Assembly: GCA_013399855.1 (NCBI GenBank)
Contig: VXAY01002873.1
Coordinates: forward strand, 881,643-945,642
DNA: 64,000 bases
Direction of reading: 5' to 3'
Origin: Oxyruncus cristatus
Lineage: Eukaryota > Chordata > Aves > Passeriformes > Cotingidae
Part shown: piece after piece, positions 1-64,000 of the stretch
Layout of the letters: each line of letters starts with the position of its first letter
How positions within the stretch are numbered: position 1 is the stretch's first letter
The notes under the pieces: model-generated
Database searches by the model: none
Told to the model about the DNA's origin: nothing
Seen by the model: only the letters and a program-made list of their open reading frames with translations
Position numbers and translations under genes: made by a program

Positions 1-3000
1 AATCTAATTTAGCTAATTCAAAATATGTGCTGTAAGCATAGAAGAGTGGTTATGGGACCAGAATGATTTAAGCTCTGGGAATCCAGCTGAGATGACATTT
101 AAGTTCAGAAAATGTTAGCTGTTAAAAATAAACAGATGAAGGGGTTTGAATGTCAGAAGAGTATTTCAAAAGCAGGGTGTTCTGCCAGGGCAGAAGGGAA
201 TTTGGGGGGTTAAAACCCTCCCTTCCCTCTGTGGCCCCTGTGTGGGGACAGACCATGGATTGTCCTCTCCCCACAGCCCTGGTTCTCCCATCACAGTGGG
301 CTCATGGACATGCACTTCTGCTCTACTTTTTGGGGGTCTCTGAAGGGGTCGTCACAGATTTCATGGCTTGGCACAGCATGGTCCCATATTTCTCCACGCT
401 CTCTCATTAGGAACCAGCGACCTCCCTTGTTGTCTGCTGGATCCTCTGGAAATTTACCAAAGATGGATTTTCTAGATGCACATCTGGGAATACAAAACCT
501 CTGCTGCTGAGAGGAGAGGGGGATGTGGAGTTGGTACCAAGAGAAGATCTCCTGACTGGGGCACAGGAGGTCATCAGGTGCACTGACATTATCTCCCAGC
601 TCCTGCTTCCAAAGATGCTGTGAGGAGATATTTCACCCTTGTTCCTGGGGCACCATCCTGTCCTTTTGGCTGGCCAGGGTGGGGAGCACTAAGCATTAAT
701 TAAATGTAAATATCACAGACTGGTGGCAGAGTCTTCAAGCTGAAAGTCCTGAATGCTGAGGTCAGTTACAGCACCCAGAACCCAGATGGGGCTCAGGACC
801 CATTTTATTATTTCAGCCAGAAAATGAATCAATTCAGCGCATAATAAATGAACAGACTGTCCCTATCTGCCAGTGTCCAGGCTCTAACTCACCAGTGTTA
901 AGCTTAGTCTGTTAAAACCACCTTCACCTCACACCTGACTCTTGTTGCTGCAGGTGGGATCCGTCTCTGTCCATGCTGTGCCAAACCCTGCGCTCCCATT
1001 TGTGAGCTGCTGCATCCCTGATGTGCAGACAAGGCTCCTGCTTCCTTCTCAGAACAAACAATTTGAACTGCTCGACCCTGGGATTTCTCACAGCCCCTCC
1101 TTTCCCCAAGTGCTGTTCCCCTTCCTGCCCTGGGCATCAGCTGCTGAAAACTTGGTGCAAAGGGAGCTGAAACACAGCCCTTGGCAGGTTTGGTGCCCGT
1201 TGCCTCCACTTCCATCCTCCCACAGCCTTTCCGGCTGGTGAGAAGACTGGGAAGAGCAAAGTCCTGCAAATGTCTGTTCTGAGGGAATGCATCGCTAATG
1301 CTCTTAAGTGGACATTTATCCTGCACTGAAAACTGACAGGGAGTTAATAAAATCACATTTCTGAGCCCCTCGAGCACTTGTTCTTGATGAGAGTTATTTC
1401 CATCAGAAGCTTTAGCTCTCTCCCTCTGGCTAATGTGTGGCAAAGTCGCTCAAGAAAAGACTGAGACATTATTATTCTTACGTGAGCAAAGCTGCATTTG
1501 TTCTCCCTGAGTGGAAATCAGTGCTGTTAGAGAGTGAGAAGAAGACCTTGGCTGAACTTAAATGCTTTCTTTAGTGTGAATGGATAGAAAACCAGCTTTG
1601 CTCAAACTCCTTTTCACTCTTTGGTTGCACAGACACTTGATTCTGTCTTGATCCACCAGAAACTAAAAGGCAGCTTTGGACCTTTTATTTATTTACCTGT
1701 TTTTCCGCAATGACTCATGGATCTGTGACACTTCCCTTCTGCCTGCAGAGAGGACCAGGGGTTTTTTGGTTCTGCTTCATGTTCTTCTTCTGTTCAGTCA
1801 AGAAGGGAGGCCCTCCTAAGCTGAGGGGCTTCGAAGTCCACAGCACAGCCCGACTGAATCACCTCATCTGCTGGGGAGGGGGGTTCTGGAGGTTACACCC
1901 AGTGTGACGTGCTGAGATTCCAGCTCCTGCCTGGAGGCCAAATGAGAAAGAATCCCAAAGCTGGGGGTTATGGGGAGATACTCCACCTTGTGCTTTGCTT
2001 GGTGGCCATCTCTGGTAGCCCTGGTGGCACACCCCTGGCTCTCAGCCTCACACGGGTCACCCTCCCTAAGCACGCGGTAGAGCAGGTCCACAGGGATGGA
2101 AACAGTTGCAGGAGGTTTTCAAGCTCAACAGATGAAACCTGGGCCCCTGTTAGCCTGCCGTGGGAAGACCACATTCTTCACTCTCAGGGGGATTACGGTT
2201 CCACCCTCGTCCCATGGAGAATGTGTGGGTTTGTGGATGATACAAAGTTTGGCAATTATTTATTTGAAATGACCCTTCTTTTCCCCTCCTGGGCATAGAA
2301 TATTCTTTCTGGTGGCTGGATACATAATACTTCATCTTAATACTTCCCCCAGAGAAAGTTCACTTAACATAGGGCACCCCACATGTGTTTGGGACTCTGA
2401 GGGACACCAATCCTGACCGGGGTAGAAATGCAGCAGCATTTTAATGGCTGGCAGCAACAACAAAGAGCCAGCCACCGCCAAGAAGGGGACAATGAGCAAT
2501 GTCTTAGGGCTGGGTATTTTATTTCTCACACTGCAACACTTGATCTTTCATGAAACACAGCACCCTTGGGCCCTTAGCTTCGCACCCATGGCAAGTAAAG
2601 ATAAAAATGTGTCTGCACATCCCCACGTTTATTGTGAGAGAGAGGCAATGTAGAGGCACAAAGATGCAGAGTCTGCACAGGGTCCCTCTGAGTGAAACAG
2701 GAGGGACCTTCTGCCTCTGAGAGGAAACTATTGTCCTGAGAAGAGATTGCAGTACAAACAGAGATGATGGTTTTTTAAACTCAGGCACCTGAAGATGAGC
2801 TCCACGATCTGCACACAGCCTGCCAAACGTGTGCTTTGAACACCTTGGTTCTTGTCTGTCCTGCATGTCCCATTTTGTCCTGCTGAAGGGGAATGTGCCA
2901 AGGCTGGTGCTGTGAGCTGTGGGCTGTGTGCTGAGAAGGCAGAGTGTGAAACCTGCTGCCTCCTTCTGACCTGCTGGGCAGAGTCTGTCCATCCTCAGAG

Positions 3001-3414
3001 CAGGGGAGCCTGTGGGGCCAGACTTGCTGGCGCTCTCAGGCGTCCTGGCACTCAGGGTGTGCTCCTGTCACTGCCCAAGTCAGTACAACAAGCCTGTGTC
3101 ATCATTCCTGGCCACTGCCCAGGAGAGATCTCTAGGAAAGGACTCACATCCCTGTGAAATGAGACTTAAACACACTCTCAGGTGCCTCCTGGAGCAAAGG
3201 TGTCTCTGCACGTGCTAAAGGTGAGGAGGTGGCACAGCTCACCTGGCAAAGAACGGGCAACATTCCTGCAATCTGCCTTCTCGTCCTTGCCAGCCCAGAA
3301 CCACAGTGCCCCAGATCCACAGATTTACCCCCCTAGGCTTGAAGAGAGGCAGTCCATGGGACAAATTCCTGTGACCTTTCCAGAGCTCTCCCCAGGCTAG
3401 AGATGCCAGGCTGG

Positions 3415-3429
3415 AAAAAAAAAAAAAAA
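3415..3429. repeat. poly(A) run, 15 nt
   Basis: An uninterrupted run of 15 A residues in otherwise mixed sequence. No LINE or pseudogene body is recognisable upstream of it, so it is reported only as a homopolymer. Confidence 0.9.
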
Positions 3430-4039
3430 GAAGTCATTTGCCGAATGGTTTCTTTATGTTTGTGTCTTCAGGGGAAATTTCTCATGCTTTTAATTTATTG
3501 CAGAAGAAAAGTGGAAACAGGGAAGGCTTTATGATTTTTAAATGTTCTAACATTTATTTGGGTGTTTCAGTTTTTATTACAATTATGTTTGTGGCAAAGG
3601 AAGTTTCTCAAGACCAAGAGCTAATGTTTGCTCTCAGCCACTAATGCATTTTCAATTAATGTCAGAAAATGCTAAAACCATCTTTTTGCTGCCTCAGAAG
3701 TGAAGAAAAGCCTCTGGCACATGAGTGTGCAATACTGCTCAGACACACCTTCCTTTTACTATCCCTTTGCCTTTATTGGGTCGTGATTTTCCCCTGTGGA
3801 TTTTCTCTTGAGCTGGATTTCTCTCTGCAGGCTTCTTGGTGAGCATTTTGCAAAAGCCACTTAGTTCTCTTCAGGCTTGTGAGTGAGAGGAAATCAGTTC
3901 TTTTCATGCTGTTCTGATCAGAAATGCTGAATAGAGGTCTCCTGAAACAGCTATTTTCCTTTCCTGCAACAACACCTGGAAGTGCCACATTCCCTGTTGG
4001 AGCAATCAGTGTGGTTCCAGTGATGTGCAAACTGGTTTC

Positions 4040-4200
4040 TTCACAGAATCATAAAATCACAGAATGGTTTGGCTTGGAAGGGACCTTAAAGATCTCAAGT
4101 TCCAATCCCCTGCCATGGGCAGAGGTGCCACCCACTAGATCAGATTGCCCAGGGCCCCAGTCAACCTGGCCCCATCCCAGCCATCAGCTGGTCTGGATCT
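4040..4200 (-). mobile_element. CR1 LINE 3' fragment, antisense
   Basis: The block reads, on the plus strand, as the reverse complement of the 3' end of a chicken repeat 1 (CR1) LINE. It contains 'GGACCTTAAAGATC' followed by the 'CCTGCCATGGGCAG' segment and the 'CAACCTGGCC' segment, and it begins with an 'ATCATAAAATCACAGAATGG' tail. It is severely 5'-truncated, as is normal for CR1. It has no coding capacity. Confidence 0.9.
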
Positions 4201-4654
4201 CATTTAAGACTCTGTGTTCGTCCACGTGACATCTGAACCTCAAGCAAAATGTTCAGTACAGTCACTTAACTCCTGATCCCTGGATTTCCTACCTTGGCAT
4301 GGTGAATAGCTTACATCCATTCTGGAATTATATGATACTTATTATAGTCATGGAAGTCACAGCATCCAGTGAATTAGATCACGTTATGGCACTTCCTTGA
4401 CCTCTCCCTCAGCACAGGCATAGCAAACAAAACGATTGTTCGGGTGCTGTTCTTTCACCCTTGTGCTTCAAGCAGAAAATCCTGCAGGAATCTCAAATCT
4501 AAAAAAAAAGAAAAAAAAAAAAGATGATCAAATACAAGTACCAGGAGAAGAAAGGTGCTTCTTTGTGTTCTGAAGTTTTGGCTGTACCATGCTTCCCCAA
4601 CCCACACCTGTTGCTCAAACCCACGTGTTTCCCATCTCGGGGATATCTCCCTGA

Positions 4655-4935
4655 TCCCTGCCATGCGTGGCCGGGTTTGTGGTCGCGTATGGAGCTCGTG
4701 CCGGGGCCGAGGGCGGGCAGCCCCCGGAGCCAGGGGGAGAAGAAGGGCTGCACTGACCCCCCAGCAGATGTTCACAGGGCTTTGATCTGGCCAGGAGGAG
4801 ACAGCCCTGACCACCCCTTCCATCTGCGGAGCTGAGGCTCGGGGGACCTGGCGGATCGGAGCCCTGGCTCCACAACAGACACCGCTCGGCACAGGGAGCG
4901 GAAACCCGCCAGCAAACAGCTCCTTCTTGCCGCTC
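4655..4935. other. Small CpG-dense, GC-rich patch
   Basis: I count about 18 CpG dinucleotides in roughly 260 bp, far above the CpG-poor surroundings. No clear promoter element or conserved ORF goes with it, although several overlapping ORFs on both strands run through it, as expected in GC-rich DNA. It could be a small CpG island (alternative promoter or enhancer), or simply a GC-rich unmethylated patch. Confidence 0.4.
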
Positions 4936-6254
4936 TGTGGTCACCTGGATGGGTTTGATCTCTCATATTATGAACTAAGATGTGACTGTGTTAAATACAA
5001 TGAACACATGTGGTGTTCTCAGAGAGGCAGACACCACATCTTGACTGAGTTAGGCAGAGCTCAGTGTCTGTACACGGTGCGTTAATTCACGGGCAGCACC
5101 TTGGGAAGGAGCCCTGGACCAGGGTGTGCACTTTGATCTGATCCTCTCTGGTGGTGCAGAGCCTTTTGCTGCAATGCAAGTCCAGACACATTGGACTTGC
5201 AGAGTTTTTTTCCCAGATAGCTGGATTAGGATCAATAGTAGGAGGCAAAATCACTCAAAGCCTTGCATGAGTCCAGTCATATAGACAAAGAGCACAGGGA
5301 CTAACAGGGGGATTAAAACTCTGAGGGCGGAACAGCCAGGATGGGGAAAATGTATATCATCCTGGCAGTGAGACAAGTGGATTAATGTAAACATGTAAGA
5401 AAGGCTACGGTGGCCACTGCGGGTTTAACTACCCTGGGAGCCTGTGGTCAGCTGCAGCCACCACCACACGTCTGAGGACCACAGGGACCTGACTGCAGGA
5501 GCAAGGTGAGCGTGTGCCCCCAGTTTTACTTTCCCAGGTTACTGGCAGGGAGGGGTTTTTAGCTATTTTATTTAAAAACTCCACATCCTTTCATCTGATG
5601 TGTTCCTTTTCTTCCTAAAAATACCTCTGGTCGCTTCATTCACCACCACGCTCAAAAGGGAGACTTGCGGGTGGGACAACCAGCCCAACCTGGTCTCTGA
5701 GCCCATGCAGGGCAGCACAGCGTGTCCAGGCTTTGTTTCCTGTGCCTGTTGCCAAAGGGAGGGAGCCCTGGGGACTCAGGGGCAGCAGCATTAGCCACCT
5801 CCATACCAAGGCCCTTGGAGCTGTTTGCTGTTTGTGAAATGTTGCGATGAGTGTTTGGTTTCTGTTGGTGACATAAATCAATCTCGCTGCCTTGGCACCA
5901 CTTTTCCCAGCACAAAGAGTTCCCAGAAAAAGGGAACCCCACTGCTGGGCTGTGTAATACAGATGTATGATCCTGCTGGCCACATGGTACTTCCAGTACT
6001 GCATATTTTCATTCTGCAGGATACAACCAGGATGTTAATGAAAACAACACATGGAAGACCTCAGGATGAGCCCCAGTGTCTGCTACGAGTACATAGCTCT
6101 GGTCTGGGTCCTAAAGCAAACACAGATGCATCTAAAACAATCATCAAAGGAAAGCAAATGTGAGTCAGGAAGGAAAGCCTATAAGTGCCTGCAGATTAAT
6201 GGCTGTAGTTTAGGATGTGGGATTAAATTCCAGGGTTTACATGTGAAGAAGCAA

Positions 6255-6706
6255 CATCTAGTGAGAGGAATGGGAAAGTTCCCAGAGAAGGGCAACGGGC
6301 TGGGGAAGGGTGTGGAGCACAAGTGTAATGAGAGGTGGCTGAGGGAGCTGGGGGGGCTCAGCCTGGAGGGAAGGAGGCTCAGAGGGGGCAGGAGGGGGAA
6401 GCCAGGTGAGGTTGGTCTCTTCTGCCATGTAACGAGAGGTAGGACAAGATAAAATGAACTCAAGCTGCCCCAGGGAACTTAGATTGGATATTAGGGAAAA
6501 TTTCTTCACGGAAAGGATGGTCAAGCACTGGAACACCCTGGCCATGGACATGGTGGAATCACCGTCCCTAGAAGTGTTGAAAGACCATGTAAACGTGGCA
6601 CTTAGAGACCTGGCTTAGTGCTGGGCTTGGCAGTGCTGGCTTAATGGTTGGACTCGATGGGCTTTGAGGCCTTCTCCAGCCTTTATGATTGTGTGGTTGT
6701 CTAAGC
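6255..6706 (+). mobile_element. CR1 LINE 3' fragment, sense
   Basis: The block has the CR1 3' region in order: the 'GGCTCAGCCTGGAGGGAAGG' type segment, the 'TTAGGGAAAATTTCTTCACG' segment, 'CAAGCACTGGAACACCCTGG', and the end segment 'GGTTGGACTCGATGGGCTTT' followed by 'GAGGCCTTCTCCAGCC'. The copy is diverged and 5'-truncated. It lacks an intact reverse transcriptase ORF and is a fossil. Confidence 0.92.
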
Positions 6707-8561
6707 TGAGCATACGAGTGGCCTCGGAGGGAGTGCTGAGTGTTGCTGTTCCTGCTGAGGCAGGAGAGGAGCTGCTGTGCCCTGTGGCAGGGGAGGGCTT
6801 CTCCCCATCCCTGTTCTGTTGGCTGGGGAACCAGAGTGAATTGCCCCAGCCTTCAAAAAGCCAACCCCAGAGCCCTCCTGCACCTTGGTGCACTGAACAG
6901 CTCTGCAGAGAGGGTGAGCCCTGAGCACCACAGCCGAAATGAGGGAAACCCAAACCAGCCTCCATTCCTCAAACCACAGCTCTCTGTCTGGAGGGATTTA
7001 AGGAGCAGCCTGTTTCTCCTACTGTGAGGGCTGAGGCAGCGCTGGGATAAAGCCTCCACTAACACCATTAAAATATTTTGAGAGACTTCAAAGCATAATT
7101 TCTGCAGGGAAAAATTCCTTCTTCCAGGTTGGAACCCAACAAATGACCAACAGCTTTCTCAGCTATAAAGCTGAATGTTTCCTGTACCTTTCTGACAGGC
7201 AAATTTTATACTGATGCAAAACAAATACCCAGAAATATGTCCAGGCAGACAGATTAGGAAAAAACCATGATTTTTGGAGTGGCAATGTACTCAGTGGAGA
7301 AACCAATGACCGAGCAGAAGAATACTGCAAGAAGAAAATTTAAAAGCAAGTTCTCAACGTGGCAGAAACCTTCCAGTCCAGTGCCACACTGGTCGGGGTG
7401 CTGGCGACACATCTACCTCTGCCTGCTCTGGCAGCATCCTCCCATATTGCTAATATGGGATCAATTATACCTGTTGGGTTTGGTTCCTGTAATTTTTTCA
7501 GAGGGAAGCACTAAGGAACTATAAGTGGATGGGAAATTATTTGTTTGGGAGTTTGGGATTTGGAATTCTTTTTTTTTTCCCCATTTCTGCCTCAAAATAT
7601 CTCTGGCAGCATGTGAAGTACTTTTCCATTGACACATTCAGTACATTCCTATGAGATTTCATGTTGCCTTGTGATATTTGCCAGTTTGCTCCGTGGAAAA
7701 CTGTATTCTTGGGCACATTGTAGAAATACCCAGGACTTGGGAACACAGATTTCAACATCCCCCAGCTGCAGGGATTTTGGAGTGACAGCAGACCTGTCGT
7801 GCAGCCTGCACAGTGAGCAGCACTGCCCTCCTCCAGCCCACATCTCCCTGTGTCCAGCCTCGTTCCTCACAAACCATCTTAAAAGCCAGCCCAGGTGTGT
7901 AATCCTGCATTTCATGTGGGGACAAGACTCTGCTTCGGGAGCCAGACTCAAAATGCCACAAAGCACATCAGACACAGACTGTCCTAACCTGCATGGGAAG
8001 TTATTTAGCAGGATCAAACTTCTTTTTAAAAGTTCATTGTTGGATTATACCTTCTTTATTCTAATACAATTTATAATTTTTTTTCACCTGCTGGCAGCTC
8101 CTGCTGTTCTGAGTCGAGGTGCAGGGCAGAGCACACTCATGGATTCTGCTTTCTCGTGTGTATTTTCAACTTCTTCCCGTTTCCCTACAAGAAACCAAAT
8201 AAAATAAAACTACCCAAAAGAAAATTAAAAGTTGAAAATCATTTTACTGTGAATCCCTGAGGCACCAGCCTTAGTGTGGCACCGACACAGCCAGAAAGTG
8301 TTTTATTTTTTACAGGTCTCTCAGAAAAGCCATTTGTTCCTCTGCTATCTAAATTTGTGAGAGTGAAGCATTCAAATCCTGAGGATTTCCTAATGCCCCC
8401 CAGTGTATGTATGTACTTTCTGACCACACTTTGAATATCTGAAATGACTAAATATCACGAGCAGGAAAGTGGAATGAATAGAGGCATCCTGGCCTCATAA
8501 AAATCTCTCCTGTGCTTCTTCTACCCATGAGCTTTAGCACCACAGAGCTTTTCTTTCCTTT

Positions 8562-8581
8562 AAAATAAATAAATAAATAAA
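8562..8581. repeat. (AAAT)5 microsatellite
   Basis: Five tandem AAAT units, a short simple repeat with no associated element. Confidence 0.9.
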
Positions 8582-9034
8582 TCTGTTCCCATATTTAGGT
8601 TCCTCTCTTCCTGTGAATCATACTCAGATGATTTTCGAGGACCTTTCATTCTCTCTCTGCCTCACATGTTAATCTCCTTTCTTAATTAAAATTTTATTCT
8701 ACAAGAGTCTTTAGCCTTCGTTTCCAAGTGAGAAAATCAAATCCAGCTCCTCCTGATAAGGAAAACTCATTTCTGGTTGATTGACAAGTTTAATTAAATA
8801 CCAATATTTTCTTTTAATTGCTAGATTATTCCCAAGACAGCATCTTCAGGGATTATTAGGGGTGCACAGAGGAATAGGACCTAAAGGCTGAGCTGCACAA
8901 CTGTTCCTGGTTGGCTGCTTTGCCTTTCCCAGAAGGGACTTTACCTGCCTGGTGTCACCTGGAGGAGCAGAGTATGGGCAGGGTCTGAGCTCTGATCACA
9001 CTTGATTAAGGCCACTGACCTTTCTGTGCTTAAC

Positions 9035-9128
9035 TATGGCTGGAAAAGACCTCAAAGATCATCAAGTCCATGAACCCAGCACTGCCAAGTCCACCACTGA
9101 ACCACGTCCCCGGGTGCCACGTCTACCC
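9035..9128 (-). mobile_element. CR1 LINE 3' end, antisense
   Basis: The block reads as the reverse complement of the CR1 3' end: 'AAGACCTCAAAGATCATCAA' is followed by the 'CCCAGCACTGCCAAGTCCA' segment. It is a short truncated fossil copy. Confidence 0.85.
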
Positions 9129-9539
9129 ATGGGTGTTACATGGCCTCTCTGTGGAGACTCCCCTTTCTACCCACCACAGCCCCTTCGAGCTTCCTGGGCC
9201 TTGGAGCGTCTTTAGTTTGCGGAGATGCAAGATATGAGCAGCCAAGTTGTGCCAAGCCTTGCTCCAGATACATCTCTGTTTACACTGAAAATTGCAATTA
9301 ATAGCCAAGAGACGGCAGGGTGGAAACTGCGTTATGAAAAACATCCCGTCCCATCCCGGGCCTTCTCCGTATTCCAAAGCTCTGCACTGTTGCAACAGTG
9401 CCTGGAGAGAGGGGAAAAACCTGGTTATGGATCTGTTGCACCACTGTTAGTGCCAATAGCCATTATCTTCCCAAAACCATCAAATGTCTGGGGAAAACAG
9501 GGTGGCTGTGGCAGACCAGGGATTCTCTAATTAATTCCA

Positions 9540-10220
9540 ACTCCATGTGCCATGAATCACTGCTTATTTTGGTTGCAGCCCGTGAAGGAAGCTTCATTTT
9601 CAAGGATTTATTCTTACCACTGGTTGTAATGAATTAGTGGTGAATAATAGGCAATTACAACTGTCTTTTTCTTCCCCCCCCCCCCCCCTCAGGTAATTAC
9701 ACTTTACATTGGGAAGTTGTTATTACAGAAAATAACCAAGCCTTAATAAAAGAGGCTGATAGTTTTTTCCTTCACCGCACAACTAAGCCCTTCCCCCATT
9801 GTACCGATGTTATTTTGTGGGAGATGAATCAGACATTGGGGTTTTTTATGAAAAATAGAGGAACAGAGCTCAATTATGGTATCATGGTAATGATCTTGGT
9901 GACAGGACAAAGCCCCAAGAGCCAAGTGAGATAAACTCGCCTGGCAAGACCTTTCACTGCCCTCCATAAACCAGATAATCTGACAGGAAAGCTACTAAAT
10001 AACTCTTTCAAAGAGCAATTTTATCCCAAGGCTCCCTCTCATGGCAGAGAGATTGTTGTGATGCCAAATTATCCATCACAGCCTATTAGGATGTCAGAGC
10101 TGGGAGTTCTCTTTGATTTGTTTATATATCTTAGGAAACTGTTTATGGTTTCCCATCTGTTTAAGAACCTCTATTTAATATGCATTATCTGGGCTGTAAT
10201 TTTCATTCTGTAACTTTGAT
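9540..10220. promoter_or_regulatory. Candidate conserved non-coding element (speculative)
   Basis: This repeat-poor, AT-rich stretch lacks meaningful ORFs and has several homeodomain-type cores (TAATTA at about 9695, TAATGA at about 9627 and AATTAG nearby) and long runs of complex sequence. That texture is typical of developmental enhancers in introns of signalling genes. Nothing in the sequence alone proves conservation or activity. Confidence 0.25.
9674..9688. repeat. poly(C) run, 15 nt
   Basis: Fifteen consecutive C residues follow a T-rich stretch and precede TCAG|GTAATT. The run therefore doubles as the polypyrimidine tract of a splice-like signal, described in the findings. Confidence 0.9.
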
Positions 10221-11993
10221 GATAGGCAGGAACGGGATACACTGGAGGGATTCTGATCACTGATCAAAGGGACAGAGGGCCCTTGAAACCTTTCCCAGGC
10301 TGGTTCCTGACGAGTCAATTAGAACATCAAGCCACAGCTTCACCGGAGCAGGAACCGAGGTGTGGTGAGGTTACCATTGCTTATCCCTAACAACAAAGGA
10401 GCTTGGCTGTCTGCCTGTTCATCCCAACGTGGACTGGCAGACAAGGGCAGCATCTTGTCCAGAAATACCATTCCCTTACACACACCTTTGAGGTCTACTT
10501 CATTTTTAACACACTTATTTGAAGGATATCTTAACCAGAGATTTTCATGATCCTCACTAGGCACCTTCACCGAATTTGTATCAACATCACTATATAACTG
10601 TGATCAGGTAATTCTTTCATCTTTTCCTGCTTTTCACAAACAAGCTTGAACTCAATGCTGGCAAACAATTCAGATCCTCAAACACTGCAAAACTAAAGCG
10701 GCCTCCTGCCTTCCTTCTGAGGTCCTAGGATGGCCACAGCCTCTGGGGTATTCCTCCACATCATTTTGCCCACAGCTCAGTTCACTTTATGACAAGCAAA
10801 CATCACAGGCCAGAAGTGTTTGGGACAGTGTTAGGCCGTGGTAGGATCAGTTACAATCACTGGCCATCAGTAGTTTCACCAGGGACAACCTGGACACCAC
10901 GTGATGCCTTCTCAAGGCAACGTAAGGAATTTCAGCCGTAGCACTCCCATTAAATTTAACAAAAGCCACGAGACTGACTCTCCACATACATCACAGACTT
11001 TATGTTGGTCCAGAGGCTCAAAATTCAGCTTTCAATTTAGGTGCTTAATTTTATGACGTATTTCCCCATCCATGTATTGCTGTTTTCTTGTTTCATGCTC
11101 TCTCTGGGTTGAGCTGTTGAGCATTTTGGAGTATGAGCATCTGTGACACACAAATAGGGGTGATCCTCTTACAACCAAGCTGCTCTTCCTTTTTTTCAGC
11201 AGATTTCATTACTCCTTCTCCTCTACTTCAAATTTCCTTTTCATTGACAAGAACGGAGTGGCTTCAGCACCTCAGGATCCTTTTTCTCACGCAACTTTCC
11301 CTGTTTCACCAGTTCCTCAGTTGGTACCCGGGGTGGAGGGTCCCAAAGGTTCATGCTGGCTCACGGGCAACTGCATCCCACCCCCTCACCACGGAGCCAA
11401 CCCCGCCTTGCAGCCCCCGGGCCAAGGCACGGGCACACATGGATGGGAAGGGGGTTATCCCGGTGGGAACCAGGCTCCTGCTCGGTGCTGCGAGCTCCCA
11501 GCGTGTGGGAGTGGCATCTGATACGCCAGTTATTGAAAATTGTTTCCTTCCCAACATCCTGTTACTTTACCCACGTGGTGATTTACTGATGTTAAGAGTT
11601 TGGTTTGGCAGGTGGAGTCTTCCTCGCCGCTGGTAACTGCCAGAAAGGCAGGTGTCTTGTTTCTGGTTTTGAGAGGCCTTTTGTTTTTCTTTCCCTGGAT
11701 ACTCTTTTCTTTTTGAGTATACCTTCCTTTCCTCATGGCTTTGTTCTTTGCAGTTCATTTCTTTTTATTTTTATTTTTCCCCCTAATCTCTGAGTTTGGA
11801 ATGTTTCCGTATTTCACTGCCACTGTTATTTAAACAACTTCCTAATCTCTAGGATTTCCTTTCCTCTGTAAATCACCTTGAAAAACCCAGCAATCCCTTA
11901 TTATTTCCTCTTTTGTTTTTGCCGTTTCATCTGTAACAACCAACACTAAATCCAGAGAGCATTTAAGACCAATTTCAATTTCTGTATGGAAAG

Positions 11994-12015
11994 AAAAAAA
12001 AAAAAAAAAAAAAAA
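11994..12015. repeat. poly(A) run, 22 nt
   Basis: Twenty-two uninterrupted A residues. The DNA on either side shows no recognisable retrogene or LINE body. Confidence 0.9.
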
Positions 12016-12399
12016 GGAAGTCCCAACTTTTTTTCAAGCCTGAAGTAGGATTACTGCCAGAGGGAATATTTGTTCTCTCTAGTAACAAGGGGACATGGTG
12101 CCAGTTAAGTCTGATTTCGCATAGGGCCAGCAAGGATTCACTGAAATGGCTGCAATATTCATTCAGCATTTCTTTCGGACTGTCCCAAACAAACCAAGAG
12201 CTCCGTGGTGTCCTGCCTCCCAGGGAAATAGGAGGACTGTACTTATTTTCACAGGTAGCAACAGAAGAGGCCACCTGCTTGGCTGTTTTATAGTCAGCTT
12301 TTTTATCTGCACGGGGGCACTGCAGGAGGCTTCAAACACGCCCCCTGAAGCCGATGGCAGGCACTGGGCGGTATTCTTGGGGTGTCCTGTGCAGGGCCA

Positions 12400-12463
12400 G
12401 GAGCTGGAGTTCAATGATCCTTGTGGGTCCCTTCCAATTTAAGATATTCTGTGTTTCTGTGGT
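12400..12463 (+). mobile_element. CR1 LINE extreme 3' tail, sense
   Basis: A short block contains 'CAATGATCCTTGTGGGTCCC', 'TTCCAATTTAAGATATTCTG' and an end with a TTCTGTG-type repeat. This is the usual 3' terminus of CR1 elements. Only the last ~60 bp are retained. Confidence 0.75.
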
Positions 12464-12639
12464 GGTTTGTCCTGCCACGAGCACAACTCCCAGCTGATGT
12501 TATTTGCGCCCATCGCTATTTGCAAAAGCCGGGCTGAAAGCCCGAAGGGCAACAGGTGGGGTGAGAAACCAGCCCGGTGGGCACTGCACAGGGCAGAGGA
12601 GGGGGCACAGAGCTCTCCTGGCAATTAGTTGCCTGCAGC

Positions 12640-13245
12640 CCTGACGGATGGAAGGAGCCCAGCAGTGACAATAATTGCAGTAATCAAAGTAGATCACATC
12701 TTGCCACTTGCCCGCATGGCATTTTTCTCGCTGTACATGAGAGCGGAGATGGATTGTCTGGTTGTGGTTCAGGACGCCGATTCCAAAGATTTTGCAAGAG
12801 GATTAGTTACACATTTCAGCTCTCACTGCTGGAAAAGGAAATCGTATGGGAGAGAGGAATTCATGGATTTTTTGTAAGATTTTGAAGGATGCTGTGGAGA
12901 GCAAAAGTCAGCGCAGAAGTGGCCCCCGTGTACATCAAATTGTTAATATCCTTAAATGAGCACTTGCGCTTTGAAGTACAATAAGAAAATAGAGATTTTT
13001 ATCTCGATGAAGCAGGAAGATAATTGCACTCAGAGGCTTTAATCAGCACGCTTCAGATTTAAGCAGATGGATACAGAGGGCAAATCTGTGAAGGATGAAT
13101 TATTTATTTTGGGCACACTGAAAGTTCGTCTCTTAAAGGTCACCAAACTTTCAACTGAGTTGACAAAGTCTACTGCTTCTGTGAATGAGATTAATCTTCT
13201 CATTAGTGAGAGGCAACATTTTCTTTTGAACTTGATATGCCTGGT
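12640..13245. promoter_or_regulatory. Candidate conserved non-coding element (speculative)
   Basis: A long repeat-free stretch with AT-rich motifs such as 'CAATAATTGCAGTAATCAAA' and 'TTGTTAATATCC'. It ends in poly(A) at about 13252. Open frames exist (for example 12577-12885) but have no recognisable protein features. The texture resembles intronic enhancer DNA; this is an impression, not a measurement. Confidence 0.22.
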
Positions 13246-16200
13246 GGGGAACAAAAAAAAAAAAAAAATAACCACAGAACAAAATCATTTATGGAAAAGT
13301 ACAGCTGAAGAGCATCTGTTTGTCTTACAGCAGTGGTTCTGCCCAGTTGCTCAAAAAAAAAAAAAATTAAACTGGAAACCTTAGAGCAGAATAATACGTT
13401 CTGTCCAGTAGGCACAAATATTTGACATATCTATCATTCTTAATAAGATTATAAAATTAAAAGCCTCCCCAATCAAGCAGCATTTATCAATTAGTGTGAT
13501 GTGCCTGTAGTGGCTGTGGGACTTGGGTGTCAAAGGCACTAAAAGAGTCATTTACACCCTGTACCAGAAATCAGCAGTGAAGAAAGAAGAAAGAAATGCC
13601 ATTGTTCATAATTGACTTCACTGCTCGCATGGGTGAGCTTAAACACAGGCAGGAATGGCTTAAAACTGTTTACAATACTTTGCATTTCAATCAGACATGG
13701 GTCAAAACCAGGCCCCCAGCTTGAATTTATCCATCTGGATCCTGATCAGTGGGGCTAAATTTGTATTTCTGAGGTTTATGTTGCATTTCAGACAACCCAG
13801 GATGGTTGTCTGCAGAGGGCTGGGACCCCGGCGACACTGCCAGCCCCCCCAGTTGGGATTTCCAGGGGAATTTCAGGAGTGAACTCAATGCATGTTTACG
13901 TACCAAAGGGGTTTTTAGGCAAAGGCAACTTGGACTCTTCCCCGTCAGCTCAGGGAATCAATGGGAGAGCTAAAGAGAGAAACCGAATTATTGATGGAGT
14001 TACATGATAAGAGGAAGGCTGGTGCACAATTAAAATACTGTGCAGTTCACTGGAAGAGGTCTCCAATGGGCTCACTGTCATATGGGACCACAGACAGGAA
14101 CACAATGTATGTGAACATTAAAACTCAGAGATCTGTGCAGGATAGGAAGAAAAAAGCCTGAGATCCTGCCAATTCCTCAGATGACACACTGAGCTAATGA
14201 CACAGACTTGAGCTGATTTTTACCCCTGGAGTGGGGCCAGCATAAAAGTAATGGTTGTTTTTGTGGCTTAAATAAGAGCACAGAGTCTTCATTGTGCTCA
14301 GCAAGCACAAACATTTTAACAAATGATACCTTCTTTTTAATTGCAGGGCCCTCGGCCTTGCTACCTCGGAGCACAGCATACACATGTTTCAGTGTAAGCT
14401 CCTCTCTGCTCAGGAAAGCATTTCAAGATGCACAAAAGCCCTTTTTTTTTTTAATCAATCAGCAAGCAAGATGAAAGGCCACAACTATGAGCCAGGTTGC
14501 CTTTCATAAATAACTACTTTGTAAGAGTTTCTTGAATATAATTGCACAGAAAATGCTGTGGCAGTCTCAAAAACCTGCATCCAACCTAAGCTCTGCCATA
14601 CAGACAGCTTTGTCTGAAACCTGACCTCCTGAGAGGAATAGGTGATGGAATTTTTTTGGATTTAGACTTAAATGAAAAGCCCTTGGGCACCTCCTGTGCA
14701 ACAATATGGTTTGGACAGGGAAAAACCTCAGCAAAGCACAGAGTCAGGTTGGGCACCCCAGAGCCAGGCGGGGTGTCAGCCCAGCTCTGCTGCTGCTGTG
14801 GTGCTGCTCAGGCACCAACACAGGACTTACATACGCTCTGATGACTTAAACCAGCCTCAAAATGACAAAGCTGGGAGAGCTGAAGCATCATTTCCAATGG
14901 AAAACTGGTCAGAGAGTTGGATACTGAGCATCCTCCAGCGTGGAAATCCCCCAGCCCCGTGGCAGGGCAATCAGGCGGGGATCTCCCTCCCCCCTCGTCT
15001 GTCCCATGACTACCCATATTTATTTTCTTTATATAATTTATTTATATAATATTTTGCAAAAGGGCCATATTCCATTTATTTCATTGAATAATTCAGCTTA
15101 GTTAATAGTAGAAGATAATGAAATTCATTTCTGAATTATTTGCTGCTTGGGAACTCCATTTTAATAGATACTCAAGTACAAACATCCATTGTTTTAGGTT
15201 GTTGGATTTGGATTTTTTATCTCTTAATCAAACTTTAAAGTTATTGTGGTACCTTAAAAGCCAAATAAGATGCGTTCTTTATTTTGAAGTTCAATTTTAA
15301 ATATATAAATATAGCAAGTATGTTGTCAGAAAGAGTTACTGAGGCCTTTTGACCACAAGGTGACTGCTAATACAACTCCTTTTCTCTCAGCATAAGTACC
15401 TATTTGAACTGATGTTTATGAACAAATAAATGATAGATTTTGTGGTGAATCTTCCTTTAAAGAGAACAGTGCACTAGTGATTAAAAATATTTACTCCTTC
15501 CATAGCCTATAGAACATTTAATTATCACTGTAGATTTCTCTGTAAATTTATTTACACAGGTAGGTGAATGATTAGAAAATCTCAGGGTGAATTACTGTTC
15601 TCATTATGAAGATGTGTTTATGGGAAAGTGTCTGACCATGTTCAGCATGTGTTATTGTTAAGTATTTGGTGGGTTTTGGTAGTTAAACTGGGGGTATCAG
15701 TTCAAAATTGTATGAATCTGGCATCTTCCAGTGTCCTGCCCAGTACAAGAAGAGACCAAGAAGTCTCTGTATATTAAGTTCTGCATAGAATGTGTTGGAC
15801 AGATGTAAGTGATCAGTTGAGCAATCTAGATTTGCCCAGGTTAGTATATTTTTCAAGAATGACAAATACTACAGTAGCTCCTTGCCAGACTTAGAGGCCA
15901 TGGACAACCTGAAAATAATGGGCTACCTGACACTGTCTGTTGATCATGGATCAACTAATGTGCTCAGCAGAAGATAGCCTCTGTGACTGAGAGGAGGCAA
16001 TAGAAGATATGGTGCATGTCTTCAACTTTATACTCCCAGTGCAAAGAGGAATCAGGGAAATGCTGATGTCAGTGCTACTTTACAGAAGTACTTATCAATA
16101 TAGAGCAAAGTCGTTCCCAAAAATGGAAGAATAGAAACTGACTGTACTATGACGCCTTTCAAGGGCTTATAACAGCTGACCATTTAGTTGGTATCTCCAG

Positions 16201-17896
16201 CTGCTTCAAGAAAAAAGTGTTGTGTTAAACAATTACCACTGACAGGGAAGAGGTCTATTTACATGGAAAAGTTTTCAGAAATCAGTAATATTCTCCCCAG
16301 GGTTCACCTCTGTAGTGTTTGTTTGATTGTTTTACACCAAAAAAAGGTAGATAGATTTGTGGGCAATGTCAGAGCTTGTGGCTGGCAACTAGTGCCATTC
16401 TGGTGGATTTCTGAAAGGCCCAACAAACAGGGGTACACAGGGAACATAGACAAGCTGTGGGGTGTTGGAATTAGTTTCTGTCTCTTCCCTAGTATTCTTT
16501 CTCTGACACTTTGGACCCCTGTTTCACACTTATCCATCAGCCAGTGACACTGGATGTTTTACAGAAGGTCCTGTTCCCTGAATTATCTGGGAGGAAAACT
16601 CTGCTCACCCTCTGCATTTCTCCCCCAGAAAATTCAAAATGCATTTGGAAAGTGTCTGTGAAAGGTTTTAACTGCCTTGCTAAATCCTTGAGTGCTGCTT
16701 TTAAAGATTATCCATTATGTGGAGGAGGCTTCTCACAACGATCTGGGAACTTGAGACCTGAGCCTGCCTCAGCAGCTGGCTCTCCTTCCTGGCACAGCAG
16801 CAGGCTGTCACGGTGCTGCCGGCTGAGCACAGCTCACAGCCACCTCATCCCTCTGTGGGCAGGGGCACTCAGGACTCCACTGAAAAAACGTAGGGTTTTA
16901 CTAGAAAATGCTGATTAATCAAAATTGAGCTCTTTCATGGGAAAACATCTTCTTTGACAAACTTCCAAAGAAACAGAGGAAAGTTTGCACTGCAAGTATC
17001 CTCTTCTGTCAGTGTGCCTGATAACTGATAGGTGACCAAAACTCCTAAGACTTGCTTCTTCAGGGTATGGGGCTCCATCAGTCCCTCTGCTAGGACTGCT
17101 GGCTAGCCAACAATACAACAGTTGTGCTCCTGGGATAAATTTTATTAATTTTGTGACAGTATTCATTTTAAAAATCAGACTTCAACCGTGGGAAATAACA
17201 AAAACTCTGACCTTTCAACATGACATAAAAGAATTTCGAGCAGAAAAGGAATTCTAGTTTATGCTTTTTCTTTTCTTAGTAGGGAACTAACCTTTTCATA
17301 CTTCTTAGTCTCTACCAAAGGTTCAAAAATCCTGTGATACTGTTGTCTCACTTCTCTTTTCCTTGAGGCTAATGGTTAAGTAGATTTGTCAAAACTAGCT
17401 GTGTGTACTAGAGGCATATTTCTCAAATTCTACGTGAATTCTCAAAAAATGGTCTCCGCTTAAAATGTGGACTTCATTAATTTATTGCAGTTGACTGTAA
17501 GTCTATTATATTATCCTTTCAGCTGATTTCTATCCTCAGATTATATAGTTACAGATTATCATATGATATCTGATACAGTAAAATCAACTGCTTCCACTAT
17601 TCTGTGATCACATACAACCATGTTAAGAAATATGATGGACTGGTCAAAGGTGTAACTTTAGGTTTATCAGTATACAATATTGGTATTGTTCAGTGCTACC
17701 TCTGAAGAAAAGACAACTACACATAAATACTTCAATGGGGTAAATATACCTTAACACACATTATAATTTTCAGTACCTAAACGGTAAATTAATATTGAAT
17801 TACATTTTTATTATAAACTGAAAAGAGAATCACAAGAATCAAATTAATCGAATCACAAAACAGCATTTTTTTTCACTTTCTACCTATGTTTATTTT

Positions 17897-19210
17897 TCAA
17901 ATGTAATGCTGCAACTCATCTATTCTGTCCTGTAGTGTATTAGAAACAGGAAAAAAGTAAAAATCAAAGAGCTTCATCAAAATGACAAAGCCTAGTTTCC
18001 TTCTTTCTAGAGAAAGAAACTGCTCATACACAGATGAAAACATTATGGGACATGGATTTTGTTTGATTTCACCTTTATATCTAGTATGTATGTTAGGTAT
18101 AGAAACTGGATTGAAGGAGAGCTTTCGTAACCTGCTTGTCTGTACAGCAAATTTACTTGGCATATTTTTTGGAGTACCTTTTTTTCCAGTGTGGTGCATC
18201 TGTGAACATATTCTTGTTTCTTGTATGATATCCTTCAAAAATTCACTGGCTATGGATAGAACACCGCTCTTAAATCTTTCCTTCAGTGTTTGTGTAAACT
18301 CCAAAAGCATTTTTCTTTGCTTTGGATAGGACTCTATGCCCTTACTTCTTCTTAGTACTAGTATCAATAGCAGTGTTAGCTCAATATTGTTGTCATAGTT
18401 CATGCTGGTGATGCACTGTGCTTTACATTCACACTGAAAAAATAGCACCTTAACAGAATTTAAGGTACGAATAACTGTTATTTTGGTATGGGTGGGATTT
18501 CCGTGTCTACCACATCACCAGGCATCACTGGGACATAGCTTAGATGAGGGCCAAGGGCAAGTGACGGAGACCGAACATGGATCTGGAGTCAACAGCGTTG
18601 GCTGCATCACTTTCTCAGCTCTCTCCTTCAAGGTCGCCATATGGTGTCCTGTCAGGATCGTGTCAGGACTCCAGGAACTCAGTCCTGGAGGGATTGCACT
18701 CAGGGTCCTGGCAATGCCTGCACTCACCTTTGGTGATGGGAAGGGGAAAAGTCAGTGTTTTCACTCTTTGGGGCGTCTTGAAAAGTGATAACACTGGTGG
18801 TGTTCTTAGTACTGACTACTAAATTTCTCTATCCCACTGAAAAATATCTTTCTTTGAGTTTCGTTTAAAGGTAATTTTCCTACTGGATGCATCTTTGATA
18901 TCTGACTTTCTTAATCTTTCTGCTTATCTTTATGGGATGCATCATTCAGATAAGTCTTTTTAATGATTACAGGTTTGTTGAGTAACGCATTTTGGCATAT
19001 CCCAAATATTAACACAAATCTTGTAGTGATCTTTGAGTCTGAAAGAAAGCTCGGAAAGCAAGTGGTTAAAAAATTTTGTGGAAGTGATGCATGAACCAAT
19101 GAAGCTTGGAAGCCACTGAAGTGATGTTTGTTGGTATTTATCAAATATCACATGGAATTTGTGACTTAACTGCTTGTTGGCTATATCTGTGCTAGAGGAG
19201 TTCCCACCTG
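17897..19210 (-). pseudogene. Possible degraded protein-coding remnant, identity unknown
   Basis: On the minus strand a 183-codon open frame (18448 to 17897) and several shorter frames (18727-18515, 18900-18815, 19144-18911, 19270-19145) follow one another with shifts and stops between them. The pieces have protein-like composition, with charged and Lys-rich stretches such as 'KITFKRNSKKDIFQWDRE' and 'KMLLEFTQTLKERF'. Together they suggest an old retrocopy or transposon-derived gene broken by frameshifts. I could not assign a family. It ends about 50 bp before the first SULF1 exon, and no poly(A) tail is evident. Chance ORFs in AT-rich intron DNA are the main alternative. Confidence 0.35.
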
Positions 19211-19263
19211 CCTCTGATGCCTGTAATGCTGCACAACTTTTCAGATCCGTTCTTTTCCTCCAG

Positions 19264-19414
19264 CACTCCCAGCTATAACTATGCACCAAACATGGATAAA
19301 CACTGGATTATGCAGTACACGGGGCCCATGCTGCCTATCCACATGGAGTTTACAAATGTCTTGCAGCGCAAAAGACTTCAGACCCTGATGTCAGTTGACG
19401 ACTCTATGGAAAGA
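19264..19414 (+). CDS. SULF1: SULF1 exon: sulfatase domain ([14 protein letters not shown])
   Basis: The exon follows the acceptor 'TTCTTTTCCTCCAG' and ends at AGA|GTGAGT. It starts with the last base of a codon, then reads [17 protein letters not shown] and ends SVDDSMER in phase 0. This is the part of the catalytic domain in which the human protein reads nearly identically (Ile for Val and Val for Met at two positions). The apparent ORF extends upstream of the acceptor (from 19217), but that part is intron. The preceding exon is not seen. Confidence 0.97.
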
Positions 19415-20399
19415 GTGAGTTCAAGAAACTACTCTGAATACAATCTGATTAGTCAGTAACAAAATTACATTCATTCATTCATTCTTTACTTTCACGTACC
19501 ACATTCTAGGGAAAGTCATTGTTCTATGAAGAATTACTCCGCTTATCCCCAGCAGAAATGAATTCTGGTTCTCTGCAATACAATGCCAAGCTCCTCACTT
19601 TCTTTTTCAATTGCTGGGTTGATAAACTCATGACTTTTTTTAAAGGGAAAAGTCACTGGGCCTAATATAGAGCCTGGTGTTAACAGAAGATGCATCACCT
19701 GTGTGTACACATGCATAGACACAGGTGCACAGACGACAACTTCTATTCATTTCACATACTCCCTTCAAAGTTTGTCCTTCAGCTGAAATCTGGGAACTGG
19801 CAAATCACAGCAACTCAGGTGTCAGTCTGCTAGTGTTTGCAGAAGTTAGGCAATGCAGTGTACAGCTAATTATAGGTAACATGATACATGAACTATTAGG
19901 TGTACTTTGTATGACTTTTTGTTCCAAAATCAAGCACCATGACCAAAGATCTTCCCCTAGAGAGATTTCTTTAAACTTTAATAAAAATTTACAGCCTTTT
20001 CCCAAGCCCACAACTGTAAGGAATGAGAAAGCTGTAGACTAACACAGCAAATCAAATCTGAGTACCTTTTCCCGTAAAGCTGTAGCACTTTTTTTCACAA
20101 GCTCTGTTTGAGTACACAATGAGTTTTGGACATAGTAATGCAACTACGCCACTATTACCATATTTTTTCTATTCTAATTTTCTGGACCTGTTTAATTGGA
20201 CTTGTAAGTTGATGTTTTTAGCTGCACAGTAAAGACAAGATGTAAAAATGCCCATCCCCAAAACGTCTGTGTAAACAACCTCATTGATGCCATGTTTGGT
20301 CTTGTATTTTTAAGGGTTATAAATGATGGTTATACGTGATTATGCACAAAACATGTTTTGCGACACTTTACTCATAGTTCTTTCTGTGCTGTGTTGCAG
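19415..20399 (+). other. SULF1 intron (985 bp)
   Basis: Between a GTGAGT donor and a GTGTTGCAG acceptor. I see no repeat or ORF of note in it. Confidence 0.95.
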
Positions 20400-20575
20400 T
20401 TACACCAAATGCTTGCAGAGATGGGAGAACTGGAGAATACCTACATTATTTACACTGCTGACCATGGTTACCATATCGGGCAGTTTGGACTGGTCAAGGG
20501 GAAGTCAATGCCGTATGACTTTGATATTCGAGTTCCTTTCTTTATTCGTGGCCCAAGTGTAGAGCCGGGATCAGT
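20400..20575 (+). CDS. SULF1: SULF1 exon: sulfatase domain with DHGYHIG metal site
   Basis: The exon follows GTGTTGCAG and ends TCAGT|GTACGT (58 codons plus 2 nt). It encodes [19 protein letters not shown], then '[18 protein letters not shown]' and '[14 protein letters not shown]'. The Asp-His pair of DHGYHIG corresponds to the conserved calcium/substrate ligand position of sulfatases, and the Lys residues of the following VKGKS are also family-conserved. The first residues read LHQMLAEM, where human SULF1 and SULF2 have LYNMLVET, the only notable divergence in this exon. Confidence 0.97.
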
Positions 20576-21471
<896 letters not shown>

Positions 21472-21529
21472 TAACACTAGCAGTGCTATACATAGGTGCC
21501 AGCAGTAAATATTATTATTTTACTTTCAG

Positions 21530-21586
21530 GTTTCGAACAAACAAGAAGACCAAAATCTGGCGTGACACATTTCTGGTGGAAAGAGG
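21530..21586 (+). CDS. SULF1: SULF1 exon: FRTNKKTKIWRDTFLVERG
   Basis: A 57-nt exon between TACTTTCAG and GG|GTAATT, completing the Arg codon and reading FRTNKKTKIWRDTFLVERG. It corresponds to the end of the catalytic domain. Both splice sites are canonical and the phase fits both neighbours. The preceding intron is 260 bp. Confidence 0.97.
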
Positions 21587-22717
<1,131 letters not shown>

Positions 22718-25700
22718 TAAATGCAGTCTTCCAAGAACCATAGGGAAATATGTATTTTACACTACAGATCAAAGGAATTTGAAGAATACGGCATTTGAAA
22801 GATAACTGAAAGATCATTGTTGTGAATATCTTCAGAGCAAAGGAAAAAACAGCTACAAGTTGCTTTAAGCAGTGATCATATTTAAGGTGTTGAAGGACTG
22901 GCCCTTAGTTCACTGTCTCAGTGCAGGTCTTATGGTAGAATTCACATGCTCAAACATAATATGAAATGACTACTTTTTCATTGATTCAGTGTATTGCTAA
23001 ATATGCAAGATAATTCAGTGATAATTATGAGTAAGAGAAGCTTTTTGAGCAGTGAAAGCTTGTACTTCCTGGGCTAGTTCATAATTACTGAAGGGTAGTC
23101 CGAAGGTTACATATGATTTCGTTTGCTTGGGTGAACAACACACTTAGTAATGCTTTTTCATTTATTGAAACACCTTTAATAGAAGGGTCCCCTTGCTCAG
23201 AAATGCTCACTGTTTCAGGTCACTGTAAGGATTCAGGCAGTGATACCTGTACCCAAGCATTACTTTTTGTAGCCGTAATTACTTCAGTATAACGCTTGAC
23301 TCTGATACAAAGGCCTAATTGCCTGCCCATAAAACCAGCATGTACTGCACCCCCGACTACTACGCTTACACCTTAAGCTCTGTAGTGCATATACAGGGAG
23401 AAAGCTAAATTAAGAAATAGTGAGTCTCACTCCAAATTCTGTTCAATCCATTCTGAATTAATGCTATACCTCTGGTAACATATAAAGATGAATTTATTGG
23501 GTAGATATGTAAGGGATCTGTATGCTGTCTCATTGACACCACCTCCAACCATGCTGGCGCACATGCTGGGGGCCCCAGGCAGTGACTTGTGCCTGCCTTG
23601 CTGTCCTTCTGCTCCATCCCCATCCACGCACACCTCCCCAGAGAAGTGTGAGGTGATTTCTCCCAGGCAGGCACTTGCACTTTTCCCTCAGATGTTTGCT
23701 CAGACCACTGCAGCCAGCCATAGATGTGGCGCTGAAATGTCGGTAGGCTGTTTGGAAGGAGGGCATAAAGCCTTCACTGTGCTCTGCTCCCCTCCGCAGC
23801 CACCCGTGCCGCTTCGCCCAGAGCAGGTAGAGCTCTGCACAGCAAACTGGAGGGCTGAGAGAAATGCTCCGTCCCTACCTTCCCCCTTCTCACTCATTAG
23901 AGTGTTACAGTAAGTCTTGGTTAATCAGATTGGACTGGATTAGTATTTTGGCTGGCACATCCTTGATCAGGTCCTCTGTCACAGCTCTCACCTCACACAG
24001 GCTGCTTAAACGCAGCCACTTTTGAAGGGATATACACAATATACCAGTCTCACCCAAGGGCAAAGTTTTCAGAAGTTCAAGCACTGCCATTGTAAACAGA
24101 GGTTAAATTTGAAAATCTGAACATTTTATAAAAACTAAAGGAGATCAGTGAAGTCATTTAGACTGTTAGACGCTAAAATGTTTAGTTTTAAAGTACCAAA
24201 ATATTTTCTTTGCAATTATTCCTTATATTTATTACCTCTCATGCCAAAATCCAGGTTTGGAATAACTTCACTTATCCCCCATCTGAAGAGAAAAGGTAAA
24301 GTGTCCTGACCAGGTACCACACCTGAAGCAGTAGGAAACACTGCTCACAGCCCTGTTCTCACCCCAAAGCAGTGGCCATCCCATATTTGTGAATCCCATT
24401 TGATCAAAAGATGAAGGAAGAAGGGCTTGAGTAATCAAGGAGGTTATGAGAGCAATAGTGTTTGATAGCAGGTCTCTCATCTACAAATTCCCATCATGGT
24501 CTTTTAAATGCAGAAGGTATGTTGGCTCCACAGAGCCCAGCAGTCATCCCTCACAGCTGAATGAGGGACATGGCTGAACTGACTTCTTTAAGACCAATTT
24601 AAGACCTAGGCATTGGAGTATATAAACTAATTTTTTTTAAACACATAGATAACACTTGTCCCTGGTACTCCTAACATCCTGAAGGTTTTCTCCAGGTACG
24701 CTGAAGTTAAACGTGCCTACTGAAACCTTTCATCAGACAGAGCGCCACGAAGGGTGGTAGCGCATCCTCCGGGCTCATTCAAGCCCTGGTGCACAGACCC
24801 ACTCCTCCCACCCCATTTGCCCTCTCACCAGCCTTGGGAAGCAAGGGCAGTTTCTCTGTCAGGGGTGGATTACATGAGGTGCTCACAGGGAAGTCAACAT
24901 AGGACAGTAAGGGCGTGCAACACTGCAATGCCTCACTGAAACTCATGTTATTTCGATGTGAGAAATGTTCATTCCCAATGTCTGTGGGAATTTTTCCATG
25001 TAGAAAGGGTCTTCTAAACAATCAAAAGTTAGTAGGTGAAATAATTTAGCTTTAGTACAGGTGGGTTCCAATGTGCACTCGTGAGGTTCCTCCAGCAGAT
25101 TTGCCTTAGTCATTTTGCACCTCTTGGAAAAGAGAAAGAGGAAATATTGTTATGTGGGACTTAACTTTGTTTTATCTTTTGAGATTATTATATTCAATTT
25201 CAATTACATAGGTGCATATATAGGAAAAAAAATCTTCATTTTAATTACTATGGTTTATAATACTTCCTACGTTTACTCTAATCAATTGTAGTTAATGTCA
25301 GTTAAATTAAAATTGCCTTCACAGAATGAGTGCTTGCTGACAGAGTTTTAAATAATGAAATTACTGGTCTGTGGGAAGTTGCTGCTAAATGTCTGAAACT
25401 AAGAATAAGCATTTGGGGAATTAATACACCAGTATACTGTCTAGTACGTTTAGAATTTTTTCTTAACTTAAATTTACTTAAGTCAATATTTAGTTCATTT
25501 GAAATGGAGAACGCGAGGAAGTTGAACAAGAAAAAAATTAGTTTTTCCTGTATTAAAACAAGGTGTGATCCTGAGACCTGCTAGTTCCAAAATCTCCAAG
25601 GACGTGGTACTCAGGATAACAGCTTCAGCTTATTTTCTATTGAAAAAAAAAAAAAGAAAAAAAAGAACCTGGCATAATAAAGATAATTTTTTAATTAAAT

Positions 25701-26119
25701 TTTTCAATATCCAATGTCTATCTGAAAGCAGATAAATCTTAAAAATTGGGGGAAAGAAAAGAGAAAATGTGGAACATCTGTATCATATAAATATAAACTA
25801 CTTTCACCGTGGTTTTTTAGTGTATTTAAATTTTTTAGCACCATTGACAGATTGCAGCACTTTCAGTGTAGAGCACTGTCCCCTTGTTATTTTTTTCATA
25901 ATCCCCTTTATTGGAGGACAGTTTCCAAAAGTTCAATCACCTCCTTGAGAACACATCACAAAGGAGATGTGCGTTGGATATGTTCACATTTTGAGTTCTG
26001 TTCAGGCAGTCATTAGCTTGGGTCAGCAGTGAGCCCTTGCCAAGAAGAGGAGCACGCCTGCTGAGCTGCACTAGCAAGAGCACTGCTAACAGGTCATGGG
26101 AAGTGAGCACTTGCCTCTC

Positions 26120-26570
26120 CTTGGTGCCTGTGAGCTGCAGCTGGAGTGCTGCGTTCGGTTTGGGACCTCCATGAGCAGTGGGACTTTGGTAAGCTGGAGC
26201 AAGTCCAGTGGAGGACCCCTGAGATGGTGAGGAAGTGCTGGGGGGTGGGAATAGAAGGCAAAGGGGAAATCTAATTGTTTCCTTCAACTAACTGATGGCC
26301 AACTAGAGAGAAGACAGACCCAGGCACTTCTTGGAGGTGCACAGCAAAATGGTCATCAGCGAGAGACAAGTTGCAGCAAGGGGAAGCCGAACTAGATGCA
26401 TGTAAAAAAAGTGCTACCATAAACATAATTAAGAACCAAAGCCCAAAGAGGCTGTGAGAAGTCCATCCAGGGATACTTCCAAAACCTAATAATTTTGTTG
26501 CTACTTTGAGGAGAGGAGGATGAACCAAATGACCTCCAGATGTTCCTTCCAGCACACGCTTTCAATTTTT
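26120..26570 (+). mobile_element. CR1 LINE 3' fragment, sense
   Basis: Carries the CR1 segments 'TGGAGTGCTGCGTTCGGTTT', 'GGAGCAAGTCCAGTGGAGGA' and an end with 'GACCTCCAGATGTTCCTTCC'. It has a diverged middle and is a truncated fossil with no reverse transcriptase frame. Confidence 0.85.
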
Positions 26571-29243
26571 AACTTGCTTAGTACCTGGGCTTGAAGATGT
26601 CATGTTTTCTTCTTCCTCCTCAGATTCACAACTTGGGAAGTGTTAATTTTGTTCATCTTGTAGGTGAGTTATGGGTCACCTGCTCATGTCATGTTTGGAT
26701 ATAGACGAGATTTTAGCTCCCGCCCTGATCCAGATGTTGACCTTTGCTCACCCAAAGCACAGGTAGTCCCATCGCACCCAGGCCAGGTTCACTCCTGCAA
26801 AGGGAGCAGCAGGGGATGGGCTCTCTGCTCAGCTTCAGGGCTTGGAGAAGGGTAAAAGTTTCCTTTGCAGTCCTTCCCCATCACAGAGAATGATCAAGAA
26901 ATTATGGTGGGAATGGGAGGCCTCCTTCATAGTTTATGTGCCAACTTTGTCGCCAGTTTACGTGGTGTAACTTACTGAGGTCACCTGATTGAGCCTAGTT
27001 GGTTTAGCAGTGGATATTGGTGGGTTTTAACACTTAAATTGTTTGCAGGCTATTTTTATATTTATCCTCTCAGCTTTACTGTAATAGGGTACACAGTGCA
27101 GAAATATCGATTCATCTGCAGCATTGCTTTCTCTGCTATTGTTTTAAAATGGGAAACAATTAGTGTGAACTTATAGCTAAAGCTTTGTTAGTTTTCCAAT
27201 AGAGCAGAAATAATAGCATGTGAACAAATGTTTCTCTGGATTAATACGACCCTATCGTGACACAAATCTCTTCTCAGATTTCCATTAGAATAACCTGAGA
27301 TGAGAATATATGTTAGTTCAGGAGGTTTAGAGGCAAGCTGCTCTTAAATCCTCTGGCAGGTTATTTTTGTTGAACTCACTCCATCTTCTCACCCATAAAA
27401 TTTTTCTGGATACTTAGCAAATATCAAATAAAACCATGTTAACTGTGTTTTCATTTATACTTTTTCTTACTCTCTTCCCTTACCTAAATGTGTAATTAAG
27501 GAGTTGAATTAATGCATAAGTATTTTTTCTTTTTCTCTCTACCAGTCTGAGTCATGGGAATTTTCCTGAGGCATAATTTTGACTTCTGGGACTCCACACT
27601 CTTTCCCAGATCATAGTTACCTTTTGAGGTCTCGTGACCGATAGGCTGTTTCCGCTGTACTGCTCAATCCATTATTCATAATCAGTATCAAATCCATAGC
27701 CAAACATGCATTTTTATCATCTTAGAAAAATCACACAAACCACAACCTTATTTTCCCAGTGGGGAAAAAAAGAACCATCCTCCCAAAATAAGGACCGTGA
27801 AGCATTGTGTGTAAAATTTCAACTCTTAGGTTGGATGATTCAGCAACGAAACCCAGACACAGGTCTGTTTGTTTTATGGGCATACATCTCCTACCATCTG
27901 CTCGGCACTACCTGCCAGTTTGTGAACAGCAAACGTCTGAAACTTGTAAAGATCTGTGGTCTGGTGCCAGCTCCAATGAGCACTGACAGTGGGCAGAACG
28001 GAAAAATGCATCGTGTTGCCCATGTTGGTATGACATGCACGCCCATGAACTCAAACTGCACTAGACAGGTATAATGTTGTAGCTGCACCCTTCAAGAGCT
28101 GTTTCTTCATGCACCTCGGCTTTGGAGATGCATAATAGTGTGTTTCCTCCTGAGGAATTGTATCCCAAAACTACCCTGAGGAAATAATGTTTTGTTTGGA
28201 GAAAATGCCTGAAGACTGTACAGTGAGACTGTAGTTAGATTAGGTCTCAATGTATTTTACAGTGATCTGAGGCTTTACAGGTAGTCACTGGGGACGTGTT
28301 GCTGAATCCAAACATCAGCCCTGCGGTAAATGTGCAAGATTCTCCTGGCTCTGATTCAAAGAGCACATTACGCAGTCTGTACTCTTATTTCAAGTGTATG
28401 CTTCACCCTTTAAAAACCTAGCATATGAATTTGATTTTTATTATTCAGATTCATATTTATCACATTATCATATCAGCGTTCAGTCAAAAGCATGCCTATT
28501 TGTCATCCTAGAAGAACACTTGCCATCAATCAGCTTACAGATAATATTATAAAGGAAATTAGAATGGGGCTTATTAGGTGTAGTCTGGTTTGGCTCAAGT
28601 ATCTATGTTCTCATAAAAAAAATATCACAGACCATACATTTGTATAGGTCAGCTTTATGACCAGCTGCAGAGTAGGAATAAAAACACATAAGCTGGTAAG
28701 AGCTGGCTAGAAGTGTCAGGTGGCTCACCAGCCACTGACAGCCAGACCCTGAGCACCCACTAAAACCCAACTAAAATTATGATATGGCATATAAACATCA
28801 CTCATGGATCCTCCTGGTTCCAGAAAAACCTCCTGATCCTTGCAGGAGGCACTGGGGATCAACTTGTTGTACCAGAGCATTGATCCAGAGCAGGTTTGTC
28901 TTTGCCATCTGCCCATTGATGCCACCTTTTCTTAGTGTTAATTCAGCAGAGCATCTATATGCAGGCTTAAGTGGAAGCATATGTGTTTGGGACCACTTAT
29001 GTGCTTAAAAGCGCATACTTCAGTGCTTTTGTGAGCAAGCTCTTGTAGCTATTCCTCACTTTAGACTCTGCAGAGTCATCCCTCATAGTTGAAAGAAACA
29101 TGCCTGCAAATTAGTTGCTCAAGAATTCGTAGAAATTGCCAGAAATTATGATACCCCTAGTTAAAATACCACTCTGTTTATGAGTTGAAACCAAGTATGA
29201 AGATAAGTTCCTTTATCTCTAAAAATAATCTTTCAAAGCATGG

Positions 29244-29292
29244 TATTTCATATTTCAGCCTAAATATTTCACATTTCAGCCTAAATATTTAA
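29244..29292. repeat. Tandem duplication, 21-bp unit
   Basis: Two adjacent near-identical copies of an AT-rich unit containing 'ATTTCAGCCTAAATATTT', offset by 21 bp. Probably slippage. Confidence 0.8.
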
Positions 29293-31835
29293 GTTTTTTT
29301 ATTAAACAGAGGTCAGCTCTTCCCAGATTTGACAGTTCTTCAAATTTAAGCAATTCTTAATCTGAAGTATCAGCTCCATTCTGGATGAAATCCAGAGATA
29401 TTCCGGGAGGATCGCTGGTTTTGTCTCTTTCAATGCACAGCTGTGTTCGGCATTTTCACCACCATCCTATCAGTGTTCTCTAACAGAAAGACATTTTGGT
29501 AGAATGGCACCTTTTTTAACAGATCGATTTTTTGGAACCTTTTTTAAAGTAATTTTATGTATCAAAAACATTTAGAGAGAAAACATAGTTTATGCAAGAA
29601 TCATTTTTAGCACTTCCTGTAGTACTCCTCTGAGGTTCTCTTTTTGCAGAGTTTCCATTTTAAATCATGCAGTGAAATATTGTATAAACTAAGTCCTCCG
29701 CAAATTAAACGTATATAGTACAATTTCACTGATTATTGTTGGTATTGCTATTTATAACTAAAAGACTAAATTCACCCTTTTCATTGGGTTCTATCTGCTT
29801 GCACTTGAGATTGGATGCTTATTGGATAACAGCAGAAGTCTGTTGATGTTAAGTTGTAACTACAGACAAGTTAATAGATTTGGTAGAGAATGCTATGGAG
29901 GTGAAATATTTTCCATCTGAGCCCAGGTGCCTACACTTCTAGAGCTGACAAAGCAGTTCATGCATTTTTTATAACTAGAGAACTGCCAGAACTGTGACAC
30001 TTAAAATCAATCTTGTCTATACATCAAGAATGCAAAATTGCATAGTCTGCAAACTTTCTCGGCAATTTTCTCTTTCCTCCTTTTCTTTACAGTGATTAAT
30101 TCCTTCATTCTTTTTCCCCTCCAATTATGTCCCTGTGCATTTAACTGAATGTATTTCTAAAGTCCGTCATACATTTCTACCTATATTAGATCAGTTCCTA
30201 TACGACAAACTACTTCCTTATCTGTTGAACCACTGACCACTGCATTTTTCAGGAGCGCTTCTCGGGGGTAAGGCTGTATATAAATAACCATCTTTGAGTA
30301 TATTCACAACAGCAGACTTTGGAGCATGATTCAATAGAAGGTGGCTCAGTTATGTGAGAGAGGTAGAAAAACTGGGATCTGCCCTTACAGGCAGCATCGG
30401 CTCAGTTCTAAAATGAAGGAGGAAATTTTTTTTCCCATAAAAATGCAGCAATTCCAATTTCGCTAACCAAACCTGGCAAACCATCCCTGCTAAACAGCTG
30501 CACTCAGGTGCAATGTTCAAGTACTGCTGAGATGTAACAACACAGACTGATATTTCCAGGGGTATTTGGGAGCCTTGGTCAGGACCAGGGTTCATGATTA
30601 CTCTGTGGGAATGCATAGAGGACATGACCTCAGCCCGTAAACATTTCTGTGTATTCAGGTCCAGTTCAGCAGAAATGAATTGCTGTTACTCTGTACTGTT
30701 TACCAGAGCCAACTAATTACAGGGCACCTTTCAATATGCTGTGTGACATGGCCACGTTGGATGGCACAGAGAAAGCAAAAGCAAGACAGTTCTGATTGCA
30801 GTAGCACAGCCCTGAACCAGACGCCCTTACCAGCATTTTCACATCAAGTCCCCTGGCACTCCCCCAGATCTGGTTACTGCTAATGGAAGAAAATGGTACA
30901 CACTTACACAGCCCGTGGTGGTATTTTCATCTGAACTGTTTTCAAAGTTAGAGCATTCCTTTCGAAACAGGAAAACAGGGAAATGAGATCTTGAGGACAT
31001 GTTTAAATTCATGAAGTCTTCATTTTTCAGGCCTTATCTTAACATTCCGTAGGCTGAGCAATAATACTCAAAGTAAGTCATACATTACAAAAATGAAAAA
31101 GCACCTGTAAAAATATTGCTGCTGTGTTATATTTCCGGTTGCATGTTTTTCAGGGTTTCATAGCTTTGTGATAAAATCTGACAAGGTATTTAACACTGAC
31201 ATGTCTACTGCATATACTGGGTGTTTACATTTCATAGAAACCCTTAGCTTGCCTACTGTTGGGACACCTTTCATGAATTGTCTAATTCATTTCCCCTCTA
31301 TATAAGGGGGCAGCAACTGTCTCAAAGCTGTCGCAGTCTATTAACTACACAAAGTTGACTTGAAGTCCTGCCTAAGTAGCTATCTACAGTGCAGCGCATC
31401 ACAGTGATTTATGCTGAATGTACAGTTTTATGCCTTAATTATAACCAGTAGTGAAATAGACTTACGTAGTTTGAAGGCTGTGGCACAACTGATTAATACC
31501 AGGAAATTGAGACCCCAGGTAGTTACAAAGTCAATTGATGTTGTCTGGCTTATTGTAGCTCTAAGTCGCAACTAGAGCCATGCCAGCAGCGAAGCAAAGC
31601 AAAGCCACCAAGTACAAACAATACCTTTTAACCAGTCCATATGCTCCCCTTTGTCTTTAAAATGTCTTTGTAAGGGTGGACTTCTACCCCCAGAAGAAAA
31701 CGCATCATGCCAATGCAATTATCCAAGGAAGAGCTCCTGCTGCAGTACTTGCCTCCTCACTGAGGAACACAGGAACATGTACTTACATGTTTAAACTTCA
31801 GGTTTGGCAGAGATTAAAGCTGCTTGACTTCTGAA

Positions 31836-31857
31836 GGACAGGACAGGACAGGACAGG
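31836..31857. repeat. (GGACA)4 microsatellite
   Basis: Four perfect GGACA units plus GG, directly next to the 3' edge of the solo LTR on the minus strand. Confidence 0.9.
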
Positions 31858-32452
31858 AATCATGCTTTAACTCCAGGTAGCAACCAAGCACCACGCAGCT
31901 GCTCACTCACTCCCTTACCAGTGGGACTGGGGAGAGAATCAGAATGGTAAAAGTGAGGAAACTCATGCGTTGAGATAAAGACAGTTTAATGGGGAAAGCA
32001 AAAGCCACACACACAAGCAAAGTAAAACAAGGAATTAATTCACTGCTTCCCATGGGCAGGCAGGTGTTCAGCCATCTCCAGGGGAGCAGGGCCCCTTCAC
32101 ACTTAACAGTGACTTGTGAAGACCAGTGCTGTCACTCCAAATGTTCCCTCTCTTTCTCCTTCTTCCCCCAGCTTACATACTGGGCATGATGTCATATGGT
32201 ATGGAATGTCCCTTTGGTCAGTTTGGGTCACCTGTCCCAGCTGTGTCTCCTCCCACCCTCCCATGCACCCACAACTTCCTTGCCAGCATGGCAGTATGAA
32301 ATGCAAAAATAGCCTTGGCTCTGTGAAAGCACTGCTCAGCAATAACAAAAATCTCTCTCTATTATCAACTGTGTTCAGCACAAATCCAAAACATAGCCCC
32401 ATACTAGCCACTGTGAAGACAATCAACTCTACCCCAGCCAAAACCAGCACAA
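31858..32452 (-). mobile_element. Solo LTR of an avian endogenous retrovirus (ERVL-like), minus strand
   Basis: On the minus strand the block starts with a TGTGCTGGTTTTGGC-type LTR head at about 32452. It has a poly(A)-signal-like ATTAAACTGTC at about 31980-31990 and ends near the (GGACA)4 repeat. This matches my memory of a common family of avian ERVL-type LTRs. I see no internal gag, pol or env and no second LTR within the window, so it is a solo LTR left by recombination. Edges and target-site duplication are uncertain, and the right end abuts a CR1 fragment. Confidence 0.8.
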
Positions 32453-33045
32453 TATGATAGGATAGAACTATTTCTGTTCAAAGGGACCTAAAACAATCAT
32501 TGAATCCAACTGCCTGACCACTTACAGGGCTGACCAGAAGTTAAAGCATATTGTTAGAGATATTGTCCAAATGCCTCTTGTACACTGACAGGCATCAACC
32601 ACCTCTCCAGGAAGCCTGTAGTGGGTTTTGACCTCCCTCTTGGTAAAGAAAGGTTTCCTAATGTCCAATCTGAACCTCCCTGGCCATAACTTTGAACGAT
32701 TCCCACATGTTCTGTCACTGGATCCAGACCTCCCTCCCCACTTCCCCTTCTCAGGGAGCTGTGGAAAGCAGAGGTTGCCCCTCAGCTTCCTTTTTTCAAA
32801 CTGGACAAACCCAAAGTCCTTAGCTGCCCACTCCTTTTACACCTTTACCTCTCCTAAGTTGCCTCTGCAATTTGCAGGGAGCACTTTAAAGAGGGCTGGC
32901 AGCCAGCACACAATGATCCAGCCAAGGCTCCAAGTGCATATGCAGAACAGACCCTGCTTGGTTCAGGGTGGCTGTAAACCAGAAAAGGCCCTCCCAGTGG
33001 GGTTAAGTCCCACTAGGTGTGGGGTTTCAGAACTCCACTGATGTG
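32453..33045 (-). mobile_element. CR1 LINE 3' fragment, antisense
   Basis: Antisense CR1 sequence with the characteristic 'ACCACCTCTCCAGGAAGCCT' and 'CCTAATGTCCAATCTGAACC' segments, followed by more 5' CR1 sequence towards 33045. It directly borders the solo LTR, and the terminal CR1 repeat is degraded. Confidence 0.85.
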
Positions 33046-35751
33046 GAAGCATTAGAGATCTTCTTTCACCTTTGCTTCCCCTCTGAAGCTAAATTGAGGG
33101 AGAATGTAAACTGAAGGTGGGGAGCTGAGGTGAGAGGGAAATAGTTGCTGGAGGGTAGGTGATGAGGTGAGATGAAAGAAGGAAAAGATGAGTCAATGAC
33201 AGGGAAAAAGCTGACAGAGTTTGAGTTTCACAACATGATTAGTTTAGGTTTTTCAATTCTGAATTAGTCCTCTTTTCTCCTACTGAGGTGAGAGTAAATC
33301 AGGACACAGCCAGAAGCAAGGACTATCCCATATTCCTATGGCAACAATGAATTGTTAGCTTGGCTTAGGGGTCTTGTGAAATATCGTTGTAAGAAAGAAG
33401 ATAAACATGGGGAAAATAAGTCATATACCAATGAAAATTTAATGAAGACATATTTAGTTTGTGTATAAGCCAGTGTTGGGTTTTTTTAGTTGATGGAGAA
33501 ATGGGTATCCAGAAAGCAAACCTAATATTCCTGGACTTCAAAGAATAGTTTGGTATTCATAGCGGGAAGGCAGGTAGGAAATAGGGGAAGGGAAAGGGCA
33601 GTGCATTCAATCACAATCTTCTTTTATGTGCATTAATGCATTTTATAGATCCAAAGATGAGCAGAAGGACCATTACGACTTACTGCATAATGCATGCTCA
33701 GTGCCTGGTTACGCTGGCATGGGCAGGGATTCAGGAAAGTTAGACTGAAAATTCCATCTTAGAACTCTAAAGCATCTTTATAATCACAGTTTTTAAAGTA
33801 AAATTAAAAAAAAAAAAAGAGGAAATGAATCACATTTAATCCCTGTTTTAAATAGAGAACCATTATTGGTTTGTACTAGACACAGAGAGTCTTGTTTCAA
33901 TGTTAGTCATAATATTGTTAAAAACGATCTAAATGGTTATTGAAGCCACTCCTAGAACCTCTTGCTATAATTAATGCTAGACAAAGAGAATACTTATTCT
34001 ACTTTAAAATGGTGCTTTTGAGACTCATTAAAGACTGCCATATGTTTGTAACTATAACACGTACCCAATAAACACAGGAAATATAATGGTGCAGTCAGCT
34101 CTTATCCTGTAACAATCATCTCTTGCTGTGGTAGGAAGAGTGCACATGCTATTGCAGAATATAGTCTGCAAAACTTCACAGCTCCTGGACACTTGTGCAA
34201 AGTCACGTTGTCACTTGTAGGTGTATGTTTACACTTACAGTCTGGGCATGAGTGTAATTTCTTAGTCAGCCATAGACCTGGTGAAGTTATGTCCTTTTAC
34301 ACATGGCTTACTGTTCTGAGATCAGAGTCATGCCAATCCACAGGCAAGATCTCCGCTTGGAATCCATCTTTAACTCAGCCCATATGTTAGGCCAGAGAGT
34401 GGTGCTGTGGTTCAGACCCACATGAGCTCATCCCTCAGGTTAGTAGGTCAGCAAATCTACATGAAGGCTTAGTTTTCTTTCTTCATTCTTTAGTCAGCAT
34501 GACAGCATCCCCAAAACAGTCCAGAGCAGCCATTAGTTAATGGAACTTATCAAAATGTGTATGCTCTGATATCAGTGCCCATTTCAAAAATTAAGTTGGG
34601 GACTCCATTAGGACCAGCATCTAACTGTCTTGTTATTATTAATGAGGCAAGAGAAAACTACTTATGCTATTCAGTGCTGGGATCCAAAAAAAGGACACAT
34701 TATAGGAAACTTAACTGAAACTGCAGCTAAAAGGTTCCAGTTATCAATAGCATTATTGAGTTTTGTTCTTCACAGTATCCAGCCAAATTTAATTGTTTTG
34801 TTTGCAAACTCTGGTCATTGTGGCTTAGGATGCAAAAAGTGAACTAAACTCACTGGGTCATAGTCATTTATGGTTTTATCAAAATTATAAATAAACTGCT
34901 ATTTCTAGTTTTCCCTATTGTTATTCAGACAATTACTGACTCAAAATCTTCACTGGCCTCTTAGTTTGTGCAGTGTGTTGTGAGTGCCCTATATGGTAAG
35001 CTTTGGGCATGGGCAAAGGAGCCCTGATCTCTCAGCACCTACCCATATTTTTTTTTCAAAATTACATTTAGCTTTTTTTAAGACAGTGTCATGTGGAAAG
35101 GAAATTAAAGTCCCCGTTGCTTTTTAATTTGATATGTGGAGGTAAGTGGATCCACTGGAAAAATCCACCTGGAGTCTTCCATCTGGTTCAGTGATGTTGA
35201 TAATGAAGTCAGACAGATATTGTGCAGACAAGCTGGAAAAAAAACTCTGTTTCCTCTCATTCTCCCACACTTGGTCTGATATTCAGCACACATACAATGC
35301 TTTTTACAGGTACTCCTACCAGACTGCACCTTTTCCTCCCAAGTCTGATACAAATCTCATGACTTATATATCCAAAGGCGTTTATCCAAGATAATTTCTT
35401 GTTTACTGTCCCCAAGGTTCTGCCCTTAGCTTGCACCTGCTGGCTGTAGGGAGTGGTTTATGTATTTTTCTATAGATTACAATCGGAATTTGTCCTTTTC
35501 TTTCCAAAGAATTCTCAACTGAACCAGTTTTTCTTCATCTGTGGGGATTTTTTTTATTTTTCCCTGAATCATGTTAGAAATTCTGAGTCACAGAACAAAG
35601 AAAAAAAGTTTGTTTTCTTCAAAGAAAAAAAAAGAGTTGGTGAAAACAGCCCTGACAGCTGTACGCCTTGGCTCAGTAAATCAAGATTTTTACTTGCCCT
35701 TTTCAGGCATGTGTTTAGTCTAGATACTATTGATTTATATATTTTTTCTTT

Positions 35752-35781
35752 TTTTTTCTTTTTTTTTTTTTTTTTTTTTTT
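35752..35781. repeat. T-rich homopolymer tract
   Basis: About 30 nt of nearly pure T, interrupted by one C. It lies 250 bp upstream of the next SULF1 exon and is not that exon's polypyrimidine tract. Confidence 0.85.
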
Positions 35782-36030
35782 GTCTGGGTTGTATTTTTTT
35801 AATGCATATTTGCAGTGATTTCATTCAACCTTATGTTTGCGTAGCATGAGAAAGACGTTGGGAAGAATGTGAGTGAATTTGTGCCTCAAAATGTTTCCCT
35901 TCTCAGTGTGTTATGTAAGGGCCTGCTTAAATTTTAAAAGAAATTGACCTGTGTTGTTTTACAATCCACCTGAAAGCAACAGGGATTTGGAAGGCTGCTG
36001 GGAAATCATCTTCATTTCTCCCTCTCACAG

Positions 36031-36247
36031 AAATGGCAGTGCACAGAGGATGCTTCTGGCAAACTTCGAATTCACAAGTGTAAGGTTCCTAGCGACATAC
36101 TTGCCCTCAGGAAGAGAACCCGCAGCATTCACTCCCGGGGATACAGCGGTAAAGACAAAGACTGCAACTGTGGAGACGCTGATTACCGAAACAGCAGGAC
36201 CCAGAGAAAAAATCAAAGACAGTTCTTGAGAAACCCTAATGCGCAAA
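36031..36247 (+). CDS. SULF1: SULF1 exon: hydrophilic domain ([17 protein letters not shown])
   Basis: The exon follows CCTCTCACAG and ends CAAA|GTAAGT (72 codons + 1 nt). It reads [18 protein letters not shown], then [36 protein letters not shown] and [17 protein letters not shown]. It encodes a basic, Cys-containing part of the heparan-sulfate-binding hydrophilic domain. It is much more diverged from human (for example the [13 protein letters not shown] segment) than the flanking exons, and fits avian Sulf1 as I remember it. Confidence 0.96.
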
Positions 36248-38208
36248 GTAAGTTATTTGTCTCGTGGGCTCTGAGGCAAAGAGCAGGGGAAAATGGCTAG
36301 CAGAGCATTGTCCTACCAGTATGCTCTTGCTTTCACCTCCATGTCTAATGAAGACATCCATAGTTTGGAGTCAGGTTCTACACAATTGCCTCTGTAATAA
36401 GTAGCTAAAGAGGTACTAACCCTAATGGGCTTAAGCCACGGCAAGGGGTAAGACTACAACCTGAAGGGGGCCTAAAGCTGGAGAGAGATTTCTTATAAGG
36501 TTATGTAGTGATAGGACAAGGGGTAATGGCTTTAAACTGGAAAGGAGTAGGTTTGGATTAGCTATTAGGAAGAAATTCAGTACTGCGAGGGTGGTGAGGC
36601 ACTGGAACAGGTTGTCCAGAGAAGTTGTGGATACCCCCTTACTGAAAGTGTTCAAGGCCAGGTTGGATGGGGCTTTGAGCAGCCTGTCTAGTGGCAGGTA
36701 TTCCTGCCTGTGTCAGCGAGTGTTGGAACTAGATGGTCTTTTAGGTTCCTTCCAAGGCAAACCATTCCATGATTCCAGTTATAACAATAATAACAGTACT
36801 TATCCTTTGGATCACAGTGAGGAATAGCCTTTAGGCTGCCTTTACAGTGGTGGAGATGGCGATGCTCTGGTGCCACCTCTCGTGCTGCTCAGATATAACA
36901 AGCCGGTGGCATCCGTGGGTGAATCAGTGCCATTACTTGCCAAGGTGGCCAGTGCAAGTGTTTTCTTTAATTGTCAACGCTGAATTCACTCGCTGTTCAG
37001 TGACAACCCGCAGACACCTGTTACACTGTGGTGCGAGGCTGCTCAAGGACTGAAACACTGCTCGGCTCTCACTTCCCTGCACGTCCATAGCGGGATCCCC
37101 GCAGGGACATGAGTGAGACTGCAGTGTCCTCTAGTGGAGCATGGGCTGAAGGGAATGTACAAGAGGGTTTTAGGACACGTTTGTTTCTGCTAATGATTTC
37201 TACAAAAGCAGGCTGTTTGAAGAGGTCATAATTTTAAACGGAGCAAGTATATTCTTCTCTCTGCCAAGTAATGGAAGTGAAGTTCTGTAGATAAAGCAAT
37301 AGAAGCAGACCCGGATTTTAGACTTCGTTCAATAGCAGGCTGTTGCTAGACAGAGCATGCTTTGGTATGGTATTGACTGTGGGTTTTATCAGCTTATTTT
37401 GAGTCAAGTGCATTTAGCAGAAGAAGTTAAGGTCTTTCAGTCTGAGCCCAAACACAGGCTTTCTTGTACACAACATTAAAAATCCCTCGAAGAGTTAATT
37501 GTCTCGTTAGTCTTACTCACATACACAGTAACTAAAAGAGCTGTAACCCTACTAAGCTCAGAGCTTTCAAGGGGTGAAAGTGACATAATAAATCTCACTG
37601 TAGCTCTGCAATGCAGCAGGTTTTTGGTGATCTATGACTTGCACACATAAATACAGATGATGTGTGTGTCAAAGTACATGTACATATAGATACATACAGA
37701 TACATATAGACTGACATCTGATGGACTCATATCATTTTAATTCTTATCTGTAATAAGGAAAAGGTCTTAACCATTTAAAAAGTCCTTTTTATTCTAAAGT
37801 GTAAGTGAAACATGTCACATGTCAATTTGCACTTATTTCACAGCGGTGAATGGTTTAATTTTCTAAAGTGGTTTCTAATCCTGTGATCTCTGATTTTTTT
37901 TGAGTATCTCTTTTTAGATATCTGATTTCTGAGATACTGATTTTCTTTGCAGATATAGATGCTAACTGTGGCATAAGGTCAGACTAACGTGAAATGCAAA
38001 CCTTGAAGCAATAGAAATTACATACTACTCATGAAAGTGAGGGCCACAATGTATCAAAAATCATTAAATAAGTTTCTGTAAAGTCAGAGGAAAAATAAGC
38101 TGGTTTTACTGAACATCATTCTTGCTCTTTGGGATAAGTTTTGTGTTCGTGGCATGGGTCATGTAGATACATATATTCAACTGAAAATGTTTCTTTCTTC
38201 TGCTTCAG
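36248..38208 (+). other. SULF1 intron (1.96 kb)
   Basis: Contains a sense CR1 copy (36440-36780), a GC-richer stretch of unknown nature at about 36840-37150, and a degenerate TACATA-type simple repeat near 37680-37710. Confidence 0.93.
36440..36780 (+). mobile_element. CR1 LINE 3' fragment, sense
   Basis: Has 'GGATTAGCTATTAGGAAGAA', 'GGCACTGGAACAGGTTGTCC', 'GAACTAGATGGTCTTTTAGG' and a CCATTCCATGATTCC tail, in CR1 order. 5'-truncated. Confidence 0.92.
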
Positions 38209-38455
38209 AATACAAACCCCGATTTGTTCACACGCGCCAAACCCGGTCCTTGTCAGTGGAATTTGAAGGTGAAATATATGACATAAATCTGGAAGAAGAA
38301 GAATTACAGGTGTTAAAGACCAGGAGTATCACCAAGCGTCACAATGCTGAAAATGAAGAAGAGACAGAGGAAATGGCTGGAGCTGTCGGTGATGCGATGT
38401 TTGCTGATAGCACCGATGCTATAGGTCAACCCAGCTCTGTTAGAGTGACACACAA
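38209..38455 (+). CDS. SULF1: SULF1 exon: hydrophilic domain with RQTR-S (furin-like) site
   Basis: The exon begins after CTGCTTCAG and ends CACAA|GTATGA (2 + 243 + 2 nt). It reads [37 protein letters not shown] and then an acidic, poorly conserved stretch ([13 protein letters not shown]), closing with SVRVTH. RQTR|S and KRH are dibasic-type sites in the region where Sulf proteins are cleaved by furin-type proteases into two disulfide-linked chains. Which site is used here is not known. The ORF continuing past 38455 is intron. Confidence 0.97.
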
Positions 38456-38936
38456 GTATGATTGCTTTTTCTGTGGTGTTTTTTTTCTCCTTTTTCTTCT
38501 TCTTTAAATGAAATCTTCATTTTCTAATTGTGTTCTCACTCTCTCCATACAATATTTAGGAACTTAAAACTGTCATCCTGTATTTTGGATAAACCTGAGT
38601 TGTATTTTTTAGGAAGTGGAATCATTTATATTTAGTATATGTATTTTAAAAGGAGGCCTCTAGTTTAGGTTTTATTTCTGAGGAGGAGTAGGCATCTCCA
38701 GAGCGAGATTCATCCTCCATATCAAAACATGCATCTTATGATGGATTAATCACCCGGTTAAGCTGATGCTCCTGCTGTTCATTATAGACTAGGCTACCAG
38801 CTTAACATAGAGGCCCAAATTTGAGATGACTGAAATCCCACTCTACGTGAGGATAGATTAGATCAGTTACATCAAGTTTCTTAATGCTTGCTTGTTTGCA
38901 GCCATTAGCATTACCTAAGAGACATTAGACCTGTTT

Positions 38937-39345
38937 ATTCAGGCTGAGAGAGCTGGAGCTGTTCAGCGTGGAGAAGAGAAGGCTCTGGGGGCACCTTATA
39001 GCACCCTTCCAGTACCTAAAAGGGTCTTATAAAAAAGTGAGAGAGGGATATTATACATGAGCAGAAAATTACAGGACAAGGAGGAACAGTTTTAAACCAA
39101 AAGAGGACAGAGTTAGACTAGATGTTGAGAAGAAATTATTTACTCGGAGGGTAGTAGATAGAGCACTGGAACAGGTTGCCCAGAGAAGTTATGGATGCGC
39201 TATCCCTGGAAGTGTTAAAAGCCAGGCTGAATGTGGCCCTGAGCAGCCTTGTCTAGTGGGTGCCCATGGCAGGGGATTTGGAACTAGATGATCTTTAAGG
39301 TCCCTTCCAACCCAAACCATTCTAGGATTCTGTGATCCTGAAAAG
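38937..39345 (+). mobile_element. CR1 LINE 3' fragment, sense
   Basis: Well-preserved CR1 3' region: 'GCTGGAGCTGTTCAGCGTGG', 'CACTGGAACAGGTTGCCCAG', 'GATGATCTTTAAGGTCCC' and a terminal ATTCTAGGATTCTGTGAT repeat. 5'-truncated and non-coding. Confidence 0.95.
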
Positions 39346-40057
39346 ATCTGAAATCATTTTCCCCTCCTGAATGATGTTTAGATTTCAATTTTTAACCCTA
39401 TACTAAATCTGAATGAAAAGGCAAACATCTCAAATTATTTTTTTAGCTTAAAAAAGCTAATGTGAGTGATCTGAAAAGCCAGGAAGATGCAGGCAACCAA
39501 AATCTCTGTTTAATCCCTTTTATTGTATTTAAAACATAAGCATTTATTTCTTTTTTTCTTCTTTTTTTTTTTTTCAGGTCAACATAAAAGTTAGTTTTGA
39601 ATAAGTAAAATTCATCCCTTTTTTACACAGATAATTTCCAATCATGGAATTAATAAAGCTTTAAATAGTTTTCCAGAAAAGTTATTATTTCTCCATAAAG
39701 TGTTTTGACCTTTACAGAATACAGCATTGCTTTAAGAATTCTTTGAATGAGGCAAAAAAACAGAACAGGATAACATGGGAAGAGATAGGCATCTACATAT
39801 TTTTTCTGCTATTCTTCTCAAAAATTAAAAGAAAACTTCTGCTGAAACTGGTGGTTAAATAAACAACGGCACATTTGATTAACAAGGGGCTTGAAACTCT
39901 GAACAGATTTTTACTTCAGTTTCAATTTAATGTCTAATTGATTAGGAATGTTGATGCATTTTTTTGCTTAGCAGGCAGAGAGCATCTGTCATGCATGAGG
40001 ATATTTTTTTCCAAAGAAAACAAATGAATGCAATTATTGTTACTAAGTCAGCGTAAG

Positions 40058-40118
40058 GGTTTATTTATTTATTTATTAACAGAATATGGTAGAGTTTATT
40101 TATTTATTAACAGAATAT
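40058..40118. repeat. Direct duplication with TTTA repeats
   Basis: Two adjacent copies of a unit made of GTTTATTTATTTATT followed by AACAGAATAT, differing in the number of TTTA units. This is a local slippage duplication inside the intron. Confidence 0.85.
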
Positions 40119-40221
40119 AAAAATTAATTTATTAGGAATGTCAGAAGAGAGAGAAAAAATGGGTAGGCAACTGGGAAATCACTGATCTTCTTTTTTCTAT
40201 TTCTTAAACTCATCTCTACAG

Positions 40222-40318
40222 GTGTTTTATTCTTCCAAATGACACTATTCACTGTGAGAGGGAGCTGTACCAATCTGCGAGAGCCTGGAAGGACCACAAG
40301 GCTTACATTGATAAGGAG
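40222..40318 (+). CDS. SULF1: SULF1 exon: [19 protein letters not shown]
   Basis: Spliced from CTCTACAG to AAGGAG|GTAAGA (1 + 96 nt). It completes Lys, then reads [19 protein letters not shown] and [16 protein letters not shown] is a probable N-glycosylation sequon. Two Cys residues here are conserved between Sulf-1 and Sulf-2. It is followed by a 102-bp intron. Confidence 0.97.
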
Positions 40319-40420
40319 GTAAGAGGTATTTTAAAACCTGAATGAAGTCTTTGCACTGCTCCCTTCTCAAAGGATAATTGAAATGTCGAAGTAATTGAAA
40401 CTCGGAAATATTCTCTGCAG

Positions 40421-40515
40421 ATTGAAGCTCTCCAAGACAAAATTAAGAATTTGAGGGAAGTTAGAGGACACCTAAAAAGAAGAAAGCCAGATGAATGTGA
40501 TTGTAGTAAACAGAG
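40421..40515 (+). CDS. SULF1: SULF1 exon: coiled-coil-like [20 protein letters not shown]
   Basis: After TTCTCTGCAG it reads [20 protein letters not shown] and [11 protein letters not shown], ending AG|GTAAGA (31 codons + 2 nt). The heptad-like, strongly charged helix is a hallmark of the C-terminal region of Sulf proteins, and the DECDCSK segment keeps the conserved Cys pair. The next intron is 421 bp with no feature seen. Confidence 0.97.
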
Positions 40516-40936
40516 GTAAGAGAGATGGCAATTAATACTGAAAGCTGCACTGATTGCTAATGTTACACATTTTCCAAGGTTTTTGAAATGGAAAATAAAG
40601 AACCTAAGCTTTATTGATATTTATAACCATTGTAGGTACCTATTTTAGTTAGATACATTTTAGGAGTAGAAGCTACTGTGAATTGCAAGAAAATAAATTT
40701 TAACATTTAAAGATTAAATATGTTTGTATTCTACTAACATGCTTGAATCCAACTTTAGTTTTGCTACAACCCAGCATAGGATCATTCACACAGATTTAAC
40801 TTTCTCAAATGAAGGGAAAATTTTAAGTCATTCTGTATAGTGTCTTGAGAAAATGTCAAAGATAGTATGTTTCTGTTTTGGTTTTGTGGCGAAAATAGTT
40901 TCATGACTTAATAATTCCTAATAATTTTTCCTGTAG

Positions 40937-41002
40937 CTATTACAACAAAGAGAAAGGTGTGAAGGCTCAAGAGAAACTCAAGAGCCATCTTCATCCCTTC
41001 AA
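40937..41002 (+). CDS. SULF1: SULF1 exon: [20 protein letters not shown]
   Basis: A 66-nt exon (1 + 63 + 2) between TTTCCTGTAG and TTCAA|GTAAGA. It encodes [20 protein letters not shown] and PF, a basic segment of the C-terminal part of the hydrophilic domain. The next intron is 503 bp with no feature seen. Confidence 0.96.
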
Positions 41003-41505
41003 GTAAGATTGTTATTATCCTCTCATTCTCATAGTTGGCTTTTTGGTGACTGGAGAAATGTAGGTTTTGGCATTTGGTTTTTTGGTTTTGGGTTTCATTG
41101 GGGTTTTTTGTATCTAGAGAGGAAGGGAGGGGGTGAGGAAAAGTAAAGGTCACATGCAGCAAGCTCTCACAAGAAACATTCAGTAGTTTTGGACCAGCTT
41201 GTGAAAGCTTATGGATAATATTTTTTAAACCTATTGATAGAAAATGGGTGAAAATAATTATATCAGAAACGAATCGATCATCTTTTTAAAAAGATCTAGT
41301 TGAATGTGCAGCAGTGCATCGTTTCTCTCATGTTTGCTGAAGGGAACACCTTTGTCACAATAGCTGGGGTGGAAGCTGAGATAGGAGAAAGTCATATTTT
41401 CATCCTCACACCTTTAACAAACCCAGAAAGATACAAAAACTGCTAGTGCTGAGGTTAACCAAGCAGAGACTGGTCTTACCTGTGCCCAACTTTCTCTCTA
41501 AACAG

Positions 41506-41678
41506 AGAAGCAGCACAGGAAGTGGATGGCAAACTGCAGCTGTTCAAAGAGAACCGGAGAAGGAAGAAGGAAAGGAAGGGGAAAAGGCGCCAGAAGAAAG
41601 GAGACGAGTGCAGCCTTCCTGGACTGACGTGTTTTACGCATGACAACAACCACTGGCAAACAGCTCCATTCTGGAACT
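41506..41678 (+). CDS. SULF1: SULF1 exon: basic cluster and [16 protein letters not shown]
   Basis: The exon follows TCTAAACAG and ends AACT|GTAAGT (1 + 171 + 1 nt). It reads [17 protein letters not shown], then [18 protein letters not shown], then [19 protein letters not shown] and FWN. The dense Arg/Lys cluster is the main heparan-sulfate-binding patch of the hydrophilic domain. The Cys-containing part begins the C-terminal domain, which resembles glucosamine-6-sulfatase. Confidence 0.97.
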
Positions 41679-43072
<1,394 letters not shown>

Positions 43073-43968
43073 TAAATAGTAGTGTTTATTTCCATTTTAT
43101 TCATTTTCTTTTCATCTACTTAAGTACTAATTACATGCATGAAGTGTCGCTCCCCTAAGTGTTGCTCTGAATAGTTTGGAATGATCCATATACATCTACA
43201 CAACCACATGACCAGGAAGCTTCTTTGCGAGTTTGCACAGGTTATTCTCCACAGATATCGATGGCAAACAACAGCATTTGAGAGAAATGCTACGGAGAGG
43301 ATATCATGTTTTTGGAACTAATCCATAACAAGCACATGCAGATCTTCATAATCATAATCCTTTTCTCTGTTGCAGGATTTATTTGGTTAGTTTTTGCCTC
43401 CCACTATCAGGTGAGGTATTAAATCTTGTGTTTACTCAAACCGCTGTCTGCCTATGTGAACAACTTCAGGCACTACACCACAACTGAGACTTAACACTGT
43501 AAACTTCTAATCAGCAGTAATCTCCTCCATTTTTTTTTTAAGAAAACAGTATTTCTTTGCAAGAGTCTCTGAGTACAAAAATAGTTGGTATTTTTGCTTC
43601 ATATCTCTGGGATTCATTGCACTTAACTTTGGTTGATTGAACATTGTGATTCCTTTTTTTTACAGGAATATTCCCTTCTACATAGTTTATGGTGTTGCGT
43701 CTTTGTATCTCTTTCTTCATCTACAAATATTTCTCTTTTTTACAATATCTGATTGTATGGGAGTTTTATTATTTTTTGAAAAACTATGGTTTTTCAGTTC
43801 TTTTATATAAAACTTCCAGGAAATCTCTGTTGGACTGCAGCTCTGTCTTTATTTAACACAGTACATTTCTTTTTAGGAATTAGATGCTGTGCATGGAAAA
43901 CTACATTGTGAATGGTTTTACAAGTTCTAAACACTAACAAAAGTTACTCTTGTATTTTCCTATATCAG

Positions 43969-44002
43969 GAAATAAAGATGGAGGAAGCTATGATCCACAC
44001 AG
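43969..44002 (+). CDS. SULF1: SULF1 34-nt penultimate micro-exon (GNKDGGSYDPHR)
   Basis: Between TATATCAG and CACAG|GTATTC. With the G from the previous exon it reads GNKDGGSYDPHR, matching the normal Sulf-1 tail. At 34 nt (not a multiple of three) its inclusion or exclusion changes the frame of the last exon: inclusion gives the usual RGQLWDGWEG end, and skipping opens the 269-codon downstream frame. Confidence 0.96.
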
Positions 44003-47000
44003 GTATTCACACTTTTTTATTCTACTCAGCAGCTTCTTTCCAAATAATTGCATGACTCCAGTCCATTTCAACTAATGTCTGTGTCCTGCCATGTTGCACA
44101 CAGCATAGCTTTTGATGCATGCATTCTCTAACTACTTTACACTGAACTTGGTCATTGTTTTTTAGATCTACCATTCTGCATTTAACGTAGCTCATTGTCA
44201 TAGCAAGACTTCATACAGCTCATATTTCATGCCTGTATTTCTTAGATGTTTACCCAAGGAAAATGACATAAAAAGCAACCCTCTTTTGGGTTGCTTTCAT
44301 GTTATCGGGTGGATTTTGGATGGGTTGGAGGTCTTTTTCTGCTTTTATTTAGGAAGTCTGTACAGCTGCTTTTTAAATGTAAACCAAATGTGCTTAAAAA
44401 GCTTTCTGCAGTACAAAGAACGCAATCAAACCTATGAAAGTAAAGTAAAATCTTCTCACTGGCTTTAGGAAATGCTGGCAGATGCTGCTTTAAGGAAAAG
44501 CAGTGCTCAATATGAGCAGCATGTGCTCAGAAGCCAGCGGGAGTCTGTTCAGTATAACCATGGCAGAAAGATGAGGCTCCTTTGGGCTGGGACCAGATCA
44601 GACAAGCATGAAATGAAATTTCTTAAAAAGGTTGTATTATTTGAACTGAGGAAGGGCATCAGGTGAGGTCTTTTATACCTAACACTTGAACCTACATGAA
44701 AGTAGGCTCTTTGCAAGTATATTTTTCTGCTTCCAAGTATACTTATTGTACCTACATGTTTATCATGCAGAGGCCTGTGTCTGCTGCTAGAGAAACAAGT
44801 CAAACATAAAGCAAAAACCTGAAGAGACTGAAAAACCGCAGGTCTTAACAGTACTGCACTTGTTCATTGAGCACTACTTGTCCCCAGGGTGAAATACAGA
44901 TTAACATCTGTCGAGTGTCATATTTAGACTTGACTCCTTTTCACAGTTTATCAGTTTTAGGCATTTTCATCTCTGTGTGCTTTGGAGGACTAGCTCCTGA
45001 TATACACTGCTTACCTGAGAGGTAAACCAGGTCCAAGGGGCATACAAGTCTACACAAAACTTTTTTCACAGAGTCTTCTGAAAAGAACCTTGTCATTAGT
45101 TTCCAGCAGCCAGGAACAATTAAGCTAATGCATTTCAGTGTTTTATAGATCTCCAATTTAAGTAGCTAATTTTTCTTGCAGCCAATTTTGTGTTTTCTCA
45201 CTTGAGTAGTTTTGGGATCTAGGAAAATGATAAGGTTTCGTTTTGGTTTGTATCCTGATGTTTGCAATGCTCGTTACAGCTCGGTGGGAACTGGTTACTG
45301 CCATGATAGAAAGTAATCCCTATAATTATGCTTTTAAGTCTTTAATTAGAAGGCGTCCTTGTAAGCATTCCTCATTTTAACTACAGATCTAACAGAAATG
45401 GCATTTTTGAATTGTAGGACTGCATGAAATAGTAGAGCACACCGGATTAATCTTTAAATTTTATCTTGCTACACTGTTTAGTAACAAAAACGTTTTAACT
45501 TCTAATGCCAACAGAACATAAAATAAACCTTTTTTTGGCTACTGGGATAAATAGCAGGTATAGTATAACACAAGCATTATTGCTGCAGACACCCAGTTTC
45601 TCAATATATGCAGGTGCCTGGGTTCAGCATTTTGGTTCAAGCCCCATCTTGGTGGAATATGTGTTTCTTTTCTAAAACAAAACAAAAATTAAATTATTAA
45701 AACAAATTTATCAGGAATTATTAAAACCATCTCTCAGAGGATCCTTTTCTTGATGCCTGCAGAGAAACAAATGGAACAAGAAAGGAAGAGCCCCATGCTG
45801 CTAAATCATCTGAGCTGCCCTTTAGGCTTCCTTCAGATCACGTACCTTCTCTACTCAGACCTGTTTCCAGCTCAAAATGCCATGAGTTGCACTACTTGTG
45901 TTGCAAGTGAAACACTGGGGCAACAGGCGGGTATGGAAATAGCCAGTGTAGTGCTGTTTGCTTAACACGGGGAGAGAGCTCCAGCAGGGAAGAACTACTG
46001 TCACCTCTGTCCTTTGATGGACAGAGTGTGGCTCTGCAGGCATAGTTGATAACAAGATGTGTGAACTGCACATTTCTCTCTCCTCTCCTACTTGTCTGAA
46101 GTTTTTCGAAACCACCGAGGAAGTGATTGTACCTACTTGTCTTTAGTCTCAGAGGAGACATATCCGCATCTCTTCTGAGTTTTGAGACAATACGTCCACA
46201 GATGGCATCATGGGACTCCAGGGTATGATAAATGGAGAGCAAAGCTTACCTAATGCTTGATTTTAAAACAAACAAACAAACAAAAAAAGTTAATAAGTTT
46301 TGCTGTGAACAATTAGCAACAATTTTTTTCTCTTCTGGGTCTGTGTCATAGCTGAGAAATACCAAAATATTGATCAAGGAAACTACTGCCATGCTGTTAC
46401 TCAAATGCAACTCATCTGCACTTTGCTGTTTCACATCTATTTGTCATGAAATTTCTTACAGGGGAAAAGCTTTTCTTTCCTCTCTTCTTCCCTCTGTATG
46501 CTTTGATTTCAGTGGGACAATTTCAGGCTTACTGCAAGTTGTGGGATTGAGATGTGAGGTCAACCAACATAGTCAGCTCTAGGACCTTAACACTTTGCTT
46601 TCTCATTTGTTTAACTTGGATGAATACAAGTTACCTCTGTCCTGTGTGTTCAAACAAGCTATTTTCTCCTGCTTGACATGAAGATCAAGGAACAATTCCC
46701 AATGCCTTTCCAGCTGTGGAACTTCTCTGAAACTGCAGAAACAGTGCCACATTTAAAGGGTAAAAATTAGATCCAGTGTGAAGGACCGTGTAGCTCAGAC
46801 TTCATTGTATTCCTACAAAACAGCTGAAACTCCTTGCCGATCCTACTCCTCCACAGCACAGTCCCATTGCCCTGCTGTTGAAGGCTCCTGAAAAGCCCTG
46901 TTCCTCTTCACTGGTCCCATGACTTCCCCACTGCCCAGCCTGTCTCCCCAGCTCGCTCAGCTCAACCCTCTGTCCCACTGCCAGGGATGGGCAGCAGAAG

Positions 47001-49198
47001 CTCTTCTGGGCCCAAAGACACCTTTCTGGCTCCTTCTTTGCCCCACCACTGCCCTGGTCCATCCCCAAAACAGTTACCAGTCAAACATCACTCCTGTTTC
47101 AGTTTCTGCCATAACATAGCAAATTGCTTTGGCCACTTATTTTCCCTACAGCAGTTTGTTTTCCTAGACAGGCTGTGATGCATGAAAGAAAAAAAATCAT
47201 GAAACTATCAATAGAAATAATAACAGAGAAAAATTTAAACATCATCACATTTGCAGCATGGTTAAGATGTCAGAGGGTTTGGTGACTAAATTACCTGAAA
47301 AAGCATCCCTGTCTGTGATGTTTTCTAGGGCCCTTTTTGCCTCTCAGCACTGGAATAGTAAGTCCTCTTTCTTGAAATCTCCGTGGTATTGAATTATCTT
47401 TTGTTTCAGGAAACAAATTATCCATATTTGACTTGCCAAGGTGGCTCTCAAGTGGCCGTGCCATGATTTCATTTCTCTTGTCTACTTCAGGAAAAGAAAG
47501 AAGGAAGACACTCTGTCCTAGCTGTTCTACCAAAATTCAAAAAGCTTGTTTTTTCCTGAAACAGGAAGTTTGCCAAACATTTGCAAAAAAAATAATTTCT
47601 AGACCTTGATCTGAAAAAAGAGAAAATATTTAATTTTTATGTTGTCAAATATTTACAATTGCATGAAGTGAAAAAATAACAAGAGCAAATATTCAGGTGT
47701 TTTCAAGTACAGAAAATGATGTCCTTTTGGTGGGAGCAGAATAAGGCCCCACATCATAAGAAAATCTCAAAGTTTTTTTCTGACCGTAATGGTATTTTTC
47801 TGACTTTCCCTAGGATGGACTAGATATTGGAGAAATTCTTTGCACTATGAAATCCTGATCTAGTAAGAAGCAAAGAATATCATCTGTGACAGACAGAAGT
47901 TGTATCTTCTGTTTTACTTGAATAATGAGACAGGGCAACTTAAAATGCAAACAAATTAACGGAGATGCTAAGAACCAACTGCAGGGATGAAGGGCTCAAT
48001 ACAGATGAATATTTGAGCTCAGTTCACACTGTTGGAGTATAGCCACTTGAACTTCTAAAGTAATTGGTACTAGCCTACCTGCCTATACAATTTTCAGAAG
48101 GTGAATAAATCATACCAGTGAATTAATTACTAAAGATTGCCTGCAATATCATTTGTAAGGACAAATTTTTCATTTTCCCTGACAGACATTTGCATTGCCT
48201 GATTAGTTTTTCCTTGAAGACCACTTAGTTGATAAAATCTTTGGACTAAACACAGTCTGCGCAGTGAATTAAATAAAACAGTGCTGTTCAGCGTTACTTG
48301 TCAATATTAAATAGGCTTCACACCAACAGTTAATAATCTGAGTAACTATAGTTACAGTAGTGACTTTTTAAAATACTTTGGAAATGGGTTTCCTTCATGT
48401 CTTTGCATTTTCTGCCTGTGATCAATAAAAAATGCAGCTCCATTGCTACTTTTAGTCTCACATCTATGCCCTTTATTCAGACTTATTATTTGATAAGGCT
48501 GTTGGGTATTTTCTTTGAAAGTTTTTTTTAAAAAACAAAACCTTAAGAAGATTCTCTGTGTATATTTTAACACTATTTTACAAAGTGGTGCAGTCCTATA
48601 AATTAATTCACATCATTTTTTTACAGCTTTTATTTCCCCTAACTGCTCCATATAAATTAAAATCAATGTTTACAAAATAGATTAAAACCTCCTTTGGCTA
48701 TCAGTTATTAAATAAAATGTGTCTGGTTAGTTTGTAGGTCTTATTCTTAAGCTACCCAGAAACCAAATTCACATGGGCATTGAAGTTCAGGTCACCAGTG
48801 GCTTTCAGAGTTAGTCCCATCTTTTATACTTAACCATTGTTTTGTTATTGCGTATTTTGCTGGAGTTTTCAGGAAAGGTGAATTTGTGTATTCCTGCCTT
48901 GAAAGAGGAAAGTCTTACCTCTGAATGCCATCACAAAGCCCCATTAGACCAGATTTTGTTCTTTTTTACTCAGCCCAAGGATGTAGCATAAGACAGGGGC
49001 GTTCTTGCTATGTGTTTAGCAGGAGTTGTGAACATATCCAAGGCCAGAACCATTCATGTGATGACAGAAGAGGTGGAATGTCTTACACTTTGAGCTGCCT
49101 ACTTTATGAACAGTGGTGCTTTCAAGCAAATTGTAGTAGAAGCATATGTTGCACTTTTAATACTGTTCACCATTAGGCTTTATTCTTTCTTTCAACAG
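44003..49198 (+). other. Last SULF1 intron (5.2 kb)
   Basis: A long final intron between the 34-nt exon and the terminal exon. No CR1 copy was recognised. It contains an (AAAC)n stretch near 46266-46283 and a C-rich low-complexity segment near 46850-47060. The open frames 44472-44666, 45750-45965 and 45892-46242 (minus) have no recognisable features. Confidence 0.92.
46266..46283. repeat. (AAAC)n simple repeat
   Basis: Four to five AAAC units in the last SULF1 intron. Confidence 0.85.
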
Positions 49199-49229
49199 AG
49201 GACAGTTATGGGATGGATGGGAAGGCTAA
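49199..49229 (+). CDS. SULF1: SULF1 terminal coding exon (RGQLWDGWEG stop)
   Basis: After TCTTTCAACAG the exon completes Arg and reads GQLWDGWEG, then TAA at 49227-49229. This tail is nearly invariant in Sulf-1 and, with one change, in Sulf-2 (LWEGWEG). The exon continues as the 3' UTR, but its first 31 nt already carry the start of another open frame. Confidence 0.98.
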
Positions 49230-50022
49230 CCTGCCCAGTTTCACTGGTGACATTGACTGGCAAGGACTGGAAGACTTGTACAGTGTGAATGAAAGTGTAT
49301 ATGAATACAGATACAACTTTAGACTTAGTCTGGCTGACTGGACTAATTACTTGAAGGATGTAGATAGAATGTTTGCACTGCTGAACAGTTACTACCAGCA
49401 AAATCAAACAGACAAGGATAACACTGCTCGAAGCAATGGGGACAGGGACGAATCATCTACGCCTTTTACCTTGGTGGAAATGACTTCTGCTGAAGAATCG
49501 AGCGGCCTGACTGCAGAAGAGTTGCAGCTGATTGTGCCAACGGACTTTGCATCCCTTGCTTTGAGCACAGTGACTTTAAGTCAGGAGAGGAAACTTGAAT
49601 TAAACAATGATATTCCTGAGAAAAGTAGTTTGAATGACGCACACTGGAAAAATAGTCATCAAGCTGAAAAATGGATGGAGGATAAAGAATCGGACCGTTT
49701 TGATATGGATTTCAGTGGAAACGGTTTGATAGAGTTGGAGTCCCGCCATACCTTCATGCTACAGCCCATCAGCATTCCTCAAAAAGACGCTCATCAGGAT
49801 AGTGACACTGTGGAAGATATATTTGAGGATCAAATGTATCTTCCCATGAGGTCTGATGAACCCCTCGTTCATCAGGCTGTAAACATATCCATTAGGGATT
49901 CACCTATCAGTACCCAGAAAGGAGGAACTTTCTTAAAAAAAACAGAACAGAGTCTTGCAGGAGAAAGTTCACAAATCCTAAATGTAGAAGGCAGTGCCTC
50001 AGCTCCACTCTCCTTGGATTAG
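49213..50022 (+). CDS. Downstream/alternative ORF in the SULF1 terminal exon, 269 codons
   Basis: A 269-residue open frame starts at an ATG within the last SULF1 codons (+1 frame) and runs through what is annotated as 3' UTR. The ATG context is strong, with G at -3 and G at +4. The frame is also open back to the exon start at 49199. The predicted protein is acidic and hydrophilic, with no signal peptide or membrane segment. Its N-terminal third is aromatic and helix-prone: 'DIDWQGLEDLYSVNESVYEY', then 'RYNFRLSLADWTNYLKDVDR'. It then becomes Ser/Thr/Glu-rich and disordered-looking, with DIFEDQMYLPMRSDE near the end and SASAPLSLD as the last residues. I recognise no domain. It could be translated by re-initiation, as a C-terminal extension of SULF1 when the 34-nt exon is skipped, or not at all. 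For an AT-rich 3' UTR, 270 codons without a stop is unexpected. Confidence 0.6.
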   Translation: MDGKANLPSFTGDIDWQGLEDLYSVNESVYEYRYNFRLSLADWTNYLKDVDRMFALLNSYYQQNQTDKDNTARSNGDRDESSTPFTLVEMTSAEESSGLTAEELQLIVPTDFASLALSTVTLSQERKLELNNDIPEKSSLNDAHWKNSHQAEKWMEDKESDRFDMDFSGNGLIELESRHTFMLQPISIPQKDAHQDSDTVEDIFEDQMYLPMRSDEPLVHQAVNISIRDSPISTQKGGTFLKKTEQSLAGESSQILNVEGSASAPLSLD

Positions 50023-50072
50023 ATCCAGTTGTAAACTGTTAAATTAGTTCCCGTTTTGCTTATTAGCAAACT

Positions 50073-50078
50073 AATAAA
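50073..50078 (+). terminator. Proximal poly(A) signal AATAAA
   Basis: AATAAA in 'CTAATAAAGGTAATC', 51 nt after the stop of the downstream open frame. It would give a compact transcript that still includes the whole 269-codon frame. Confidence 0.5.
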
Positions 50079-51566
50079 GGTAATCATGACAACTGACATT
50101 CCATGTTTATTGTAGATACATTTTGCAGCTAAATTGAGCCCAGTTCAGTATTTGTCTGTGTGCATTTTTTTTTATTTAAATGCACATGCTTTCACTGTAA
50201 TTCTCTCCACTGGGAAGCAAGATTTCCAGTTTTCCATTAAAAGAAACAGTGTTAACTTCAAAATGCAGTAGCACATTCTCTGAAAGCTAAAAATTAATTA
50301 TTTGAAGAGGATGTCAAGTTACTTTCTCTATTTCCAAATGATCTCAGCATGAATGTTTCATTTCACCCAATATGCCTGCACAATGTCTTTCTCATCGATT
50401 ATTTTAACCACTGGCAATTCTTAATGTCACACTTTCAAGTAAAATGCACTTTTAAAATCTGTATGCCATACCATTCATGAATCTAATACCTTACAGGTTC
50501 TTAGTTTGCTCGTTGTTTCATGAAATTTTGAAACCAGTAAGTAGATTGACAGGAAGGAGGTAAACAGCATGGACTGTGGAAACAGACTCTTTGAATATTA
50601 TTTTAGCAAAAATATTGCATGTTTTTGTTACTTTAATTAAATTTACTCTCAGAAAGGTATGGCTAATGGTTGTTAACTGTAGAAGGATTTGTTTAAATTG
50701 GATTGTTGATACTGTCAGTATTAAAATTCAATTTATTTTTTTGACTTTTTTTTTTTTTACTGATACTGGTAAAAAGGTTTACATCAATTGATAAATGCTT
50801 TTGTCACCCCACCTGATTTTTATTATTCTGAACAATATCTTGAAAACATTATAATTTTGAGTCTTAAATTCTTTCTTTGTTTTGAACAGGCATTAAAGGG
50901 AATGATAAAATCATGTTAGATTTCCATTATTTTAGATACAAAGGGCACATGAGGTTAAAAAATAGTAGTTTAGGTAATTTTTGTTGTATTCTAAATTTTT
51001 TCTTGAACTTTACCAAACATTAAATTTTATGAAGTATAATACCAAAATGACTTTGAAAATTTGTATTACTCAAAACTTGATATTTTCCCTTGTTTTTTTA
51101 TAAATTTCTAAATAATTAGCACAACAACAACAAAAGAGAATTACCTCAAACAGATGTAATTCCATAGTGTCCAACTCATGGGTGTTTCCTATCTCTTACA
51201 TGTTATTTAGTGTAGTGAGTATTTTTTGGCTATTGCAAGCACTGCAGGTTAAACTTACATTCATTACATTGTATTTTAAGTTGAAACTTTTTAAAAAGGA
51301 GATTCTTTTAGTAGGATTAATAATTTTAAGAAGCAGTCTTTTTGATGGACTCTGTAAATATGTTAAAATTACTAGTTCTTTGTTTGATGTATGTGTCATG
51401 GGCTGATTGATAGAAAAACATATTTATGGTCATGAATGATGCTATTTGTACATAGGTTTTAAGTTACTAGGATATAAACTGTGTTTTTAAATCTTGTATA
51501 ATATTTCTGTGATACTTTTATAGTACAATTCTGGCTTCGGGAAAGTCTAGAAGCAATATTTCTTGA

Positions 51567-51572
51567 AATAAA
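51567..51572 (+). terminator. Distal poly(A) signal AATAAA (probable SULF1 end)
   Basis: AATAAA in 'CTTGAAATAAAAAGTGTTTT', followed by a T-rich/GT-containing stretch as expected for a cleavage site. It fits the usual length of the SULF1 3' UTR as I remember it. Confidence 0.6.
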
Positions 51573-53401
51573 AAGTGTTTTACTTTACCTGCTTCAGAGG
51601 AGTCCAGATGATCCAATTTTCCTCCTGATTAAGTTTTATTTTAAAAATATGTTAACAGTTCGACCTTTAAGAATCCATCCACATTTAAAGCAACAGGTAA
51701 CAAAATAATACACAACATTCTGTTAGCTATAAATTATTCCTGGAGATGTGAATAATATATATTTCTTTGTTTAAGACATGCTGTGATTTTATTTTTTTTA
51801 ATTCCACACTCATCTGATCCTTTCTTCCTGGAGTCAGTGCACCGAGCTGCACAACCAGCAGTTCCCAGAAGTAAGGCAATGTTACATAAAACCATGTCCT
51901 GCTTTGCTGCTCTCTCTCCTCCCTACAGAGTTCTCCCTGTGACAGAGAAGCACAGCAGACAGGACACACAGGGCTTAGCAGGAGTGGACCACAGATCTCT
52001 AGCCAGGAGCAGTGTCTAGTTGTACAAGAGTCATCACAAGAAAGAATTTAGGTTTCAAGGCAGACTCTCTCTTACTTGCAAACTCTATGTTTGTTTGACA
52101 GACTGTGAATAAGATTAACTTCATACCCAAACTCAGCCTCTGAATCTGTGCTTCTTGAATTCTTCTTTCTTTTACACAGTCCTTGGACACTGATGCTCCT
52201 GCCAACGTGAAGTGCCAGGTGAAGTTTGTGGGAATCAGGAAAGGGGGTGAACCTAAGTGTTCAAGAAGCAATCATTGCAGTATCAGATAGACCCCTGAGA
52301 GATTTCTGCCCTGGAAAGCACACTGGGAAGCACAGGACATATTTCAAAACAGAGTGCAGAGCAGGCTGAGCCAGTGAGTTTGGGAGGACTTGAAGGACAA
52401 AGGTAAATTGAAGCAAGGTCCCATACAACTACCTCTCGTATCTTTTGCAGGGAATTATCCAGCACCAACAATGTGCCCTACGTTCTTTGGAAGAGCTCTT
52501 CTTTGAAAGAACCAAGCAAGATGCTTTCTTCTCTCTTCATGCTTGGGTAGAGATAAAGAAGGGAATGGTGCAATAGTGTGGTCCACCCATTCACTTGTCC
52601 TTCCTTCTTATCCAAGAGCTTGAAATACTCACTCAGGAAATGGAAACTTCTAGGACAGCGCTCAGTCTTCTAAACTATCAGAAGCTTATATAGTACCCTG
52701 TCTTCTAAACTAGGTGGGAGTGTTTTTTACAGCTCTCTTAGAGGAATGTGGAGGAAAGAAAGTATAAAACACACTCATTCTGTATCTAAGAGGTACAGGG
52801 AGCAATGAATTCTGATCCTTGCTCTCTTTGAAACATGCATCAAATATAAAACTCGGCCAAGTTAAAGAGGGCAAAATCTGTCCTATCCCTAAGTATGTAT
52901 CCTAAGCAGTGTGTTGCTGTTTAAATATCTTTTGCATTTCTTTCTGTACAGTACTTCTTGTCCCGTAGCTGAAGCAGTCGAGTCTATGAGCAGCACACGG
53001 TGTGACTGTCAGGAAGCTTTTACAGGCATTAGGCAGTTGCAGGCTCAAGAACAAAACAAGTGCCTAAATCTGACTTCATCAGCAAGCATTCAAGGCAAGG
53101 GAAGGGTTGAGAGGAGGACCTTCTTGGCATTTTCTGATCTGTAGAGCAGTGGCAGGTGTGACTATTCTGAAAGGCAGTACATAGTTAATTACTTTATGAA
53201 GAGTGTCTGGAGCTGAAGAGAAAGAACTTTAGGCTTGCACATCTTTGGGAAGTACCAATGTTTTGTAAAAAGTTTATCCTAGAAGTTAAAATAGGGCAGC
53301 CAGTATTGCCCTCACACCCTTGGACAGGCTGAGACACTTTCTGAGACCTAGCAACTGAACCCTGAAGAAAAGCAAAGATACGCAGTGCTTCATTTCCAGA
53401 A

Positions 53402-53492
53402 GCACAGACATAAAATTCCAGAATGGTTTGGGTCATAAGGGGCCTTAAAAATCATCTAATTCCAGCCTCCTACCATGGGCAGGGACATAAGA
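53402..53492 (-). mobile_element. CR1 LINE 3' end, antisense
   Basis: Reverse complement of the CR1 3' end: 'CCAGAATGGTTTGGGTCATA', 'GGGGCCTTAAAAATCATCTA' and 'CTACCATGGGCAGGGACA'. Short and truncated. Confidence 0.88.
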
Positions 53493-53551
53493 GCTGTTGT
53501 TGGCAGGTAAATCCTGTTGTTCCTGAGGTGTTAATGCACACTAACAGTTTT

Positions 53552-53590
53552 GGGGGGGTGGGGGGGGGGAAACGACAACAAAAAAAAAAA
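53552..53590. repeat. G7-T-G10 run and adjacent poly(A)
   Basis: Seven G, one T and ten G, followed ten bases later by about eleven A. The G-run could fold into a G-quadruplex on the plus strand. No element is recognised around it. Confidence 0.85.
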
Positions 53591-55600
53591 CCAAAACATT
53601 TGGATCAGAGCATTGTTCAGGAGTTCAGCCACCTCTAGGTTTTTGTGACAGTCGAGTGAAAGTTTTTTCAGAGTTCAGGTCTGAGCATGGATCACCCCCA
53701 CTCTCCCCACCAAAATCCCTTTAGATGCCTGCAGCTATCTATAGAGGAAGTCATGCAAGTGCAGTGGGAGAGGATCTGTGTGTAAAACAGTCAAGGCTGA
53801 GAAGGTAAGAACTGCAACAGCCTTGTTCAGGGAGGATCTGCCCAGGCCTAGACTTGAGGCCTGAGCAGTTGTGGATGGCTGGTGTCTGGTAGGTGTGATG
53901 CTGTCACAAAACATCCTTTACTTTCAGCAAAACCCAGTCCTGTTTATGTGCTCTGACACCATTTTGCAGTGAGAACCGCTATGTAGTAAATGGGGTAGAT
54001 GCCAAAGAGTAATTTCGGAAACAGATGTGTTTCTGTCCCCTGAGAGGACGCAGTCACAGCCTGAGCTACCTGGGGGCTGCCCAGGGTTACTTTACACCCT
54101 CTCGGGCAGCAGGTGTCAGTGCAGAGCCACACAACAAGCGCCTCTCCTTGAGCCCTGCACCCCCTGCTATGCTTCCAGCCGCGGCTGTGTGGGTTCTCTA
54201 CCCAGTTTTCAAATAGCAACGATACCCGTGATGTGCTACAAATCTACTAACTTCATCCACAGCACATTCCTTGTTTAACAGTTCTGGTCTGGGACACGAG
54301 TGACATTCAGGGGGATCTGCAAGATGCTTTTTTGTGTGGTTACATATATTGGAAATGAAAACGTGCAAGTCATACTTCGAACCTGAACATCAGAGAGGAA
54401 CTGCACCCTATAGATTTCTCTGCTGTCAATGAAACAGTAGCTTCTGCCTGGCTGAGTACAACAGCTGAAGCTGCAGGGTTGGCTAAGAGCTTGAATCTGG
54501 TAGGTGCTGGGCACACCACAACAGTTTGTGACTGTGGTCTGAGACCAAATGGATTTAGATACCTCAAAAAGACAAGCCATATCCTGAATCAATGCAAATT
54601 CAGCTGCCTGAAAAAAAATACTACAGGTCAAAAAGCTGTAAGTGTAAAGATTCAAAAATGAAATATGTCTAGAAAAATACGTGTAACTTCAACTTGCTGT
54701 TCTTTTGATCTTGAAAGACCAGGCCGCCTTGGGACAGAACTGCCAACCATGGATACACCTATACTTTTAAATTAAAGTAAGTCCAGAGAGTAGAAAACCT
54801 AGCTCTGAAGCCAAATTGTATGAGCAAGGTCACATCCACACTGCTAGGCTAGGCTGGCCCCATCAACATCATGTAGCTCTTAGCCCTGGGTCTTCCCTTG
54901 GCTCTGTGCTGATGTTCCTGTGGACCCAAACTATAATTTCCATTTGTTTTCATTTTTAAATGTTTGCGGTAATACAAGGTCTGTGTTGCAGCCCCTAGAG
55001 CTCCAACAGCGTGGTACTGCAGGGTATGCTGCTGTCCCTGCAGTGCTGCACAGGGACATGGGGTCCCTGTCACACAGCCTGCAGCGTTGGGTGGCTGCAG
55101 AGGTGGGGGGGAAACCAAACCTGGCTCAGCTCCCACGAGTGGGAGCTCTCTGCAGTACAGCCCTTCCCCACAAACCACGTGGAGGCACTTTGTTGGTGTG
55201 GCCCAAATCAGAGCCAAGGAGTGAACTCAGCACTCAGCAGTGTGGACATCAGGAGTCCAATCCCTGGGTTCATGCCCTGGCCCTCTTTTTATCAAGCAGC
55301 ATAGATGCACATAGTCTTGCACTCTATGTATTTTTTCCAGCTGTCAATATCTATTTCAAATTTGTATTTCTTAGCATATAACTAATATCAATCCAATTTA
55401 TGGCTAGAAAAAAAGGTGGAATTTTACAATTTAATTCTGCACAATCAATGTTTAGTTGTGATTTGGTGATCGCTGAATTCAGTGGGAATATTTTTTGTCT
55501 GACAATGTACTAAAAGACCAAATACTTCATCACCTCATCCACAGTGATTACACAGTTACCCATGTACATTTTTTCTTGCCTTCTTTTTTTGTTTCTTTGA

Positions 55601-55632
55601 AATAAAATACACATGATATGCTATTTTTTATT
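55601..55632. terminator. Facing poly(A) signals (AATAAA plus; TTTATT = AATAAA minus)
   Basis: A plus-strand AATAAA at 55601-55606 and a minus-strand AATAAA (TTTATT at 55627-55632) lie 20 bp apart between convergent genes. The minus-strand signal is a candidate distal end for SLCO5A1, about 7.4 kb from its stop. Such hexamers are common by chance in AT-rich DNA. Confidence 0.25.
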
Positions 55633-55763
55633 TCCAAGTATCAAGTATTCAAGTTTGTTTCGTAAACACATGTTTACAACAGATGCTGACAGTAGATTTC
55701 ATTAAGTCATGGGTTATACAGCTTCAAAATTATTCTAAGGTCTGCTGAGAAATAAATACCAAT

Positions 55764-55781
55764 TAAAAAAAAAAAAAAAAA
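55764..55781. repeat. poly(A) run
   Basis: About 18 consecutive A residues in AT-rich intergenic DNA. Confidence 0.85.
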
Positions 55782-58099
55782 CCATACAGAAGCTTAAAGT
55801 ATGCAAAAAAACCAGCATAAACCAATTATTCTCTTTTTACCACAGCACAGCACCCACACACTCATACGGTCAGACATACTCTACAAATTTCCTTAATACT
55901 CTACACATTTGGTTAATGATGAGTTTTTTAAAACTAACCAGTTACAGGCAGTGTGCCCACTCCATGCTCTTAGGATACTACCCAGACTATTGCTGTTCTG
56001 CGTAAGTCATTTGGTAGAGGTACGCACTGCAGCCAAGGGCAAAACTCCCACGTGCTCCACCGGGGAAAAGAACAGGTCTTCTTTTGAGGAAAGCCTTCAG
56101 CTAACCATGGATCTCACTGACACAAAATTATTTTCTTCTCTTTTTTATTGAAACTCAGCTCTGGATCATTTTGTACTTCTTGTGTGTTTGTTTTATTTTG
56201 AAACTTCCCTCCACAATTTCAAATACAGAGTTTCTTACAGAGGTAAAATTTCTGGCCTGTCAGCCAGAAGTGTAATTGGTGCTATTAGTACTCTTAGTAC
56301 TATTTAGAATACAAATACCTGTTCTGCATGAGTAGTCCAGGCACAATAACACAAAATAATTACTGTTCAGAATTCAAAATGGGAGAGGAAAAATTTCGTG
56401 TTCAAGATTTTAAGCCCCAAACCCTCTGTTTTAAAACTGTAGCTCACCTCAAAGTCAATCAGATTTGGCCTTTTCCCACGGCTAGAGATAGAATTTACTC
56501 TTATTCCACCCCTCCTTTCTGGTATTCCATGAAAGAACATTCATATTTCAGATCTGAATCCTTACTAACATTGCTTGGTTAAGGGGTGCCAGAATTTAGC
56601 CCAATGTTTCTTGTCATTACTACAGAATTTATATTTAGCCTTTGCTTAAGAAAAGCAACTAAATAAAGTAATATGCTGCAGCAGGATGAATACATTCTAC
56701 ATGAGATTTCTGTGGCCTGTATAGCTTCTACCTTAGCTATTAGTGCTGGGCCAAATCCTACACTGCCTCCTGAAATTACTCTCCCACAGAAAAGCTAGGT
56801 AGGAATTGGCCCACCAGGAATTACAAACACTGTCTTTGCTGGAACAATCCAGACTTTAAGAACAAAAAAACATGCAGCTGCATCACTGACATGCCTTGAA
56901 TATGTCACTTAAGTCATAGTGAATACATCATAAAATACTTCAGTACCTATTAGCACCACAGTGTTGTTTAGTCATTTGTCCAAAGATTATCAAGCTGTCT
57001 TACCCTTCTCAAGGTGAACAATGTCTTGGATGCTTTTTGTAGCCCTTCATGAATTCCACAGCTTTTCACCTATTCTATGTAACGAACAAAACATTGTTAC
57101 AGAATAACATTGTGACAACTGGTTTGAGATTGAGAAACTAAGAAAATATAGTACACACAATGGGTAGTGCCATAATTAGAACAGTAGAATACAACCTCGA
57201 TAAATAAGCATCTATTTTGTAACACTTGAAGTCAAGAAAACTTTGGAGCTAATTTGAAATTGCAGAGCTATTTCTTTGTTTAAAAGGCTGTAATAATTAG
57301 GGGAAAAAAGCTTATCTTAAGGACTGGAGGGGCAACTGCTAAAAACCACAGGCATTAACTGTAGTTTAATGTCATGGATACGGCTACTGGATATGGGTAA
57401 CTCTGTGACAATGTTCACATGTAACCTTTTCGAATTGTTCTTTGTAAAACAAGACAGTAAAAGAAAAAAAGAAAGCCCTACTTCTCTACCACCATTATGT
57501 TGACTGCCCATCTTCTAAGCACTTTGAAGTCATAAAAGTGTCCATAAAATCAAGTCCAGTATGTGAAGAACCTGAAATGTGTTGATACAGGTTTAATCTA
57601 CAAGGCGCAAACACTCAGTCCAAAGCAATGGTGATTCAGATCACAGTCCAGGTAAATCTCTGTTACCAGGTATTTTAAGCCCTTGGAAAGGAACCACAGC
57701 TGGATGGATTCAGCTGGGAGAAGCCAGATACTGAAGCAATGCAGCATGGCATCTCCTATGCCATTAAAAAAGACACATTATTGAGAAAACAGAAAAGAAT
57801 AAATTTGTGTAGGAAGTTTTTTGTATTTGATCTCTGAAAATATTAGTAGTAACCAGTGAATAGAGTATAAAAGCTAAACAAGCACTTGCGAAAGCTCCAA
57901 CTTGGTAAATTGCAACGCAAGGTATGGCCCAGTTTTTCAGCCTCAACATTGGACTGATGAGGCTGAGAATCTGGCTCCAAAATAGCAGTAAGACACTTTG
58001 GACCTATTTATTTATCTTCAGTTTTATGTCAATAGAACACCATGAAGAGCTGTGGTATTACACACACAGGCAGTGTAGTAAGGCAGCAATTATTCGGGC

Positions 58100-58122
58100 C
58101 TTTTGGGGCAAAACCCCAAAAG
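58100..58122. repeat. Perfect 9-bp inverted repeat, 5-nt loop
   Basis: CTTTTGGGG, a five-base spacer (CAAAA) and CCCCAAAAG form a perfect stem-loop. It could be a structural RNA element if transcribed, or chance. Confidence 0.8.
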
Positions 58123-61100
58123 AACAGCACAGAAGGTGCTGACCCCTCTCCCAGACATGCTCTCTGGAGTTACACTGAGCAGGCAGTGCTCTGCTCCACT
58201 TGTGCGGGCTGTTGAAAATCTGTCACCTCAACCTCTAGGTCCAAATTCAGTGAAAGGGCTCAATTCAAACTTACAGCATCACTTGAGAAATTTCATTGGC
58301 CCTAAGGTCAGAAAGATGCCCTTACTTAATCTATCTCCCCACGTAACACACAGGTTTTCAGCCAGATATTCATAAAATAGGTGAATGGCTGGAAGAACTA
58401 GAATGTGTCTTAGAGCATGTCCAAAAAATATTTTTTATTTGAAATCTATCTGAAAATGAAAACTTTTCTCCATTGCCAGATACATAAGTAGCCGCACGTG
58501 AATGCCACAGGAGAGTACTCAAGTGCTACTTTGTGCTATTCTGGTTACAATTATCACTAAACCCATGGGGAAAAAGCTCATCATGGAAACCACTCGGTAA
58601 AGGAATTCCTTTTTTAATGCAGATGGGATTCAGTCCTGTACTTACATACATGCGTCATTTTTAAGTGCATTACTTGAGTATATAAATTTACACATATATT
58701 AAAGTGTTCTGCTGGATCAGAGCCATAATGAATTAATGGTTAATACCACAAATTAATAAGCTATATTAAAAAAAACCCAAACAAACGTATTTTTGAAAAC
58801 ACTAAACTCAAGTGTTTGTAACTAGTTTAGGCCTTTCAAACTTACATTTCTAATACCTAGTAGGAGATCTGTGCCCCTACTTTTCTTGCATAACAGCAAG
58901 TTCTGAGAAACTGCATGTTACTACACACACTTTTAAAGATACATAGGCTGGCCAAAGAACTGAAAGTTTCCAAATAAATGTAAATGGCACCATAATATTC
59001 AACGTTTCTTGCAGCTGCTCACACTGTACTGAAAGGATATAAAATGTCACCACTTCCAAATTATACGCTTTTATGTCCAGTATGCTCATAGAGAAGAAGG
59101 GGAACCAAAACCACAGGGCTTTTGCCTAAAACTGGAAACACTGAGTCCCACTCTCGAGATTATTCCAGACCCACAAAGATCTATGAACCACCTCCAGAGG
59201 GTGCTGCACTCATGAGCACCCAAGGCCAGGGCTACACATTTACCATTCTGAAGTCTTCTCCTTTTTGAGGAAACAAGGATGAACGGGATGCTATGCAGGG
59301 ACCATTACCTGTTCAGTCAAGTCCATATATTTGGGCTACTTCTCCTCTCATGTTCCTCACTCTAAATTAAACCAGGAATAAGCGGTGTAAGAGGGAATTG
59401 GTCTGTGCCTGTGATGGCATGATGGCACTTTGTGGACCTGTAGTTAATTGTTGCTCCATATTACCACTGGCTGGTTAAGTGCAGGTAGGTGACCTGGGTT
59501 TGCTACCAACAGCAGCCTGCGGGTGAGCAGGACACCTGCTTGACCTTTTCTTGTACTTGTTGCTACCAAACCTCATGTATTTTGCGGTAGAGAGGGAAGG
59601 TGGCAGAAATTAATGGAATTTTATATTCTATGGTGAGAGGATTTCACAGGAGGAAGACAGCATGGGCCCCTTCCCTGGATCATAGGCAAAGTTCTGTCTT
59701 AGTTGCTGTGAAGTCGGTTTAGCACCACATGCCAATCATGACTACTGCTAGGGAGACACTCAATTCCTCTGGCAATTCTGCTTCCTTCAGCAATGACAAC
59801 CTCAGAAAACAGTGTTTGTTCAGCAGGTCTCAATCCATATTTCAGTCAGTTACAATGTTGGAGTTGACTTCTCTAGGAAGTTAATGTGTTTCCCCTACAT
59901 GCCTTTATTGGTCTAGTTTAAACTGTTACAGCTTACTCACAAATAAACCCTCCTTCAGGAATGAATCAAAAACTGGCCACAGTTTGGGTTTTCTTTCCTT
60001 TAGAGGATGCTGATTTAATTAAAAGATTTTGTAGAAATTCACTCGAATTGTCAAAATTATCTATATCCAAAAATAGTAACAAATTTGTTTGAGAAGTAAA
60101 GAATTTTGTTTTGCATATAATTTTCAAAGAAAAATTAAAAAGGTATTGAAAGGCCTTTTCAGTATTTCCAAAGTTAACATCTTTCCTTCCACATTCCAGT
60201 TTCTCAAACATTTCAAAATATGAATCTTTTTAGAAGTTGAAGGGTCAGGATTTCCTAAAAAAATCAGTGGTCTCCATCTCATCAAGCTCTGAATTCCTTT
60301 GAAATAAGCTCAGAAGCAGCAGCAGCTGCAGATGTGTCACTTCTCTCACTCTTATTCTTTGGCATCAGTGCCATCAGTTCCTGACAATCCTAATCTGCTC
60401 TCTGTTGTTATTCACATGGAACAGAAGTGGCACACAAGGTATGAAACAGAAAAGATCAGGATAGATGATTCATCTCTAGTCTTTTACAATTCCCTAAGTG
60501 CTCTGTTTCTGAGGTATTTGTAAAGATTGTCACTCTTCACCTCACCCCATGATCATTAAAATGGGGAAGTGATTAAAATGGATGGGTGATGGGCTGCAAT
60601 TACACTTAGTTCTACTACTTTGCCTCAAATTTTGTCATGGCAGGAAATTCCTGGTGCAACAAGTATTTGAAACTGGTGCAAAAGGAAACATTTATGTCAT
60701 CTATTCTGATTTCCTATAGCAAAAAAAAAAAAATTATACCCAACACCTTTGAGCCAAGGAAATTTATTTCTCAGGATAAGAAGTGTAGAAGCCAACACCT
60801 CAGGTGGCATGTGCTGACTGAGGACGCATATCTGGTCGCTGCATAAGAGACAAAAACATTCTCAGGCTTTACCCCAAAAACCTGTTAATATGGACAGAAT
60901 ACTAGGAAATTATCAAAACAATATTCCTCTGTGTTGTAGTTAAGGGTAGAAAAATCTAAGTCTGCATACAGAAATTGTTACAAACTACATAAATGGACTT
61001 AGACATTCTGAAATAAGCAGCCACCATCCCAAGCAGGGCAAGCAGCCCTGTGAGTAGTCCCATGTGCTGCTCAAGAAGAACCAGGAGATGACAAAAGGCA

Positions 61101-63052
61101 GTCAGCAAAGGTGGAGAGGGAAATCTACTCTTCCCAGGACAACTCAGTGGATGCCAAGGAGAGTACTGCCTTTAATTTCAAGGACTTGGTTCCATATAAT
61201 GTTTGATCAATTTACATATTATAAACTGAAAAATTAAATCAGGAATAACTGTTCAAAAATATGTAGAAATTCTGCTCTATGTATTTTCACACAAGCTCTC
61301 TACATGGCAAAATCCAAACCTGACTATCACTGAGTCATCTGTAAAGACTGCTTTTAATTTCCTACACTTCTAAGACTTCCCCTACAGGGTACAATACAGC
61401 TTTGACTTCCTAGTGTCCACCAGAAATCACTCTCTGCCCTTTGAGACATCATTAGTACATCACAAGCATGGCACTACAGAGCCTTCAGAACAAGAAATGA
61501 AATGCCAAGCAAATTTGATTAGAAAGTCTCAGCATCTCTCAGGGAGAAAACACATTACAGTAATTTGGAATAGGCAAAGGCCACAGCACGTCTTGTGAGT
61601 CCACACTTGTTGATAATTTCTATTCTTAGCTCTTCTCCTGGAAGGCCAAAGGAGAGATAAACTCATCCTTTGCCTTCACAGAAGCTTCCAATGAAGTTGA
61701 GAAAAGGAAAGGCAGCCACATGTGGGACAAACCACAAAGCCAGGACCTCCAGACCTGTGCCACCAGCCTGCCCAGCACAGGGCAGCTGCAGAGGCAGAGG
61801 TGTGGCAGATATGAGAGGGTCTGAACTGGAACTTCCTCCCCAGCTGTCCTGGATGGTAGGGTGCACAGTGCTCCAGCGGTGCCAGGAGAGGAGGGAGAGC
61901 CTTGTACCCAGCACCACAACGGGCAGGCTGCTCTCAGCCCTCTTGAAGGGTTTCTCTACTCGCTCCTGCATCAGGTGCAAACAGCACTACCCTGAACTGT
62001 GTGACACAGCTGGCTGCAAGGGACCCGTCAGGTCCCAGACCACCACCAGACCCGAGACAAGGCCATTAGCTCCCCCTCGGGACTTTTCCACTGAAGCCCA
62101 TATACAAAATTCTGAAGGACAACCAAACTCTTCCTATCAAGCTATAACTGGCTGTTTTTTTCTTCAGGAAAGTATGGATTTGGTGCTAGTAACAACCACC
62201 CAAATGACATTACAGAAACGTGCACATATCCGCTCTGGTGTGTGTGTATGATTCCTACATCTTAATGTTACTATAAATTAATACTGAAGTTTTTTACTTC
62301 AAGCATTAAACTTTCCTAGCCTGTGTACTTTGTGAAGAATGACTACATGCCATCAAATGAAAATTAATGCACATTTTGACAGGATAAAGATGTTACAACT
62401 CAATATTTGCAAATGTTACCTGATGTATAACTCTTGTATGGCTTGACATGTTATTAACAGTACTTTAAACCTTATGTTATTTTTTAATTTAATGATTATG
62501 CCTGAAAATAGCCCCTTTCAAATTCAGTTGCAGTAATGTCTTTAAAAGCAAACTTTAAACTTATTTTGCTGCACATACAATTATCCAAATAAGTTGCATA
62601 GTTAAATAAGTTCAGTTGTGCTTCATAGCAGAACTCACAGTAACTACTCTCTTAAAAATACAATTTGTAGATATGAAGTTGACAATACATTTAAGCATTC
62701 TTGTGAGTCTAGACACCAACAGTATGAGTTTTTGTCAGTCTTCCACTGACTTCTGCTGTTCATAACACCTCATCTTTACAATGATATTAGATCAGAGCAC
62801 AGACATCTAATGGACACATCTGAAATAATTACAAACACCATTTTTAAAACTCCATTGTTGGGAGGGAAGGAATAAGAACTTGGGTTGGTTTGAGGTATCC
62901 AGCCCTCAGGAACATATTATGGTTGTTTGCATCAAGCTTTGTTGGTTTTATCACGTTACATTTAGATTAAAAATAGAAGGCACAGGTGTTTTACAAGGCG
63001 CCGTAATTAAGTCAACCAACAAAATTAAATATTACATTACCAAGCCAGGGGT

Positions 63053-63498
63053 CTATATCTCAGCAGTGACTTCTTCCAACACATTTTCATTTGAGGAATT
63101 TATTGCTTCTGAAAAAGGGCCGGGGTATGTCTGTTCTAAGCAGTTCATTCCTTGTGCCACATTGGTGTCTCCTCGGGAACTGAAGGTAGGGCAGGATCTA
63201 GTCCGTGCATAGTTTTGCTGGGGTCCAGCTTGTCCAACCATTTCACTCACAGTGTTCACCAGGGAAGCCCTCCATCTCTGTCTCTGCTGTTGTTCTTCTT
63301 TACACTTGATGGAATACCAGGCCAGGAAAATAAAAAGGAATCCCACGAACTTGAGAGCAGCTGCCAACCCAAAGTAGACAAAACGAAAGGAGGTGACATC
63401 GTATTCCCAGCAAGATCCTTGTACGCCGCAATCCTGTTGCCAAAGCATGCATGTGGTGTCAATAACAGCCCCAAAATAAATTGGAGTGGGAATGTAAG
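63053..63498 (-). CDS. SLCO5A1: SLCO5A1 last coding exon
   Basis: On the minus strand the exon follows the acceptor TTTTTATTTCAG. It completes one codon and then encodes 147 residues and a stop. It reads YIPTPIYFGAVIDTTCMLW, QQDCGVQGSCWEYDVTSFRF and VYFGLAAALKFVGFLFIFLA, followed by WYSIKCKEEQQQRQ and a Ser-rich cytoplasmic tail. The PTPIYFGAVID motif, the Cys cluster and the final transmembrane helix (FVYFGLAAALKFVGFLFIFL) identify an organic anion transporting polypeptide. The match to remembered SLCO5A1 is close through the membrane part, while the tail diverges after WYSIK. The protein is a plasma-membrane orphan solute carrier. The open frame continues into the intron to 63592 but is not coding there. 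Confidence 0.95.
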
Positions 63499-64000
63499 CT
63501 GAAATAAAAATAGCAAGTGAAATAATATGTGTTAGCACATTGTGGAAAACTCCTAAAGAAACTATACGCCTTAGCCAAACAGTGTAGGTCAAAAACTTTT
63601 GAGATTTCTACACTGCTGCTCTTACATGAAATGTAAAACATGGAAACCTGGTCAGCCAATCTTGCCACCAACACTACTTTATACACATGAAACCTACCAC
63701 AAATGGGAGAGAATTCAAACGAAGAAGACAATGCAGCAGCACCTTACAACAGGTACTGCTTCAATCTGCTGTCCCCAGACAGCTTTTGAACTACATTCCC
63801 CTCAAAGAAAATTCAGTTTTGCTCTCAGGAAGTAAAACATGGAAGAGGCTCAAATACATTATCTCGGTAGCATTACTTGCTGAACTTCCACTGCCCATGA
63901 GCTGGGAAAGGTGCTGCTTTCAGATTAAGGAGAAAAAGCACCAAAGACCACAAAAAGCTTCTCTTACTGAAGATGGATGGAAGTGGTGGGACCACTAGGA
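63499..64000 (-). other. SLCO5A1 intron (partial)
   Basis: Sequence upstream, on the minus strand, of the last coding exon. No other exon is recognised before the window ends. Confidence 0.8.

Follow-up and report, generated by a model that had tools for sequence, protein, structure and literature searches.

A probable alternative C-terminal tail of avian SULF1 behind a frame-shifting penultimate exon, with a candidate glycosaminoglycan attachment site

In a stretch of 64,000 nucleotides of genomic DNA from Oxyruncus cristatus (hereafter the window), the terminal exon of SULF1 holds a long open reading frame. Taken as a whole, the explanation that we favour, and hold to be highly probable, is that this frame makes up most of an alternative C-terminal tail of SULF1, 274 residues long, which is reached by exon skipping and is a likely bearer of a glycosaminoglycan. 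The parts of this explanation are graded separately. The tail and its splice route, i.e., the skipping of a 34-nt exon, are almost certainly correct as far as the sequence can tell. A splice-switched proteoglycan form of SULF1, similar to SULF2 and with a switch that predates the split between sharks and bony vertebrates, is put forward tentatively, as a possibility that we rate below even chances. An alternative SULF1 tail produced by exon skipping is largely known already; the splice-controlled proteoglycan form is the novelty proposed here. Published work is cited by PMC identifier, and each statement is limited to the excerpts of these papers on which it draws.

Results

An uninterrupted frame in the terminal exon

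The frame at 49213-50022 (+) runs without interruption over 269 codons and closes with TAG at 50020-50022. This is in line with a first-pass annotation of the same DNA, which had reported an open frame of 270 codons including the stop and had placed it in the SULF1 terminal exon; that exon begins at 49199. From stop to stop the frame extends over 49177-50022 (281 codons). It is the longest of the 35 stop-to-stop frames of at least 120 aa listed for the window, where the runner-up has 205 and frames crossing the window ends are left out. The remaining two forward frames contain 19 and 27 stops over 49201-50019. Resampling of 49199-51600 by a first-order Markov model, repeated 1000 times, gave longest open runs with a mean of 77 codons and none above 180, compared with 273 observed. 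When the composition of the ORF itself was resampled 2000 times, the maximum was 151. Since no resampling yielded a comparable run, the open frame is a real observation.

The ORF and the normal SULF1 coding sequence share 17 bases (49213-49229), the first of the former and the last of the latter; relative to the normal SULF1 message, the ORF is read in the +1 frame. The spliced tail frame starts further upstream than the ATG at 49213, namely with EDSYG at the exon start. Within the window's own assembly, the SULF1 locus itself is the single match to the ORF. Pfam reports no domain above cut-off in the ORF, and no solved structure matches it by sequence at E <= 1. One Pfam match, to the phage tail protein family P2_Phage_GpR, stays below the cut-off (20.3 bits vs 25) and was taken as chance.

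Exon map and splice switch

By in-frame GT-AG joining, 15 consecutive SULF1 exons were mapped, the last of which is the terminal exon. A human SULF1 sequence was used solely for locating these exons. The window starts inside SULF1; the 5' exons and thus the first part of the enzyme are located outside, and exon numbers follow the window. Table 1 collects the features discussed in the text.

Table 1. Features of the SULF1 3' region, in window coordinates
Feature	Position	Strand	Remarks
SULF1 exon 13 (window numbering), 124 nt	42941..43064	+	ends ...CNPRPKGLET plus one base; donor CAG/gtacaaga
SULF1 exon 14, penultimate, 34 nt, proposed switch	43969..44002	+	from the sequence and both joinings
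Start of terminal exon, stretch read in two frames	49199..49229	+	normal SULF1 end (TAA 49227-49229) and start of the tail
Alternative SULF1 C-terminal tail, 274 residues plus TAG	49199..50022	+	includes the ORF 49213-50022; first codon split by the junction
Predicted helix, tail residues 44-78	49330..49434	+	AlphaFold2; holds well conserved DWTNYLKDVDRMFALL
DFSGNG, candidate Ser-Gly-x-Gly glycosaminoglycan attachment site	49708..49725	+	conserved; acidic residues upstream
AATAAA, candidate polyadenylation signal	50073..50078	+	motif scan; shortly 3' of the tail stop

The length of exon 14 leaves a remainder of one when divided by three, and its omission therefore shifts the reading frame. When it is included, the SULF1 partial protein has 622 residues and ends ...GLETGNKDGGSYDPHRGQLWDGWEG-stop. 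The acceptor before 49199 is tctttctttcaacag, and canonical translation terminates in GQLWDGWEG; the protein end with all exons included reads ...KGLETGNKDGGSYDPHRGQLWDGWEG, with the stop at 49227-49229. When exon 14 is skipped, ...KGLET is joined to EDSYGMDGKANLPSF... and the frame stays open to 50022. The partial protein, ...GLET-EDSYGMDGK..., then has 875 residues, 274 of them new. Two of the 14 single-exon omissions open the tail, that of exon 14 and that of exon 13 (845 residues). In the inclusion mRNA, the tail frame has a further 32 open codons before EDSYG, with AUGs among them.

We considered whether a weak splice site causes the skipping and dropped the idea: the exon 14 donor matches 6 of the 9 positions of the U1 consensus, and the remaining 13 donors in the map match 5-8. 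The hexamer TGCATG, the core motif of RBFOX, is located around exon 14 at 43890, 44049 and 44116. This trio within 230 bases is the sole such cluster on the + strand of the window; over the whole window and both strands, the motif is not enriched (41 observed vs 50 expected). We regard the cluster as a post hoc lead on the control of the switch, and only as a lead. The motif scan found another AATAAA at 51567 besides the one in Table 1. Polyadenylation at the latter would leave the message with hardly any 3'UTR past the tail.

Homologues that carry the tail

A protein search limited to the length of the ORF returned 84 homologues at E <= 1e-3 among 735 candidates, 38-92% identical. More than half of these short matches (44 of 84) fit the pattern of a penultimate-exon peptide in the tail's frame, which indicates that inclusion of exon 14 is common in transcripts and counts against the favoured reading. 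The fused protein, used as query and scored on its last 276 residues, gave 159 matches (best 120 of 159 listed), and the coelacanth protein gave 146 (best 120 of 146 listed), 22 of them new. Among the matches listed are at least 142 distinct proteins in which the tail is fused to SULF1, mostly named extracellular sulfatase Sulf-1. The listed matches cover amniotes (birds, turtles, gharial, lizards, snakes, marsupials, placentals), amphibians and lobe-finned fish (frogs, caecilians, axolotl, coelacanth), as well as other fish (sturgeon, gar, bichir, reedfish, cyprinids, sharks, rays). The closest fused relative among them is from Manacus candei, 97% identical.

The Sulfatase and DUF3740 domains of a SULF extracellular sulfatase are found in the fused form. 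P0086, the closest fused homologue among the matches listed, matches PF00884 (1e-45) and PF12548 (2.4e-67), i.e., it combines Sulfatase and DUF3740 with the tail, and over exon 7 the open frame of the window itself matches DUF3740 (1e-20).

The distance between QC and FALL measures which junction a fused protein uses. It is 64-71 residues in 137 of the 142 listed fused proteins; in the window it is 67 in the skip form and would be 78 in the inclusion form. The five exceptions are P0152, which has inserted sequence, and P0182, P0186, P0206 and P0209, which represent other splice models. None of the 142 listed fused proteins contains the canonical penultimate-exon peptide. With one exception, these proteins come from annotation sources (141 of 142; ncbi, uniref, nr, eukprot), which show only the junctions that the annotator permitted. 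P0196, a fused protein of 1115 residues from another species, lies on a contig of 4251 bases and hence derives from a spliced transcript.

Two side observations concern other models of the region. P0186 and P0209 are read as lacking exon 13 and retaining exon 14; they resemble the form in which omission of exon 13 alone likewise opens the tail frame. Separate 'uncharacterized protein' models of the tail exist in the Balearica crane (LOC104639323) and in the mouse lemur Microcebus (LOC109731101), as records P0002 and P0047, and the crane additionally has a fused SULF1 model (P0089).

The first-pass annotation had suspected a protein-coding frame with a mammalian counterpart, and the 84 homologues and at least 142 SULF1-fused proteins, mammals included, confirm it. 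Frameshifts and stops in other amniotes, which it had named as counterevidence, are contradicted by full-length homologues. Its further idea, an independent second protein that starts at the ATG of 49213, did not hold. This position is M in 117 of the 142 listed fused proteins, T in 14, K in 6 and unparsed in 5. As the Met is not conserved, we read it as an internal residue and not as a conserved start. An alternative SULF1 C-terminus via skipping of the 34-nt exon fits best.

Composition and predicted structure of the tail

The 274 residues of the tail have a pI of 4.3 and include 10 prolines, no PxxP and, in the window copy, no cysteine. In 119 of 142 aligned rows, cysteine is absent beyond the first 18 aligned residues. 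Agreement with the commonest residue has a mean of 82% of rows over tail residues 1-67 and amounts to 56-66% over the rest.

For the tail, AlphaFold2 was given an alignment of 39 sequences (the window tail and 38 matches) of the 85 in the short-protein set. It predicts a single long helix and is otherwise of low confidence, with a mean pLDDT of 48.2. The mean values are 70 for residues 41-50, 81 for 51-60, 69 for 61-70 and 51 for 71-80. A helix-prone N-terminal part had been claimed from the sequence, and the prediction agrees in placing a helix at residues 44-78. Given the low pLDDT outside the helix, this remainder is read as mostly disordered. The prediction for a full homologue of 1120 residues, based on 40 of the 142 fused sequences, was uninformative (mean pLDDT 34.6).

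A candidate glycosaminoglycan site

The Ser-Gly alignment comprises 142 rows, the window and 141 of the 142 listed fused proteins. One match was left out, P0152, whose inserted sequence puts its tail outside the length limits; four matches that lack the RSC anchor were placed by means of their final 300 residues. At the column of DFSGNG, SG is found in 139 of the 142 rows, SGxG in 116 and the exact DFSGNG, the commonest form, in 70. The three rows without SG belong to one monitor lizard and two caecilians. Among the rows that keep SG, those of gharial, lizards and snakes have SGND (D not G), and in elephant and camel S replaces the second G of SGxG. The residue preceding F is non-acidic in several deep clades. 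These departures count against a sugar chain at the site.

This conservation stands out from its surroundings. SG is retained by 32 of 33 cluster representatives at 70% identity, by 14 of 16 at 60% and by 7 of 8 at 50%; the median column identity past tail residue 68 is 0.42 for the 70% clusters. N-glycosylation sequons are less constant than the Ser-Gly (NES in 117 of 142 aligned rows). The 12 residues upstream of SG hold a mean of 4.65 acidic residues, compared with 2.07 over all tail positions, and 4.3% of tail positions reach this mean. In the window these residues are EDKESDRFDMDF, 6 of 12 acidic, in an arrangement that differs from the EDQDDKD of SULF2. The window's DFSGNG presents a Ser-Gly acceptor in a DFSGxG core, as known for the SULF2-type site.

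From the conserved sequence and by analogy to SULF2, the long SULF1 might carry a chondroitin-type chain at the DFSGNG serine. We hold this as a working possibility and still consider it rather doubtful. No report of a glycosaminoglycan on long SULF1 was found in the open-licence PMC literature.

Discussion

Comparison with known systems

In more than 10% of human and mouse genes, a skip of the penultimate exon that shifts the frame carries translation on into the 3'UTR, according to the excerpts of Preussner et al. 2020 (Genome Biology, PMC7392665). The SULF1 case has the same layout as these splicing-accessible coding 3'UTRs, i.e., a frame-shifting skip of the penultimate exon (34 nt), a new stop in the last exon (50020-50022) and translation of the 3'UTR. 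Its 274 new residues compare with the class limits of at least 20 new residues and at least 10 within the annotated 3'UTR. Mouse Sulf1 is among four mouse genes for which RT-PCR primers flanking the penultimate exon are listed there. The product had been called overlooked, which is only partly true: databases already name such SULF1 isoforms, and the mouse Sulf1 primers in the excerpts of PMC7392665 point the same way. The class as described in these excerpts differs from our tail in that its exons are less conserved than frame-preserving or tail-shortening ones, whereas the SULF1 tail of 274 residues reaches sharks.

Known SULF1 variants likewise arise by alternative splicing with altered function. 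Those described in the excerpts, quail Sulf1B and human forms without exons 6, 7, 8 and 18 (PMC3224561, PMC3890690, PMC8999074), are shorter, while the tail form is longer.

In SULF2, the natural chondroitin-sulfate site is Ser583 in GGDFSGTGG, behind EDQDDKD (PMC13405426, a preprint, and PMC10721642, both by excerpt). It shares with the SULF1 tail the DFSGxG core, upstream acidic residues (though in another arrangement), disordered surroundings and the enzyme family. As the SULF2 site lies in the hydrophilic domain of every copy and the SULF1 candidate in a splice-optional C-terminal tail, an independent origin is probable. DFSGNG looks, by this analogy, like a second SULF glycosaminoglycan site, which would be available only with the tail translated.

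The excerpted text of the preprint PMC13405426 reports SULF1 (871 residues) to be without a chondroitin-sulfate chain, and that of PMC10721642 calls HSulf-1 GAG-lacking. When a site was engineered into SULF1, a chain was added, and secretion and activity were raised (PMC13405426). The SULF2 SG segment alone or the acidic cluster alone was insufficient, both together gave a modest amount of modification, and strong modification required the acidic cluster plus Trp at the second position past the Ser (same preprint). At this last position the SULF1 tail differs, as it carries N or D, which likewise counts against a chain. What such a chain does is disputed in the excerpted sources: its removal enhanced HSulf-2 activity (PMC10721642), whereas its addition enhanced both SULFs (PMC13405426).

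Alternative explanations

A splicing error is the rival that we take most seriously, although it is improbable. The long form would then be mainly a by-product, and a skip that escapes NMD would provide a destabilising tail for disposal. The 3'UTR-encoded tails tested in PMC7392665 lower stability, and its excerpts suggest a role in surveillance; the SULF1 tail is, by prediction, mostly disordered. The class in that source, however, tends to gain proline and PxxP, whereas here 10 of the 274 residues are proline and PxxP is absent. Moreover, disposal needs no conservation of single residues from shark to mammal, such as the SG kept in 32 of 33 clusters. An open frame by chance, without coding function, would suit the lack of a Pfam domain above cut-off, but its probability is negligible: none of the 1000 and 2000 resamplings reaches 273 codons, and the reading is already refuted because homologues exist, 84 short and at least 142 fused ones.

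Two further readings dispense with the skip and rely on unusual translation of the normal SULF1 mRNA. Translation might restart at an AUG that overlaps the stop of SULF1 (MEEAMIHT in the penultimate exon, or 49213) and so give an independent protein. The 32 open codons before EDSYG with their AUGs and the separate NCBI models of Balearica and Microcebus are compatible with it, and the excerpts of PMC3923131 report five human transcripts whose second, overlapping ORF apparently depends on termination-reinitiation. We nevertheless consider it quite unlikely, as the AUG at 49213 is not conserved as Met (see above) and the AUGs inside the 34-nt exon sit in sequence that SULF1 also constrains. Conserved Ser-Gly and N-glycosylation sites, furthermore, would best suit the secretory pathway, which would be closed to a leaderless protein. 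About 870 codons of coding sequence precede, and reinitiation after such a length is rare. Still less likely, and hardly to be expected, is a programmed +1 ribosomal frameshift near the normal SULF1 end that yields the fusion without splicing. Relative to the normal mRNA, the tail does occupy the +1 frame, and this frame is open before EDSYG, but exon skipping produces the fusion without unusual decoding, and the transcript contig of P0196 reads straight through at the distance of the skip form. The database models weigh little against frameshifting, because annotation pipelines do not model it.

Proposed mechanism and consequences

From a mechanistic point of view, skipping of exon 14 would work as follows. 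With the exon included, the reading frame ends after GQLWDGWEG; with the exon skipped, exon 13 meets the terminal exon in a shifted frame, which runs to the TAG. Both SULF1 forms are presumably made in Oxyruncus cristatus, and the long one would be secreted via SULF1's own signal peptide. In its acidic, mostly disordered tail, the DFSGNG serine might take a chondroitin-type chain like that of GGDFSGTGG in SULF2. Splicing would then set the share of plain enzyme and proteoglycan enzyme, and the proteoglycan form may alter the secretion of SULF1, its reach or its heparan sulfate activity. SULF1 edits heparan sulfate and hence Wnt, FGF and BMP signalling.

If the conserved long form exists as protein, SULF1 constructs of 871 residues or fewer omit coding region, and variants in the SULF1 '3'UTR' would be coding. 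The constructs described in the excerpts of PMC13405426 and PMC8999074 are 871-residue, full-length or shorter forms. If the tail does bear a glycosaminoglycan, the division into a GAG-free SULF1 and a GAG-bearing SULF2 would be a matter of splicing.

Neighbouring features

The open stretch at 36465-36827, for which Pfam gave no match, resembles the 3' portion of a CR1 retrotransposon of birds. At 63053-63604 (-), convergent with SULF1, an exon encodes the terminal part of an organic anion transporter domain (Pfam OATP, 3.1e-15); by gene order, this is presumably SLCO5A1.
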